The notes under the pieces are model-generated. The model was not told the DNA's origin. It saw only the letters and a program-made list of their open reading frames with translations, and ran no database searches. A stretch of DNA of 64,000 nucleotides from NCBI RefSeq assembly GCF_000711245.1, contig NZ_JOMH01000001.1, forward strand, positions 2,970,830-3,034,829, read 5' to 3'. Source of the stretch: Polycyclovorans algicola TG408. Its GTDB lineage: Bacteria > Pseudomonadota > Gammaproteobacteria > Nevskiales > Nevskiaceae. The position numbers were made by a program, and so were the translations under genes. Positions 1-64,000 of the stretch are shown in pieces. Numbering within the stretch: position 1 is the first letter of the stretch; every line of letters starts with the position of its first letter.

Positions 1-121
1 AACGCAGATGCACGGCACTGGAGGTCTTGTTGACTTTCTGCCCGCCCGCGCCCTGAGCCCGAATCGCGTCCAGCTCGATCTCGGCCAGCGGCAGCACAAG
101 GTGGTCGTTGATGGTCAACAT
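1..121 (-). CDS. arfB: ArfB-type peptidyl-tRNA hydrolase (5' part only)
   Basis: Ribosome-rescue factor that releases peptides from ribosomes stalled on messages lacking a stop codon. Only the first 40 codons are inside the window; the gene runs off the left edge. The protein begins [15 protein letters not shown] and has the catalytic GGQ motif at residues 26-28 followed by [12 protein letters not shown] this close to the N-terminus is typical of the short ArfB (YaeJ) family, whereas full class-I release factors carry it far downstream. The other rescue system, smpB-ssrA, is at the opposite end of the window. The C-terminal basic tail expected of ArfB cannot be seen here. Confidence 0.85.
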
Positions 122-153
122 GGCGGCAGAGCGTAACCGAGAGGGCGGTCTTC

Positions 154-186
154 AAAAAGCAGAAACCCCGCCGGGGCGGGGTTTCT
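154..186 (-). terminator. Rho-independent terminator of the DUF1329 gene
   Basis: A perfect 10-bp stem (AGAAACCCCG, 161-170, with CGGGGTTTCT, 177-186) and a 6-nt loop. On the minus strand the stem is followed by GCTTTTTGAA, so it has the T-run expected for transcripts coming from the gene that ends at 206. It lies between that gene and arfB. Confidence 0.85.
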
Positions 187-205
187 GTGGTTCAGCCTGC
201 TGAGA

Positions 206-1564
206 TCAGCGGGTGGCCATGCGCTGCACCGAGCCGGTCGTGAAATGGTCGGTGTTCCAGTCGCGCTCTTCAAACAACGGTTCTTCGTTGGACGCTTCCA
301 TCACCAGATAGCGGTTGGCATTCAGGTCGTAAACCGTGGCCAGCGCCGGGCCCACGGCCTTGAGCCACGGCACCATGATGGGATGGTACTCCTGCACACG
401 CCAGAGCTGGTCGCGACCGTCGTAGATGTCGACTGCGAGGACGGTCCAGGTGTCTTCATCGACGTAGTAAGTCCGGCGCTTGTACTGGTGCGTCGTGCCC
501 GGCTTGAGGTTGGAGTCAAGCACCCAGACGCGGCGGCGCTCGTAGCGGGTCAGGTCCTGGTTCAGGTGATTGCGCTGGGCAATGTCGTCGTATTTGACCG
601 AGTCGTCGGCAAGGTTGTGCGCGTTGTAAGGCAACAGCATTTCGCGCTTGCCGACAATGTTCCAGGTGTAGCGGTCGGTGGCGCCATTGAACGAGTCGAG
701 CTGGTCGTTGGTGCGCAGGCCGTCAGCCCCGGTGCCCGGGTTGTCATAGGCGACGTTGGGAGCGCGGCGAATGCGGCGCTGACCGGGATTGTAGAGCCAT
801 GCACGGCGCGCTTCGGCCACCTGGTCGGCGGTCTCGTGCACCAACAGCACATTGCCGGCCTGCCGTGCCGGGGCGGTGGTGAACTGCAGAAAGTAAATGA
901 TGACGTTGTTCAGGCTCTCGGGCGTGGCATCCGAAAAATTGTAGTGAAAGCGCACGTCTTCACGGATCTTGTAGGGGACGAAACTGCCGCCGGTCTGGAC
1001 CGCCAACTGCACGTTCCAGCGCTGCAGGCCTTCGCCGCGGTAGCGAACCTTGTGGTTCCAGATGATTTCCTTGCCGCTTTCGGGAACCGGAAACGGAATC
1101 CCCACAGCCGCATTGACCAGCGATTCGCCATCGTTCTCAAGGCTGGCGCTCTCGGCGTTCTTCTTGGTGGCCGCATACACGTGGTCCGGCGCGTTGCCCG
1201 TTCGCCGCGTCGGGTACACCGGCATCTTGTACGAGTCAGGGAATTTCTCGAACAGGGCCAGCGCCCCCGGCGTGAGCATGTCGCGGTGCTCGTCGAGGTT
1301 GGACGACGTCACCGTGAACAACGGTTTGTCGCTGCTGGTCGGATATTGAGCCGGATCACGCTCCTTGCCTTTGGCGGGGCGCTCCATCTGCAGGCCGCCT
1401 TCCCATTTGGGGATGCTGCCGTCCTTGTTGCCGGCCATTTCAGCGCCCATGGGCGTCAACGAGTTGCCCAGCTCGGCCGCGTCGTTGGCCATCGCAATGG
1501 ATGAAAGGTGTGGCAGGGTCATCAATGCCACCACGGCAGATGCCGTGAATACTCGCTTGATCAT
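206..1564 (-). CDS. DUF1329 family periplasmic/envelope protein (stand-alone copy)
   Basis: 452 residues with a classical signal peptide (hydrophobic core VVALMTLPHLSSIAMA, cleavage near residue 26), then the DUF1329 domain over the rest of the protein. The start of the mature part (ELGNSLTPMGAEMAGNKDGSIPKW) resembles the second DUF1329 protein at 15247-16608, and both share family stretches such as TFKSRR/QYKRRTYYVDEDTW. DUF1329 proteins have been compared with LolA/LolB lipoprotein carriers and are usually encoded beside DUF1302 outer-membrane proteins and RND pumps; the ligand is not established. This copy stands alone between arfB and an acetolactate synthase gene. Its own terminator follows, so it is probably monocistronic. 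Family assignment is firm; function is inference. Confidence 0.85.
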   Translation of the reverse strand: MIKRVFTASAVVALMTLPHLSSIAMANDAAELGNSLTPMGAEMAGNKDGSIPKWEGGLQMERPAKGKERDPAQYPTSSDKPLFTVTSSNLDEHRDMLTPGALALFEKFPDSYKMPVYPTRRTGNAPDHVYAATKKNAESASLENDGESLVNAAVGIPFPVPESGKEIIWNHKVRYRGEGLQRWNVQLAVQTGGSFVPYKIREDVRFHYNFSDATPESLNNVIIYFLQFTTAPARQAGNVLLVHETADQVAEARRAWLYNPGQRRIRRAPNVAYDNPGTGADGLRTNDQLDSFNGATDRYTWNIVGKREMLLPYNAHNLADDSVKYDDIAQRNHLNQDLTRYERRRVWVLDSNLKPGTTHQYKRRTYYVDEDTWTVLAVDIYDGRDQLWRVQEYHPIMVPWLKAVGPALATVYDLNANRYLVMEASNEEPLFEERDWNTDHFTTGSVQRMATR

Positions 1565-1814
1565 GAATCCTCCTCAACGTGGAACTTCGTTCTTGTTGCA
1601 GCGTGGTGTTGCATGCAGTGCGAAACAGTATTTCAGATGCACCCTCGGGCAACCACCCCAAAATTAGCCCACCCGTCATGTACTGGCCGCCATTGAGCGC
1701 CCCACTGATGAACGCCTGTGAAGAAGCTGCGCCCCGTGGCCTGAACAGGCGATTGCCGAGGTAGCGACGTGGTATAAAGCGCGGTTTTCAGCCTTACCTT
1801 GGAATTCATCGGTC

Positions 1815-3659
1815 ATGACGATGTCGCGCCCTCTCGCCAAACATCCTCTCGCTTCTCAGACGCTCAGCGGTGCCGACATTGTCGTGCAGGTTCTCGCTGA
1901 CGAGGGCACGTCGGTCATTTTCGGCTATTCGGGCGGCGCCATCTTGCCGACCTACGATGCCGTCTTTCGCTTCAACCGCGAGCATCGCACGGCCGAGGGC
2001 GCCGAGAAGATGCCGTTGATCGTCCCCGCCAACGAGCAGGCCGCTGGCTTCATGGCCGCCGGCTATGCCCGGGCTTCTGGCAAGGTCGGCGTTTGCCTGG
2101 TGACGTCGGGCCCGGGCGCGACCAACACGGTCACGCCGGTCCGCGACTGCATGGCCGACTCGATTCCCATCGTGGTGATCTGTGGCCAGGTGCCGACCGC
2201 TGCCATCGGCTCGGACGGCTTTCAGGAAGCGCCGATCAGTTCGATCATGGCGCCGTGCGCCAAGCACGTGTTTCTGGTCACCGATGCCTCTAAGCTCGAA
2301 GCCACGATGCGCACTGCATTTGAAGTGGCGCGCACCGGGCGGCCCGGCCCGGTGGTCATCGACATTCCGAAAGACGTGCAAAACGCCAACCTGGTCTTCC
2401 AGGGCGAGGGTGTGCTGCCCATCCCCGGCTACCGTGCGCGCTTGGCCGAAGTCAACCGCAACCGCCTCAGTGCAAAGGCATGCAGCGAATTCGAAGCGCT
2501 GCTGAAGGCCTCTGAAAGACCTCTGCTCTACGTCGGCGGTGGCGCCATAAATGGCAACGCCGCGCCAGCGATTCGTCGGTTCGCCGAAGCCTACGGCCTG
2601 CCGGTGACCACCACCCTGATGGGCATTGGCACGGTAGACACCACCGACGCGCTGTCGCTGCAAATGCTGGGCATGCACGGCACCGCCTACGCCAACTACG
2701 CGGTCGAAGACTGCGACTTTCTCATCACCCTTGGCGCACGCTTTGATGATCGTGTGGCCGGTGTGCCGGACAAGTTCGCGCCCCACGCCAAGGCGATCGC
2801 CCACTTTGACATCGACCCCGCCGAGATCAACAAGGTCAAGCGGGTGCAGTGGCACCATGTGGGCGCGCTGGCACTTGCCATCGACGACCTGCATGCACAC
2901 CTGCAATCGCGCGGCTTCAAGCCTGACTATCGTGCGTGGCACCAGCACATCGGGGCGCTAAAGTCACAGCACGCGCTCAACTACGACCGCGATGCCGCCA
3001 CGATCCAGCCTTATGCCGTCATTGAAGCGATCAACCGCCTCACCGGCGGCGAGGCCATCGTGTCCACCGGCGTGGGTCAACACCAGATGTGGGCAGCGCA
3101 GTATTTCGACTTCAAGGAGCCACGTCTGTGGCTGACCTCGGGATCGATGGGCACCATGGGCTTTGGTCTGCCCGCGGCCATCGGTGCGCAGTTTGCGCGG
3201 CCCGACAAGATCGTCATCGACATTGACGGCGATGCCTCCATCCGCATGAATCTCGGCGAGCTGGAAACCGTCACCACCTACAACCTGCCCGTCAAGGTCG
3301 TGGTGCTGAACAACTTCGGCGACGGCATGGTGCGCCAGTGGCAGCGGTTGTTCTTCGACAGCCGCTACGCAGCGTCCGACAAAAGCTTGCACCAGAAGGA
3401 TTTCGTCAAGGCCGCAGAGGCCGACGGTTATGCGTTCGCCAAGCGCATCACCCGCAAGGAGGAGCTTGAGTCGGTGATTGCCGAGTTCGTCGCGTTCAAA
3501 GGGCCGGCGTTCCTCGAAGTGCACATCGACGGCGACGCCGGCGTGTATCCGATGGTCGGGCCGGGCATGAGCTACGCGCAGATGATCACGGGCGACTGGA
3601 TCACCTCGCGCGACGCCCTGCAAACCGCCGAAAGCGTCGACAAGGCCGATCTGTTCTAG
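1815..3659 (+). CDS. ilvB: Acetolactate synthase, large (catalytic) subunit
   Basis: Thiamine-diphosphate enzyme condensing two pyruvates to acetolactate (or pyruvate with 2-oxobutyrate) in valine/leucine/isoleucine synthesis. The 614 residues show the three-domain TPP-enzyme plan: N-terminal PYR domain with the catalytic Glu in PANEQAAGFMAAGYARASGK and VTSGPGATN after it, a central domain, and a C-terminal PP domain with the TPP/Mg motif GDASIRMN ending in VVLNNFGDG. Length matches IlvB/IlvI. No small regulatory subunit (ilvN/ilvH) follows; instead a LysR gene starts 9 bp downstream. The ATG at 1815 and another at 1821 are both possible; neither has a strong ribosome-binding site. The paralogue type (biosynthetic or a specialised isozyme) cannot be settled from sequence alone. 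Confidence 0.9.
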   Translation: MTMSRPLAKHPLASQTLSGADIVVQVLADEGTSVIFGYSGGAILPTYDAVFRFNREHRTAEGAEKMPLIVPANEQAAGFMAAGYARASGKVGVCLVTSGPGATNTVTPVRDCMADSIPIVVICGQVPTAAIGSDGFQEAPISSIMAPCAKHVFLVTDASKLEATMRTAFEVARTGRPGPVVIDIPKDVQNANLVFQGEGVLPIPGYRARLAEVNRNRLSAKACSEFEALLKASERPLLYVGGGAINGNAAPAIRRFAEAYGLPVTTTLMGIGTVDTTDALSLQMLGMHGTAYANYAVEDCDFLITLGARFDDRVAGVPDKFAPHAKAIAHFDIDPAEINKVKRVQWHHVGALALAIDDLHAHLQSRGFKPDYRAWHQHIGALKSQHALNYDRDAATIQPYAVIEAINRLTGGEAIVSTGVGQHQMWAAQYFDFKEPRLWLTSGSMGTMGFGLPAAIGAQFARPDKIVIDIDGDASIRMNLGELETVTTYNLPVKVVVLNNFGDGMVRQWQRLFFDSRYAASDKSLHQKDFVKAAEADGYAFAKRITRKEELESVIAEFVAFKGPAFLEVHIDGDAGVYPMVGPGMSYAQMITGDWITSRDALQTAESVDKADLF

Positions 3660-3668
3660 AGCCGTAAA

Positions 3669-4556
3669 GTGAAGCGGCGGTTGCCCAAGCTGACCCAGCT
3701 CGACACCTTCCGGATCGCAGCGGCTGAGGGCAGCTTCAAGGCCGCCGCCGAGCAGTTGCACCTGACGCCGTCAGCGGTCAGTCACCAGATTCGGGCGCTG
3801 GAAGCCGAGCTGGGAATTCCGCTGTTCGAGCGGCAAGTCCGCAAGTTGACCCTCACGGCGGCAGGGCGTGACTACGCGGCGGTGGTCGACCAGGCGTTTG
3901 CCCAACTGGCGCGCGGAACCCAGACCTTGTTGGCCCATCATGCGCGGTCGTCCTTGAGTGTCACCATGGGCAGCTTCGTGGCGGACGAATGGGTGCTGCC
4001 GAATCTGGCTGGGTTCGCTCGGGCACACCCCGAGATCGACCTGCAACTCGACACCTCGCAGCGATCGCGCGACCTGATGCGCGAAGACATCGACGTGGCC
4101 CTGCGCTTCGGCCGCGGTCACTGGCCGGGTCTGACCGCCGTCCACCTGCTCGATGTTTACGCGACGCCAGTGGTCAGCCCGACACTGCTCGGCGACCAGC
4201 CGGCAACACTGGCGGTGCTGGGTCGACTGCCAAGGCTGCAGTCCATGGCCGTGCCGGATGCCTGGGCGCAGTGGGAAAAAGTGATGGGCTGCACGCTCGG
4301 GGCGCCCACCGCCGAGATGCGGGTCGACAGCTATCTGGCTTTGCTGCAAAGCGCCAGCCAGGGACTTGGCGTGGCCTTGGGGCTCACGCCGCTGGTCAAT
4401 CGTTGGCTGGATCAGCGACGGCTGGTGGCACCCTGGCCCGGCACGGCGCGCCCCGCCGCAGGTTACTGGTTCGTCCACCGCCCGGGCGAACAGGACGAGC
4501 CCGCCATCGCGGCCCTGCTGGCATGGTTGCGCGAGACCTTGCCCAAGGATGGGTGA
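3669..4556 (+). CDS. LysR-family transcriptional regulator (GcvA-like)
   Basis: 295 residues starting with GTG. An N-terminal winged helix-turn-helix occupies about residues 7-65 (LDTFRIAAAEGSFKAAAEQL, then LTPSAVSHQIRALE), and a LysR substrate-binding domain fills the rest. The closest general type is the GcvA group, judged from the AVSHQIRALEAELGIPLFER pattern. The gene begins 9 bp after the acetolactate synthase stop codon and is co-oriented. This arrangement is unusual because LysR regulators are mostly divergent from their targets, and it suggests co-transcription with ilvB. The effector is unknown; a branched-chain intermediate is a reasonable guess from position only. Confidence 0.88.
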   Translation: MKRRLPKLTQLDTFRIAAAEGSFKAAAEQLHLTPSAVSHQIRALEAELGIPLFERQVRKLTLTAAGRDYAAVVDQAFAQLARGTQTLLAHHARSSLSVTMGSFVADEWVLPNLAGFARAHPEIDLQLDTSQRSRDLMREDIDVALRFGRGHWPGLTAVHLLDVYATPVVSPTLLGDQPATLAVLGRLPRLQSMAVPDAWAQWEKVMGCTLGAPTAEMRVDSYLALLQSASQGLGVALGLTPLVNRWLDQRRLVAPWPGTARPAAGYWFVHRPGEQDEPAIAALLAWLRETLPKDG

Positions 4557-4646
4557 GAAATCCTCACTTATCACGCTTCAAATGATCGTTTGTCGCACCG
4601 AAGGTCCTCGCCTAGCCTGAAATCCGGCTTTCAGGACATCGTGATC

Positions 4647-5582
4647 ATGGACGCAGTGCTCGACACCCCGCAGTCACCCCACCTGGCCGATCTGCACGCG
4701 GCCTTTGAGCCGGTCGCCGCCGGACGCTCCACAACCTTCACTGCCGAGGATGGTCGCGCCCTTCAAGGCCGATTGTTTGAAGCGGGACGAAATCCATCTG
4801 GCGCGCTGTTACTGGCCGGCGCTACCGGCGTGCCGCAACGCTTCTACTCGGCCTACGCCACATGGCTGGCCGCACAGGGGGTCACCACGCTGACCTTTGA
4901 CTATCGCGGCATCGGCGCCTCAAGAGACCGGCCGCTGCGCCAGGACCCGGCACGGATGCGCGATTGGGGGCTCCTGGACCTCCCCGCCGCTCTGGATCAC
5001 CTGCAGGTCAACGCGCCCAAGCTGCCCCTGTACTTTCTGGGTCACAGCGTCGGCGGCCAGATGCTCGGCTTGATGCCCAACCGCCAGCAGGTGGAGAAGG
5101 CGGTACTGATCGCCTCGGGCTTCGGCTACTGGCGCAACATGCCGCGCGCTTACGGCTGGATGGTGAAAGCGCTGATCTCAGGACTCGGCCCCCTGCTCTA
5201 CCGCAGCGTTGGCTATGCGCCGCAACGTCGGCTCGGCTGGGGCGAGGATCTGCCGCGCGGTGTCGCCGAAGACTGGTTTACCTGGTGCCAGCGCCCCGAC
5301 TATTACGCCGAATTGCTGACCGTACAGGGCAAGACCGCCTTCGACGACCTGTTGCTGCCCCTGTTGTCACTGACATTCCCGGACGACGCCATCGCCACCG
5401 ACGCCAATGTCGGTGCGCAACTGGCGCTCTATCACCGCGCCCAAGTCACCCGGGAATTGGTCCTGCCCTCAACTTACGGGCTGAACGGCATTGGCCACCT
5501 TCATTTCTTTTCGTCGCGCATGCCGGAGGCCCTGTGGCGGCTGCCCTTAGACTGGCTGCAATCCAAACCGGAACCACACTGA
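4647..5582 (+). CDS. Alpha/beta hydrolase
   Basis: 311 residues from the ATG at 4647, which has AGGA 11 bp upstream; a longer N-terminus is possible in frame but looks non-coding. The fold is alpha/beta hydrolase: a substrate-side loop, FDYRGIGASRD, and the nucleophile elbow GHSVGGQ with Ser134. A late GIGHLHFF segment probably holds the catalytic His. It belongs to the general group of predicted hydrolases often found in lipid-degrading bacteria; the substrate is unknown. The stop codon is 5 bp before the next gene (a hotdog-fold protein), so the two are probably co-transcribed. An esterase or thioesterase role is an inference from this pairing. Confidence 0.8.
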   Translation: MDAVLDTPQSPHLADLHAAFEPVAAGRSTTFTAEDGRALQGRLFEAGRNPSGALLLAGATGVPQRFYSAYATWLAAQGVTTLTFDYRGIGASRDRPLRQDPARMRDWGLLDLPAALDHLQVNAPKLPLYFLGHSVGGQMLGLMPNRQQVEKAVLIASGFGYWRNMPRAYGWMVKALISGLGPLLYRSVGYAPQRRLGWGEDLPRGVAEDWFTWCQRPDYYAELLTVQGKTAFDDLLLPLLSLTFPDDAIATDANVGAQLALYHRAQVTRELVLPSTYGLNGIGHLHFFSSRMPEALWRLPLDWLQSKPEPH

Positions 5583-5587
5583 CCCAC

Positions 5588-6046
5588 ATGAACCTGCTCA
5601 CCACCTATCGCCGACTTGCCGCACTCCCCGGGGGCAAGCGCCTGTTTTCGGCTGCCGTGAGCCGCAAGGCGCCGTACTTCGCGACCATTCGACCGTTGAT
5701 CGAGGCGCTGGACGAAGGGCATATCCGCGTCTCAATGAAAAAACGCCGGGCGGTCCACAACCACATCGGCACGGTGCATGCCATCGCCTGCTGCAATCTC
5801 TGCGAAGTCGCCGCCGGCACCCTGATCGAGGCCACCCTGCCGGCGCATCTCCGCTGGATTCCCAAGAGCATGACCGTGCGGTATCTGAAAAAGGCCGAGA
5901 CTGACCTGGCGGCCACCGTTGCAATCGATATGGCCGTCATGAGCCAGCCGGGCGACGTCATCATGCCGGTCAAGGTCTGTGACCTGAACGGGGTCGTCGT
6001 GGTCGAGGCCGACATCAACATGTATGTGAGTGAAAGGCCGCGCTAA
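5588..6046 (+). CDS. DUF4442 hotdog-fold protein, putative thioesterase
   Basis: 152 residues from the ATG at 5588, 5 bp after the preceding stop. The segment MKKRRAVHNHIGTVHAIACCNLCEVAAG followed by alternating beta strands matches DUF4442, a branch of the hotdog superfamily related to PaaI-type acyl-CoA thioesterases. No signal peptide is visible, so it is probably cytoplasmic. Beside a hydrolase and an enoyl-CoA hydratase, a role in acyl-CoA clearance is plausible. A hairpin without a T-run lies at 6067-6092. Confidence 0.75.
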   Translation: MNLLTTYRRLAALPGGKRLFSAAVSRKAPYFATIRPLIEALDEGHIRVSMKKRRAVHNHIGTVHAIACCNLCEVAAGTLIEATLPAHLRWIPKSMTVRYLKKAETDLAATVAIDMAVMSQPGDVIMPVKVCDLNGVVVVEADINMYVSERPR

Positions 6047-6066
6047 CGCCCCGGCAAAGCTCGCCA

Positions 6067-6092
6067 AAGGGTAGGCTTTGACGCCTACCCTT
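6067..6092 (+). terminator. Perfect hairpin after the DUF4442 gene, weak terminator
   Basis: AAGGGTAGGC (6067-6076) pairs perfectly with GCCTACCCTT (6083-6092) across a 6-nt loop, 20 bp after the DUF4442 stop and 20 bp before the enoyl-CoA hydratase start. No T-run follows (only TTCCACCTTCC), so it may be an attenuator or mRNA-stability hairpin rather than a full terminator. Confidence 0.45.
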
Positions 6093-6112
6093 CCACCTTC
6101 CGGCAGCCCTCA

Positions 6113-6880
6113 ATGACCCCCGATGTCCTGATCGAAAAAGCGGACCGCGTTCTGACCCTGCGACTCAACCGGCCCGACAAGAAGAACGCCTTCACCAACG
6201 CCATGTACGACCGCCTGACCGAGGGTCTGGCCCAGGCGGCGGCCGATGACGACGTGCGGGTGATTCTGTTTGCCGGCTCGCCGGATTGCTTCTCGGCGGG
6301 CAATGATCTGGCCGACTTTCTCAACAACCCGCCAACCTCCTCAGACTCACCTGTCGGCCGCTTCATGCGGGCCTTGCTCGACGCCGAAAAGCCGGTGATT
6401 GCTGCCGTCAGCGGCATGGCGGTCGGCATCGGCGTCACCCTGCTGCTGCACTGTGACTTCGTGTACGTCGGCGAGAAAACCAAGCTGCGCATGCCCTTTG
6501 TCAGCCTCGGTGCCTGCCCCGAATTTGCTGCGAGTTTCGTGATTCCACGACTGGCCGGCCATCCCAAAGCCGCCGAGCTGCTCATGCTGGGCCGCTTTTT
6601 CGACGCCGCCACGGCCGAGCGAATCGGGCTGTGTAACGCGGTTTTGCCCAACGCCGACGTCGAGGCGCAAGCCCGCGCCACAGCCGCCGAACTGGTGGCA
6701 CTGCCGCCCAACGCCCTGAAAGTAACCAAGGCGCTGATGCGCCGCTGGCCGGCACAGCAAACGCGCGAGGCGATGGATTTTGAGGCCGACCACTTCATGC
6801 CGATGCTGCAGCAACCCGAAGCGCGCGAGGCCTTCTCCGCCTTCGCCGAAAAGCGCAAGCCGGACTTTTCGCACTTCTGA
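6113..6880 (+). CDS. Enoyl-CoA hydratase/isomerase (crotonase family)
   Basis: 255 residues of a single crotonase domain. The N-terminus VLTLRLNRPDKKNAFTNAMYDRL, the oxyanion-hole loop FSAGNDLADF and the segment LGACPEFAASFVIPRLAG are family hallmarks. The Glu in CPEF sits where isomerase-type crotonases carry their catalytic acid, so delta3-delta2-enoyl-CoA isomerase activity is as likely as hydration. It ends with no terminator-like element. It probably works with the FadAB complex encoded about 2 kb downstream on the other strand. Exact substrate not determinable. Confidence 0.85.
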   Translation: MTPDVLIEKADRVLTLRLNRPDKKNAFTNAMYDRLTEGLAQAAADDDVRVILFAGSPDCFSAGNDLADFLNNPPTSSDSPVGRFMRALLDAEKPVIAAVSGMAVGIGVTLLLHCDFVYVGEKTKLRMPFVSLGACPEFAASFVIPRLAGHPKAAELLMLGRFFDAATAERIGLCNAVLPNADVEAQARATAAELVALPPNALKVTKALMRRWPAQQTREAMDFEADHFMPMLQQPEAREAFSAFAEKRKPDFSHF

Positions 6881-7012
6881 AAGCGCGACCACCATCAGGC
6901 TCAGCGGCGCTTCATGTTCACGTGACACCTTCGTTCAACTGTTCGTCAGCGGCGGCTCACCAAGTGTTCGCGTGACCGAGACAGTCAATCTTGAAGATCG
7001 GGAGAAATGATC

Positions 7013-7990
7013 ATGTTCAGACATATTTGGGTGGCCGGACTGGGTTTGGCCTTGCTGGCAGGCTGCAGTGATTCGGGCTCGGGCGGCGGGACCGGCGCGC
7101 TTTCGTTGGGGGTGACAGACGCCCCGGTCGACGATGCCGATGCGGTGGTCGTCGGCTTCAGTGCCGTTGAACTGCTGGATGCCGACGGTGGCGTTGCGCT
7201 GCGTTTCGATTTCGATGAAATCCAAACCGTCGACCTACTTGAGCAGCAGGGCGACAACCAGTTCTTCCTGATTCAGGACGAGCAGATTCCCTCGGGCGTC
7301 TACGAAGAAGTTCGCCTGATTGTCGCGGAGCAGTCAAACGCCAGCTGTAATGCCGCACAGGCCAACCCGAACCGTCCGTCCTACATCACCGTGGACGGCG
7401 TCGACTATCCGTTGATCGTCCCAAGTGGCGCCCAGACCGGTCTCAAGGTGCGCGGACCGCTCACCATTGCCGCCGGCGGCAGCGCCGCCTATACCGTCGA
7501 TTTCGATCTGCGGAAGTCGATTGCCGAGCGCGGTGCCACCGGCTGCTACAACCTGCGCCCGGTCCTGCGTGTTGTTGACAACGCTGAAGTTGGCACCTTG
7601 ACCGGCTCAGTGGATCCAGCGCTGCTGGCCGATTCCAGCTGCACCGCTGACCCGGTCTCGGGCGCGGGCGCCGCGGTCTACGTCTACAGCGGCTCAGGTG
7701 TAACGCCTGACGATTTCGATGGAACCGATCCCGAGCCTTTGACCACTGCATTGCTGCAACCCGAGATGCTTGACGGGGCGCTGGTCGACTTCAGCTACGA
7801 AGTGGGCTTCTTGCTCGAAGGCAACTACACCGTGGCGCTGAGCTGCCAGGCGGGTGATGACCTGCCGGCGCCCAGCGATGATGACATTGTCTTCATTCAG
7901 CCCGGTGACGTGGAAATCATTCGTGACACCGTCAGCGAATTTGACTTCGCGGTCATTGACGAAGAAGTTCCAGTCGAAACCACTGAATAA
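7013..7990 (+). CDS. DUF4382 lipoprotein
   Basis: 325 residues. An in-frame ATG at 7007 overlaps the ribosome-binding site GGAG (7001-7004), so the ATG at 7013, 8 bp after it, is preferred. The N-terminus is a lipoprotein signal with lipobox LAGC (Cys18) followed by a Gly/Ser-rich linker. Residues from GALSLGVTDAPVDDADAVVVGF onward match DUF4382, a beta-sandwich domain of unknown function in secreted proteins. The protein is acidic and Cys pairs occur in the second half. Expected location is the outer membrane or periplasm. A bidirectional terminator follows at once. Confidence 0.8.
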   Translation: MFRHIWVAGLGLALLAGCSDSGSGGGTGALSLGVTDAPVDDADAVVVGFSAVELLDADGGVALRFDFDEIQTVDLLEQQGDNQFFLIQDEQIPSGVYEEVRLIVAEQSNASCNAAQANPNRPSYITVDGVDYPLIVPSGAQTGLKVRGPLTIAAGGSAAYTVDFDLRKSIAERGATGCYNLRPVLRVVDNAEVGTLTGSVDPALLADSSCTADPVSGAGAAVYVYSGSGVTPDDFDGTDPEPLTTALLQPEMLDGALVDFSYEVGFLLEGNYTVALSCQAGDDLPAPSDDDIVFIQPGDVEIIRDTVSEFDFAVIDEEVPVETTE

Positions 7991-8007
7991 GCATCAACGC
8001 GAATCAT

Positions 8008-8039
8008 AAAAAAGGCGGCCCGCAATGGCCGCCTTTTTT
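8008..8039. terminator. Bidirectional Rho-independent terminator
   Basis: AAAAAAGGCGGCC (8008-8020) and GGCCGCCTTTTTT (8027-8039) form a 13-bp stem with a 6-nt loop. It gives a T-run on both strands and sits between the convergent DUF4382 gene and fadA, so it can serve both. Confidence 0.93.
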
Positions 8040-8054
8040 GTATCTCCGGACTGC

Positions 8055-9233
<1,179 letters not shown>

Positions 9234-9250
9234 TTAGGGATGAGGGCGGC

Positions 9251-11401
<2,151 letters not shown>

Positions 11402-11427
11402 TTGCAGCTCCTCAATCAAAGAAATGG

Positions 11428-11442
11428 GTGGTCAGTGACCAC
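11428..11442. promoter_or_regulatory. Candidate operator upstream of fadB
   Basis: GTGGTCAGTGACCAC is a perfect 7+1+7 palindrome centred 34 bp upstream of the fadB ATG. Its TGGT...ACCA half-sites resemble GntR/FadR-type operators, but the inner spacing is 5 nt, not the 3 nt of E. coli FadR sites. Repressor identity is unknown and no GntR gene is present in the window. Confidence 0.4.
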
Positions 11443-11532
11443 GGTGCGCGGCCATCGCATCGCGGCACAAAAATCGCGGTCGCACATCGAAAGGACCTGC
11501 ATGATAGCCACCCCGGTTGGCCTCTGTGGAAA

Positions 11533-11565
11533 CACGAAAGCCGGCGCGTGGCACCGGCTTTCGTG
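11533..11565 (-). terminator. Probable terminator of the RND/DUF1329/DUF1302/YCF48 operon
   Basis: CACGAAAGCCGG (11533-11544) pairs perfectly with CCGGCTTTCGTG (11554-11565), a 12-bp stem with a 9-nt loop, about 95 bp after the YCF48-like stop. On the minus strand only TTTCC follows, so the T-run is short. Position between two minus-strand operons supports termination. Confidence 0.55.
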
Positions 11566-11658
11566 TCTGAAACATCACGCATTCTGCCCCTGGGGCCCGA
11601 CGCGGCGTAGCGAATGCCTGGCCAAGGTCGCCCGCGCAATTGTTTTAGGAGCGCCGTC

Positions 11659-12666
11659 TCAACGACTGAAGGCCATGCGCCGAACGCCGGCGTCGCCCAC
11701 CACCACAAGAAGGTCACCTTCCAAGGTCAAGACGTCGGCGTAGGCGACGCCACCGATGGCGGTGGCAATCAGGGTGTCATCAAGGCCGTTGACCGCGCGC
11801 GTGTCGGCAGGCTTGATGTTCAGCTCGGCATCGGCATGAAGCAGGCTGCCGTTGAGGCCGGCCATCCAGAATCCACCTGCGCCGTCATCAGAGATGCCGA
11901 AAACCGACTGCACTGTGCCGGTTTGTAGCTCTCGCCACGCACCGCCAGCCACGTCACTGGCGGCAAACGCGTTGCCGCGCAAGCCGCCGATGATGGCGCC
12001 ACCGTCGCCCATGGGCGCGACCGAGAACAGCGAGCTTTCATAGGGTGAATCGAGCATGGTCCAGGTCTGCCCCTGATCGGTGGAATGCGCCATCAGACCG
12101 ACTTCCCCGACCACCAGGTAGCTGCCGTCGTTGAGCCGGGTCATGGCGTTGAGATGCATGCCCTCGGCAGTCAGATCCGACTCCAACATTGACCAGTTGG
12201 CGCCGCCATCGGTCGTCGCCATCGCCAGACCAAACGCACCAATGGCAAGGCCACGCTGATCATCGAAGAAGGTGATGTCGAGCAGTGGCTCCATCGACGC
12301 GTCGAAATGCCGCACCACCCAGGTGTCGCCGCCGTCCTCGGTGGCCAGAATCGTGGCGTCATGGCCGACGACCCAGCCGCGCTGGTCGCCGGCGAAGTAG
12401 GCTGCGGTCAGCAAGTTGTTCACCGGCACCGCGACCTGCTGCCACGTTTCGGCTTGATCGTCCGAAACCAGAATGTGCCCGCGACTGCCAATCGCCAACA
12501 GTCGGTCGCCCGCCCGGCTCAGATCCACGAGCAATGACTGGTCGGCCTTGCGGGCGATCTCGGCGGGGGCCGTGTCGGGCGCGGCGGCGACGGTCAGCGG
12601 AGTCATCGCGGCGCTTGCCCACAAGGCCAACAAAATCGGTTGATTGAGGCTCATGAAAACTCGCAT
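11659..12666 (-). CDS. YCF48/BNR-repeat beta-propeller protein, exported
   Basis: 335 residues: a signal peptide (LLALWASAAMTPLTVAAA) and then repeated beta-propeller blades of the photosystem-II-stability YCF48 type. Each blade has an Asp-box-like DGGxTW/DQAETW/DQGQTW pattern: DDQAETWQQV, DGGDTWVVRH, DGGANWSML, DQGQTWTML. Homologues without photosystems often sit beside RND transporters and DUF1329/DUF1302 genes, as here. The ATG at 12666 directly abuts the TAA of the DUF1302 gene; MSLNQ at 12654 is an alternative start. It is the last gene of the cluster. Probably a periplasmic accessory factor of the transport system; molecular role unknown. Confidence 0.82.
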   Translation of the reverse strand: MRVFMSLNQPILLALWASAAMTPLTVAAAPDTAPAEIARKADQSLLVDLSRAGDRLLAIGSRGHILVSDDQAETWQQVAVPVNNLLTAAYFAGDQRGWVVGHDATILATEDGGDTWVVRHFDASMEPLLDITFFDDQRGLAIGAFGLAMATTDGGANWSMLESDLTAEGMHLNAMTRLNDGSYLVVGEVGLMAHSTDQGQTWTMLDSPYESSLFSVAPMGDGGAIIGGLRGNAFAASDVAGGAWRELQTGTVQSVFGISDDGAGGFWMAGLNGSLLHADAELNIKPADTRAVNGLDDTLIATAIGGVAYADVLTLEGDLLVVVGDAGVRRMAFSR

Positions 12667-15153
12667 TTAGAAAAGGTATTTGACGAAGAAGCCGAGGTTG
12701 TCACGGTCGCGGTAAACGTTATTGGTGCCGCCATCAAAGAACGTGTTGTAAGCGACGGTGAATGACAGCGCCTTCTCATAGCGGGTTTCGAGCAGGAAAT
12801 TGAGCGCCTTGCGCCCCTGCACGAAGTTGCCGGCTGGCCCAGGAGAATCTCCGCCGATATCGTGTGACCAGATGAACAGCGGCTGGATGCTGATGCCGGG
12901 CAACACCGACTCGTAAGAGATACGACCGACGATGCGATAACCATACGAGAACGCATCAGCAAACTGGTTGCGCGATGCCTGATATGGATTGAACCGCAAA
13001 CCGTCAGGACCGACAGTGCAGGCCGTGTTGGTCGAGCAGGCCAGTCGTGAACCGTCGGCTCCGCTGCCATCGGCGCCGGCGCTGGCATGAGTGGTCGGCG
13101 AAAACGCCCCTTCGATCTGCAGTTCGTCGAAGTCCGGCATGTTCAGTACGTGCGTCGCGGCCAGTTCGTAGATCAGGATCACCTGATCGGCACCAATCCA
13201 GTTCTCGGATGCGCCGAGCACGCGCGTTGCACCAAGGTTGTACTGTGCCACCTTGCCGGGGATGTAACCGCGGATGTAGCTGTTGGGCTCAGTCTCGCCG
13301 ACCTCAACGCCCCGATACGGCATGATGAAGTTCGGGAACGCGCGCGCCGAACCCGGCGCCGCACCCACCACGAGATTCAGTGTGTCGGCATAGGGATTAG
13401 CCCCCTCACCGTTGACGAAGTCGTTGCCGTCGTAAATGACGTAGTTGCCGTCCACATCGAACCCCAAGCCCGCAGTTGAGCCTCCACAATCTAGCGACTG
13501 ATCGTGGCAACGCGTCAGTGTTGGACCGAAGGAAGCAAACGCCAGGTCGATCAACGACACCTGCAGCGGCACGTTGGGGCGGTACGACACCTCCCCCTGA
13601 AACGAGTAGTCGCCGAACGTGGTCGTGAAGTCCAGCCCGTACACCTGTAAATCTTCCGGGTATTCCAGCATCAGCCGGGCCGTGTCGAACGGCACAGCGT
13701 CACTGTTCGGCAGGTTGGGGCGCGGCAGTAACAGGTTAGACAGTGCCAGTGGATTGCCGCCGTCCAGCAAACCCAGATCGGTGCTCACGCCCGGGCGCTG
13801 TGCCAGCAGGGCGACCGTGTCGAGGGTGAGCTGCAAGGACGCCGATGGTGCGGTCACTGGCAGGTTGGGACACACATCAAGAAACTGCAGCGTATTGCGA
13901 GCATCCAAACCCTGTGCATTGCCTTCACGCCGTGCGCAACTGGCATCGGTGGCGAAAAAGCTCGCATACGGCAACTTCGAATGATAGTTCATCGCATAGA
14001 AGCCGAACTCGGTGCCGTAGTTGATGTTGTCCGAGTAGTACTTGAACGACACCCCGTATTGGCCCTGGTCGCTGGCTTCGCGGTCAGGATCGCGTTGAAT
14101 CGTGAGCGAGGTGGGGGTGATGGCCGTGAGGGCGCTGTTCAGCCGCCCCCCGGTAAGGCTAAATGGATCGTCTGCCGAACCGCCAAAGGCTGCGTTGACC
14201 GTGGTCCGCTGGTTGTCGGTGCCGATGTCGACAAACGACATGTAGCTGCCGGCGGTCGGAATTTCGACCGGCAGCCATTCGAACTGGTAGAACGCTTCCA
14301 TCGTCAGGCCGGTGGCGATCTCGGTGCTGGCGCGGATCATGCCGACCGGCACGAACAATTCCTCCAGCAAGCCGAACCCGAGGCGATACAGTGCATTGGC
14401 GTTGACCGGTTGTGCCTGATTGAGGCTGTTGACCACCGCGACCGTGCTCTGCCCCCAATTCACCGTCTGACGCCCGATGCGAAATGTCAGGTTCTTGGCG
14501 CCATCGTCATACGGAATTGAGCCAAAAAAATTGAAGTCGAGAATGTCGTAGCGCAGACCGGCTTCTTCAGCCTCGTCATTGGGACGGCGACCGTTGGTGA
14601 ACTCGCCCGGCCCATAAACACGGTTAAAAAAGCGACTGCCGCCCAAATTGCCCGTCTGCCCAACCCGCTCAAAGTTCTCCGGGGTGATCAGGTTGGGATT
14701 GGTGGTTTCGAAGCTGTTGTAGTTGACGTAGTCGTAGATACCAATCGCTCGGTAAAAAATGCCGAAATTACCGAAGAGAAAACGAATGTCCTGCGTCAGC
14801 TTGAAGGGCGCCTGTACGACGTCACCCTTGTCGTAGTTCAGGTTGCCATCGTCAAAGTTGATCGACGGCGCGCCGGGCGCGGCGGCAAGCCGTTCGGCCG
14901 GGTGCGTCTGCAGACGGTGTAAGCCTTGGCAGGCCTGAAACTGATCGGCACAGACGTCGGGATCGAGGTTGCTTTTACCAATCAGGTCGGACGCCGGGTC
15001 ATGCAAGCGCCACGAATAACCAAACGTGGTGGCATTGTTGACCACCGCATCGACCCGATTGCCAAAGGCTTCGAAATTAAACTCGAAGGCCATCGCTGGT
15101 ACCGACGACAGCACGAGCATCAACCCCAAGCAACTTCCCTTTAAAGCGCGCAT
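12667..15153 (-). CDS. DUF1302 family outer-membrane protein
   Basis: 828 residues from the ATG at 15153, preceded by GAGGAG with 6-bp spacing. A signal peptide (LGLMLVLSSVPAMA) is followed by FEFNFEAFGNRVDAVVNNATTFG, then a long series of amphipathic strands ending in an aromatic residue (GFFVKYLF), as expected of an outer-membrane beta-barrel. The match to DUF1302 is by this N-terminus, length and neighbourhood. DUF1302 proteins are associated with hydrophobic-substrate metabolism (alkanes, sterols, polyesters) and with DUF1329/RND partners, though biochemical proof is scarce. TAA is immediately followed by the next gene's ATG, so translation is probably coupled. Confidence 0.85.
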   Translation of the reverse strand: MRALKGSCLGLMLVLSSVPAMAFEFNFEAFGNRVDAVVNNATTFGYSWRLHDPASDLIGKSNLDPDVCADQFQACQGLHRLQTHPAERLAAAPGAPSINFDDGNLNYDKGDVVQAPFKLTQDIRFLFGNFGIFYRAIGIYDYVNYNSFETTNPNLITPENFERVGQTGNLGGSRFFNRVYGPGEFTNGRRPNDEAEEAGLRYDILDFNFFGSIPYDDGAKNLTFRIGRQTVNWGQSTVAVVNSLNQAQPVNANALYRLGFGLLEELFVPVGMIRASTEIATGLTMEAFYQFEWLPVEIPTAGSYMSFVDIGTDNQRTTVNAAFGGSADDPFSLTGGRLNSALTAITPTSLTIQRDPDREASDQGQYGVSFKYYSDNINYGTEFGFYAMNYHSKLPYASFFATDASCARREGNAQGLDARNTLQFLDVCPNLPVTAPSASLQLTLDTVALLAQRPGVSTDLGLLDGGNPLALSNLLLPRPNLPNSDAVPFDTARLMLEYPEDLQVYGLDFTTTFGDYSFQGEVSYRPNVPLQVSLIDLAFASFGPTLTRCHDQSLDCGGSTAGLGFDVDGNYVIYDGNDFVNGEGANPYADTLNLVVGAAPGSARAFPNFIMPYRGVEVGETEPNSYIRGYIPGKVAQYNLGATRVLGASENWIGADQVILIYELAATHVLNMPDFDELQIEGAFSPTTHASAGADGSGADGSRLACSTNTACTVGPDGLRFNPYQASRNQFADAFSYGYRIVGRISYESVLPGISIQPLFIWSHDIGGDSPGPAGNFVQGRKALNFLLETRYEKALSFTVAYNTFFDGGTNNVYRDRDNLGFFVKYLF

Positions 15154-15203
15154 TGTAGTCTCCTCGTCGCAATCAATCCGCAACAAATGTTTTATTTTTT
15201 AAC

Positions 15204-15231
15204 CGCCCCACCAGCCTTTCCCGGTGGGGCG
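15204..15231 (-). other. Intercistronic hairpin between DUF1329 and DUF1302 genes
   Basis: CGCCCCACC (15204-15212) pairs with GGTGGGGCG (15223-15231) across a 10-nt loop. On the transcribed (minus) strand it is followed by an A-rich, not T-rich, stretch, so it is not a normal terminator. It may protect the upstream mRNA and set different expression of the two genes; the A/T-rich run at 15186-15202 could also include a promoter. Confidence 0.5.
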
Positions 15232-15246
15232 TCAAACCCTTCTTGC

Positions 15247-16608
15247 TTACTTTGAAGCGCGGTTTTGCACCGTGTTGGCTTCAAAGAAGTTATTGGCGTA
15301 GGTCACGGTGTTGTCGTAAGGCTGGTCTTCGTTGGCCATAGTGGTCACAAAGTAGCGTCCCGAGTTGAAGTGATAAATCACTTCCGGCTGGGTGGTGTGG
15401 GCCAGCACGGCGTAATAGCTCACCAGATGCCCTTCCTGGAACTGCATCAGCTCGCCCTGCTGGTCGTAGTTATCGACACCGAGCACCGTCCAGGTGTCTT
15501 CATCGACATAGAACCGGCGCGACTTGAAGGTGTGGCGCTGACCCGGCAGGTTCTCGGCCTCGACCACCCACACACGATGCCGTTCATAGCGCGGCAGTTC
15601 GGGGTTGACGTGGTTGGGCTTGGCAATGTCGGCGTACTTGGTGTCCGGACCCGAAATGCGGTTGGCGTTGTAGGGGACATACATCTCCTTCTTGCCCACC
15701 AGCTTCCAGCTAAAGCGTTCGAACACACCGTTGTACATATCGACCTGGTCGTAAAACTGGTGACCATCGGTGCCTTCGTACGGGTTGTCGCAGCACACCG
15801 CCGGCGCGCGACGAATGCGCTTCAGTGCCGGCGCGTAAAGCCACGCCGAGCGACCTTCAGTCCCGAAGCCGGCCTTTTCATGAACCAAAATGTAGGTGCC
15901 GGCGATGCGCGGCGGCGACACCGTTTCGGACAGGTACCGGAGGAATTCGGCGCCTGGCTTCAATTCGTCCGGCGATTCCTTTTCAAGGTTGGCGTAGTTG
16001 AAGCCGACGTCCTCGACGATCTTGGTGAGCGTGAACTTGCCATCCTGCTGCACGATCATCTGGTTGTTGTAGCGGCGGACTTCTTCGCCGCGCCATTTGA
16101 CACGATGGTTCCACAGCGGTTCGTTGCCTTTCTTGGGAATCGGGAAGGGGAACCCGATGAACGCACCCTGCGGGTTGTCGACGCCTTCCAAAGACGCCCG
16201 CGTGGCATTCTTTTTCGTTTCTTCGAGGACCTCGTCGGGGAAGGTCGCCAGTCGATGTGACGGGTACACGTTCATCTTGTAGGTGTCGGGGAAGCGGCGC
16301 AGCAGCTCCTTGTGACCCTCCATCAGCAGGTCGGCGTGTTCGCCCATGTTCTCCGCCGTGATGGTGAACAACGGCTTCTCATCGTCGATGTCGGGGTTGC
16401 TTGGGAACACGCCGCTGAGCTCACCGCGCGCCGCCTGCGGCTTCCACTCAGGAATCGTGCCGTCTTCATTGCCGGCGCGCTCGGCGCCGACTGGCGTCAG
16501 GCTTTTGCCCAGCTCGGCCGCTTCTTCGGCGCTGACTTGCGCCATGGCCATGGCCGGAATGGCCAGCAGGGCGCCCAGCGCCCAATGGTGAATTCGTCTC
16601 ATTTTCAT
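15247..16608 (-). CDS. DUF1329 family periplasmic/envelope protein (cluster copy)
   Basis: 453 residues with a signal peptide ending in AIPAMAMAQVSA, then the DUF1329 domain (ELGKSLTPVGAERAGNEDGTIPEW). It is a paralogue of the protein at 206-1564: both keep the same opening, the KKNATRASLEG/KKNAESASLEN stretch, GREVSRAW-like and YVDEDTWTVL segments. In this family the fold has been likened to LolA/LolB, which suggests shuttling of an acylated or hydrophobic ligand through the periplasm. It lies between the RND transporter and DUF1302 genes in one minus-strand cluster. ATG at 16608 has GGAGTTGA upstream. Confidence 0.88.
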   Translation of the reverse strand: MKMRRIHHWALGALLAIPAMAMAQVSAEEAAELGKSLTPVGAERAGNEDGTIPEWKPQAARGELSGVFPSNPDIDDEKPLFTITAENMGEHADLLMEGHKELLRRFPDTYKMNVYPSHRLATFPDEVLEETKKNATRASLEGVDNPQGAFIGFPFPIPKKGNEPLWNHRVKWRGEEVRRYNNQMIVQQDGKFTLTKIVEDVGFNYANLEKESPDELKPGAEFLRYLSETVSPPRIAGTYILVHEKAGFGTEGRSAWLYAPALKRIRRAPAVCCDNPYEGTDGHQFYDQVDMYNGVFERFSWKLVGKKEMYVPYNANRISGPDTKYADIAKPNHVNPELPRYERHRVWVVEAENLPGQRHTFKSRRFYVDEDTWTVLGVDNYDQQGELMQFQEGHLVSYYAVLAHTTQPEVIYHFNSGRYFVTTMANEDQPYDNTVTYANNFFEANTVQNRASK

Positions 16609-16679
16609 CGTTCAACTCCTCAATGACTAACTCAATCGATGCACCGCAAGACCCTTGCGGCGCGGTTGGTGGGGCCAGG

Positions 16680-19286
16680 TCAATTCACCTGACCCTTGAC
16701 ATGGGTACCGTCCAAAGCCTCGGGTGGATGCTTGCCCGGCTTGAGCAAGAACGCTGCGAATGCTGGCAGCAACACCGCGGCCGCAATGGCGTTGGCAAAG
16801 AACATCAAGGTCAGCAAGATGCCCATGTCGACCTGGAACTGCAGGTTGGAGAACAACCAGGTGCATACCGTCGCCCCCAGCGTCAGCGCGGTGAAGATCA
16901 CCGCCTTGCCAGTCTGGTGCAGGGTGTTGGCATAGGCCTCGCGCAGCGCCATGCGCTTCTGCAACACGTTCTCTTCAAGCACGCTGTAAATATAGATGCC
17001 GTAGTCCACGCCGATGCCGGCGGCAAACGCCGCCACCGCGAGGTTGGAGAACTTGACGCCAATTTCCAGCCAGACCATGACCGCGTAACTGACGATGTGC
17101 ACCAGCGCCAGCGGCACCATCACGCAGACCAGCGCGGCAAAGCTGCGGAATGACAGGAAGATGCACACGCCGATACCGAGAAACAGCCACAACAGCACCG
17201 TGTGCTCGGTCTGCTCGATCACGTCATTGACCGCCGCCATGACACCGACGTTGCCGGTCGCCAATTTGAAGCTCACCGGCGCGTCATCGGGCTGCTCGGC
17301 AATGAACCGTTCGATCTCTTCAATGATGTGATCGATGGTTTCGGCCTTGTGATCCTGGGTGAAGATCTGCACCGGCATGGCGCTGCAGTCTTCGTTGAGC
17401 AGACCCGTCGAACTCGGGAACGGCTGCACCGTGACCACCAACGCACCGCTCTCACGTGGCAAGGCGTTGAACTTGGGGTTGGACTCGGTGTAGCTGTTGT
17501 AGACGATGCGCTGCAGGGTCGGCAATGACAGTGTTGATTGCACCCCGGCGGTGTTCTCCATCCGCCAGGCAAACCGATCCATCAACGAGATGATGTCGTG
17601 ATTGATGCAGCCGTCGGGCTCGCCTTCGGCCACCACCTTCAGCACATCCACACCGATGGCGAATTCCTGGACGATGCGCGCCGAGTCGAGGTTGTAGCGG
17701 GCGTCCGGCCGGAGCTCAGGCACGCCGTCGTGTAACTCGCCAATCTTCAAGTCCTGGGCAACCCACTGGCCATAGCCCCAGAGTCCGGCAGCAATCAGCA
17801 GCACGGTCGCGGCCACCGGCTTGCGCGTCACGCCGGCAAGGCCGTGCCAGATCGGCGCCAGGCGTTCGTCGCGCCGCTGCTGGTGGGCCATGAACTTGGC
17901 CGGATTCTTCAGGGTCGCAAACGACAGCAGGCAGGGCAGCAAGACCTTCTTGCACAGGACGATGGCCACCAGCCCGAACATGGCGTTGGCCGCCATCTCG
18001 CGAATAATGTCGATGGGAATCAGAAAGATCGTGCCGAAGCCGACGAAGTTGGTCGCCAGCGCCGAAATGCCAGGAATCACCAGACGCCGGTAGGTGTTGC
18101 GCGCCGCTTCGAATGCGGGGACACCTTCAGCCGACTCGTTGAGCCAGAAATTGGTGATCTGGATGCCGTGCGAGGTGCTGATGGCCAACACGATGAACGG
18201 CATCAGAATCGCGAACGGGTCGAGCCCGAAACCAAACAAATGCAGCAGGCCCAGCTCCCAGGTCACCGCAAGCAGACCGCATGCCGTCGGAATCGCCGCC
18301 ACCTTGAACGAGCCGCAGTACCACGACAGCAGCAGCCAGACGAGGAACACGGTGATGCCGAAGTAGCTGAACACCTCCAGCGCGCTGTCGGCGATGTCAC
18401 CGACCGCCTTGGTAAAGCCGATGATGTGAACGTCGATGTCAGGGTTGTAGTCGGCATTGTCCGACTCAGTGACCTCGACATCCCAACCGCGAAGCGGATG
18501 AATAACCTCGGTGCCGTCCTCAAGCTCTTCAACCGCGTCGATCGACGAGATGGGGAATGACCCGCCGCGCGGATCGGCGTAATCGGTGCGAATGACGGCG
18601 CCGGCTTCAAGCGAGCCGACCGCCGACTTGAGCGTAATCTCAAACTTCTTCGGCGACGTGAAACGGCCGCGAATTGCCTCCAACCGGTGTGCCGTAACGA
18701 TGTAATCGAGGCGCTCGCCCGTGACGGGATGGCGCTCCAACAGCTCGGAGAACACCATGGCGCCGGTCTGATCGTTGGCGATCAGCCTGCCGATGATGCC
18801 GGCCTTTTCGACATTGGACTTGACCCGCGCCAGCATTTCGGGGCTGGGGCTGAAGTCAGCCGGCACCACGTTACCGCCCGAAAACCCGCCCTCGACCACT
18901 TCGAGATAACGGACATTGGGGGTGAAGATCGAGCTCACCCGCGAACGATCAACCCCTGGCGTGAAGTAAACCGCGTCGGTGAGATCACGCAGGGTCCGCA
19001 TGAATGACGGGGTGTAAATCTCCCCTTCCTTCTGGGTCAGCGCCACCAGCGTGGTGTTGGCACCGCCGAACTCGCGCTCGTACTGCTTGTAAATCTGAAT
19101 GTAAGGGTGCTGCAGCGGAATCTGCTTTTCGAAACCCGCATCGATTTTCAGGTGCGTGGCCTGCCACCCCAAGAGCACGGTCACCACCGCGATCACCCCA
19201 AGGGTGACGCCGCGACGGTTGAAAATCATGGGCTCGGTGAGGCGAACAAAGGCCTGTGCGAAACGTCCCCGGGTATCCGCTTGCAT
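16680..19286 (-). CDS. MMPL/RND-family transporter
   Basis: 868 residues from the ATG at 19286; an in-frame upstream extension to 19382 is unlikely. Two homologous halves, each with one TM helix, a large periplasmic loop and then a bundle of TM helices (for example GITVFLVWLLLSWYCGSFKVAAIP, and the second half VLLWLFLGIGVCIFLSFRSFA). The motif GIGVDYGIYIYS in the second half is the typical charged RND TM4-like site. The size and layout match MMPL/HpnN-type exporters of hydrophobic molecules, not the heavy-metal or tripartite drug pumps, and no membrane-fusion protein is nearby. First gene of the cluster. Substrate unknown; a lipid or hydrocarbon derivative is inferred from context. Confidence 0.85.
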   Translation of the reverse strand: MQADTRGRFAQAFVRLTEPMIFNRRGVTLGVIAVVTVLLGWQATHLKIDAGFEKQIPLQHPYIQIYKQYEREFGGANTTLVALTQKEGEIYTPSFMRTLRDLTDAVYFTPGVDRSRVSSIFTPNVRYLEVVEGGFSGGNVVPADFSPSPEMLARVKSNVEKAGIIGRLIANDQTGAMVFSELLERHPVTGERLDYIVTAHRLEAIRGRFTSPKKFEITLKSAVGSLEAGAVIRTDYADPRGGSFPISSIDAVEELEDGTEVIHPLRGWDVEVTESDNADYNPDIDVHIIGFTKAVGDIADSALEVFSYFGITVFLVWLLLSWYCGSFKVAAIPTACGLLAVTWELGLLHLFGFGLDPFAILMPFIVLAISTSHGIQITNFWLNESAEGVPAFEAARNTYRRLVIPGISALATNFVGFGTIFLIPIDIIREMAANAMFGLVAIVLCKKVLLPCLLSFATLKNPAKFMAHQQRRDERLAPIWHGLAGVTRKPVAATVLLIAAGLWGYGQWVAQDLKIGELHDGVPELRPDARYNLDSARIVQEFAIGVDVLKVVAEGEPDGCINHDIISLMDRFAWRMENTAGVQSTLSLPTLQRIVYNSYTESNPKFNALPRESGALVVTVQPFPSSTGLLNEDCSAMPVQIFTQDHKAETIDHIIEEIERFIAEQPDDAPVSFKLATGNVGVMAAVNDVIEQTEHTVLLWLFLGIGVCIFLSFRSFAALVCVMVPLALVHIVSYAVMVWLEIGVKFSNLAVAAFAAGIGVDYGIYIYSVLEENVLQKRMALREAYANTLHQTGKAVIFTALTLGATVCTWLFSNLQFQVDMGILLTLMFFANAIAAAVLLPAFAAFLLKPGKHPPEALDGTHVKGQVN

Positions 19287-19450
19287 GCGTGTTAGTTCTC
19301 GTCCAGAAAATGCGCGCCGCCAGGTTTTGTACAGACAGCCTGTCGTACGGCAAAAAAGATACAGCGTGATCAGAAACCTCAACCGCCGGGCTGCGCCGGC
19401 CGGCAGAGCATAACTAAACGATCAGTCGATTGCTTGCCTCGGCCTGCCGG

Positions 19451-20857
19451 TCAGGCCGAAGTGACACCCCCCACAACTGCGCGAAAGTCGGGCTTCTCGC
19501 GGACCGCACATTGCGGGCAGGTCCAATCCAGCGGGAGTGTTGACCACGCCGTACCGGCCGCAAACCCCTCGTGCGGGTAGCCCAAGGCGTCGTCGTAGAT
19601 GAAGTAACAGTTGGGGCATTCGTGACGCTTCGCCGCCACCTCTGCGTCGGTATGCACCGGGCGCGCTTCGGCCGAGGTCGTTGCCCCACTGGGCAGCACC
19701 CGCCCCCAGCGCCGCAACAAGGCCTCGCGCTTCGGCGGGTGAAGATTGGCGTGCTCAATCTCGCCGCCAAAATGCGTCGCCACGCGCTTGTCCATCAGCC
19801 GGAACCACAGCGGCGGCAGGTAGGCGACCATCAGCATCGACGCATACCCCGACGGCAACTTCGGACTCTCTTCGAAATGCCGCAAAGCCTGATAGCGCCG
19901 CGTCGGGTTGGCGTGATGGTCCGAGTGCCGCTGCAGTTGGTACAGCGCCAGGTTGGTGACGACGTGGTTGCTGTTCCACGAGTGCCGCGGTGCGCAGCGC
20001 TCGTAGCGGCCATTCGGCAGCTTCTTGCGCAGCAGACCGTAGTGCTCAATGTAGTTCACGACCTCAAGCAGGCTGAAACCCCAAATCGCCTGCGCCACCA
20101 GAAACAGCAGCGCCCACGGCCCAAGCCAGAGCGTCAACGCGCCGAACAGCACAACCGTCATTGCCCAAGCCTGCAGATTTTCGTTGTCCCACGACCAGAC
20201 CGACTTGCCATTGCGCGCCAGCCGGTCGCGCTCGATACCCCACGCAGAACGCAGGCTGCCCAGCACCGTGCGCGGCAAAAAGGCCCAGAACGACTCGCCC
20301 ATGCGCGAGCTCGCGGGGTCCTCCAAGGTCGCGACGTTTTTATGGTGCCCCTTGTTGTGCTCAATGAAAAAGTGCCCGTAAGCCACCGGGGCCAAAGTCA
20401 CCTTGGCCAGCCAACGTTCCAAGCCGTTGGTTTTGTGCCCCAACTCATGGGCCGTGTTGATACCCACGCCGTTCACGATGGCGCAACTGAACAGCAAGCC
20501 GGGCAGTGCCAGCCAGGTCACCCCACCATTCACCGCCCACCACGCGCACAGCACCGTGGTGGCGTACTGCAGCGGAATGTAGGCAGCAACGATAAAGCGG
20601 TAATAGCGATCAGCTTCCAGACCCGCCACGGCCGACTCGGGCGCATTGGCGGCGTCTTCGCCAATCCACCAGTCGAGCAACGGAAAGATCACATAAAAGA
20701 GGATTGGAAGCGCCCAGAACCACAACACCTGACCTGTGGCCCCACCCAGCAACGGGCCGACCAATCCAACAAGCGGAATCGCCGGGCTGACCAGCCACAG
20801 CGCCTTCTTCGGGTCACGCCAGCGCGTTGCGGCGGCCGGAAGCGTTGTCGTATTCAT
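19451..20857 (-). CDS. alkB: Alkane 1-monooxygenase fused to rubredoxin
   Basis: Membrane diiron hydroxylase adding oxygen to terminal alkane carbons, with its own electron-carrier domain. 468 residues from the ATG at 20857, which has AAGGAG 7 bp upstream. Several TM helices precede the His motifs HELGH (137-141), EHNKGHH (166-172), the AlkB signature NYIEHYGL (268-275) and HSDHH (311-315). Residues about 410-460 are a rubredoxin: CPNC (Cys414, Cys417) and CPQC (Cys447, Cys450) around an LPLDW core. The separate rubredoxin normally needed is therefore supplied in cis; a rubredoxin reductase is not in the window. Divergent from an AraC regulator, adjacent to the RND cluster. Confidence 0.95.
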   Translation of the reverse strand: MNTTTLPAAATRWRDPKKALWLVSPAIPLVGLVGPLLGGATGQVLWFWALPILFYVIFPLLDWWIGEDAANAPESAVAGLEADRYYRFIVAAYIPLQYATTVLCAWWAVNGGVTWLALPGLLFSCAIVNGVGINTAHELGHKTNGLERWLAKVTLAPVAYGHFFIEHNKGHHKNVATLEDPASSRMGESFWAFLPRTVLGSLRSAWGIERDRLARNGKSVWSWDNENLQAWAMTVVLFGALTLWLGPWALLFLVAQAIWGFSLLEVVNYIEHYGLLRKKLPNGRYERCAPRHSWNSNHVVTNLALYQLQRHSDHHANPTRRYQALRHFEESPKLPSGYASMLMVAYLPPLWFRLMDKRVATHFGGEIEHANLHPPKREALLRRWGRVLPSGATTSAEARPVHTDAEVAAKRHECPNCYFIYDDALGYPHEGFAAGTAWSTLPLDWTCPQCAVREKPDFRAVVGGVTSA

Positions 20858-20946
20858 GGGTTTCTCCTTGCACGACCGTTGGGTCACGGTTCACAGGCTG
20901 TCACCTTAGGCTTGTGCCCGACCGCAAAACCTGTCATTTACCGACA
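20858..20946. promoter_or_regulatory. Divergent promoter region alkB / araC-type regulator
   Basis: 89 bp separate the two start codons and must hold both promoters. It includes the alkB ribosome-binding site and an imperfect inverted repeat ACCGT(N6)ACGGT near 20875-20895. No convincing -35/-10 pair stands out for either gene, consistent with activator-dependent transcription by the AraC protein. Confidence 0.5.
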
Positions 20947-22002
20947 ATGACTGATCATATTCAGACAACTACCGGTGTACTGGAACCTCGCGTCCCGGCG
21001 CGCTACTACCTGCGCATGGCCGAGCTGCTGGTCACTCAAGGCGTCGATGTCACCGCGCTGCTGCAGTCGGTGGGCCTGCGCCCGGCCGCGCTACAACTGC
21101 CTGATGCAAGCCTGACACTGTCTCAGCTCGAAACGCTGCTGGCGGCGGTGATGACCCTTCGACCTGACAGCGCCCTGCCGTTTCACCTGGGACGCAGCCT
21201 CAAGCCCAGCGCCCACAGCTTGGTCGGCTACGGCATGCTCAGCAGTCCGACGGTCGACCATGCGCTGCGTTTTGTGGCGCGTTATTTCAAGCTGGTGATG
21301 CCCACCTTCCGCATGCGTTACCGCAGCGGCGGTGGCCGCGCCGAGTTGCTGTTTGAGCCGGTGCAGCCGATGAGCACGCTCAATCTGCACTTTCATCTCG
21401 AAGCCATTGCCGTCGCGGCGCATCATGAGGTGCGCGATTTGCTGGCGGCACCGATGCCGCCACACCGGATAAGCCTGTCGATTCCCGAACCGCCACACGT
21501 CGCCCTCTACGCAGGGCTGGAGAACGCCCGGTGCCACTTTCTCGCGGGCGAGGCCCCGGCTGTTCGGTTGCAGTTCGAGGCCGACTTCAGTCGGCATGCC
21601 CCGGCGATGGCCGATCACAGCGCGCTGCGCGCTGCCGAAGCGCAGTGTCGCATTCTGCTCAGGGGCCAACGCGGCCAGGATGGCGTGGCCAGCTGGACGC
21701 GGATGATGTTGCGCGAGGCCCACGGTGGCATTCCGCAGTTGTCCGACCTTGCTCGCACCCTCAACCGCTCGCCGCGAACGCTGGACCGCTACCTACAGCG
21801 CGAAGGCCCCGGCTTCCGCGCGATGGCCTTGGCACAGCGCATGGACCGCGCCCGCGACATGTTGATGGCAGGTGACCTCAGCGTCACCGAAATCGCCCTG
21901 GAGCTTGGCTACAGCGACGCCAGCAACTTCACCCGCGCCTTTCGCAAGCACTTTGGCGCGCCGCCAAAAAGCCTTCGCGCCGGTCGGCCGAGCCAACAAT
22001 GA
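20947..22002 (+). CDS. AraC-family transcriptional regulator, probable alkane regulator
   Basis: 351 residues from the ATG at 20947. The N-terminal two thirds (ARYYLRMAELLVTQGVDVTALLQSVGL...) match the arabinose-binding-like domain of OruR/ArgR-type AraC proteins. The C-terminal 100 residues hold two helix-turn-helices, the second reading LSVTEIALELGYSDASNFTRAFRKHFG. The divergent position from alkB makes it the likely activator of alkane oxidation; the inducer is unknown, probably an alkane or its oxidation product. A gene of this family in this position is common in alkane degraders. It could also control the neighbouring RND cluster. Confidence 0.88.
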   Translation: MTDHIQTTTGVLEPRVPARYYLRMAELLVTQGVDVTALLQSVGLRPAALQLPDASLTLSQLETLLAAVMTLRPDSALPFHLGRSLKPSAHSLVGYGMLSSPTVDHALRFVARYFKLVMPTFRMRYRSGGGRAELLFEPVQPMSTLNLHFHLEAIAVAAHHEVRDLLAAPMPPHRISLSIPEPPHVALYAGLENARCHFLAGEAPAVRLQFEADFSRHAPAMADHSALRAAEAQCRILLRGQRGQDGVASWTRMMLREAHGGIPQLSDLARTLNRSPRTLDRYLQREGPGFRAMALAQRMDRARDMLMAGDLSVTEIALELGYSDASNFTRAFRKHFGAPPKSLRAGRPSQQ

Positions 22003-22217
22003 GCCAGCCGCCCCAAGCCTGTGAATCGCCGGGTATTTTTTGACTTTATCCCCAACAGTCTTTACCCTCGCGAAGCACTAAAACCGTCGTTTGTCAAGGC
22101 GACTGCATTGGGGCGGGCCCAGGTTCCGCAGTGGCAAGGGAAACCATCGTCATTCGAGGAGCGGGCCCCCGGCGCGCCACCCGTTGTCCTGTTTTATTAC
22201 CGATTGAGGCACATCAC

Positions 22218-23072
22218 ATGGCGACAAAACGCGAAGAGGCTGGCAAGGGTTTACTGGGTGCACTGAGGAAGGCCGTGCAGAAGGGCACTGACCAGGCCAA
22301 GTCGCTGACCACGACGCGCAACGCTGCAGTTCCGGCCAAAGGCGGCAAAGCGGCACCCGCCAAAGCCGCGGCCTCATCCGCCACTCGAGAAAAGACCCCA
22401 CCGCAATCCAAGACGAAAGCCGGCGCACCGGCGAGGGCAAAAGGGATGACCAATCCTACGACGAAGCCGGCGAAAGCCGCGACCGTCGCCAAATCGGCCA
22501 AGACCAAGACGGCAGCCAAGCCCGTGAAAGCGGCCAAGCCGGCCCCGGTCAAGGCCGCCTCGAAGCCAGCCAAGCACGTCAAGCCCGCCAAAGTCACACC
22601 CGCGGCGCCCGCCGCCGGCAAGGCCAAAACAAACGCCAAACGCGCAACCAAGCCTGCTGCCAAGCCGTCATCACTGGCCAAGCGGGCTTCTGACCGGGTA
22701 AGCGACGCCGGCAAGTCGGCCAAGGCCAGCACGCAGAGCGCCGCCAAGCAGGTCAGCACGACCGCCAAGGCGGCCGGCAAAGCCGTCTCCAAGCAGGCGG
22801 CGCCGCACGTCGAGCAGGCCAAAAGCAAGGTCAAGCAGGCTGGCAGCGCGGTGCAAAGCGCCGTCAGGGTGCCGCTGTTCAACGGCCATACCAAGGCCCG
22901 CGAAATGGCCGACAGCGCACGCATCCGCGTTGGCACCGCCATGCAGGCCATTCGCCCCAATCCGGAGTCGCGCGCGTTCATGGCGACATCGCGCGGCAAG
23001 CGTATTGCAAAGGAACAAGCCAAAGCCGAGGCCGCAGCGGCCCGCAAGCCTGACGAGCCGGGCGCTGCTTGA
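22218..23072 (+). CDS. Histone H1-like, Lys/Ala/Pro-rich DNA-binding protein
   Basis: 284 residues from the ATG at 22218, which has GAGG 8 bp upstream. About residues 30-230 are low complexity, built from many degenerate KPAKAAK, AAKPAP and KAASK units, strongly basic and without hydrophobic segments. This resembles the C-terminal tail of histone H1, bacterial Hc1/AlgP/PhaF-like proteins. A short ordered end (about 240-284) contains RVPLFNGHTKAREMADSARI and could be a dimerisation or granule/DNA-binding part. Probably cytoplasmic and nucleoid-associated. Which of these families it belongs to cannot be fixed because the repeats dominate the comparison. Stand-alone gene. Confidence 0.6.
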   Translation: MATKREEAGKGLLGALRKAVQKGTDQAKSLTTTRNAAVPAKGGKAAPAKAAASSATREKTPPQSKTKAGAPARAKGMTNPTTKPAKAATVAKSAKTKTAAKPVKAAKPAPVKAASKPAKHVKPAKVTPAAPAAGKAKTNAKRATKPAAKPSSLAKRASDRVSDAGKSAKASTQSAAKQVSTTAKAAGKAVSKQAAPHVEQAKSKVKQAGSAVQSAVRVPLFNGHTKAREMADSARIRVGTAMQAIRPNPESRAFMATSRGKRIAKEQAKAEAAAARKPDEPGAA

Positions 23073-23080
23073 CACGCAGC

Positions 23081-23097
23081 GGCCCCGCGCCGGGGCC
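23081..23097 (+). terminator. Possible terminator hairpin after the H1-like gene
   Basis: GGCCCCG (23081-23087) and CGGGGCC (23091-23097) form a 7-bp all-GC stem with a 3-nt loop 8 bp after the stop codon. There is no T-run, so it may only be a stalling hairpin. Confidence 0.3.
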
Positions 23098-23150
23098 GGC
23101 GTCAGCCTGTGAATCGCACGGCACGCCGGCCCTGGCGGCACAATGAGCGG

Positions 23151-24083
23151 ATGCCCCTGACCCTCGAACAAAGCACCGCGTTGTGCCAACTGCTCGGTGA
23201 TGCCAGCCGCCAACGCCTGTTGCTGTTGCTCGAGCAGTTCGAGCTGACCACCGCCGAACTAACCACCGTCACCGGACTGGCACAAAGCCGCGTGTCGACC
23301 CACCTCGCGCGACTCAAACGCGCCGGGCTCATCCACGATCAACGCAGCGGCGCTTCAGCGCGCTACAGCGCCACCCAGGACGGGGCAGCGCAGCCCGTTT
23401 GGGCGCTGCTGCGCGAGGGGCTGGACGACCCGCAGGCGCTGCTTGATCGCGAACGCGCCGCCGAGTGCATCCTGGCGCGCAAGCACGGCCGGACCTGGGC
23501 CGAGTCGGTGGCCGGACGCATGGAGTTGCACTACTCCCCCGGTCGAACCTGGGAGGCCACCGCTCGCGGCCTGATTGGCCTGATCGAACCCGGTCGGGTG
23601 CTCGACATCGCCAGCGGTGACGGCGTGCTCGCCGAATTGCTGAGCGAAGAGGCCACGTCAGTCGACTGCGTCGACATCAGTGAAGCCGTGGTGGCGGCCG
23701 GCCGAGCCCGACTCGCCCACCATGCCAACGTTCGTTTTCACTGCGCCGACATGCACGATCTACCGTTCGCCGACGCCAGTTTCGACACCGTGTTCGTGAT
23801 GCACGCGCTGGCCTACAGTCGCATGCCCGCCGAGGTGATCGGCAATGCCTGCCGGGTATTGGCGCCGGGCGGTCGGCTGGTGGTGGTGGCACTCAAATCG
23901 CATCAACACGAGGCGGCCATGGCCGCGTTCGACCACCAGAACATGGGCATTGAGCCGGCGGCGCTGCGCAAACTGCTGTCCGCCAACAAGCTCAAGGTCA
24001 ATGCCTGCCGCGTCACCTCGCGGGAGCTGCGGCCACCGTATTTCGAAGTGGTGACGGCGCTGGCGCTGCGCCCTAAAAGCTAG
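23151..24083 (+). CDS. ArsR-type regulator fused to a class-I methyltransferase
   Basis: 310 residues from the ATG at 23151. Residues about 1-90 are a winged-helix ArsR domain (ALCQLLGDASRQRLLLLLEQF then LAQSRVSTHLARLKRAGLI). Residues about 130-305 are an SAM-dependent methyltransferase: motif I VLDIASGDG, acidic VDCVDIS, and FHCADMHDLPF. No metal-binding Cys pairs are seen in the sensor helix, so metal sensing is unlikely; SAM or SAH is a better guess for the ligand. Fusions of this kind are known beside methionine/SAH-cycle genes, but here the neighbours are an H1-like gene and an IS. The TAG stop is formed by the TA target of the IS630 insertion plus the first base of the element. Confidence 0.85.
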   Translation: MPLTLEQSTALCQLLGDASRQRLLLLLEQFELTTAELTTVTGLAQSRVSTHLARLKRAGLIHDQRSGASARYSATQDGAAQPVWALLREGLDDPQALLDRERAAECILARKHGRTWAESVAGRMELHYSPGRTWEATARGLIGLIEPGRVLDIASGDGVLAELLSEEATSVDCVDISEAVVAAGRARLAHHANVRFHCADMHDLPFADASFDTVFVMHALAYSRMPAEVIGNACRVLAPGGRLVVVALKSHQHEAAMAAFDHQNMGIEPAALRKLLSANKLKVNACRVTSRELRPPYFEVVTALALRPKS

Positions 24084-25259
24084 TGTCCTTTAACAAAAGT
24101 TCATAGAACGATTATGAGTGACCGTTGTCCATCTTCCCTGACTTGAGGGAGGATGCGGAGATGACGGGACGCAAACCCATTGGGCTGGAGCTGACACCCA
24201 CCGAGCAATCGGAGTTGGAGCAGTGGGCTCGTCGTCGCAAGACGCCGTCGGCGGACAAGCAGCGTGCGCAGATCATTCTGGGGTGCAGCCTTGGATTGTC
24301 GGGCCGCGAAGTGGGACAGCGCTGCGGGGTGACGACGCAAACCGTGTCGAAGTGGCGGCGGCGTTTTGAGCAGTACCGGATCGCGGGATTGAGCGATGCG
24401 CCGCGCACGGGTCGACCGCGCACGATTAACGACGACAAAGTGTCGGAAGTCATTGAGAAGACTTTGCATAGCCGTCCAGCCAAGGCGACGCACTGGTCGA
24501 CGACTTTGATGGCCGAAGAGACTGCCCTCAATGCCATGGCAGTCAGCCGCATCTGGCGCGCCTTTGGGCTCAAGCCGCACCGGCTGGAAACCTTCAAGTT
24601 GTCGACCGATCCGCACTTTGTTGACAAAGTGCACGACATCGTCGGTCTGTATCTGAATCCGCCAGATCGTGCCTTGGTGTTGTGCGTTGATGAAAAAAGC
24701 CAGATTCAAGCCCTGAACCGTACCCAACCTGGCTTGCCGTTGCGTTTCGGGTCTGCCGAAACCACGACCCACGACTATGTGCGACACGGCACGACGACCT
24801 TGTTCGCAGCGCTGGATATCGCCACCGGCGAAGTCATTGGTCGCTTGCACCGGCGGCATCGCAGTGCGGAGTTCCTGGCGTTCCTGCGCGCACTGGATCG
24901 TGAGGTGCCCAAGCACCTCGATATTCATCTCATTCTCGACAATTACGGCACGCACAAAACCGAAGCGGTCCGCGCTTGGTTTGCCGCCAGACCGCGCTAT
25001 CACCTGCACTTCACCCCGACCTCAGCTTCCTGGCTCAATCTGGTAGAACGCTTTTTCTCGCTGTTGTCACAGCGGTGGATCAAACGTAACGCCCACACCA
25101 GTACCAACGACCTTGAGCGATCCATCCGCCACTACCTCAAAACCTACAACCAGGACCCCAAACCCTTCGTATGGCGCAAATCCGCCGATGAAATCATCTC
25201 GGCTATCGCCCGCCTCTCTGATCGAATCAATAATAAAGTGAACTTTTGTTAAAGGACAC
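24083..25259 (+). mobile_element. IS630-family insertion sequence, copy 1
   Basis: 1177 bp between TA dinucleotides at 24081-24082 and 25260-25261. The ends are perfect inverted repeats: GTGTCCTTTAACAAAAGTTCA inward from the left and its complement at the right (21 bp). TA duplication and a single DDE transposase gene are IS630/Tc1 hallmarks. The second copy at 56768-57944 is the same length and differs by at least one base (24473). Insertion is exactly within the stop codon of the preceding gene. Confidence 0.95.
24161..25252 (+). CDS. IS630-family transposase (copy 1)
   Basis: 363 residues from the ATG at 24161, preceded by GGGAGG 8 bp upstream; an in-frame TTG at 24125 would add 12 residues. 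N-terminal helix-turn-helix ([24 protein letters not shown]) followed by a DDE catalytic domain: [19 protein letters not shown] and [10 protein letters not shown] supply D, D and E. No frameshift or internal stop is seen, and the copy is probably active. It differs from the other copy by one residue (Arg instead of Gly in [10 protein letters not shown]). Codon use is similar to neighbours. Confidence 0.95.
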
Positions 25260-25261
25260 TA

Positions 25262-26091
25262 GGCTGTGTCGTCACGAGATATGATAAGCGCTCCTTAAGG
25301 CCACAACGAGCGATCTTATGAAGGAGTCCTTTCGTCGCCACGATCTTTCGGATCGAGACTGGGCGTTGCTTGAACCCCATCTGCCTGGTCAAGCCGGGCA
25401 GTGGGGCGGCGTCGCCAAGAACAATCGCCAGTTCATCAATGCGGTCCTGTGGATTGTGCGGACGGGGGCTCCTTGGCGCGACTTGCCTCCGGCCTACGGC
25501 GATTGGAAAAACACGCATCGACGCTTCTGTCGCTGGCGCGATAGCGGCGTGTGGGAAGCCTTGCTCGACCGCTTGATCGACGAGCCTGACTTCGAGTGGT
25601 TGATGATTGATGCCAGCCATTGCAAGGTTCACCCTCATGCGGCCGGTGCTCGCGGGGGCAATCAAGGCATCGGTCGTACAAAAGGGGGCTCAACACCAAG
25701 ATACATCTGGCCGTGGATGCGCATGGTATGCCGGTCCGAATCCTTGCTACAGAAGCTACCCGAGCGGATTGTGTGGAAGCTTCAACCCTGATCCAAGGCT
25801 TCAGTGCCGAGCACCTGATCGCTGACAAGGGTTATGACAGCAACACAATCATTGAGCAGGCTCAAGCACAAGGAATGCGGGCGGAAATCCCCCCGCGCAA
25901 GAACCGCAAGGTGCTACGCGAATTCGACAAGCACCTGTATCGTCAGCGGCACTTGGTCGAGAATGCGTTCTTGCATCTCAAGCAATGGCGTGGCATCGCC
26001 ACGCGTTACGCCAAGAACCTGTCCTCTTTCCTCGCCGCTGCCCAGATTCGATGCATGGTCCTTTGGCTCACAATCTCGTGACGACACTGCC
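25262..26091 (+). mobile_element. IS5-family (IS427-like) insertion sequence
   Basis: 830 bp bounded by TA at 25260-25261 (shared with the IS630 right end) and 26092-26093. Terminal repeats GGCTGTGTCGTCACGAGAT (25262-25280) and ATCTCGTGACGACACTGCC (26073-26091) match at 18 of 19 positions. A two-frame transposase fills the interior, as in the IS427 group of IS5. It inserted either next to or before the IS630 element, using the same TA. Confidence 0.9.
25318..26081 (+). CDS. IS5-family transposase, made by programmed frameshifting
   Basis: The first frame (25318-25791) encodes the N-terminal part to the first catalytic Asp (WLMIDASHCKVHPHAAGARGG). The reading then continues one frame back from about 25683 to 26081 with GLNTKIHLAVDAHGMPVRIL, ADKGYDSN and RHLVENAFLHLKQWRG, supplying the other D and the E. 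The shift is at the A4G5 run 25680-25688, giving a fused product of about 254 residues. A -1 shift at such a run is the normal control mechanism for the IS427 group, so this is probably functional rather than broken. Confidence 0.88.
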
Positions 26092-26093
26092 TA

Positions 26094-26290
26094 GGAAAGA
26101 GGCGCGAGTTTTGGTCATTCCAAATAAGCGCCGATTGACGCCACATGGCGCGATTTGGGCCGCAACCCGAAGGGCCGGGGCCATTTTGAAGCAGGGTCGT
26201 CGTTACTCGGGGGTTTGCGTACACCTGTACGCCGCACCCCTCGCGCCTCGCCCTGCTTCAAAATGACCTCCGGCGCAGACGTGAGACTTG
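26094..26290. repeat. Structured intergenic repeat with nested palindromes
   Basis: Non-coding stretch between the IS5 element and dnaQ. CATTTTGAAGCAGGG (26182-26196) and CCCTGCTTCAAAATG (26251-26265) form a perfect 15-bp outer stem. Inside, GGGGT/ACCCC and GCGTACA/TGTACGC (26217-26232) make an inner stem. The flank shares blocks with the element at 49786-50051: GGTCATTCCAAAT (26113-26125), CATGGCG (26144-26150) and GCAACCCGAAGGG (26162-26174) occur in the same order there on the opposite strand. It is therefore probably a degenerate member of a repeat family. No protein is encoded. Confidence 0.65.
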
Positions 26291-26309
26291 ATCAGCGCTC
26301 CCCAAGCCC

Positions 26310-27029
26310 TCAAACGCTGTCTTCAACCCAGCGCAGCGGACCCTTCTTGGCGATGGCCGCCAGCCGCGCGCGGTGCGCAGCCCACTCGGCGTCGCTGGGG
26401 GCGATCACCGGCATTGGCCCGTCGGGCAGTGGCCCGAGGTGCTCGAGAAAGCGCGATGCCCCGAAGTTACCCTGCTCGGACACCAGGGCAAGGTCGGATT
26501 GGCCCCCGGTCATCGTCAGAAACACGTCGGCCAGCAGCCGCGCGTCGAGCAGCGCGCCGTGAAAATCGCGGCCCGAGTTGTCGACACTGAAGCGCTTGCA
26601 CAGCGCGTCCAGGCTCACCCTTTGGCCCGGCATCTGTTGCCGCGCCATCGTCAGGGTGTCGGTGACGGTGCAGACCTCGGAGAGCCGGCGCTCGAAGCCG
26701 GCCTTGGCAAACTCCGAGTCGAGAAAGCCCATGTCGAACGGCGCGTTGTGAATCAGCAGCTCGGCGCCTTCAAGATAGGCCCAGAGGTCTTTGGCAATCT
26801 CGGCGAAGCGCGGCTTGTTGGCCAGAAAATGTGTGGTCAGGCCGTGCACGTCAACCGCACCCTCGTCGATCTCGCGATCAGGGTTCAGGTACTGGTGAAA
26901 GTCGTTGCGGGTGAACCGGCGTTTGACCAACTCGATGCAGCCGATCTCAATGATGCGATGGCCCTCGCCCACTTCCAGACCGGTGGTTTCGGTGTCGAGC
27001 ACGACCTGTCGATGGGCCGGGTGCGTCAT
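26310..27029 (-). CDS. dnaQ: DNA polymerase III epsilon subunit (3'-5' proofreading exonuclease)
   Basis: 239 residues of DEDDh exonuclease. [21 protein letters not shown] holds the first two acids (Asp12, Glu14), [13 protein letters not shown] the third, and [14 protein letters not shown] the His and last Asp. The C-terminal tail after the exonuclease domain is where epsilon binds the alpha subunit. Its ATG overlaps the rnhA stop by 4 bp (ATGA), so the two are translationally coupled. The rnhA-dnaQ pairing beside gloB and the YafS-like gene matches enteric gene order. Confidence 0.95.
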
Positions 27030-27478
27030 CGCGCGCCCTCAAGTCCCCGGTTGGCCAGGGCGTCAGCTGCTTCGTTGCCGGGATCGCCGGCATGGCCTTT
27101 CACCCAGCGCCAGTCCATGTGATGTCGCTGGCAGGCGCTGTCGAGCCGCTGCCACAGGTCCTGATTCTTCACCGGCGCGCCGGCCGCGGTCTTCCAGCCA
27201 CGCCGCTTCCAGCCCGGCAACCATTCGGTCAGGCCTTTCATGACGTAGGTCGAGTCGGTGCACAGCGTGACGGCGCAGCGGTCCTTGAGTGCGTCCAACG
27301 CCTCGATGACCGCCATCATTTCCATGCGATTGTTGGTGGTGGCCGTCTCGCCACCGGTGAGTTCGCGGCGGCGATCGCCGTAAATCAGCAGCGCACCCCA
27401 GCCGCCGGGGCCTGGATTACCGCGACAGGCGCCGTCGGTGTAGATCAACACCTTCTTTTCAGGCGTGTCGGCGCTCAT
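27026..27478 (-). CDS. rnhA: Ribonuclease HI
   Basis: Degrades the RNA strand of RNA-DNA hybrids. 150 residues; the four catalytic acids are visible: Asp in [17 protein letters not shown], Glu in [13 protein letters not shown], Asp in [10 protein letters not shown], and Asp in [12 protein letters not shown], with His in KGHAGD. Usual length for bacterial RNase HI. It overlaps the upstream methyltransferase-like gene and the downstream dnaQ by 4 bp each. Confidence 0.96.
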
Positions 27479-28197
27479 TGCGGGCGCTGCGGCAGACGTG
27501 CGACGGCAGCGCCTTCACCGACCGGCAAGCCGATGGCGGCCCGACCGCGCAGGCGCGGTGATTGCGGCAACCGGTTCATCGGAATCACTCGTTTACGTGC
27601 GGTCAAAATGTAAGCGCCCTGCAGGGGCTGTATCAGGCGTCGCAGCCAGGCCCCCTCGCCGTCGCGCAGCGCCGTCAAACCGCGCCAACCCGGCGTGAAG
27701 CGCAGGGTGTCGCTGACCTCGAAATCGAGCAACTCCAACCAGTCGCGCAAACGATGCAAAGACGGCGTGCTGCGCAGAACCGGTACCCGCTGCGCGGCCC
27801 AGCCCCAGCGCAGCCGCCAGTTCCACGGGCTCCACGGATTGAGCCCGACCACCACCAGGCGGCCGCGGTCATTGAGCAGCCTGTGCGCCTCGCGCACCAC
27901 TTCACGCGGCGCGCCGCATTGCCCGAGCGTGAATGGCAGCACTACCGCATCGGCATCGGCGTTGCGCAGTGGTAGGGCGGTGAGCTGCGACCAGACGTCG
28001 GCATGTGCCGAGCGCGGCGTGCCGATGACCATGGTCGGCATCAGCGCCGCTTCGCGTACGGCGCCGGCCACCTCGGTACCACCAACCTGGACCAACAGGC
28101 GGCCGAATAATTCGGGCAGCACCTGGCGCAGGTGTTGTTCGCTCATCTGGTAGAGCCGCTGCAGGCCAGGCAACGACGGCGTGAACAATGTGGCCAT
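27475..28197 (-). CDS. YafS-like methyltransferase-fold protein
   Basis: 240 residues from the ATG at 28197; an in-frame ATG at 28218 is also possible. It resembles class-I SAM methyltransferases in the segment [44 protein letters not shown]. The glycine-rich SAM-binding motif I is degenerate ([10 protein letters not shown]), so catalytic activity is uncertain. The location between gloB and rnhA is that of E. coli YafS, which is the basis for the name. It overlaps rnhA by 4 bp and is probably the first gene of yafS-rnhA-dnaQ, divergent from gloB. Confidence 0.75.
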
Positions 28198-28284
28198 GAG
28201 ATTTCGATCCTTGCGCATGGGTTTCACATGATAAGCGCGGTTGCCGCCGCGATATGCTCGGGGCCGGTTCAATTGACGAGATCG

Positions 28285-29058
28285 ATGATGAGCAGCGCGC
28301 ATCCCATCCCCATCTTTCAGGACAACTACGTCTGGTGTTGGCCCGCGCCTGACAGCCATACTGCGTGGGTGGTCGACCCCGGCGATGCGGCGCCAGTGCT
28401 CGCGCACCTGAAGGCCCACGGTTGGACGCTGGGCGGCATTCTGGTCACGCATTGGCACCCCGACCACATTGGCGGCATTCCTGACTTGCTGGCGGCCATG
28501 CCCTGTCCGGTCATCGGTCCGGCGGCCGAGGCGGCCCGCATCCCGACACTGAGCCAAAAGGTGGGTGGCGGTGAGGTCCTCGACCTGCCCATTGGCCGCG
28601 CGCAAGTGTTCGACGTGCCCGGCCACACCCTGGGCCACATCGCCTTCTTGATTGACGACTGGCTGTTTTGCGGCGACACGCTGTTTTGCGGCGGCTGCGG
28701 GCGATTGTTTGAAGGCACGCCCGAACAGATGCTGGCCTCGCTCAACCGCCTTGCCGAATTACCGCCCACCACACACGTTGCCTGCACCCACGAGTACACC
28801 CTGTCGAATCTGCGCTTCGCCGCTGCGGTGGAACCCGACAACGCCGACCTTCAAGCCTTTCGCGTCGACGCCGAGGCGCTGCGCGCACAGGGGAAACCCA
28901 CCCTGCCCAGCACCCTGGCACGCGAGCGCGCGCTGAACCCGTTTTTGCGCGCCAACCAGCCAACCGTACGCGCCGCGGCAAGCGCAAGAGCGGGCAAGGC
29001 GCTGCCATCCGAGGCACAGGTTTTCGCCGAAATCAGGGCCTGGAAGGACCACTTCTGA
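28285..29058 (+). CDS. gloB: Hydroxyacylglutathione hydrolase (glyoxalase II)
   Basis: Second enzyme of the glyoxalase pathway, hydrolysing S-lactoylglutathione. 257 residues from the ATG at 28285 (a second ATG is at 28288). Metallo-beta-lactamase fold with the zinc motif THWHPDHIGG, then VPGHTLGHIAF, the FCGDTLFCGGCGRLFEG loop and CTHEYTLSNLRFA; the C-terminal HAGH domain ends the protein. The neighbouring yafS-like/rnhA/dnaQ genes are in the conserved order. The divergent gap 28198-28284 must hold both promoters. Confidence 0.96.
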   Translation: MMSSAHPIPIFQDNYVWCWPAPDSHTAWVVDPGDAAPVLAHLKAHGWTLGGILVTHWHPDHIGGIPDLLAAMPCPVIGPAAEAARIPTLSQKVGGGEVLDLPIGRAQVFDVPGHTLGHIAFLIDDWLFCGDTLFCGGCGRLFEGTPEQMLASLNRLAELPPTTHVACTHEYTLSNLRFAAAVEPDNADLQAFRVDAEALRAQGKPTLPSTLARERALNPFLRANQPTVRAAASARAGKALPSEAQVFAEIRAWKDHF

Positions 29059-29191
29059 GGCGTGTGGACGGACGAACCGGGTGATCGATCACGGCCCGGC
29101 CGACCACATTTTTGGCCAGGGCTTCCCGAAACTGGAAAACCCTGCTAAATAGCCGCCCGAAAGCTTCAACCGCACCCTCGAACGGACAGTC

Positions 29192-29431
29192 ATGGCCCGC
29201 AAACCGAAAAAAGCCGCTGAAAAACCTGCCGCGAAACCGACCGGAAAACCAGCCGAATCCAATGAGGACTATGACGACCTGCCCGACGATGACCTCGACG
29301 GCGACGGCGAAGACATCGACATCGACGAACCCACACCTCCGGCCGTCAAGACACGGGACTGGCGCGACGTCGAGCGGCTCAAGGAGGAGCGTCGGCTGCG
29401 GGCGCTGATCGACGACGATCTGGATATCTGA
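29192..29431 (+). CDS. Small acidic protein, PA3496-like
   Basis: 79 residues. A Lys/Pro-rich start (MARKPKKAAEKPAAKPTGK) is followed by a run of Asp/Glu/Tyr (EDYDDLPDDDLDGDGEDIDIDE) and then RDWRDVERLKEERRLRALIDDDL. The last third resembles the conserved end of the small PA3496 family, which is annotated as putative envelope integrity proteins. The first two thirds are likely disordered. It has no signal peptide. Function not known; the family assignment rests on a short segment. It ends 15 bp before the convergent LOG gene. Confidence 0.6.
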   Translation: MARKPKKAAEKPAAKPTGKPAESNEDYDDLPDDDLDGDGEDIDIDEPTPPAVKTRDWRDVERLKEERRLRALIDDDLDI

Positions 29432-29446
29432 GTTGCCGCCGAAGGT

Positions 29447-30163
29447 TTAGGCGTCCAGCGGCGGTGCCTCCAAGCCGTCGCGCAGCCGCTCGAACGCACT
29501 GTCGACGTCGTCCTGAATGCTATAAAGCTGCAGGTCCTCCGGGCTGATCAGCCCCCGGTCCGCCAGCATCTGAAAATTGACCACGCCCTCCCAGAACTCC
29601 TTGCCGTAGAGGATGATCGGCATCGGCGCCGACTTGCCGGTTTGGGTCAACGTCAGCAACTCGAACAATTCGTCAAGGGTGCCGAAGCCGCCCGGAAAAA
29701 TCACCGCCGCGCGCGCCAGCTTCAGAAACCAGAATTTGCGCAGAAAGAAATAGTGAAACTCCACTGCATGATCTTCCTGAACATGCGGATTGACGTGCTG
29801 CTCGAACGGCAATGAGATGTTCAAACCAATATTGAGGCTGCGATCAACCCGCGCCGCGCCCTCATGACCCGCCTGCATGATGCCGGGGCCCCCGCCAGTG
29901 ATGAGGTGAAAACGATCTGCAGCGGCGTGGGTGTCGACCGTCCAGCGCGCCAGACGCTCACCGAGCGCGGCGGCCTCGCGGTAGTAATCGCGCTGGCCGT
30001 CAATCGACCGCGTGCGCGCCGAGCCGAAAAAGATCACGCCCTGACGGACGCCGAGTCGGTCAAAACGCTGCTCGGGCTCGGAATACTCGCAGAGGATGCG
30101 AATACTCCGAGCCTTTTCACTGTTGAGAAAAACCTCGTTCTTGTATGCCTTGGTGATGGCCAT
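29447..30163 (-). CDS. LOG family protein (nucleoside 5'-monophosphate phosphoribohydrolase-like)
   Basis: 238 residues of Rossmann-like LOG/TIGR00730 fold. Diagnostic motifs are ITGGGPGIMQAG near residue 88-99 and PGGFGTLDE at 157-165, which bind and cleave the ribose-base bond of nucleotide monophosphates (cytokinin riboside phosphates in plants; AMP and related nucleotides in bacteria). The N-terminus, ARSIRILCEYSEPEQRFDRLGVRQGVIFFGSAR, is of the longer bacterial type. Likely cytoplasmic. The in vivo role in bacteria is not settled. Confidence 0.85.
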   Translation of the reverse strand: MAITKAYKNEVFLNSEKARSIRILCEYSEPEQRFDRLGVRQGVIFFGSARTRSIDGQRDYYREAAALGERLARWTVDTHAAADRFHLITGGGPGIMQAGHEGAARVDRSLNIGLNISLPFEQHVNPHVQEDHAVEFHYFFLRKFWFLKLARAAVIFPGGFGTLDELFELLTLTQTGKSAPMPIILYGKEFWEGVVNFQMLADRGLISPEDLQLYSIQDDVDSAFERLRDGLEAPPLDA

Positions 30164-30230
30164 TTCAGCGGCTACCGGAGATCAGGGCGGGCGACCATAG
30201 CAGGTCCGTGTGTCTACCCGGCGGGCCGAT

Positions 30231-32141
30231 TCAGGCGGCCAGCTTGACCCCGGCAGCGAGCGGCGTGTGCGCCTTGTGGCGCAGCAACTGGCCGAAGCGC
30301 TCATGGCCAAAGCTCGGGACGTAGGCGCCGTTGCCCCACGCGACCTTGCCGTTGATCAGCGTATAGCGGACCACCCCGTCGCTGCGGTTGACCAGTTGGT
30401 GATGCGCGAAGGCCTCGCGGTACAGATACTGCACGTTGGCTTCGGAATCATAGGCCGCCAGAGCCTCGGGATCGATCACGGCCAGGTCAGCACGCGCCCC
30501 GACCTTGAGCACGCCCACGTCCAGCCCGAAGAGCTCAGCCGGCTCTTCAGTCAGGCGATGCACCGCGTACGCAACCTGCGCCAGGCCCTCCTGTTGGGCG
30601 ATCTTCAGCATCCTCAGATTGCCGTCGTAAAAGGCCATGTTGGTCAGGTGAGCGCCGCTGTCGTTGAAGCCCGGCAGCAGCAGCGGGTTGAACAACAGGT
30701 CGCGCACCACCTTGGGGTCACGGTTGGCGGTGACCGTGGTCCAGCGCAGCGCCGTGTCGAACTCACGCAGCAAGTGCAGGAAAAAATCGGCGTCATCGCA
30801 AGGCTTGGGGAAGCGCGCAAAAGCCTCGGCTTCGGCCACCGAAACCGCGCCGGCGCCGCTGCGCTGCCACTGCTGCAGACGGTCGAAGACGGTCTGCATC
30901 AGCGTGCCATTCCACTCGGCCTGCGGGCAGCGGTCGATGGTCATGTCGTCGAGCCGCCGCGACAGCACGATGTCTTCGCGCTTCAGCAGGCGCAGCAGAT
31001 TGGCCAGATTGAAGCCGCGTTTGCCCTTGAACCACATGCGCCGATAAGACTTGACCCACGCCGGGTCGTGGAGGATGGCCATGCGCGCGGCGCGGTCATC
31101 GAGGTCACATTCGTTGAGGCGGCGCAGCTCCGGAATCTCTTCCGACAGCGGCGTCACCACGCCGTCGCTCCAGGTCTTGAACGGGGCGGCCAGCGCCTGC
31201 AGGCGGAAGTGGCCTTTGATCAACCGGGAATTGAGAATCTTTGACAACAGCAGCCCCAGCTTGACGATGGAGCGGTTGGTCGCAACATCAATTGCCGCAA
31301 CAGCCGTCACCTTCAGGGCTTTGCCGTGCAGGCGCCCCGAGGTCAGCAAAAAGTTGCGCACCACCGCGAGCTTGTCGTCTTTGGGCGGGGTCGCCTGCCA
31401 GACGCGGCCCCAGCGACGTACCACGCCGGTGAGCGCCTTGAGTTCGCTGTAGGGCGCAAATTGGGTGGGAATCTGCTTGTCGGTGTGCGGCTGGTTGGCC
31501 AAGAAATGGAACGGTAGCGCGTCGGTTGAAAAGCCGACGTAGCCTTCTTCCATCCCTTTCTCGAGCAAGGCTTTCATCTGCGCCAGCTCGTCGGCCGTGG
31601 GGTTGCGGGTGACCGACGCCTTGAGCCCCATCACCTCAATGCGCAACATCGAATGGGGAATCATGGTGACAAAATTCGGCCCCAGCGCAAGCGCATCAAA
31701 GTGATCGAGATACGCCGCCGAGGTGGTCCACGTGCATTGATCGGCAACCTTGGCCAGCACCGGCTTGGGCACGTTCTCGACCCGGGCAAAGCAGTCGACG
31801 ATAGGGTCTTCGCCATTGCGTCGCTGATGGCCGTAAGTCACCCCGAGCGAGCAGTTGGCGGCAATGACCGTGGTCGTGCCATGACGTACCGCCTCGGGCA
31901 GACCGGGCTCCAGCTCGACCTCAAGGTCGAAATGGGTGTGCACGTCCAGCAGGCCCGGGATCAGCCACTGGCCCTCAAGGTCCAGCGTCTGTTCGGCGCG
32001 CTCGCTCGGCAAGTGGGCATCGATGGCGTCGATAACACCGCCGGCGATCGCAACATCGGTCTTGCGGGCCGGGGCGCCGGTGCCGTCGAAGACCAGCGCG
32101 TTCTTCAGCAGCAGGGACCACCGGGGAGACGTTCCGTCCAT
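30231..32141 (-). CDS. Amidohydrolase, N-acyl-D-amino-acid deacylase-like
   Basis: 636 residues from the ATG at 32141, preceded by AGGAG with 6-bp spacing; the in-frame upstream extension is discounted. Metal-dependent amidohydrolase fold with the HxH of DVHTHFDLEV, then HGTTTVIAANCSLGV, IPHSMLRI and the late DSGAHL loop; a C-terminal composite beta-sandwich returns as GVLKVGARADLAVIDPE. It is nearest in type to D-aminoacylases (COG3653), but substrate is unproved. It follows ilvE with a 185-bp gap on the same strand. The length is slightly above the usual 480-600 residues. Confidence 0.82.
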   Translation of the reverse strand: MDGTSPRWSLLLKNALVFDGTGAPARKTDVAIAGGVIDAIDAHLPSERAEQTLDLEGQWLIPGLLDVHTHFDLEVELEPGLPEAVRHGTTTVIAANCSLGVTYGHQRRNGEDPIVDCFARVENVPKPVLAKVADQCTWTTSAAYLDHFDALALGPNFVTMIPHSMLRIEVMGLKASVTRNPTADELAQMKALLEKGMEEGYVGFSTDALPFHFLANQPHTDKQIPTQFAPYSELKALTGVVRRWGRVWQATPPKDDKLAVVRNFLLTSGRLHGKALKVTAVAAIDVATNRSIVKLGLLLSKILNSRLIKGHFRLQALAAPFKTWSDGVVTPLSEEIPELRRLNECDLDDRAARMAILHDPAWVKSYRRMWFKGKRGFNLANLLRLLKREDIVLSRRLDDMTIDRCPQAEWNGTLMQTVFDRLQQWQRSGAGAVSVAEAEAFARFPKPCDDADFFLHLLREFDTALRWTTVTANRDPKVVRDLLFNPLLLPGFNDSGAHLTNMAFYDGNLRMLKIAQQEGLAQVAYAVHRLTEEPAELFGLDVGVLKVGARADLAVIDPEALAAYDSEANVQYLYREAFAHHQLVNRSDGVVRYTLINGKVAWGNGAYVPSFGHERFGQLLRHKAHTPLAAGVKLAA

Positions 32142-32326
32142 GTCCAACTCCTGACGCAAATGGTTGAGCGGGTTTCGCGGCCCCATTTTAGGGCCGACTG
32201 CGCCGCAACCCGCTAGGAAGATCAACCACTTGGACATCGCGACGCTAGGAAATCGGACCCAGCACGACAGGCCCCCGCTGGGCGCCGTTGGGTCCGATCA
32301 ACAGCGCCGGCGGACCAGCCGTCCCA

Positions 32327-33250
32327 TTAAATGGCGCTCAGCCAAGAGGCGTAGCGCGGCGCCTTGCCGGTCACCACGTCGAGATACGCCGCCTGCAGCT
32401 TGGCGGTGATGGGACCACGGCCGCCATCACCCACCGGCCGGTTGTCGACTTCGCGAATCGGTGTCACTTCAGCCGCCGTGCCGGTAAAGAACGCCTCATC
32501 GCAGCAGTAAAGTTCGTCGCGCGTAATGCGACGTTCCTTCACGGTGTAACCGAAGTCTTCGGCCAGGGTCATCACCGTGCGACGGGTGATGCCGTCCAGC
32601 GCGCTGGTCACGTCAGGCGTCGAAATCACACCATTGGTGACCACGAAAATGTTCTCGGCGCTGCCCTCGGCAACATAGCCATCGGGATCAAGCATCAGCG
32701 CCTCGTCGTAGCCATCCTTGAGCACTTCGTTGAGCGCCATCGACGAGTTCAGGTAATTGGCGTTGGCCTTGGCACGACACATCGACGCGTTGACGTAGTT
32801 GCGCGAAAACGAGCTGGTCTTGATGCGGATGCCGCGCTCCATGTTCTCGGCGCCCAGATAGGCGCCCCACTCCCACGCCGCAACGATGACGTGGGTCTTG
32901 AGCCCGGTGGCGCGCAGACCCATGCCTTCGGAGCCATAGAACGCCATGGGCCGCAGGTAGGCGCTGGCGAGCTTGTTGGCACGTAGCACCTCTTTCTGCG
33001 CCTCGTTAAGTTCGGCAGCGGTGTACGGCATGCCCATGCCAATGATCTTGGCCGAGTTCATCAACCGCTTGGTGTGCTCTTCAAGCCGGAAAATCGCGGT
33101 GCCGTCGGGCGTCTGATAGGCGCGAACCCCTTCGAAGCAGCCGACGCCGTAGTGCAGGGAATACGTCAGGACGTGGGTCGTGCACTCGCGCCAGGGCTTG
33201 AGTTCACCGTCGAACCAGATGAAGCCGTCGCGATCGGCAAAAGAGGTCAT
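32327..33250 (-). CDS. ilvE: Branched-chain amino-acid aminotransferase
   Basis: PLP class-IV aminotransferase acting in the last step of Ile/Leu/Val synthesis. 307 residues from the ATG at 33250. The PLP Lys sits in the CRAKANANYLNSSMALNEV segment. EGSAENIF and SALDGITRRTVM are the typical substrate/phosphate-binding loops. The N-terminus MTSFADRDGFIWFDGEL is the usual ilvE start. It follows glnE by about 75 bp, an arrangement common in pseudomonads and relatives. Confidence 0.95.
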   Translation of the reverse strand: MTSFADRDGFIWFDGELKPWRECTTHVLTYSLHYGVGCFEGVRAYQTPDGTAIFRLEEHTKRLMNSAKIIGMGMPYTAAELNEAQKEVLRANKLASAYLRPMAFYGSEGMGLRATGLKTHVIVAAWEWGAYLGAENMERGIRIKTSSFSRNYVNASMCRAKANANYLNSSMALNEVLKDGYDEALMLDPDGYVAEGSAENIFVVTNGVISTPDVTSALDGITRRTVMTLAEDFGYTVKERRITRDELYCCDEAFFTGTAAEVTPIREVDNRPVGDGGRGPITAKLQAAYLDVVTGKAPRYASWLSAI

Positions 33251-33325
33251 GCGTGTCAATCCTTCAAAGAGTGAGCCGCCGGCTGCGGGCAAGCCGATCA
33301 TTATAAAGATCGCGACGCCCGAGAG

Positions 33326-36046
33326 TTACGACGCGTTCACCACCCCGTTAAAGGTCGCCTGCCAAGCCTGCGCAATCACCGCCTGCGGCCCAGTGGCCGT
33401 CTCGCGCGACACGCGGGTCCCGACGTTTTCCAACGCCCGGCCATGGGCCAGATCGCGCAATTCACGATAGGCGGCAATCAGGCGCTCCTTGAAGTCGGCC
33501 GAGATCACCTGTGCCTCGGACAGCACTTCGAGTTGCCGCCAGTTGTCGGACCACTGCAAGACCGCCGGAACGTTCGCGGCCTCGCGCAGCACCAGGTACT
33601 GGGTGATGAACTCGGCATCGGTCAGACCGCCGACACCATGCTTGATGTCCCACTCGGTGTCGTTGCTACGGTCCAGACTCGCGCGCATCTTCTGCCGCAT
33701 TTCGACGATGGCGCGTGCCAGCTCGGCCTGCTCGCGCGGCTGCGCGAGGGTCTCGGCGCGGATTGCCTGAAACGACGCGGCGAGCCCTGCCGGCCCACAC
33801 AGAAAGCGCGCGCGGGTCAATGCCTGATGCTCCCAGGTCCACGCCGATTCACGCTGGTAGCGAGCGAACCCCGACAGTGAGATCACCACCAGCCCCGACT
33901 GCCCGTTGGGACGAAGCTGCAGGTCGACTTCGTACACCCGACCGGCGGCAGTCCGCGTCGACAGCAGGTTGATCATGCGTTGCGCGCAGCGGGCAAACCA
34001 GGTGCTGACGTCGAGTGTGCGCCGGCCGTCAACGGTTTCGGCCTGCGGCTCGTCGGCATCGTGAATGAAGACCAGGTCGAGGTCGGAGCCATAGCCCATC
34101 TCGATGCCGCCGAGCTTGCCGTAGCCGATGACCGCCAAGCCGGCAGGGCTGCCGTCGGCCTTGACCGGGCGGCCAAACTCGGCGGTCATGGCACGGGTGA
34201 CTTGGTCCAGCGCAACTTCCAGCAGGCACTCTGCCAACCAGGTCAGTCGGTCACTGACCTGCACCAGCGGCAGATCTTCGAGCAGGTCGGCGGCCGCCAC
34301 GCGCAAAGAGATGTCTTTCTGAAAACGTCGTAATGCGTTGTTCAGGCCCTCGGGATCTTCCGGCGGCAGTGTCGAAAGTCGGTCTTCGAGCTCGCGGGCG
34401 ATATCGTCACGGGTCATCGGCGCTAGCAGCGTGCGCGGGTCCAGCAACTGGTCGAGCAGTGCCGGGCTGCCGGCCAAATACTCACTGAGCCACGGACTCG
34501 CCGCCGCCAGCCGCAGCAACTGACGTCGTGCCACGGGCGCGTCGCGCAGCAGGCTGATGTAGGTGCTGCGACCGGTAATGGCCGCAACAATGCTCAGCAC
34601 GCGGCGCGCGGTGATGCCGGGCTGGTCCACCTTGAGTGCTTCAACCAGCAACTGGCCAACCAGGCAGCGCAGGCGCTCGACGGAGCTGGCGCGCAGCAGG
34701 GTCAGATGCCGGTCAGCGGCCAGCGATAAAAGGTCCCGCGCCAGCGGCTCGGCCGGTCGCAACCCAGCATCGTGCAGCGCCTCGGCGGCGGCTTCGGCCT
34801 CGATACGGTGATCAAACACCAGGCCCACCAGGCGCATCAGTGGCGAGTCATCAACCTGATCTTCGGCGAACACCTCGGTGAACAGGGCGCGCACCCGCGC
34901 CCGCACGGCACGGGTGGTCTCGGCCAGCGTGGCGGCGTCCGCCGCCCCCAGCGGGCCGGCCAGCCGCTGGCGCGCCGCCGGGTCGGCCGGAAAGCGATGG
35001 GTCTGCTCGTCGGCCTGCATTTGGATGGCGTTTTCCAGCCGTCGCAGAAACACGTAATCGGCATCGAGCTGGCGGGCGCGGTCGGCCTCCAGCAGCCGCT
35101 GCTCGGCCAACAGCGCCAGCGTCGGCCTGAGCTGTGTTGAGCGCAGTCCCGTGTCCTGTCCACCGCGCACCAGCTGAAAACTCTGGACGATGAACTCCAC
35201 CTCGCGGATGCCGCCAGCCCCGAGCTTGACGTGGTCCTCCAGCCCTTTGCGCGTCACCTCGTCTTCGATCAGTCGCTTGAGCTCGCGCAGACTGTTGATG
35301 GCGTCGAAATCGAGATAGCGGCGATAAACGAACGGGGTCAGGTTGGTCAGCAGGCGCCGCCCGGACTGCAGGTCACCGGCGATGGGCCGCGCCTTGATCA
35401 GCGCATAGCGCTCCCACTCGCGGCCGTGCACCTGGTAGTAATCCTCGATGGCGGCAAAACTGGCGGCGGCGGCGCCGGCACTGCCAAAGGGGCGCAGCAT
35501 CCAGTCGACACGGTAAACGAAGCCATCCTCGGTTCGCTCGGCCAGCAGGCGGGTGAAACGCTGCACCACCTTGGCAAAAAAGCTGCCGGCGTCGAGCGTC
35601 CGCGCACCGTCGGTCTCGCCGTGTCCGCTGAAGGTGAAAATCAGATCGATATCGCTGGAGAAATTGAGTTCGCGCCCCCCCAGTTTTCCCATGCCGAGAA
35701 TCATCGGCCGAATGCGCTCGCCGGCGGCATCCAGCGGCCAACCGTGGGCGGCGGCCACCGCCTGCTGGGCAAACGTCAGGGCCAGTTCGCAAGCCTGTTC
35801 AGCCAGATCGCTCAGGCCGGCCAGCGTGGTGTCAAGGTCGTCCAGCCCCTCCAGATCCCGCACCGCAAGACGCATTCGCTCGCGCAGCACGTTTTCGCGC
35901 AAATAGCGCATCGCGGCCGCCTCATCTTCAGGCGGCGGCTGTGTCCAGTGCAGTTCAGGCGCCGCCAGCACATCGTCGGTGAACCACGCTGGACGTAGCT
36001 GCGCCCATTCCGCTAGCCACGGGCTGGCCTGCAGCGCCGGCCTCAT
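33326..36046 (-). CDS. glnE: Bifunctional glutamine-synthetase adenylyltransferase/deadenylase
   Basis: Controls glutamine synthetase by adding or removing AMP. 906 residues with two nucleotidyltransferase domains, each with GxGKLGG: ILGMGKLGGRELNFSSDIDLIF near residue 115 (deadenylylase) and VIGYGKLGGIEMGYGSDLDLVF near 637 (adenylylase), each with its DxD acids. The middle contains GAGGIREVEFIVQ, which is also conserved. Length is near the E. coli value of about 946. The ATG overlaps the preceding amidase stop by 4 bp. Confidence 0.96.
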   Translation of the reverse strand: MRPALQASPWLAEWAQLRPAWFTDDVLAAPELHWTQPPPEDEAAAMRYLRENVLRERMRLAVRDLEGLDDLDTTLAGLSDLAEQACELALTFAQQAVAAAHGWPLDAAGERIRPMILGMGKLGGRELNFSSDIDLIFTFSGHGETDGARTLDAGSFFAKVVQRFTRLLAERTEDGFVYRVDWMLRPFGSAGAAAASFAAIEDYYQVHGREWERYALIKARPIAGDLQSGRRLLTNLTPFVYRRYLDFDAINSLRELKRLIEDEVTRKGLEDHVKLGAGGIREVEFIVQSFQLVRGGQDTGLRSTQLRPTLALLAEQRLLEADRARQLDADYVFLRRLENAIQMQADEQTHRFPADPAARQRLAGPLGAADAATLAETTRAVRARVRALFTEVFAEDQVDDSPLMRLVGLVFDHRIEAEAAAEALHDAGLRPAEPLARDLLSLAADRHLTLLRASSVERLRCLVGQLLVEALKVDQPGITARRVLSIVAAITGRSTYISLLRDAPVARRQLLRLAAASPWLSEYLAGSPALLDQLLDPRTLLAPMTRDDIARELEDRLSTLPPEDPEGLNNALRRFQKDISLRVAAADLLEDLPLVQVSDRLTWLAECLLEVALDQVTRAMTAEFGRPVKADGSPAGLAVIGYGKLGGIEMGYGSDLDLVFIHDADEPQAETVDGRRTLDVSTWFARCAQRMINLLSTRTAAGRVYEVDLQLRPNGQSGLVVISLSGFARYQRESAWTWEHQALTRARFLCGPAGLAASFQAIRAETLAQPREQAELARAIVEMRQKMRASLDRSNDTEWDIKHGVGGLTDAEFITQYLVLREAANVPAVLQWSDNWRQLEVLSEAQVISADFKERLIAAYRELRDLAHGRALENVGTRVSRETATGPQAVIAQAWQATFNGVVNAS

Positions 36047-37524
36047 GGCAGCGCCCGCCGCTGCGCCCAGGGGTGCGCCGCCTCAAGCTGGGCCGCCAAT
36101 TGCAACATCACCGCCTCACCGCCGACCGGGCCGTTGAACAAGACGCCGATGGGCAGGCCGTCCGCCGCCTGGTGCAGTGGCACGCTCATCGACGGCGTGC
36201 CGGTGAGGTTGGCCAACTGGGTGAAAGGCACCCGCGCCAGCTGCGTGTTGGTCATCTCGTCCACCACGCCGGTTTTCAGCAGCGCACGCCCCAGGTTGCC
36301 GGCCAAAAGCGGCTTCACCAGCCATTGCTGCCACGCCGGCATGTCCTGGCTGCCGATGCGCGCCGGTGGCTGGGCCAGGCTGGGGGTCAGGTAAAGGTCA
36401 TAGTGCTGGTAGAACGCGCCGAGGGCGCGACTGAAGTCGTTCCAGCGCCGCCGCTGTTGCACATAGTCGGCAGCGCTGATGGCCCGACCCAGCAGGGCCA
36501 GTACGCGCGTCTCCAGCTCGAAGTCCGCTTCGTCGGCACCTGCCGCCACCGCCTCGGCAACACTGGCGGCAACCTGACCGAAATACAAATGAAAGTAGGC
36601 GCGGGCCAGCATCTGACCGTCGATGTCCGGCGCGGCCGCCTCGACGTGATGCCCCAGCGCCACCAGCTGCGCCGCGGTTCGTTCCACCGCCGCACGATGC
36701 TCGGCGTGGACCGGGGTGCCCAACGGCGAGTGCTCGCAGAAGGCGATGCGCAGGGGCCCGGGCGGCCTGGCACTTTGCTGCCGAAACGGCGTGGCGCCGG
36801 TCGTGAAGGGATACGGCTCGCCCGCTTGCGGCCCGGCCATGACGTCAAGCATGGCGGCCGCGTCACGAACGCTGTTGCTGACGACGCCGTCGGCACTGGC
36901 GCCTTCCCAGACCTCGCCCTGCGCCGGGCCCACCGACACCCGGCCACGACCGGGGCGAAAGCCGAACAGGCCGCACATGGCCGCCGGGATGCGAATCGAA
37001 CCGCCGCCGTCATTGGCACCCGCCATCGGCACGATGCCCGCCGCCACCGCGGCGGCCGAGCCGCCGCTGGAACCGCCCGACGTCAGGTCAAGCTGCCAGG
37101 GGTTGCGCGTCGGCCCCCACAGCAGCGGCTCGGTGGTGCCTTTAAGTCCCAGCTCCGGGGTATTGGTCTTGCCAAAAATGACCAGCCCGGCCTTGAGCCA
37201 TTGCTCGACCATGTGGGCGTGGCGCGACGGCACGTTGTCGCGCAGCGCCCGCGATCCGCAGGCGGTCGGCACGCCGGCGTAGTCTTGGACCAGGTCCTTG
37301 ATCAGAAACGGCACACCGGCGAAAAGGCCATCAAGCGGCTGCCGGGCGCGCGCCTCCGCCTCGCCAGCCATGTCGACGATGACGGCGTTGATTTGCGGGT
37401 TGACCGCCGCCGACCGCGCCCGGGCGAGTGCCAACAATTCGACCGCCGTGGTCTGGCCGCTGGCGACGATTTCGGCAAGGCCTAGGCCGTCCAGCTGTCG
37501 GTATTCATCGAAATTCAACGTCAA
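36043..37524 (-). CDS. Amidase (amidase-signature family)
   Basis: 493 residues with the Ser-cisSer-Lys triad of amidase-signature hydrolases: Lys in FLIKDLVQDYAG, the GGSSGGSAAAVAAG loop, and the nucleophile Ser in DGGGSIRIPAAMCG. Cytoplasmic; no signal peptide. General length of about 490 is typical. Substrate class is unknown: 6-aminohexanoate-cyclic-dimer-type amidases share this layout, but so do general amidases. It precedes glnE with a 4-bp overlap, suggesting co-transcription. Confidence 0.88.
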   Translation of the reverse strand: MTLNFDEYRQLDGLGLAEIVASGQTTAVELLALARARSAAVNPQINAVIVDMAGEAEARARQPLDGLFAGVPFLIKDLVQDYAGVPTACGSRALRDNVPSRHAHMVEQWLKAGLVIFGKTNTPELGLKGTTEPLLWGPTRNPWQLDLTSGGSSGGSAAAVAAGIVPMAGANDGGGSIRIPAAMCGLFGFRPGRGRVSVGPAQGEVWEGASADGVVSNSVRDAAAMLDVMAGPQAGEPYPFTTGATPFRQQSARPPGPLRIAFCEHSPLGTPVHAEHRAAVERTAAQLVALGHHVEAAAPDIDGQMLARAYFHLYFGQVAASVAEAVAAGADEADFELETRVLALLGRAISAADYVQQRRRWNDFSRALGAFYQHYDLYLTPSLAQPPARIGSQDMPAWQQWLVKPLLAGNLGRALLKTGVVDEMTNTQLARVPFTQLANLTGTPSMSVPLHQAADGLPIGVLFNGPVGGEAVMLQLAAQLEAAHPWAQRRALP

Positions 37525-37566
37525 CTCCCTTGGGCGATATTCCGCGTCAGAATTGGCGCCTGAAGG

Positions 37567-37851
37567 CTACAGAAACTCGCAGAGGTAAGCGGCCGGGCCG
37601 CCCACGGCTTCGACGTCGAAGCCGCTGGACGCGGGAATTTCGAAGCAGGTCCCCGCCGGATAGCTCAGCCACTCGTGGCGGCCATCGAGTTTGGCCCGCA
37701 ACGCGCCGCTGACGACGGTCATGCGTTCGGCGGCCTCGGTGCCGAAGTGGTAACTGCCGGGTTCAATCACGCCGACACTGGCGCGCCGGCCGAGACGCTC
37801 AAAGCCGACACTCTGCACCGCACCCTCGAAGTAGACGCTGTGTTTCAACAC
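37567..37851 (-). CDS. ppnP: Pyrimidine/purine nucleoside phosphorylase
   Basis: 94-residue cupin-fold protein that phosphorolyses several nucleosides to base and ribose-1-phosphate. The sequence RASVGVIEPGSYHFGTEAAE, ERMTVVSGAL and CFEIPASSGF closely parallels E. coli PpnP (YaiE), and the protein ends in AAYLCEFL. It starts just after the terminator of the cellulose operon and ends 43 bp before the amidase gene. Confidence 0.92.
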   Translation of the reverse strand: MLKHSVYFEGAVQSVGFERLGRRASVGVIEPGSYHFGTEAAERMTVVSGALRAKLDGRHEWLSYPAGTCFEIPASSGFDVEAVGGPAAYLCEFL

Positions 37852-37874
37852 GCTTGACGCTCCTGATCACACAC

Positions 37875-37910
37875 AAAAAACCCGCCAGCGTCGTCGAGAC
37901 GCGGGCGGGT
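37875..37910 (-). terminator. Rho-independent terminator of the cellulose operon
   Basis: On the minus strand, ACCCGCC pairs with GGCGGGT around an inner GCGTC/GACGC stem, followed by a run of six T. It lies about 20 bp after the last gene (TPR lipoprotein) and separates it from ppnP. Confidence 0.9.
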
Positions 37911-37931
37911 GGCCTTGCCACCTGACTCGGC

Positions 37932-38501
37932 TCAGTATCTTACGGGCTGAGCGTTCCACAGTGGCGGCGCCGGGGGCGGCACGTTGGGCCGATTGAGGGT
38001 GGGAACCCCATCGTTCGGATGCGGCACCACACCGTAAGGATCACTGGCGCTCATGCCATAGGCCTGCACCCAATGCCGCAATCGCGCCAGGTTGGCGGCA
38101 ATTTCCGGATCGTCGGGCGACAGCCGCGAGGCGCGCTCGAGCAGTTCGATGGCTTCGTAGTAATGCCCCTGCTCGCTACGCACCACCGCCATGTTGTTGA
38201 TGGCCGCGGGATCGAAGGGGTTGACTTGCAGCGCTTCCTGCAGGGCCTGCTCGGCCGCATCGGGTTGCCCTTCGGCCAGATACTGCCGGGCGACCATGTC
38301 CTGGGTCACGAACGACGACTGGCCCTCGGGCTCGAACGGCGTTTCGCGCACGGGCACCGGGTAGGTGTTGCGCAGTGGCCCGGCGGTTTCAACGCGGTAG
38401 TCGGCGTCGCCGACCGGAATGATCTGACGCTCGGACGCCGTGCTGGCGCAGCCGGCCAGCGACACTGCGGTCAGCGTGACCCAGATTCGGAAGACGCTCA
38501 T
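37932..38501 (-). CDS. TPR-containing lipoprotein at the end of the cellulose operon
   Basis: 189 residues. Lipoprotein signal with lipobox LAGC (Cys18), then a linker and two to three TPR helices (ARQYLAEGQPDAAEQALQEALQVNPFDPAAINNMAVVRSEQGHYYEAIELLERASRL is the repeat region, residues about 71-125), then a Pro-rich tail. The next residues after the Cys do not include an Asp, so an outer-membrane location is expected. It overlaps bcsC by 4 bp, so it is part of the operon. It is not a known bcs component that I recognise; a role in guiding or anchoring BcsC is inference. Confidence 0.75.
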   Translation of the reverse strand: MSVFRIWVTLTAVSLAGCASTASERQIIPVGDADYRVETAGPLRNTYPVPVRETPFEPEGQSSFVTQDMVARQYLAEGQPDAAEQALQEALQVNPFDPAAINNMAVVRSEQGHYYEAIELLERASRLSPDDPEIAANLARLRHWVQAYGMSASDPYGVVPHPNDGVPTLNRPNVPPPAPPLWNAQPVRY

Positions 38502-41500
38502 AGCCGGGGATCCCCGAAGTTGTAATAAGGAAGCAAGGGTGCCGGCGGAATCGACACCCGCCCTTGCGGCGTCATCAGGTAACGGATGTAGGCCGAGGCG
38601 TAGGCCTCGTCGTAATCGCGTGCGTTGTCGAGACCGAAGCGCGCGCCGGCGACGAGTTGCGAGGTGATCAGGTATTCCAGGGCACCGCCCAGCGAAAAGC
38701 CGACGCCGCTGGAGCTCTGCCCGGCATAACCGCCCGAAAACTCAAGGTCGGGGTTGTCGAGCACCAGCTCGTCGACCGCCGTTTGCAGGGCAGAGTCGTT
38801 GGGGAACAGCGGCGCGCCGTCTTCGCGGAACCCCTGGATGCCCAGCGAGGCGTTGAGTCGGTACGACAACCGGTTTCGCCCGCCGACCCACTCCACCGGG
38901 ATCGCCAACGCCACATACGACTGCGGACTGAAGTAGCCGCCATGACCGAAGGTGAAGCGGCGCAGGTTCTCGTCGTAGGCGAAGGTCGTGAGGTTAAGGC
39001 CCCAGGTGACGCGCATGTCGCGCCGCTCGATGGCGCGGGCGTAGAACCCGGCACCCAGCTCATAGGACTGGTTGCGGGCGACATTTTCACCGTCATAGAC
39101 GTGATAGCCGGCGTTGCCATAGATGCCGTACTGACCGAGACCCTGAATGATGTCCAGCCGGCCACCGGTCTTGGTTACCCCGCCCCAGTCTTCGCCCAGC
39201 CCCGGATCAAACGCTCCGGCGTAGGACAACAAACTGTCGGTCACCGAGCGCCTGGCGAGGTCGATCTTGAAGCTGGTGTCATCAATCTTGGGTTGCCAGT
39301 TGAGGCCACCGACAATGGTTTCGACCGGAAATCCGAGTGGCGAGCTGCCCACGTCGGCGCGAAACGGCCCGGCCTCGTAAGCCGCACCGACCGCGATTCC
39401 GTCCTCGCTCTGGCCGAAGCTACGTCCCTCCAAAACATCAGGGTCAACCAGCGCCAGCGCGCCAAACAGCGGTAGCTGGGCACCCGACACCGTGCCGGCA
39501 TCAAGGAACACCGGCACCGCGCGCAGGCGAATCCGCCCGGCCCGTTCACCGGCAAAACTGACTTCGACCGGCATCTCGATATCGGTCAGTTCATCGAGCC
39601 CGGGCACACCATCGCGGTTGCGAATGCTGAGCCCCATGCTGGCCCATGCGCTGCGTTTGGCACGCAGGTCGGCGATGTCGCGCATCAGCGCGTTGCCCGG
39701 CGCATCCTGCTGCATCACCGGTCGCCCGCCGCCCGCAAATGCCGGCCGGGACAACAGCGGATCTTGGCGCAGCTGAATGTCGGGCGCAGCCCGACTTCTC
39801 GCCGAAAATGCCGGGGTCTGCACCTGTTGCTGCACCGGCTGCGGTTGCCGATAAACCGGCGCCGACAACTGTTGCGCCATCCCTGCAGGGCCGAGTCGCA
39901 GCCCCTGGGCCTCGTAGCTTTCGGCCGGCGCGCCCCATTGCACCTCATTGCGGGGCTGGATGGTTTCAACCTGCAAGCCGGGCGCGACGCTCAACGCCCC
40001 CGCCTGCACCGGCACACCGGGCGCGGACGCAGCGCGTGAACCATAAACCTGCGGGACTGGGGCCGGGTACTGCTGCGACGAGGGTCGGTTGCTAAGCTGC
40101 GTCGACAAGCCGGCGGGATAGGTTTGCCGGACTTGCGGCGCGTCACCCGTTTCGGCCTGGCCGGTGATGGACTGAATCTCACCCATCACATCACTGCGAA
40201 AGCGGTCCTCGCTGCCAATGCGCTGCTGCGGGCTCGCGGCAGGTGGCGCCTGTCGGGGGAAAACCGGCCCATCCTGCGGGGGCTGCCAGCTCGGTTGGGC
40301 CGCTTGCGGCGCAATCGTGCCGTACGCACGCGGGTCTTGCGCGACGCCCATTGCGTCCCGGTATTGTGGGACAGCGGGCGCTTGACGCGCGGGTTGCCCA
40401 GGCTGAAACACGTAGACATCGTCACTCTGCTGGACCCAGACACCCCCCTCGGCGCCGGGCAGACCGCGGGTTTGCACGGCAGCGCCGCGGCTGTCAGCGA
40501 GGGTTGTCACCCGCACCCAGTGCGTGCCCTGTGGCGGCGTCCAGGCATCGGCAACATAGTCGCTGCGGGGCCGCGCGGTGGCGGATGAGACGGTTAAGCC
40601 GTGTGCACCGGCGTCATGCGGTTTTTTTTTTGCCGAGTTCACGTTCGGCAGCGACCACCCTGTGAAGGGCGCTGCGCCCATGAAGTCCTGTCGGTAGGCG
40701 GGGGACTGCTGGGGGTCGACGAGGAACAACTGCGGCGAATAGGTGCCGTCGCCACTGACGCCTTCGGCACCGCCCGCTTCCTGATCGAGTCGCAGGGCGT
40801 GCTGGAACAGTTGCAGTGCGCGGCCATCTTCACCGCGCGCGCGCGCAGCCCGCCCGGCCAGCGCGTAGAGGCGCGAGCTGTTGGGATCAAGGGCGAACGC
40901 GTCGTCAAGCAGCACTTCAGCCTGATCAAGATCTTCCATGGCCAGTGCCGCGTTGATGGCGCTGCGATAGGCATCGGCGTTTTCCGGGTCGACGTCGATG
41001 ACCCGGCGATTCAACGCCAGCACCCGATCGTAGTCGCGCGCGTCGTTATAGAGCCGCGCCAATGCCATCAGCACCCGTGGGTCGTTGGGGTTCACCCGCA
41101 GCAACGGTTCAAGGTACTCGTAGGCCTGTGCCAATTGACCGTCTTCGCGCACCAGATCGGCTTGGCGCAGGCGATAGGCGATGCGCATGTTGGCAAGCTG
41201 CAGCGACTGCTGATCATCAAAGCCGGTCTGCTGCAGCAGGTCTTCCATGACCACCTCAAACTCGGCGTCCTGACGCAGGGAAAACAGCAGCCCGGCGTAT
41301 TGCAGGCGCATGCCAATGTCGGGGTTGGGCACTCGCGACAGTGCCTGGCGCATGTAACTCATGGCGCGCGGCTCGTCACCGATTGCCGCCCACGCGGTGG
41401 CCAGCGCGCCCAGCAGTTCGGGGGTTTCGTCAACGTAAGGTTCGACCACGGCGAGAATCTGCACCGCTTCTTCGAGCTGGCCGTAGCGGGCAAACACCGA

Positions 41501-43378
41501 GGCGCGCTCGGTTTCGTAACGAATCCACAGCCGCCGCTGCAGGGAAGCCATGTCGTCATTGCGGTTGACGGCAGGGATGCGTTCAAGCACCTGCAGGGCG
41601 TTAAACCAATCCTGCTGCTCGGACAGCAACATCGCCTTGATGAAGTAAGCGTCGGCCAACTGCTTGCCGTCGGTAATGAGCCCATCAACCAGCGTGTTGG
41701 CGTCACGGGTGCGGCCCTCTCGCTGGTAGATTCGCGCCAGCGACAGGCGGGTCCAGGGACTTTCCGGGTCGTGCAGCAACGCCTCTTTGAGCAGCTTTTG
41801 AGCGGTCGCGTCATCGCGATTGCGAATCGCCTTGTCGGCCTCATCGCGAAGGAACTGGCCGCGCAGCTGACTGAGATTGCCGACCTCGTTCTGCAATCGT
41901 CGGGGCAGACGTTCGGCCAGGGCAATGGCCTCCTGCAGACGGTTGGTCTGCGAGTAGACGCTGACCAGCCCGCGAATGGCCGTGAGGTTTTCGGGATCGC
42001 GCGCCAGCAGCTCGCGGTAGATCTGCTCGGCCTCACCACTTTGACCGCGCTCGACCAGCATGTCGGCGAGCGTGGATTTGACCTCCGGCTGCCGCTCGGC
42101 GACCTGCGGGTTGGCATCAATCGCCGAGCGCAAACGTTGCAGCGCCTCGTCGGTGCGACCCGCCTCGCGGGCGGTGGCGGCACTGCGCACCGCCTCCCAG
42201 AAGCGGGCCGATTGCAGGGCCTCGCGCCACCGCTGGGCGGTGTTCGGTTCGGACTGGCTGGCACGGTCTAACAGGTTGCGGGCCTCGGCGTAGCGCTCTT
42301 GGCGCAGCATGACAATGCCCATGCCCCCCAGGGCGTCGGCGTTGCCGGGCTGTTCGGCCAGGAGTTGCGCGAAGCTTTGCTCGGCGCCTGCAAGATCGCC
42401 GTTGTTGAGCACCTCGAAGGCCTCACGGATTCGGCTGCCGAATACCTCTTCGACGGTCGGACCGCTGGGCGCCTGTATCTCGCCTCCGCTTTGCGCAGCC
42501 GATCGCGCCTGCGCGCCGGGGTAGCTCCTGACCTCGCCGGTCTCCAGGGTGGCGACGGTGCCGCCCGGTCCGACTTTTTCCAGCGCAGCCAGGCGCTTGT
42601 CGATCTCGGGGTCCTTGCCAAATTTCTCGACGAAGCCCCGATACAGCGGCAAGTCGCGCGGCGTCGCCGACAGCCAGATCAACCCTTGTCGCCACGCCTG
42701 CTTGACCTCGACATCCACCGTGCCGTCATCCGCCAGCGCGGCCAACTGCTGCACGCCCTGACGACGGGTTGATTCCTGATACGTCAGGTGCTGGGCCAGC
42801 GCAACCTTGTAAATGGCGTCGTCGGGGTTTGCTTTGACCAGGCCCTCGAGGCCATTTTTGGCGGGTGTCCAGCCGCCTTCGGTACCGGCAAGCGTCTGGT
42901 AGTACTCAAGCCCGAGTCGGGTGTTGGGCACCTGGCCATCAAAGGCGCGCTCGTAAGAATCGATGGCGTCGTCAAAGCGCCCCTCCTGCGCCAGCTTGCG
43001 CGGGTCATCGAGGCGCTTCTGGTCGAATGACGCGGCCCGAATGGCCGCCTCCGCGCGGGGAATATCGGGATGCTCGGGCGCCACCTTGCGCAACCGTTCA
43101 AGGTAGACACCGGCCGCCGATTGACGACCGGTACGCGCCTCGGCCATTGCCAGACCGGCCAGCGCAGTGGGGCTGTCGCGTGACACCCGCAACAGGCGCA
43201 ACCAACTGTCGCGGGCCAGGTCATCACGACCTTGCGCTTCCCAGTGCCGGGCCTGATTCGATAATTCGATCTCGGGGTCCGCACCTTGCGCCTGCGCGCT
43301 GAAGCCGCCTGTCGCAAGGCTGATGAGCCCGGCCGCGATCAATCCCCGCCATGCATCTCGCTGTGTCAATGCATCCAC
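38498..43378 (-). CDS. bcsC: Cellulose synthase outer-membrane export protein BcsC
   Basis: 1626 residues starting GTG, with a signal peptide (RGLIAAGLISLATGGFSAQAQG). Residues about 30-890 are a long solenoid of TPR units, such as ALGGMGIVMLRQERYAEARNLLDRA. Residues about 1250-1626 are the BCSC_C beta-barrel, ending in YNFGDPRL. Between them, about 900-1250, is an unusually long Pro/Gln/Ser-rich linker, making the protein about 470 residues longer than E. coli BcsC (1157). Function: periplasmic scaffold and outer-membrane channel for the cellulose chain. The start overlaps bcsZ by 13 bp. An A10 tract lies in the linker (40622-40631). Confidence 0.93.
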   Translation of the reverse strand: MDALTQRDAWRGLIAAGLISLATGGFSAQAQGADPEIELSNQARHWEAQGRDDLARDSWLRLLRVSRDSPTALAGLAMAEARTGRQSAAGVYLERLRKVAPEHPDIPRAEAAIRAASFDQKRLDDPRKLAQEGRFDDAIDSYERAFDGQVPNTRLGLEYYQTLAGTEGGWTPAKNGLEGLVKANPDDAIYKVALAQHLTYQESTRRQGVQQLAALADDGTVDVEVKQAWRQGLIWLSATPRDLPLYRGFVEKFGKDPEIDKRLAALEKVGPGGTVATLETGEVRSYPGAQARSAAQSGGEIQAPSGPTVEEVFGSRIREAFEVLNNGDLAGAEQSFAQLLAEQPGNADALGGMGIVMLRQERYAEARNLLDRASQSEPNTAQRWREALQSARFWEAVRSAATAREAGRTDEALQRLRSAIDANPQVAERQPEVKSTLADMLVERGQSGEAEQIYRELLARDPENLTAIRGLVSVYSQTNRLQEAIALAERLPRRLQNEVGNLSQLRGQFLRDEADKAIRNRDDATAQKLLKEALLHDPESPWTRLSLARIYQREGRTRDANTLVDGLITDGKQLADAYFIKAMLLSEQQDWFNALQVLERIPAVNRNDDMASLQRRLWIRYETERASVFARYGQLEEAVQILAVVEPYVDETPELLGALATAWAAIGDEPRAMSYMRQALSRVPNPDIGMRLQYAGLLFSLRQDAEFEVVMEDLLQQTGFDDQQSLQLANMRIAYRLRQADLVREDGQLAQAYEYLEPLLRVNPNDPRVLMALARLYNDARDYDRVLALNRRVIDVDPENADAYRSAINAALAMEDLDQAEVLLDDAFALDPNSSRLYALAGRAARARGEDGRALQLFQHALRLDQEAGGAEGVSGDGTYSPQLFLVDPQQSPAYRQDFMGAAPFTGWSLPNVNSAKKKPHDAGAHGLTVSSATARPRSDYVADAWTPPQGTHWVRVTTLADSRGAAVQTRGLPGAEGGVWVQQSDDVYVFQPGQPARQAPAVPQYRDAMGVAQDPRAYGTIAPQAAQPSWQPPQDGPVFPRQAPPAASPQQRIGSEDRFRSDVMGEIQSITGQAETGDAPQVRQTYPAGLSTQLSNRPSSQQYPAPVPQVYGSRAASAPGVPVQAGALSVAPGLQVETIQPRNEVQWGAPAESYEAQGLRLGPAGMAQQLSAPVYRQPQPVQQQVQTPAFSARSRAAPDIQLRQDPLLSRPAFAGGGRPVMQQDAPGNALMRDIADLRAKRSAWASMGLSIRNRDGVPGLDELTDIEMPVEVSFAGERAGRIRLRAVPVFLDAGTVSGAQLPLFGALALVDPDVLEGRSFGQSEDGIAVGAAYEAGPFRADVGSSPLGFPVETIVGGLNWQPKIDDTSFKIDLARRSVTDSLLSYAGAFDPGLGEDWGGVTKTGGRLDIIQGLGQYGIYGNAGYHVYDGENVARNQSYELGAGFYARAIERRDMRVTWGLNLTTFAYDENLRRFTFGHGGYFSPQSYVALAIPVEWVGGRNRLSYRLNASLGIQGFREDGAPLFPNDSALQTAVDELVLDNPDLEFSGGYAGQSSSGVGFSLGGALEYLITSQLVAGARFGLDNARDYDEAYASAYIRYLMTPQGRVSIPPAPLLPYYNFGDPRL
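40622..40631 (-). repeat. A10 homopolymer in the bcsC coding sequence
   Basis: Ten T on the plus strand, so ten A in the coding strand, encoding the Ala-Lys-Lys-Lys step of NSAKKKPHDAG near residue 917. Both flanks read in one frame with no stop, so the tract is in frame here. Such runs are prone to slippage, and a change of one base would frameshift the following linker and beta-barrel. Confidence 0.9.
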
Positions 43379-44508
43379 CTTGTATTCAAGCGGCCCAAAC
43401 CGTCAAAACCGAATCGCCGTTCGAAGAATCCTTCGCCAAACAGCGCGAGCACCTGTTCAAAATAATGTGCCGGCTGCCCCAGATGTCCGTCGTGTCGGTC
43501 TGCCTTCAGCCGCTCGCGCAATGCGGCAACCGCAGAATCGTCGCCCAAGGCGTCGAAGTATGGCAACAGCGCTGCGGCAAAGCCGGCAGGCGTTGTCCCT
43601 TGGCCTTCGCCGGTGAGGGTGTCCACCTTTTCAATTGGCTCACCAGTCACTGCGCGCCTCAGAACCGGCGCTGCTGCGGCGAGGATCGGCATCATCCCCT
43701 GCCCGCTTGACTGGGTGGGCGCCATTGCCGCCCACAGGTAGACGCGAATGGCGTCGTAGCTGCCGATGCTGCCAGTGACACTGCAGACCGACGGCGTACC
43801 GTTGTCGTCGACCTCGTACCAGTCCGGCGCCAGACCTTGGGTGAGGTGCGTCTGCATCAGTGCAAGGTGATGGCGCCAGATCGCCATCCACGGGCCTTCG
43901 GGGTCTCGTTCCTGCAGGTAACGAAATTGAAATTCCGGCAGATAGCTGGGGTTGAGACGCCAGTGTCCGCTCTCGAGCAGGAAACCCTCAGGCGCGGGAA
44001 TCAGCATCGAGCCGACACCCGGCAGCTCCGGCACAACCTTGCCTTTGACGTGGATCAACAATTGTTGCGCCATGGTGTTGTAGTCGGGCGCGCCCCAGAG
44101 TCGTGCGGCTTCGAACAAGGCGAAGATCAACCAAAGATCGGCATCGCTGGCCGGGTTGGCGTCAATCACGCCCCAACTGCCGTCGTCCTTCTCACCCCAA
44201 AGCCAGGCCGGCAGCCGGGTGGCGAAGCTGCCATCGCTGAGGTTGTTCCGGGTCCAGCTCACCACCGCGTCGAAGCGCTCACGGTCGTTCGCGACCAGGG
44301 CGAAAAACGCCGCATAGGCCTGACCTTCCGAGACGGTTCGCCCCCCGGCCGTGTGGTCAACCACGCGGCCATCGGCCTGGATAAAGCCTTCGGCAAACGC
44401 CTCCCAGGCTGGCCAGTGGCGGTGGCGCTCGCCCAGCCACCACCAGAGACCTGACGCCAGCGCAAGCACCAGCACGCCACACATGACCCACGGAAGCCGT
44501 TTGCGCAT
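43366..44508 (-). CDS. bcsZ: Cellulase BcsZ (GH8 endoglucanase)
   Basis: 380 residues from the ATG at 44508; a GTG at 44520 is an alternative start. An N-terminal hydrophobic segment (WVMCGVLVLALASGLWWWLG) serves as signal or anchor. The GH8 catalytic domain follows, with the general acid Glu61 in TVSEGQAYAAF and the Asp-rich loop DANPASDADLWLIFAL. Periplasmic trimming of cellulose during secretion is the established role. It overlaps bcsC by 13 bp and follows bcsAB after about 46 bp. Confidence 0.93.
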   Translation of the reverse strand: MRKRLPWVMCGVLVLALASGLWWWLGERHRHWPAWEAFAEGFIQADGRVVDHTAGGRTVSEGQAYAAFFALVANDRERFDAVVSWTRNNLSDGSFATRLPAWLWGEKDDGSWGVIDANPASDADLWLIFALFEAARLWGAPDYNTMAQQLLIHVKGKVVPELPGVGSMLIPAPEGFLLESGHWRLNPSYLPEFQFRYLQERDPEGPWMAIWRHHLALMQTHLTQGLAPDWYEVDDNGTPSVCSVTGSIGSYDAIRVYLWAAMAPTQSSGQGMMPILAAAAPVLRRAVTGEPIEKVDTLTGEGQGTTPAGFAAALLPYFDALGDDSAVAALRERLKADRHDGHLGQPAHYFEQVLALFGEGFFERRFGFDGLGRLNTRWMH

Positions 44509-44554
44509 CCCGGGCGTCACACCCGCAAGCCGGCCGGGGCGGTCAGACCGACCA

Positions 44555-47500
44555 TCAGGTTCGCGCTTCCTTACGCGACAACGCCATACGTCGCAGCACG
44601 CGGTAGAGCACCAGCGCGATCAGCAGCGAGGCGATCAGACCAATCAAGACCAGCATCACCGGCTGATGGGACAACCACCAGCGCATCCCGAGAATAAACG
44701 GCAGCTTGCCCATGGCGTAGCGCGAGCCCAGGTCGTAGTGATTGACCACGTCGCCACTGACCAACACCAATTCGTCGCGCACGTACTGGCTCTTGCCCGG
44801 GTCGGAAAGGACGTCGGACATGTGCACCAGTCCCCCCGGGGTCGATGAGGCGATGACCACCACCGAGCGGTCGCCGTCCAGTGGCGACTTGAAGCCCATG
44901 ATGGCGCCGAGGTTGTCGGATGCATCGAGCACCATGTTGCCCGCGTGGCGCTGGGCACCCGACACATCTCGGCTTTCCCAACGCGCCCGCAAGCGGTCGA
45001 TGGGACCGATGACATTGATCCGCATGTCGCTGGCGGTGAAGGTCATGGGCATCTCATTCGACCAACGGCTGAGCAGTGGCTGTGTGGCGCCGGTGCCGAG
45101 TACCAACAGGTCGGCGTCGCGAAATTGGTTGATGTCATCTGCACGCCCGAGTCGCACACGATGGGTCGGAAAGCCGGTCGAGCGACCGATACGGCCCATC
45201 AGCGCGAGGAACAGCTCAACATCACCAACCGCCATGGTGTCCGGCAGGATGACAGCGGTTTCGGACAGGTCGGCCATGCGCGTGAACGGCCAGCCCGAGC
45301 TGGCGAACTTCGACAGATCCGGCATCTGCGTGTAGTGCGGCAAGCCCTGCAGATCGATGGTCGAGTCTTCGTCGATACCGCCGCGCAGGTTGTCGAGCAC
45401 CACATCGCGACAGGCACCCACCCGTTCGCGCTCGAAGTAGTACTGAAACTGCAGCTCGTTGTCGGCGCCGAACTTGTAGTCAGGGACGTAGACCGTGGCG
45501 GCGTCCACCGATTCGTATTGCGACACGAACGGCAGGTTGATCCGGTCTTCGGAATAACGGTCTTCGTTGGTCACCGACAGTGCAATGGCCTCGACAAACT
45601 CATTGTTGACGTTGACGTTGAGCGTCGACTTGCTGCCGACCGATGGCGTGTAGCGGTACTTCAGGTCCAGCTTGAGACCCTTGCTGCGCCAGGTGAACAG
45701 ATCGGGCGGCAGGCTGAAAGGCACCCGGATCAGGTCGGGGTAAGCGCCGCTGGCGACCAGCGGAAACGGGTAAAGCTCGCCTAATTCAACCGCGCGATCG
45801 GTGGGCAACCAGCGCGGCGCGTCGTAAGGCTCGCGCGGGGCGGGATCGGTGAACTCGCGAATCTGCGTGCGCCCGCCCGACAGTGACCCTGTTTTCAGCG
45901 TGACCGCCTTGGCGGCCGTATTGAGCGCATCGCCGTCGACGCCGGCCAGCACCAGCAGCTTGGCATTGGGTGCACGCGGGTTCGCCACCATCGAGACGCT
46001 GCTGTTCCCGCCACTGGGCAGACTGAGCCCTTGTGGCGCCGCGCCGCCACTGCTGATGACAATACCGTGACCCTCGGGCAGCTCACCGATGCGCACCGGG
46101 AACTCCGCGCCGCGATAGGCCGCCAATGAACCGAACCATGACGCCACCACACCAGCGGCGCGCAACTCATCGACGCTCGGCGGCCCGGCGAAGACGATGG
46201 GCAGGACCAGGCGGCGCTGGTCACGGCTGTCGAAGAACGGCTGCGGAAGCAGCGCCAGGTCATCGACCAGATTCAGGGGCTCAATGTCGAGCTCCAACGT
46301 GGATTGGTTGCTGATCACCGACCACAGGGCGCTATGGAAGGGGTTTTCGCAGTCCATCGTGTAGTGACCGATGAACTGCAAACCCACCTGATTGAAGCGA
46401 ACGAACAGACGAGGGTCGAGGTCGATCACCCTCTCGGCACCCTCGACGGTTTCCGGGCTGGTGGGCACGGTTGCCGACAGTTCGTTGTTCATGAACACGT
46501 TGAGGTGCGACAGGGGAAAGATCAACGATGGGGAGTGCGCGTATTTGATCGTCAACCGTGCCCGGCGGACGATTTCGTCATCGCGAATGCTCAGGGGAAT
46601 GGCGATCTCGCCCTGTGTGCCACGCAGGCGGATCGGCCGATCGATACCGAGGTCCTCAAACGTCAACGTGCGACTTTCAGCACGCGTGGCGCGGGCCTCG
46701 TCGTCCTGAGCGAAGGCACCGCTCTGGGCCGCCATCAAACCCAAACCCAGCATCACCGCCAATGCGACGCCCCCACCCCGTCGAGACCGCAGGGTGCCCG
46801 CCATTGCTGCGAATTTTGTTTTCATGGTTTCGACCAAGTTGGTTACCCCAAAGCGAACGATGCGCGCAATGCCCGACACCCCGTACCGCGCCACTTCACC
46901 AAACGACTGTCCGATTTGATCTTGACGCCGTTCAGTTGACCACTTCATCCACGCGTCCGCGCGACCGAAGATGGTCGCCACCAGTTGCCGTTCCTGATCA
47001 AGGCTGAGCGGCAAAAAGTTAAGGCTCAGCACCCCGTCGCTGCTGCGCACCACCCGGGCCTTGGTCCACACCAGGCGCTGCTGCGGCAGCAGCGCCACCT
47101 CCACGTCCGTCCCGCTGGTGACGCCCTGCAATGCGCCGATTCTAAGCGCCACACCGCCCTCGGAAATGTCTCTTGTCACACACGGTACATCTTGACCATC
47201 CGCCAGCCGCAGCCGCGCGGGCACCTCAACGGTCACGCGGATGGTGCGGCGAATCTGTCGCGACTCCCAGGCCACGGCCACTGCAGCGCCCAGAATCACA
47301 GCGTTGTACACCGTCCAAAACATGTTGAGCAGCACTGTGTCGAGCTCATGGGTGTTCCAGAACAGGAACCGGACGATCCCAAAGCAGAAGCCGGCCAGGT
47401 TCAGGGCCAGCAGCACGAGGTACGGGTTGGCAATAGACCGATCGAAATAATCCTTGTCGACCAGCCCGCCTTTGGCCGTGACGTTGAATGCGCCCATCTT

Positions 47501-49006
47501 CGGATTGATCAGCGCCACCGTGGTCGGAATCAGGATGTAAGTGGCCAGCACCGTCTCGTAAACCTCGGCCCAGAACGAGTGGCGGAAGGCACCCTGCAAT
47601 CGCGAGTTGGTGATGTTGGCGTGCACCAAATGCGGTGCGGCGTAAGCCGCAATGGCCAGCGCCGAAGCCTCGATGATGTGCGCCTCAAAAAACAGGTACG
47701 ACAGTGGCGCGGTCAGAAACACCAGACGCGGCAGGCCATAAAAGAAGTGCAGCATCGCGTTGGCGTAGCAAAGCCGCTGACCGATCGACAGGCCCTTGGC
47801 GATGATCGGGTTGTCAATGCGAAAGATCTGCGCCATTCCGCGTGCCCAACGAATTCGTTGACCGACATGCGCCGACAGCGACTCGGTGGCAAGACCGGCC
47901 GCCTGTGGCAGATTCAAGTAGGCGGTTTTCCACCCCCGGCGGTGCATTTTCAGCGCCGTGTGCGCGTCTTCGGTGACGGTTTCGGTGGCGATGCCGCCCA
48001 CATCGTCCAACGCAGTGCGGCGCATGACCGCGCAGGAGCCGCAGAAAAATGTGGCATTCCAGAAATCGTTTCCGTCCTGAAGCAGGCCGTAGAACAGTTC
48101 GCCCTCGTTGGGCACCTTGCGGAACGTGCCGAGGTTACGCTCGAAGGGGTCCGGCGAGAAGAAATGGTGCGGCGTCTGCATCATCGCCAGCTTGGGGTCC
48201 TTGACCATCCACCCCATCGCCACCTGCAAGAACGACCGCGTCGGAATGTGATCGCAGTCGAAGATGGCAATGAACTCACCCTGCGTCTTGGCCAGGGCAC
48301 GGTTGAGGTTGCCGGCCTTGGCGTGCTTGGAGTCCGCACGCGTGATGTGGGTGGCGCCGACCTCCTCACAAAAGGCTTTGAACTCATCGCGACGCCCGTC
48401 ATCGAGCACGTAAATACGCAGTTTCTCGCGCGGCCAGTCCACGTCGAGTGAGGCCAGCACCGTCGGCCGCACCACGCTCAGCGGCTCGTTGTAGGTCGGG
48501 ATGTAGATATCGACCGTTGGCCATTCGTCGACCTGTCGCGGCAAGGCCACCGGCTTGCGCTGCAGCGGCCACAGCACCTGAAAATAACCCAGAAAGAGGA
48601 CGATGAATGCGTACATCTCGGCGGCCACCAGCCCGAACGAGAAGAATGTGTCCAGCCCGTCACGGTGAGCCATGCCCCAGCCCAGCGTTTCGGTCAGTCG
48701 CCAGAACATGTAACGGGTGCTGACCAGGATCGACAGGGTGATCATCGCCAGTGACGCCAGACGCCCGTCCGTGCGGTTGAACCACAGCGCCAGAAACAGT
48801 GTGCCGACGCCCATGACACCTTGTTGGGTGACGGACAACGGCGTCGAAATGAAGGCGATGACCGGGATCAGGCAGATCAGCAGCACCAGCGGCAGCGCAA
48901 ACGGAATCCCCCAGATCGGCTGCTCGACAAATCGCTCGACACGACGGTCGAAGTTGCGGTTCTGCAGGCTGCGCTTGTTGGGCTGCCCGGTCTTTTTGTC
49001 GCTCAT
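44555..49006 (-). CDS. bcsAB: Fused cellulose synthase catalytic and c-di-GMP-responsive subunits BcsA-BcsB
   Basis: 1483 residues with no stop between the two parts. BcsA half (1 to about 740): TM helices, family-2 glycosyltransferase with DDG (202-204), DCD (250-252), FFCGS (320-324), TED (345-347) and QRIRW (383-387), then PilZ with RQIRR (583-587) and DISEGG (613-618), the c-di-GMP site. At about 741-766 the sequence reads like a signal peptide ([23 protein letters not shown]), followed by the BcsB periplasmic domains and a C-terminal TM helix near 1450. The ATG at 49006 overlaps the bcsQ stop by 4 bp; the longer upstream reading is not protein-like. Fusion is known for acsAB in acetic acid bacteria. 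Confidence 0.93.
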
Positions 49007-49773
49007 ATGTGGGTCACCAACCATTGGGCAAGGTCGCGAAAGTCGGCCTCGACCGCCGCCGCCGGGGCGTACTCGGACAGCCTCTGCGCTGCTGCAAATG
49101 ATTCCCGCAGCGGCGTGCTGTGACCGATGGTGAGGCTTGCCATGTGGGCGGCAAGGCGGTTGGACAAATGCTCGGCAACCTCGGCCGCCAGCCCATCGGC
49201 GTCGGGCACGGCATTGATAACGCAAGCGGCGGTGATGAAATCGGGCCTGCCCAGGCAGTACGTCGCCAACCAGCGTTCCAGCGTCGAAACGGTGACCAAC
49301 GAGGCGGTGTCGGGCAGCAACACACCCAACATCGCTTGCGTCAACGACAACAGCTGCCGCACCTGCGGTCCACTGCCGGGCGGCGTGTCCACCAGCACCA
49401 AGGTCTGCGGCGCAAGGTTCAGCGACGCCAGCCCGCGCAGAAGCCAGTCGGGATCGTCGGCGCACAGCGCTTCGAACTGCGCCACCGCACCCTCATCAAG
49501 CGCGCCAAATGGCAAAACGCTGACCCCGGACGGGCTGACCTGCATCGCCAAAGACCAGGGCGCGTCATTCAGTGACTGCACGGCCAGTCCGCGAACGTCA
49601 TCGAAAGACAGCTGCAGATGCAGTCGCAGGGCGTTTTGCGGATCGAGATCAAGCACCAGCACCCGGTGTCCGTCCGCCGCCAAGCACCTCGCAAGGTTTG
49701 CCGTCACGGTGGTCTTGCCGACGCCCCCCTTGGGCGACACGACGGCAATCAGGCTGAGCTCGGCATCGCGCAT
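49003..49773 (-). CDS. bcsQ: Cellulose biosynthesis ParA/MinD-like ATPase BcsQ
   Basis: 256 residues with the deviant Walker A motif [10 protein letters not shown] (13-22), [12 protein letters not shown] and LVLVDTPPG as Walker A'/B-like segments of the MinD/ParA superfamily. In E. coli, BcsQ is needed for polar localisation of the cellulose synthase. It starts with ATG at 49773 but has no ribosome-binding site upstream (only TCGCAAGTC). Its upstream neighbour, a 266-bp TA-flanked element, begins 12 bp away. Without the element the start would lie 9 bp after the bcsP stop. The 4-bp overlap with bcsAB couples the downstream genes. Confidence 0.9.
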
Positions 49774-49785
49774 GACTTGCGACTA

Positions 49786-50051
49786 GGGCCTGTTAACACG
49801 ATTGGGCTCGCTGAGGCCGAGTCGCTTATGGCCCAGGGCGAGGCGGGAGAAGCGCGCTTGGGTCACGCCAAATATGCGACGACCAACGAAGCCCAGGGCC
49901 AGAACCGGCCGGCCCCTTCGGATTGCTGTCTGTTTTCCCGCCATGCGGTGTTGCGCCTTCGTCATTTGGAATAACCAGATTTCCTCAGTCGCGCATTGCC
50001 TGGCGAAAAAACAGCCGGCAACGCAGCGATGCCAATCGTGTGAACACACCC
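49786..50051. mobile_element. Miniature TA-flanked element between bcsP and bcsQ
   Basis: 266 bp bounded by TA at 49784-49785 and 50052-50053. The left end reads GGGCCTGTTAACACGATTGG and the right end, read inward, GGGTGTGTTCACACGATTGG, so they are imperfect terminal inverted repeats. It has no transposase gene and no useful reading frame. The interior shares short ordered blocks with the repeat at 26094-26290, and the terminal sequence matches the 48-bp element at 57947-57994. Its presence splits the cellulose operon and places the TAG stop of bcsP across its end. Confidence 0.8.
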
Positions 50052-50824
50052 TAACGTCGCGCGCGGCCCAGGCGGCTGAGCACCGCGTCGAGTTCAGATG
50101 CTGCAGCGGCAGCCTCGCCCGGCTGTCGGCCTGCCAAAGGCCGGGGGGCGTAGCGCAGTCGCGGTGCGCCAAGACGGTCGGTGGCGGTCATCTCGGGATG
50201 TTTGAGCCGGGTCAGCACGGCGCCAAGGCCCGCTTCGTTATGACTGCCGCCGGTGCCGGGTTCGGGGGCGGCGACGCGCTCGGCATCCCCTGCCCCTGCG
50301 GTGGACGGGGCCGGCTCGACATACGGCGGCGCTTTGGGCTTCGCCCTTGCCTCAGGCGACACGCTGGTCACTGGTTCGGGTGCCGTTTCCTTCGGGCGAA
50401 TTTTGGCCACCGCCGGCACCGCCTGGGCCGCAGCATCGACCATCGCCCAGCGACGCGACGCCGGCCGTGACGGACCGGCGTACAGCGAACGCTCTTGCGC
50501 ATCAGGCGGCGGCACGACCTGCGCATCAACCGTTGGTGCAACACGGGCACGCATCACCGGCGGCGTTTGCTCGGGCGCCCCCAGATCAGGTGTCAAGCCG
50601 GGCAGAAAGACTTTGGGCTGCTCACTGGCATTGAAGCGACCGCTGGGCGTGCCACTGCCAAGCGGCGGCCCACCGGCCGGCCGCCGAGTGCCGGGCGGCG
50701 CATTGGACGCCACCGGCTGACCGGTCTCGGTGCCGCCACTTTGACGGCGCAACTCCAGATAGTCCTCGGCATTGAGACCGAGATGGGCGAACAGGTGCTT
50801 GATGTCGTCATTGCGGTTGCTCAT
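50051..50824 (-). CDS. bcsP: Cellulose biosynthesis protein BcsP
   Basis: 257 residues. The N-terminus (DDIKHLFAHLGLNAEDYLELRR, residues about 4-26) resembles the short BcsR/BcsP conserved segment; the rest is a long Pro/Ala/Arg-rich disordered tail ending SRLGRARR. BcsP-type proteins accompany bcsD and bcsQ in type-I cellulose operons and are thought to assist placement of the synthase complex. It starts 5 bp after bcsD ends. The stop TAG is at the TA of the downstream element, and the same stop would exist without it. No enzymatic motif is seen. Confidence 0.7.
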   Translation of the reverse strand: MSNRNDDIKHLFAHLGLNAEDYLELRRQSGGTETGQPVASNAPPGTRRPAGGPPLGSGTPSGRFNASEQPKVFLPGLTPDLGAPEQTPPVMRARVAPTVDAQVVPPPDAQERSLYAGPSRPASRRWAMVDAAAQAVPAVAKIRPKETAPEPVTSVSPEARAKPKAPPYVEPAPSTAGAGDAERVAAPEPGTGGSHNEAGLGAVLTRLKHPEMTATDRLGAPRLRYAPRPLAGRQPGEAAAAASELDAVLSRLGRARR

Positions 50825-50829
50825 GACGA

Positions 50830-51312
50830 TCAGGCGAAAAGGCTTTGATGGGCGAGGCGGAATTTGAGAACATCAGCCGGCCCTTCGGCATCGCCAATCT
50901 GACGCAGCTCAAGCTGGTCATCAACGCCCAACTGACCCAACCAGGTGCCGTACAAGCCTTCAAGAATTGCGCCGGCGGCCGTCATGCCAGACTCACCAAA
51001 CGCGGCACGCAGCGGCGCACAGGCATGGCTGAAATCAAGAACGCTCTGCCGGTCTCGAATGCTTACGAAACCCCAGTCGCGCTGGGCCAACCAATCGTTG
51101 AACGCCGATTCAAGTTCGGTCAGTGAGGCGCCAGCCGACACCGGCGAGGCATTGGCCATACGGGCGCCGACTGCAAAATAGAATCCACGCATTTCGGGGA
51201 CCGACAACTGGGCAGCGAGCTCGCGCGACATGGCATGGAGAAAATCCTGCCATTGCGGGTCGCATCCTCGCTGGACGAAATAGCGAAGGCTTTGCTGTTC
51301 GATGTCGCTCAT
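50830..51312 (-). CDS. bcsD: Cellulose synthase subunit D (crystallinity factor)
   Basis: 160 residues. RYFVQRGCDPQWQDFLHAMSRELAAQL, ELESAFNDWLAQRDWGFV, and the late ILEGLYGTWLGQLG segment match the BcsD/AcsD family. BcsD forms a periplasmic ring that helps bundle glucan chains into ribbons; it is the marker of type-I operons. It is the first gene of bcsD-bcsP-bcsQ-bcsAB-bcsZ-bcsC. The operon promoter should lie in 51313-51460, where I see no clear -35/-10. Confidence 0.88.
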   Translation of the reverse strand: MSDIEQQSLRYFVQRGCDPQWQDFLHAMSRELAAQLSVPEMRGFYFAVGARMANASPVSAGASLTELESAFNDWLAQRDWGFVSIRDRQSVLDFSHACAPLRAAFGESGMTAAGAILEGLYGTWLGQLGVDDQLELRQIGDAEGPADVLKFRLAHQSLFA

Positions 51313-51460
51313 GGCTGACGCTGCGCTCCGCGCTGGGGATTCGGGACTCGATCCGCACCGCGATCAACATAGAGCGTATCTCAAGCCTTATCAATGGCTA
51401 AGACAAACCATCGAAGGCTACGCCTGAGCGTTGGCACCTCCGTCTCGCGAAGAGAAGCCG

Positions 51461-52591
51461 TCAGGGCTTGAGGTGTGCCTCAAGAAACTGCTTGGCCTTG
51501 TCGAGCCATGACGCGGTCTCGGGGCTATGGGTCGCACCTCGGCCGTCCATCGAGTCGCGCAGTTGTTGCAGCAGCTCACGTTGGCGACGCCCGAGGTTGC
51601 GCGGTGTTTCCACGCGCACCTGACAGAGCAGGTCGCCCTGCCCGGCGCCGCGCACCGACTTGACGCCGCGCCCGCGCAACCGAAAGGTCTTGCCGGTCTG
51701 GGTGCCTTCGGGAATCTTCAGGGTGACGGCGCCCAGCAGCGTCGGCGCCTCGATTTCGCCACCCAGGGCAGCGGTGGTCATGTCAACCGGGATGGTGCAG
51801 TGCAGATCATTGCCATCTCGGTCGAAGAAATCATGGGGCCGCACATTGATTTGCACGTAAAGGTCCCCGGCCCCAGCACCCTTCTCACCGAGCTCGCCTT
51901 CACCCGACAGGCGAATGCGGTCACCGGTGTCGACCCCGGCGGGAATCTTGACGCTCAGGGTTTTTTCTTTCTGCACTTTGCCGGCGCCGCGGCACGGCTT
52001 GCACGGATCGGTGATCACCGTCCCCCGACCCCGGCAGGCCGGACAGGTCTGCTGCATGACGAAAAAGCCCTGCTGCACGCGCACCTGACCGCTGCCATGG
52101 CAGCTGGGGCAGGTGCCCGGGCGCTTGCCGTCGGCCGTGCCGTGGCCGTCGCAGCTTTCGCAGCTCGACCAGCTGGGGATGCGGATGGTTTCTTCGGTGC
52201 CGGCGGCGGCCTGCTCCAGATCAAGGTCCATCATGAAACGCAGATCCGCGCCGCGCCGCGGCCCCGCGCGACCGCCGCCACCACCACGGCCGCCGAAAAT
52301 GTCGGCAAACACGTCGCCAAAAATGTCGGAGAAGCCGCCCGCGCCCGCACCACCTCCGCCGCTTCGGCTCAACCCATCGTGACCGTGCTGATCGTAGACC
52401 GCCCGCTTCTGCGGATCGGTAAGCACTTCGTAGGCTTCGTTGGCTTCCTTGAACTTCTCTTCGGCCGCCGCATCGCCGGGGTTCCGGTCCGGATGCAGCT
52501 TCATGGCCAACCGGCGGTAGGACTTCTTCAGGACGTCGTCGTCAGCGTCACGGGGTACGCCCAATACGTCGTAGTAGTCGCGCTTGCTCAT
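51461..52591 (-). CDS. dnaJ: Chaperone DnaJ
   Basis: Hsp40 co-chaperone of DnaK. 376 residues from the ATG at 52591. J-domain with HPD at 33-35, a Gly/Phe-rich linker ([15 protein letters not shown]), four CxxCxGxG zinc repeats ([32 protein letters not shown]) and the C-terminal substrate domains. It follows dnaK after 246 bp, which is longer than usual because a 90-bp miniature element lies in the gap. Confidence 0.96.
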
Positions 52592-52740
52592 GTCGAGACG
52601 TGGGGCAAGAGGCGTGGGGCGAGGTGCGGCAGGGTCATCCTGGAAAGATCCCGATTTCAGAACATCACGTGAAGGAAACACGCGAGGGGTGGGCCGCTGG
52701 CAGCCCGGAAGGCTGCCTCACGCCCCATCCCTCACGCCTC

Positions 52741-52830
52741 GGGAACCTCTGCAAAACTACTGCGCTCCTCATTTCGCGCTCCGGCGGAACGCGAGCTGAG
52801 CGTCGCTCGCTAAGTTTTTCAGAGGTTCCC
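52741..52830. mobile_element. 90-bp miniature element between dnaK and dnaJ
   Basis: Terminal inverted repeats GGGAACCTCTGCAAAACTA (52741-52759) and, read inward, GGGAACCTCTGAAAAACTTA (52811-52830). An inner hairpin CGCG...CGCG is also present. No coding capacity and no clear target duplication. It resembles a miniature inverted-repeat element. It is 8 bp before the dnaK stop and in the mRNA between dnaK and dnaJ, so it will form a strong stem in the transcript. Confidence 0.7.
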
Positions 52831-52837
52831 TTGCGGC

Positions 52838-54766
52838 TTACTTCTTGTCTTTGACTTCGGTGAACTCGGCATCCACCACGTCACTGTCGGCGTTGCCGGC
52901 ACCTCCTGCGGCTTGGTCGGCAGCGGCACCCGCCGGGTCACCACCGCCGGCCTTGGCATAAGCACGCTCGGCAAGCTTAGTGGCCACTTCAGCCAGCGCG
53001 GCGGTCTTGGTGTCGATGGCGGCTTTGTCGCTGCCCTTGATCACGTCGCGTAGTTCGCTGATCGCAGCCTCGATACGGGTCTTTTCTTCTGCGTCAACGT
53101 CGGCTTCGAGATCCTTCAACGACTTCTCGACGCCATGGATCATCTGGTCGGCCGAGTTGCGCGCGGTGATCAGCTCGTTGAACTGACGATCTTCCTCGGC
53201 GTGCAGTTCGGCGTCCTTGACCATCTTCTCGATCTCATCATCCGACAGGCCGGAGTTGGCCTTGACCACGATGGACTGGCTTTTGCCGGTCGCCTTGTCC
53301 TTGGCCGACACGTTGAGAATGCCGTTGGCGTCAATGTCGAAGGTCACTTCAACCTGCGGCACGCCGCGCGCGGCCGGCGGAATGTCAGCCAGGTCAAACC
53401 GGCCAAGACTCTTGTTGGCTGCGGCAATTTCGCGCTCGCCCTGGTAAACCTGAATGGTCACGGCCGTCTGGTTGTCGTCGGCGGTGGTGAAGGTTTCGGA
53501 CTTCTTGGTCGGAATGGTGGTGTTCTTCTCGATCAGCTTGGTCATTTTGCCGCCGAGGGTTTCGATGCCCAGCGACAGCGGCGTGACGTCAAGCAACAGC
53601 ACGTCTTTGACGTCGCCGGCGAGTACGGCGCCCTGGATGGCGGCGCCGACGGCGACGGCCTCATCAGGGTTCACGTCCTTGCGCGGCTCACGGCCAAAAA
53701 TGTTCTTGACGATTTCCTGGACCTTGGGCATGCGGCTTTGACCGCCGACCAGAATCACTTCCTGAATGTCGCCCGCCTTGAGGCCGGCGTCTTTCAACGC
53801 CACCTTGCAGGGCTCAACCGAGCGCTGAATCAACTCGTCCACCAGCGACTCCAACTTGGCGCGCGACAGCTTCATCACCAGGTGCTTGGGGCCGGAGGCA
53901 TCGGCGGTGATGTACGGCAGATTGATTTCGGTCTGCGTGGTGCTCGACAGCTCGATCTTGGCTTTCTCGGCCGCCTCCTTCAAACGCTGCAGGGCCAGGG
54001 GATCCTTCTTCAGGTCGACGCCCTGATCCTTCTGAAACTCGGTGGTCACATAGTCGATCACGCGCATGTCGAAGTCTTCGCCGCCGAGGAAGGTGTCCCC
54101 GTTGGTCGCCAACACTTCGAACTGGTGCTCGCCATCGACTTCGGCAATTTCGATGATCGATACGTCAAACGTACCGCCGCCCAGGTCGTAAACGGCGATC
54201 TTGCGGTCGCCCTTGACCTTGTCCATGCCGAACGCCAACGCCGCAGCGGTGGGCTCGTTGATGATGCGCTTGACTTCAAGGCCGGCGATCTTGCCCGCAT
54301 CTTTGGTCGCCTGCCGCTGATCGTCATTGAAGTAGGCCGGCACGGTGATCACCGCTTCGGTGACCTTTTCGCCGAGATAATCTTCCGCGGTTTTCTTCAT
54401 CTTCATCAGCACTTCGGCGCTGACCTGCGGCGGCGCCATGCGCTTGCCACGGGCTTCGACCCAAGCATCGCCATTGTCGTTCTTGACGATCTTGTAAGGC
54501 ACCATGGCGATGTCTTTTTGCACCACGGCGTCGTCGAAACGACGGCCGATGAGCCGCTTCACTGCGTGCAGAGTGTTGTGCGGGTTGGTGACCGCCTGAC
54601 GCTTGGCCGAACGGCCGACGATGGTCTGGCCGTCGTCGGTGTACGCAACGATGGACGGCGTGGTGCGCTCGCCCTCGCTGTTTTCAATGACCTTGGCGGT
54701 GCCGCCGTCCATGATGGCGACGCAGCTGTTGGTGGTACCGAGGTCAATGCCAATGATCTTTGCCAT
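52838..54766 (-). CDS. dnaK: Chaperone DnaK (Hsp70)
   Basis: 642 residues from the ATG at 54766. Actin-like ATPase domain begins [20 protein letters not shown] and contains [16 protein letters not shown] and [14 protein letters not shown]. The peptide-binding domain follows, with the [14 protein letters not shown] linker, and the C-terminal lid ends in an acidic tail ([11 protein letters not shown]). Length is standard. It follows grpE by about 90 bp in the hrcA-grpE-dnaK-dnaJ order. Confidence 0.98.
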
Positions 54767-54856
54767 GGGGGAACTCCTGAAAAATTCTGCAATACGGATT
54801 TGTGGAATGAGGTGGGCGCGCATCGCCCGGATTCAAGGGGCGTGCAGCGCGGTGCC

Positions 54857-55459
54857 TCAGTTTTTGTCGGCTTCGGGCGGTGCCTTGGCGACGATGACCA
54901 TGGCCGGTCGCAGCAGCCGATCGTGCAGGCGATAGCCCTTCTGCATCACGGCCAGCACGTGATTGGGCGCGACATCGACACTCTCGATCATGCTCATGGC
55001 CTGCTGCTCGTCCGGGTTGAAGGGCTGGCCTGCGGGGTCCACCGCGGTAACGCCCTGCTTTTCGAGGAAGCTGGTCACCTGGCGCTGCGTCAGCTCCATG
55101 CCCTCGGTCAATTTGGCGACTTCAGCGTCGGGCTTCAGCGCCGCCTTGAGGCCAAGCTCGACCGAGTCGGCCACGGCGAGCAGCTCTTTGAGCAGGTTCT
55201 CGGTGGCGTATTGGGCGGTGCGCTGTGCGTCGCGCTCAAGACGACGACGGGTGTTCTCGAAGTCGGCGGCAGCGCGCAACTGCGCGTCCTTGGCCTGTGC
55301 GGCAGCCTGCTCGGCCTCGGCCAGCGCCGATTCCAGCGCGACCAGTTGGGCTTCGAGGGGAATCTCGGCCTCGGTCGTCACGCCAGCATCTTCTGCGGCG
55401 TGGGGGCCGACGTCGGGATCGGCGTCAGGCGAAGCGGAAGGTGGCTTAGTGGAGGTCAT
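54857..55459 (-). CDS. grpE: Nucleotide exchange factor GrpE
   Basis: 200 residues. An acidic, disordered N-terminus, a long coiled coil (ALESALAEAEQAAAQAKDAQLRAAADFENTRRRLERDAQR), and the C-terminal beta domain with PNHVLAVMQKGYRLHDRLLRPAMVIVAK. It promotes ADP release from DnaK. A heat-shock type -35 element lies upstream, between hrcA and grpE, suggesting an internal promoter. Confidence 0.95.
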   Translation of the reverse strand: MTSTKPPSASPDADPDVGPHAAEDAGVTTEAEIPLEAQLVALESALAEAEQAAAQAKDAQLRAAADFENTRRRLERDAQRTAQYATENLLKELLAVADSVELGLKAALKPDAEVAKLTEGMELTQRQVTSFLEKQGVTAVDPAGQPFNPDEQQAMSMIESVDVAPNHVLAVMQKGYRLHDRLLRPAMVIVAKAPPEADKN

Positions 55460-55519
55460 AGGCCGATTTCAGGTTGGAATGGGGATCGTCGCCGGGCTTA
55501 CCCGACCGACATGGCTCAG

Positions 55520-55550
55520 ACGCTGGTGGTGGCCCCGCCTATTTCAAGGG
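55520..55550 (-). promoter_or_regulatory. Candidate sigma-32 promoter for grpE-dnaK-dnaJ
   Basis: On the minus strand, CCCTTGAAA (complement of 55542-55550) matches the sigma-32 -35 consensus CTTGAAA exactly. The -10 side (CCACCACCAG, about 55522-55531) is only a loose match to CCCCATNT. It lies 61-91 bp upstream of the grpE ATG, downstream of hrcA. Confidence 0.45.
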
Positions 55551-55573
55551 CTACGGTCATCGCCCATTGCACT

Positions 55574-56611
55574 TCACCCGTCCGCCAGGCCGCGTGACAG
55601 CATCCGCGCAGCCTCGCCGACCAGGGGGATGATCCGCTGATAGGCCATACGCGTCGGGCCGATCACCCCCAGGACGCCGGCCACGGCGCCGTCAACGAAA
55701 TAGGGCGCCGTGACCACCGTGACCTCGTCAAGCACCCGGTAACCCGACTCCTGGCCAATGAACACCTGCACCCCATCGGCGGCCAGGCACTGGTCGAACA
55801 AGCCTAGAAGGTCGCGCTTCTGATCAAGCGCATCGAACAGGCCGCGCAGCCGCTGCACGTCGGTGAGGTCCTGAAAGCCCAGCAGATTGCTGCCGCCGGC
55901 ATGGACGAAATCGGGTGCGTCGTGGGGCGACATCGCCCTGCGAGCCATCGACGCGGCATCGCGGAGCATCACGTTGACGCGGTCCTGGGCATCGATGGCC
56001 TCGTCGAGCAGCGCCTGCCGCAACACGCCCAGCTCCCGCCCGGCGTAATGCTCGTTGAGGATGTTGGCGTAAAGGGTCAGCTCGTCGGCGCCGTAGCTGC
56101 GGTCCATTTGCAGCACACGGTTCTGCACTTCGTGTTGATTGACCACCAGTATCGCCAGCACGCGCTGGTCCGACAGCGGCAGAAATTCGATGCGACGCAG
56201 GGTCGCCAGGTTGCGTCTCGGCACGGTGACCACGCCCGCCATCTGCGTGAGTTGCGAGAGCAGGTCACTGGCCGCCCTGGCCAGGTCAGGCCCTTGCTTG
56301 AGTGAACCTCCGCCGAAGGTTTCCTCAAGCCGGTTGCGGGTCAAAACGTCCAGTGGCTCTGGCGACAACAGGGTGTCAACGAAGTAGCGATAGCCACGCT
56401 GCGTCGGAATGCGTCCAGCAGAGGTATGCGGCGACGCGACCAGGCCCAGCGCATCGAGGTCGGCCATCACATTGCGGATGGTCGCGGCCGAAAGCCCCAG
56501 ACCTGCGGCGCGCGACAGGGTGCGTGAGCCCACCGGCTGGCCGTCCTGGATGTAGCGCTGGATCAGCAGATTGAGTAAATCAGCTGCCCGTTCGTTCAGT
56601 GGTTCGGTCAT
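55574..56611 (-). CDS. hrcA: Heat-inducible transcription repressor HrcA
   Basis: 345 residues; ATG at 56611 with AGGG 7 bp upstream. N-terminal winged helix (LLNLLIQRYIQDGQPVGSRTLSRAAG, then SAATIRNVMADLDALGLV) and the GAF-like domain with dimerisation loop. HrcA binds CIRCE operators and represses groE/dnaK genes. No CIRCE element (TTAGCACTC-N9-GAGTGCTAA) is visible near this operon, so its target, probably groESL, lies elsewhere, or its own operator has diverged. Confidence 0.93.
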   Translation of the reverse strand: MTEPLNERAADLLNLLIQRYIQDGQPVGSRTLSRAAGLGLSAATIRNVMADLDALGLVASPHTSAGRIPTQRGYRYFVDTLLSPEPLDVLTRNRLEETFGGGSLKQGPDLARAASDLLSQLTQMAGVVTVPRRNLATLRRIEFLPLSDQRVLAILVVNQHEVQNRVLQMDRSYGADELTLYANILNEHYAGRELGVLRQALLDEAIDAQDRVNVMLRDAASMARRAMSPHDAPDFVHAGGSNLLGFQDLTDVQRLRGLFDALDQKRDLLGLFDQCLAADGVQVFIGQESGYRVLDEVTVVTAPYFVDGAVAGVLGVIGPTRMAYQRIIPLVGEAARMLSRGLADG

Positions 56612-56767
56612 CCATCATCCCTACGTTCCGGCCATGGGGCAGCGTGTTCACGACGACCGCAGCGCCGCGAACAATCTGCCGCATCATCGCCTGCCCCGGG
56701 CCGCAACGCACAGCGGCCCCGCGGAAGACCCGCGCGCAACCCTTCAATTTTATTCGCGACGCAACTA

Positions 56768-57944
56768 GTGTCCTTTAACAAAAGTTCACTTTATTATTGA
56801 TTCGATCAGAGAGGCGGGCGATAGCCGAGATGATTTCATCGGCGGATTTGCGCCATACGAAGGGTTTGGGGTCCTGGTTGTAGGTTTTGAGGTAGTGGCG
56901 GATGGATCGCTCAAGGTCGTTGGTACTGGTGTGGGCGTTACGTTTGATCCACCGCTGTGACAACAGCGAGAAAAAGCGTTCTACCAGATTGAGCCAGGAA
57001 GCTGAGGTCGGGGTGAAGTGCAGGTGATAGCGCGGTCTGGCGGCAAACCAAGCGCGGACCGCTTCGGTTTTGTGCGTGCCGTAATTGTCGAGAATGAGAT
57101 GAATATCGAGGTGCTTGGGCACCTCACGATCCAGTGCGCGCAGGAACGCCAGGAACTCCGCACTGCGATGCCGCCGGTGCAAGCGACCAATGACTTCGCC
57201 GGTGGCGATATCCAGCGCTGCGAACAAGGTCGTCGTGCCGTGTCGCACATAGTCGTGGGTCGTGGTTTCGGCAGACCCGAAACGCAACGGCAAGCCAGGT
57301 TGGGTACGGTTCAGGGCTTGAATCTGGCTTTTTTCATCAACGCACAACACCAAGGCACGATCTGGCGGATTCAGATACAGACCGACGATGTCGTGCACTT
57401 TGTCAACAAAGTGCGGATCGGTCGACAACTTGAAGGTTTCCAGCCGGTGCGGCTTGAGCCCAAAGGCGCGCCAGATGCGGCTGACTGCCATGGCATTGAG
57501 GGCAGTCTCTTCGGCCATCAAAGTCGTCGACCAGTGCGTCGCCTTGGCTGGACCGCTATGCAAAGTCTTCTCAATGACTTCCGACACTTTGTCGTCGTTA
57601 ATCGTGCGCGGTCGACCCGTGCGCGGCGCATCGCTCAATCCCGCGATCCGGTACTGCTCAAAACGCCGCCGCCACTTCGACACGGTTTGCGTCGTCACCC
57701 CGCAGCGCTGTCCCACTTCGCGGCCCGACAATCCAAGGCTGCACCCCAGAATGATCTGCGCACGCTGCTTGTCCGCCGACGGCGTCTTGCGACGACGAGC
57801 CCACTGCTCCAACTCCGATTGCTCGGTGGGTGTCAGCTCCAGCCCAATGGGTTTGCGTCCCGTCATCTCCGCATCCTCCCTCAAGTCAGGGAAGATGGAC
57901 AACGGTCACTCATAATCGTTCTATGAACTTTTGTTAAAGGACAC
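56768..57944 (-). mobile_element. IS630-family insertion sequence, copy 2
   Basis: 1177 bp between TA at 56766-56767 and 57945-57946; same terminal repeats as copy 1. The sequence is essentially identical to copy 1 in reverse orientation; a single base difference visible in the coding region (57554 versus 24473) changes one residue. It lies in the hrcA-nadK divergent region, and its right end shares its TA with the 48-bp element. Confidence 0.96.
56775..57866 (-). CDS. IS630-family transposase (copy 2)
   Basis: 363 residues from the ATG at 57866, in the same context as copy 1; a TTG at 57902 is an alternative start. It carries the same helix-turn-helix and DDE motifs ([20 protein letters not shown]). 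The only residue difference seen is Gly in [10 protein letters not shown] where copy 1 has Arg. Near identity shows recent transposition, and either copy could be active. Confidence 0.95.
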
Positions 57945-57946
57945 TA

Positions 57947-57994
57947 GGGCCTGTTAACAGTTGGCGCAGCGATACGGCAATTGTTAACAGGCCC
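57947..57994. mobile_element. 48-bp miniature element next to IS630 copy 2
   Basis: GGGCCTGTTAACA (57947-57959) and TGTTAACAGGCCC (57982-57994) are perfect 13-bp inverted repeats, flanked by TA at 57945-57946 and 57995-57996. The ends match the left end of the 266-bp element at 49786. It looks like an internal deletion derivative. It is only 63 bp upstream of nadK. Confidence 0.8.
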
Positions 57995-58057
57995 TAGGTC
58001 TGCCAATACCGAAGCTCTACACTAGTCACCTGTTAAAACTTTCCAGGTCATTCGCGC

Positions 58058-58933
58058 TTGACGCAAGCATTTACCCGGCTGGGCATCATCGGCAAGCAGG
58101 ACCGCAAAGCCCTTGAAACGGTCGACCGGTTGGTCGCCTGGCTGGAATCCATCGGCCATGCACCGCTGCTCGATCAGCCACTGAGCCCGCACCTCGACCG
58201 CCCGGCTGAGCGCTTCTGCCCTCGTGACCTGCTGGCCACGCGCTGCGATCTGGTGCTCGTGGTCGGCGGCGACGGCACCCTGCTGGCGGCGGCCCGGGTC
58301 ATGGCACCGCGCGGCGTGCCGATACTCGGCATCAACCAGGGTCGCCTGGGCTTCATGGTGGACGTGCCACCGGACGCGTTCGAGACCCCCATCAGTGCCG
58401 TTCTGGCGGGCCAATACACCACTGAAAGCCGCCTGCTGCTCGAGGCCCGGGTGATCAGCACGCATGGTGAAGCTGGCCCGCTGCTGGCGGTCAATGACGT
58501 GGTGATTCGCAACCAGGCCTCGATCCGCATGCTGGAATTCGAGACGTGGCTGGGCGACCAGTTCATCAGCCAGCACCGTGCCGATGGTCTGATCGTTTCC
58601 TCGCCGACCGGCTCGACCGCTTACGCCCTGTCCAGCGGCGGCCCGGTGATCCACCCGGCACTCGATGCGATTTCGCTGGTGCCCATTTGCCCGCACACGC
58701 TGTCCGACCGCCCGCTGGTGGTCGGCGCCGACCGGCCGATCAAGATTCGTCTGGGCGGCGGCACGGGCACGCTGGCGACCGTGACCTGCGACGGTCACTC
58801 TCACGAGGCACTGCGCCCCGGCGACGAGTTGCTGGTGGCGCGTGCCGGCGTTCGGCTGCAGTTGATTCACGCCGTCGGGTACGACTATTTCAACGTGCTG
58901 CGCAACAAGCTGCACTGGGGTCGCGGGCCGTAA
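58058..58933 (+). CDS. nadK: NAD kinase
   Basis: Phosphorylates NAD to NADP. 291 residues with the GGDG motif (70-73) in LVVGGDGTLLAAAR, INQGRLGFM, and DGLIVSSPTGSTAYALSSGGP. The start is TTG at 58058, as no ATG fits; TCAGGTCATT lies upstream. It is divergent from hrcA. Its TAA overlaps the recN ATG (TAATG). In E. coli grpE is divergent from nadK-recN-bamE, and here hrcA-grpE is, so the neighbourhood is conserved except for the IS and small element inserted between. Confidence 0.95.
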   Translation: MTQAFTRLGIIGKQDRKALETVDRLVAWLESIGHAPLLDQPLSPHLDRPAERFCPRDLLATRCDLVLVVGGDGTLLAAARVMAPRGVPILGINQGRLGFMVDVPPDAFETPISAVLAGQYTTESRLLLEARVISTHGEAGPLLAVNDVVIRNQASIRMLEFETWLGDQFISQHRADGLIVSSPTGSTAYALSSGGPVIHPALDAISLVPICPHTLSDRPLVVGADRPIKIRLGGGTGTLATVTCDGHSHEALRPGDELLVARAGVRLQLIHAVGYDYFNVLRNKLHWGRGP

Positions 58934-60624
58934 TGCTCAAATCACTGACCATTCAAAACTTCGCCATCATCGACTCGGTGGCACTGGAATTCGGTCCCGG
59001 CCTGACCGTGCTGACCGGCGAGACCGGTGCCGGCAAGTCAATCCTGATTGACGCGCTGGGCCTGTTGGCTGGCGCCCGCGCTGACAGCCAGATGGTGCGC
59101 GACGGCTGCGAGAAAGCCGACATCACCGCCACCTTCGAGCTGCCGCCCGATGACGAATCGGCCGCCCGCAAATGGCTGCAGGCGCAGTCGCTGGTCGACG
59201 AAGACGACCCCGATCTGGTGGTGCTGCGCCGCGTAATTCTTACCGAGGGTCGCACCCGCGCCTTCGTCAACGCCCAACCGGTCAATGCCAGCGCCCTGCG
59301 CGAGCTCGGCGATTGCCTGATCGAAATCTATGGTCAGTCGGAGTCGCAGACGCTGTTGCGCGGCGACACCCAACGACAGACCTTGGACGCCTTTGGCCAG
59401 CACGGCGCCGCGCTGGCCAAGGTCGCCGCAGCGGCGGAAGCCCTGCACGAGACAGACGCACTGATCGAGTCGATTCGCAAGCAAGGTCAGGGCGACCCTG
59501 CCCGACTGGACTTTCTGCAGTTTCAGATCCAGGAACTCGAAGCGCTGGCGCTGCAACCCGACGAACTGCCAAAGCTGGAAGCCGAGCATCGGCGGCTGGC
59601 CAATGCCGGACGCCTGCTTGAAGACGGCAACCTTGCGCTCAGCAGTCTGGCGGGGGACGACGCGGCGGCCGATGCCGCCATCAGCCGCGCCCAGCAACTG
59701 CTCGACGCCCTGGCCGATCTGGATCCGGCCTTTGCCGAGTTGGCACCGACGCTGGAGTCGGCGCGCACCCAACTGCAGGACGTCATCCACGCCCTGCGCG
59801 GCGCGCTCGACCGGCTCGACCTCGACCCGGGTGAGCTGGCACGTGCGGAACGCCGCATGAGCGCGATTCACGACACCGCGCGCAAACACCGCGTTAGACC
59901 GGAAGCGCTCGCCGAACACCTTGAGACGCTGCGCGAAGAACTCGACCGCAACCAGAACCACGAACAGCGCTTGGCCTCACTCAGCCGCCAGCGCGAGGGT
60001 CAGCTGACGACGTATCAGACTGTCGCCCGCGCACTGAGCAAGGCGCGTGAAAAGTCCGCCAAGCGACTGGCCGACGGCGCCACGCCCATCGTCCAGGGCC
60101 TGGGCATGGCCAACGCGCGCTTCCAGATTGCAGTGACCGCCGACCCGCGCACACCGGTGCGCAGCATTGGCTTCGACGAGGTCAGCTTTGAATTCAGCGC
60201 CAACCCCGGTCAGTCACCCCGACCGCTGAGCAAAGTCGCGAGCGGCGGCGAGCTGTCGCGCGTGTCGCTTGCACTGCAGGTGGTGGCCATTCAATTGCGC
60301 GGCGTGGCGACCATGGTCTTCGATGAGGTCGATGCCGGCATCAGCGGTGCGGTGGCCGAGCGTGTCGGACAAGAGCTCAGGGCGCTGGGCACCCGACGAC
60401 AAGTTTTGTGCGTGACCCATCAGGCACAGGTCGCGGCGCAGGCCCATCAGCATCTGTCGATCCACAAGGACGTGACCGGCGGCAAGACCTTCACCCGCGT
60501 CACGCCATTGGACCGCAGCGCCCGCATCGACGCGCTGGCGCGCCTGCAGGGCGGGCAAACCATCACTGCATCGGCGCGACAGCTCGCCGCCGAACTGCTC
60601 GATCAGGTTGCAGGCGACGCCTGA
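58933..60624 (+). CDS. recN: DNA repair protein RecN
   Basis: SMC-like ATPase that holds broken DNA ends in recombination repair. 563 residues from the ATG at 58933. Walker A GETGAGKS at 29-36, long coiled-coil centre, and late ABC-type signature SGGELSRVSLALQ followed by Walker B VFDEVDAGISG. Length matches the E. coli protein. One-base overlap with nadK (TAATG). Confidence 0.96.
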   Translation: MLKSLTIQNFAIIDSVALEFGPGLTVLTGETGAGKSILIDALGLLAGARADSQMVRDGCEKADITATFELPPDDESAARKWLQAQSLVDEDDPDLVVLRRVILTEGRTRAFVNAQPVNASALRELGDCLIEIYGQSESQTLLRGDTQRQTLDAFGQHGAALAKVAAAAEALHETDALIESIRKQGQGDPARLDFLQFQIQELEALALQPDELPKLEAEHRRLANAGRLLEDGNLALSSLAGDDAAADAAISRAQQLLDALADLDPAFAELAPTLESARTQLQDVIHALRGALDRLDLDPGELARAERRMSAIHDTARKHRVRPEALAEHLETLREELDRNQNHEQRLASLSRQREGQLTTYQTVARALSKAREKSAKRLADGATPIVQGLGMANARFQIAVTADPRTPVRSIGFDEVSFEFSANPGQSPRPLSKVASGGELSRVSLALQVVAIQLRGVATMVFDEVDAGISGAVAERVGQELRALGTRRQVLCVTHQAQVAAQAHQHLSIHKDVTGGKTFTRVTPLDRSARIDALARLQGGQTITASARQLAAELLDQVAGDA

Positions 60625-60657
60625 CCCACTGGCGGCCGCCGCAGTGCTGGGCCCGCC

Positions 60658-61065
60658 TTATTTCGACTTCAACGGCTTCACGTACAGCACCAGGCTGTGA
60701 TCGTGTACGTCGTAGCCGTGCTTTTTGGCGATCTCGTGCTGCAGCTTTTCGATCTCGTCACTGACAAATTCAATGACGTTGCCGGTCTCAAGGCAAACCA
60801 TGTGGTCGTGGTGCTCGCCGCTGGCCAATTCGAAAACCGAATGACCGCCCTCAAAATTGTGCCGCACCACCAGACCGGCGGCTTCGAACTGGGTCAGGAC
60901 CCGGTACACGGTGGCCAGCCCGATCTCTTCGTGGGATTCCAGCAGCAGACGGTAAATGTCTTCGGCCGACAGATGCGCATCAGCGTTGGCTTCGAGAATC
61001 TGCAGAATTTTCAGCCGTGGAAGGGTGACCTTGAGGCCAGCGTTGCGAAGGTCGGATGATTCCAT
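60658..61065 (-). CDS. fur: Ferric uptake regulator
   Basis: 135 residues. Winged helix (LSAEDIYRLLLESHEEIGLATVYRVLTQFEAAGLV), then the metal region EHHDHMVCLETG, with HHDH at 85-88. E. coli Fur has a CxxC zinc site here; this protein has only Cys91 (CLET), as in Pseudomonas Fur. Iron-loaded Fur represses iron-acquisition genes. It is convergent with recN and divergent from bamE. Confidence 0.95.
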   Translation of the reverse strand: MESSDLRNAGLKVTLPRLKILQILEANADAHLSAEDIYRLLLESHEEIGLATVYRVLTQFEAAGLVVRHNFEGGHSVFELASGEHHDHMVCLETGNVIEFVSDEIEKLQHEIAKKHGYDVHDHSLVLYVKPLKSK

Positions 61066-61125
61066 GAGTGCACTCCAAGTAATGCCGTATTATGACCGTT
61101 GGCTTCGACCCCGCAATGAACCGCA

Positions 61126-61584
61126 ATGCGTTTTTGGATCAACAGTGCCCTGGCAACAATTCTTCTGGTCTCTCTGACGGGATGCCAGTTGGTCTACAAG
61201 TTACCGACGCGGCAGGGCAATTTCATCGAGCAGGACAAACTCGACCAGCTTGAAGTCGGCATGACGCCAGAACAGGTCCGTTTCCTGCTCGGCACGCCAA
61301 TCGCCGCAGATCCTTATGACAGCAATCGCTGGGACTACCTCGGCTACTACCGCGCACCGCGTGGCGCCGAAGCCAAGCGCATCGTGTCACTGCACTTCCG
61401 TGATGGTCAGTTGGCACGCATGGATGGGCTTCAGGCCGAGGGCGCCGACGCCATCATCATCGACCCGAGCACCGTTTACGGGCGCCCGAGCGGCGATGAA
61501 GACGATGTCGAGATCCCCGCAGACCGTCCCGAGACCCAGCGCGATCCGGGTCGCAGCTCGCCTACCGATCCGAGCTCGCTTTAG
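61126..61584 (+). CDS. bamE: Outer-membrane assembly lipoprotein BamE
   Basis: 152 residues with a lipoprotein signal ([13 protein letters not shown], Cys20). The SmpA/OmlA domain follows: [18 protein letters not shown] and [15 protein letters not shown] are typical. BamE stabilises the BAM complex. The C-terminal tail (about residues 110-152) is longer and charged. It overlaps the convergent rnfH gene by 23 bp. Confidence 0.95.
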
Positions 61585-61867
61585 CTTTCGCCTTGGCATT
61601 GGCCCGCCGCGCGGCCTTGGGATCGGCCTGCAGCGGGCGGTAAACCTCGACCCGGTCGCCGGCGTTCACCGCGTCATCGAGTGACACCAGCCGGGCATAA
61701 ATGCCCACCCGCTGCCGGTCCAGATCAATGTCGGGATAGCGACCTAAAAGGCCCGACCGCGACACCGCGTCGCGAACCGTCGCACCGCTTGGCAGGTCGA
61801 CCCGCAGCACCACCTGCTCGGCCGGCAACGCGTAAGCCACTTCCACCTGTATCAGTTCACCGCTCAT
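61562..61867 (-). CDS. rnfH: RnfH family protein
   Basis: 101-residue ubiquitin-like (beta-grasp) protein of the UPF0125/RnfH family: [57 protein letters not shown]. In many gammaproteobacteria the order is smpB-ratA-rnfH-bamE. Here ratA is absent and a sodium-dependent transporter takes its place. The function is not established. It overlaps bamE tail-to-tail by 23 bp. Confidence 0.88.
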
Positions 61868-61885
61868 ACCCGTCTTTACCTGCTG

Positions 61886-63253
61886 TCAAAACCAAAGCGC
61901 CCTGATCGCCGCGAACACGCCGATGGCATCGAGCACGATGACCACCGCCCCGACCCGCGCCGGGTAGCGCAGCAGCGCCGCCCAAACCGAGTAACCCCCG
62001 GACTCACCAAAGACCGCGCGGCGCAGGTCGCTGGGAATCATCCGCCCGGCAAACACGCACACCGCCAACGCCGAGATCGGCGCGGCGAGTTGCGCGGTCG
62101 CGATGATCAGCGCGTCGAAGATCGAAAACTGCTCGGCGTCGAGTGACGCCGGCCCGGAAAAGCTCAGCAGAGAGGCCACACCCAGCGCCCAGATCACCGC
62201 CGCCGAGGTCGTCGCCGCATCGATGCGCGTGTGACGCCAACGCTCCATCGCGAAACGGGTGACCACCTCCAGCAGCACGACGGCCGAGGTCAGACTCATC
62301 ACCACCAGCAGACCGTAGACCACGGTGCCGATCAACACACCGTTGAGCCCCTCGGGCAAGGCTTGCGGCAAGCCGACGAACACCAACTCGAAACCGGTCC
62401 CGGCCGAGACGCCGCCGAGCAGGAACAGCACCAGCGTGATGAGAATGCCGAACATCACGTCCAGGCCGAGGACGATGCCTGCCGTTGACAACAGGCGAAC
62501 TTCACCCGGCAGGTAGGCGCCCAGCGTCATCATTGCGCCCAGGCCCAGTCCAGCGGTGATGAAGGCTTCGCGTATCGCGGTCAGCCACAGCTCGAGATCC
62601 AGCGGCGAGGTCTTGGCGGCCAGCAGTGCCCGCCAGTCTGGCGCCGGGGCATCGCGGAACAGCAGCACCAGCACGAGCAGTGCGGTGACCAGCATAGACG
62701 CCGGCAAGACCCGAATCGCCAAGCGCTCGACCCCAGAACGAAAACCCCGCGAGACCACCACGCAGGTGACCACCATGAACAGCGTGTGCCATGCCAGACC
62801 GCGCTCGGGCTCGCTAACCAGCTGTTGGTAGTTGTCGACCAGCGCGGGCAGCGGTTGCGCATTCAGAACGCCGCCCGCCGCGCGCACCAGGTAGGCCATC
62901 CCCCAGCCGGCAATCACGCTGTAGTAGGACAAAACCAGCGCCGCGGTGACCACCATCACCCCACCCAGCCAGCGCCACTTGCGGGTCAGCCCTGCCGTGG
63001 TGGCCGTGTTGGCAAAGCCGCTCACCAGGTCGCCGCGCATCCACCGGCCCAAGCCCCATTCCGCCGCCAGAATCGGCCAGGCAATCGGCAACAGGCACAA
63101 CAGATAGGCCGACAGAAACGGAATCGCGCCAAACGACTGCACTTGCGCCGGAAAGCGCAGCATCGTGCCCATGCCCACGCAACTGCCCACGGCGACCCAG
63201 ACAAAGGCCCCGCGAGAGGACCAGGTCCCCGTGCGTGATTCAGGAATGTTCAT
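61886..63253 (-). CDS. Sodium-dependent transporter, NSS family
   Basis: 455 residues from the ATG at 63253, with about 11-12 TM helices. TM1 GSCVGMGTMLRFPAQVQSFG is the Na+-binding signature equivalent to GNAVGLGNVWRFP in NSS transporters. Later helices (SYYSVIAGWGMAYLV, and the long FITAGLGLGAMMTLGAYL) are likewise of this family. Substrates in bacteria are usually amino acids. The position between smpB and rnfH is unusual. Confidence 0.85.
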   Translation of the reverse strand: MNIPESRTGTWSSRGAFVWVAVGSCVGMGTMLRFPAQVQSFGAIPFLSAYLLCLLPIAWPILAAEWGLGRWMRGDLVSGFANTATTAGLTRKWRWLGGVMVVTAALVLSYYSVIAGWGMAYLVRAAGGVLNAQPLPALVDNYQQLVSEPERGLAWHTLFMVVTCVVVSRGFRSGVERLAIRVLPASMLVTALLVLVLLFRDAPAPDWRALLAAKTSPLDLELWLTAIREAFITAGLGLGAMMTLGAYLPGEVRLLSTAGIVLGLDVMFGILITLVLFLLGGVSAGTGFELVFVGLPQALPEGLNGVLIGTVVYGLLVVMSLTSAVVLLEVVTRFAMERWRHTRIDAATTSAAVIWALGVASLLSFSGPASLDAEQFSIFDALIIATAQLAAPISALAVCVFAGRMIPSDLRRAVFGESGGYSVWAALLRYPARVGAVVIVLDAIGVFAAIRALWF

Positions 63254-63294
63254 GACCAGAGTGTAGTGCCAAGGCGGGCCCGTATACTTGGCAC

Positions 63295-63780
63295 ATGGGT
63301 GCAAAAACCAAAGCTGCGCAAGACGATGACACCATCGCCCTCAACCGCAAGGCGCGGCACGACTACTTCATCGAAGAGCGTTACGAAGCCGGTCTGGCGC
63401 TGCTGGGCTGGGAGGTGAAATCGCTGCGCGCGGGCCGCGCACAAATCGCCGAGGCCTACGTCATCCTCCGCAATGGCGAGGCCTACCTGATCGGCGCGCA
63501 CGTCACGCCGCTGACCCAGACCAGCACCCACGTGATTGCCGACTCCACCCGCACCCGCAAGCTGCTGCTGCACCGCAAACAACTCGCCACCCTGATCGGC
63601 AAGGTCGAACGTGCCGGCTACACCCTGGTGCCACTGGACCTGCACTGGAACCGCGGCCGCGCCAAGCTCGCCGTGGGCCTGGCCAAAGGCAAGAAGCAGC
63701 ACGACAAGCGCGCCGACATGAAGGACCGCGACTGGCAGCGCCAGCAGGGCCGCATCATGCGCACCAGCGTTCGAGACTGA
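63295..63780 (+). CDS. smpB: SsrA-binding protein
   Basis: 161 residues of OB-fold RNA-binding protein: [29 protein letters not shown], then [23 protein letters not shown], and a C-terminal basic tail ([15 protein letters not shown]...). Delivers tmRNA to stalled ribosomes. Its target RNA, ssrA, starts 43 bp downstream. Confidence 0.97.
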
Positions 63781-63802
63781 GGGCACGACGCTGCGCGCGT
63801 GC

Positions 63803-63808
63803 TATTCT
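63803..63808 (+). promoter_or_regulatory. Candidate ssrA -10 element
   Basis: TATTCT lies about 16 bp before the mature 5' end of tmRNA (63824). It is a good sigma-70 -10 candidate. No clear -35 is visible at the right distance, in the smpB tail. Confidence 0.4.
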
Positions 63809-63823
63809 TGCGCCGTACTCAAA

Positions 63824-64000
63824 GGGGATGACTGGCTTCGACGTCGGTGCTGAAACTCGCGGTGCATGCCGAGCTGCAAATCTGCTCGTTAAACGGTTTG
63901 CAAACAAGCTAGTTGCGAACGACGACAACTACGCCCTCGCCGCTTAATCCGGTGAGCATCTGACCAGCTGGTGTTGGTACCGCTGAATCAGGTGTCGACT
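63824..64000 (+). ncRNA. ssrA: tmRNA (transfer-messenger RNA), 5' part
   Basis: The 5' end GGGGATGACTGGCTTCGACG is the standard tmRNA acceptor-stem and D-loop start. The tag reading frame begins GCG at 63915 and ends with TAA at 63945-63947, encoding ANDDNYALAA, a typical degradation tag. The 3' half, with the acceptor pairing and CCA, is outside the window. Confidence 0.95.

Follow-up and report, generated by a model that had tools for sequence, protein, structure and literature searches.

The bcsC gene of the marine bacterium Polycyclovorans algicola TG408 carries ten consecutive adenines on its coding strand, which raises the question of whether cellulose export is switched on and off by changes in the length of this run or whether the run causes one gene to be decoded into more than one product. 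A preliminary description of the sequence had argued for the former, namely phase-variable export of the kind seen at contingency loci, and had mentioned transcriptional slippage as another route. We analyzed the tract in the window (the whole stretch of DNA under study, 64,000 nucleotides in length), in the TG408 genome, and in the bcsC genes of related bacteria.

The gene lies inside a bcs operon and encodes a TPR solenoid followed by a BCSC_C barrel, the combination by which we identified its product as BcsC (Table 1). Since the protein scored 428 bits against the NCBIfam BcsC model, under the cut-off of 858, we regard it as a divergent BcsC. No Rfam element was found in the bcs region. At the end of the cluster, an ORF that starts inside the 3′ end of bcsC (37932-38501, minus strand) encodes a TPR protein of 189 aa whose N-terminus resembles that of a lipoprotein and which may be a small accessory TPR lipoprotein.

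Table 1. The bcs locus of P. algicola TG408 and the elements around the A10 tract (positions in the window).
Feature	Position	Strand	Basis or remark
bcsC, GTG start, 1626 aa; TPR, linker of about 300 residues, BCSC_C barrel	38498..43378	-	PF05420 E 3e-102, TPR families
TPR-repeat region, residues about 129-869	40772..42994	-	Pfam
Outer-membrane beta-barrel domain, residues 1263-1602; would be absent from the tract-frameshift product	38573..39592	-	PF05420 (Pfam)
bcsZ, glycosyl hydrolase family 8; upstream of bcsC, overlaps bcsC start	43366..44520	-	
bcsAB, single 1636-aa ORF: synthase, PilZ, then BcsB (fused BcsAB); operon-upstream	44555..49465	-	
A10 slippery tract (GCA AAA AAA AAA), BcsC residues 916-919	40622..40631	-	sequence
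TGA in -1 frame, third codon past tract, product about 921 aa	40614..40616	-	same spacing in the sister species (G002)
TAA in +1 frame (A9 or equivalent), product about 927 aa	40594..40596	-	frame analysis
LFLVDP, an LxLxDP-type conserved motif at TPR domain end, ~33 codons before tract	40712..40729	-	
Small 5-bp hairpin directly 5′ of tract; possible stimulator, weak	40632..40649	-	equalled at 15% of linker positions

At the tract the forward strand reads T10, and the bcsC ORF (43378..38498), which lies on the minus strand, reads A10. The codons TCG GCA AAA AAA AAA CCG CAT specify A916 and K917-K919, and a single frame runs through both flanks, in agreement with the preliminary description, which had also correctly placed the run near residue 917, in the linker between the TPR solenoid and the beta-barrel. 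Such a run is far from what chance would give: it is the sole homopolymer longer than 7 nt in the window (63% GC), and the TG408 genome, a single contig of 3,653,213 bp, has only one other A10/T10 tract. That tract (L001, G000:C1:1796560) is found at an AT-rich locus (45% GC), which also has a membrane-protein-like ORF and is probably an island. Gain of one adenine in bcsC (A11) leads to a stop after 921 aa and loss of one (A9) to a stop after 927 aa, both before the barrel. A change in repeat length thus alters the bcsC frame, as at contingency loci, and the earlier statement that one-base slippage would remove the channel while leaving the upstream synthase genes intact holds. A search at the tract for an antisense terminator (T10 on the plus strand after a hairpin) found none. 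PacBio sequencing covered the genome 264x (PMC4384147), and an assembly error is an unlikely source of the run because the frame is open and the tract recurs in two independently assembled relatives.

We examined 56 bcsC-type ORFs, paralogues and fragments included, from an order-level sample of 85 genomes with one genome per species; six species carry a tract, and the alignment within the linker is uncertain. No further close bcsC was found among 369 class-level genomes. A scan of genome contigs left the sister species Polycyclovorans sp. SAT60 (G002, PAKU01000040.1) as the sole close relative. Its BcsC is 77% identical to that of TG408, and its gene carries exactly A10 (L004:4227-4236), so the non-A-rich codons in close relatives that the preliminary description had named as counterevidence are not what the closest relative has. 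Around the tract the two genes share 31% identity in protein and 47% in DNA, whereas the corresponding values over the TPR part are 83% and 78%; all ten bases of the tract are kept, at an identical distance from the LxLxDP motif. Only one of the 13 other TG408 GCA codons aligned to alanine in the sister species is still GCA there. Given the amino acids and each gene's own codon usage, the probability of A10 is 3e-3 in P. algicola and 1.3e-4 in its sister. Among the sites compared, a set from which one A9 site of TG408 was left out, bcsC was the only site of A9 or longer common to both species.

The third A10 tract belongs to another genus (G020, L006:4271-4280), where it is read in a different codon phase, GAA AAA AAA AAG, and sits ~35 codons further into the linker. 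All three A10 genes are in frame at length 10. They also have an A10-N5-TGA spacing in common, in different frames, a post hoc observation on which we do not rely. Another member of the same genus as TG408 (G001) has a very different bcsC (L067; ~40% identity, 1386 aa, no tract) that is distant in the tree, which suggests that members of the genus have exchanged bcs loci. A split bcsC in G023 was considered as a natural frameshift and rejected, as it reflects a simple, unrelated stop in the TPR part.

In three species of a further genus (g9: G081, G034, and G029), T7 occupies the same alignment column as A10. Its context is always nnT TTT TTT RAG; the heptamer T TTT TTT is thus in the zero frame, and a -1 shift meets TGA or TAA immediately. 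A 13-bp stem-loop (-29.1 kcal/mol, z -4.8) begins ~5 nt downstream of the G034 tract and ranks in the most stable 0.3% of that bcsC; a heptamer followed by such a stem-loop is the layout typical of -1 frameshifting. The downstream stem-loop of G029 is weaker, and no downstream structure above background was found at the G081 T7 or at the A10 sites. Directly 5′ of the tract, a hairpin of at least 5 bp occurs at five of the six sites versus 14-23% of linker positions, a post hoc comparison that we treat as a lead only.

A zero-frame X XXY YYZ heptamer (A AAA AAA, A AAA AAG, or T TTT TTT) is present at all six sites. All-A/T slippery heptamers occur in eight of the 56 bcsC ORFs, six of them in the linker and one each elsewhere in G039 and G013. 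In the tree, the six tracts fall within one ten-member clade (support 90/99), four members of which have no tract, and about four gains or losses account for the distribution. When codons were redrawn according to the usage of each gene while the protein sequences stayed constant, the probability of a site within a 90-codon zone in six of ten clade members was about 4e-8, or 1e-5 with near relatives dropped; as the zone was picked post hoc, with the tracts already seen, these P values are guides rather than formal tests. For the amino acids encoded, the probability that a gene would have exactly its tract lies between 9e-5 and 9e-3. The run is thus conserved at the nucleotide level beyond what the protein needs, albeit in few species and with a post hoc zone. 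Stops in both alternative frames lie within 10 codons of five of the six sites, compared with a per-gene background of 0.2-2.5% (12.7% for the looser G081 site). Some tract-less relatives have fewer such stops: the 90-codon zone of G033 lacks them in either alternative frame, and that of G010 lacks them in the -1 frame.

The A10 and T7 sites are alike in being slippery when decoded, in having out-of-frame stops close by, and in lying shortly after a complete TPR domain, but they do not share the amino acids encoded, the base, or the codon phase. This pattern fits a selected frameshift leading to a TPR-only BcsC. We put the probability at roughly 0.5 that the bcsC A10 tract is a maintained recoding site from which both full-length BcsC and a TPR-only form would be made. 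The four tract-less clade members, the lack of significant structure downstream of A10, the uncertain linker alignment, and the post hoc statistics weigh against this reading. RNA polymerase would slip at A10 in a fraction of bcsC transcripts, gaining or losing adenines, and a ribosomal shift on A AAA AAA may contribute as well. Because stops lie near in both alternative frames, any length change that is not a multiple of three would end translation in about 2 to 8 codons. From the frameshifted transcripts, a secreted BcsC with TPRs only and about 921-927 residues would be made (roughly 100 kDa, with a predicted C-terminus of ...AKKKTA or ...AKKNRMTPVHTA), while the remaining transcripts would give full-length BcsC with its pore. 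With its N-terminal TPRs retained and the channel lost, the short form could act as a competitor or buffer of full-length BcsC, or retain glucan in the periplasm. In E. coli, each BcsB semicircle tethers a single BcsC, whose TPR 1 binds BcsB and whose last TPRs and linker start touch a putative cellulose ligand (PMC11379886), from which we infer that the short form could compete for BcsB or hold glucan. Slippage in vivo, its rate, and the role of the short form are predictions from sequence.

Of the two possible mechanisms at A10, we favor transcriptional slippage, the alternative route of the preliminary description, over a ribosomal shift. E. coli RNA polymerase slips on runs of 7 T or 8 A and more (PMC6260861), lengths reached by A10 in three species and by T7 in three. 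Furthermore, the stops at A10 are Thermus-like, the P. algicola genome encodes both lysine tRNAs, as does that of Thermus, the A10 sites show no downstream stimulator, and in vitro there is hardly any sliding of E. coli ribosomes on A10 (PMC4363877). For the T7 sites we favor -1 ribosomal frameshifting, given how the heptamer is phased, the stop that follows at once, and the stem-loop in G034; these relatives probably reach the same outcome in this way. Our broader proposal is more tentative: bcsC of this clade may be a two-product gene, in which slippage just past the TPR domain would supply the periplasm with a free TPR scaffold in addition to the full exporter. Related genera would arrive there by separate mechanisms, with RNA polymerase slipping at A10 and the ribosome shifting by -1 at T7 followed by a stem-loop, which would make bcsC a second dnaX-like case.

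The strongest null is a need at the protein level for a basic patch. Under this explanation, a KKK (or FFK) patch is wanted in the disordered linker, and its A-rich codons arose by chance or under relaxed selection against slippage. KKK does occur in other linkers, and we counted against recoding that AKKK may be wanted in the protein itself, as the G081 linker has AAKKK with its lysines encoded by AAG AAG AAG. Runs can also persist without recoding: an unrelated gene common to G020 and G033 of genus g8 (L110 and L131; G020:C70:90805 and G033:C2:598099) carries A9 and T9 tracts 161 bp apart on one strand. However, a basic patch leaves unexplained the choice of AAA over AAG, of GCA, and of TTT TTT in genes that use TTC, for which the low per-gene probabilities were obtained. 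Neither the loss of nearly all other GCA codons between the sister species nor the encoding of different residues by A10 and T7 at the same column suits this explanation, and we consider it unlikely.

Replicative phase variation, in which DNA polymerase slipping on A10 would generate subpopulations with reversible loss of cellulose export, appears less likely still. For a GC-rich genome the A10 run is long, and it is mutable; either one-base change truncates BcsC before the barrel, and single-base or small bcsC frameshifts alter cellulose phenotypes in cultures of Pseudoalteromonas and Komagataeibacter (PMC8919034, PMC13068021). The predicted truncation claimed in the preliminary description stands, but its on/off switch has become less likely, given the T7 relatives, the conservation of the tract, and its different phase in G020. 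The three A10 genes are all in frame at 10, and the T7 that replaces A10 in three relatives is too short for high-rate switching. Moreover, the tract is kept where its flanks have diverged, the codon bias fits switching less well than recoding, and the trait shared among sites is slipperiness in decoding together with near stops. Least probable is an expression throttle, in which slippage or pausing at A10 serves only to reduce the ratio of BcsC to BcsAB, the short product being broken down: the sequence evidence is the same as for recoding, and consecutive AAA codons reduce protein output (PMC4363877), but a weaker start site would be a simpler route to the same effect, and the position just past a complete TPR domain favors a stable product.

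If bcsC is a recoded gene, recoding sets the stoichiometry of cellulose export in some bacteria, and a TPR-only BcsC isoform exists that annotation has overlooked. The gene would also be a test bed for how a recoding outcome is kept while its mechanism, RNA polymerase or ribosome, changes. No report of recoding in bcsC or another bacterial polysaccharide exporter was found in the literature searched, which did not extend to subscription papers. To our knowledge, bcsC would be the first case of recoding in exopolysaccharide secretion.

Several known systems offer points of comparison. As at homopolymeric contingency loci, a one-base change in the bcsC run would turn the gene off; unlike those loci, bcsC has T7 counterparts and a preserved in-frame length. 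In Shigella spa13 (PMC5009743), an A homopolymer likewise sets the isoforms of a secretion-system component, although slippage there gives the long product, whereas in bcsC it would give the short one. Further parallels are found in dnaX. In Thermus thermophilus (PMC5009743), transcriptional slippage at A9 of dnaX produces tau and gamma. Both genes have an A-run within one ORF with near stops in both other frames, two lysine tRNAs are available, and full-length and C-truncated products result, as predicted for bcsC; the gene and pathway differ, and slippage is shown in Thermus but predicted here. The dnaX gene of P. algicola itself was considered as a companion recoding case and rejected, since its frame holds no A or T runs of 5 or more. 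Like E. coli dnaX and copA, the bcsC sites combine an in-frame X XXY YYZ heptamer with a stop met as soon as the frame shifts, which would leave an N-terminal product, and G034 also has a stem-loop downstream. They differ in three ways: in E. coli, A AAA AAG is a stronger heptamer than T TTT TTT or A AAA AAA (PMC5009743), a strong stem-loop is present at only one of the six sites, and the shift in bcsC is predicted from sequence. The proposed split of bcsC between A10 and T7 mirrors that of dnaX, in which homologous genes use one mechanism or the other.
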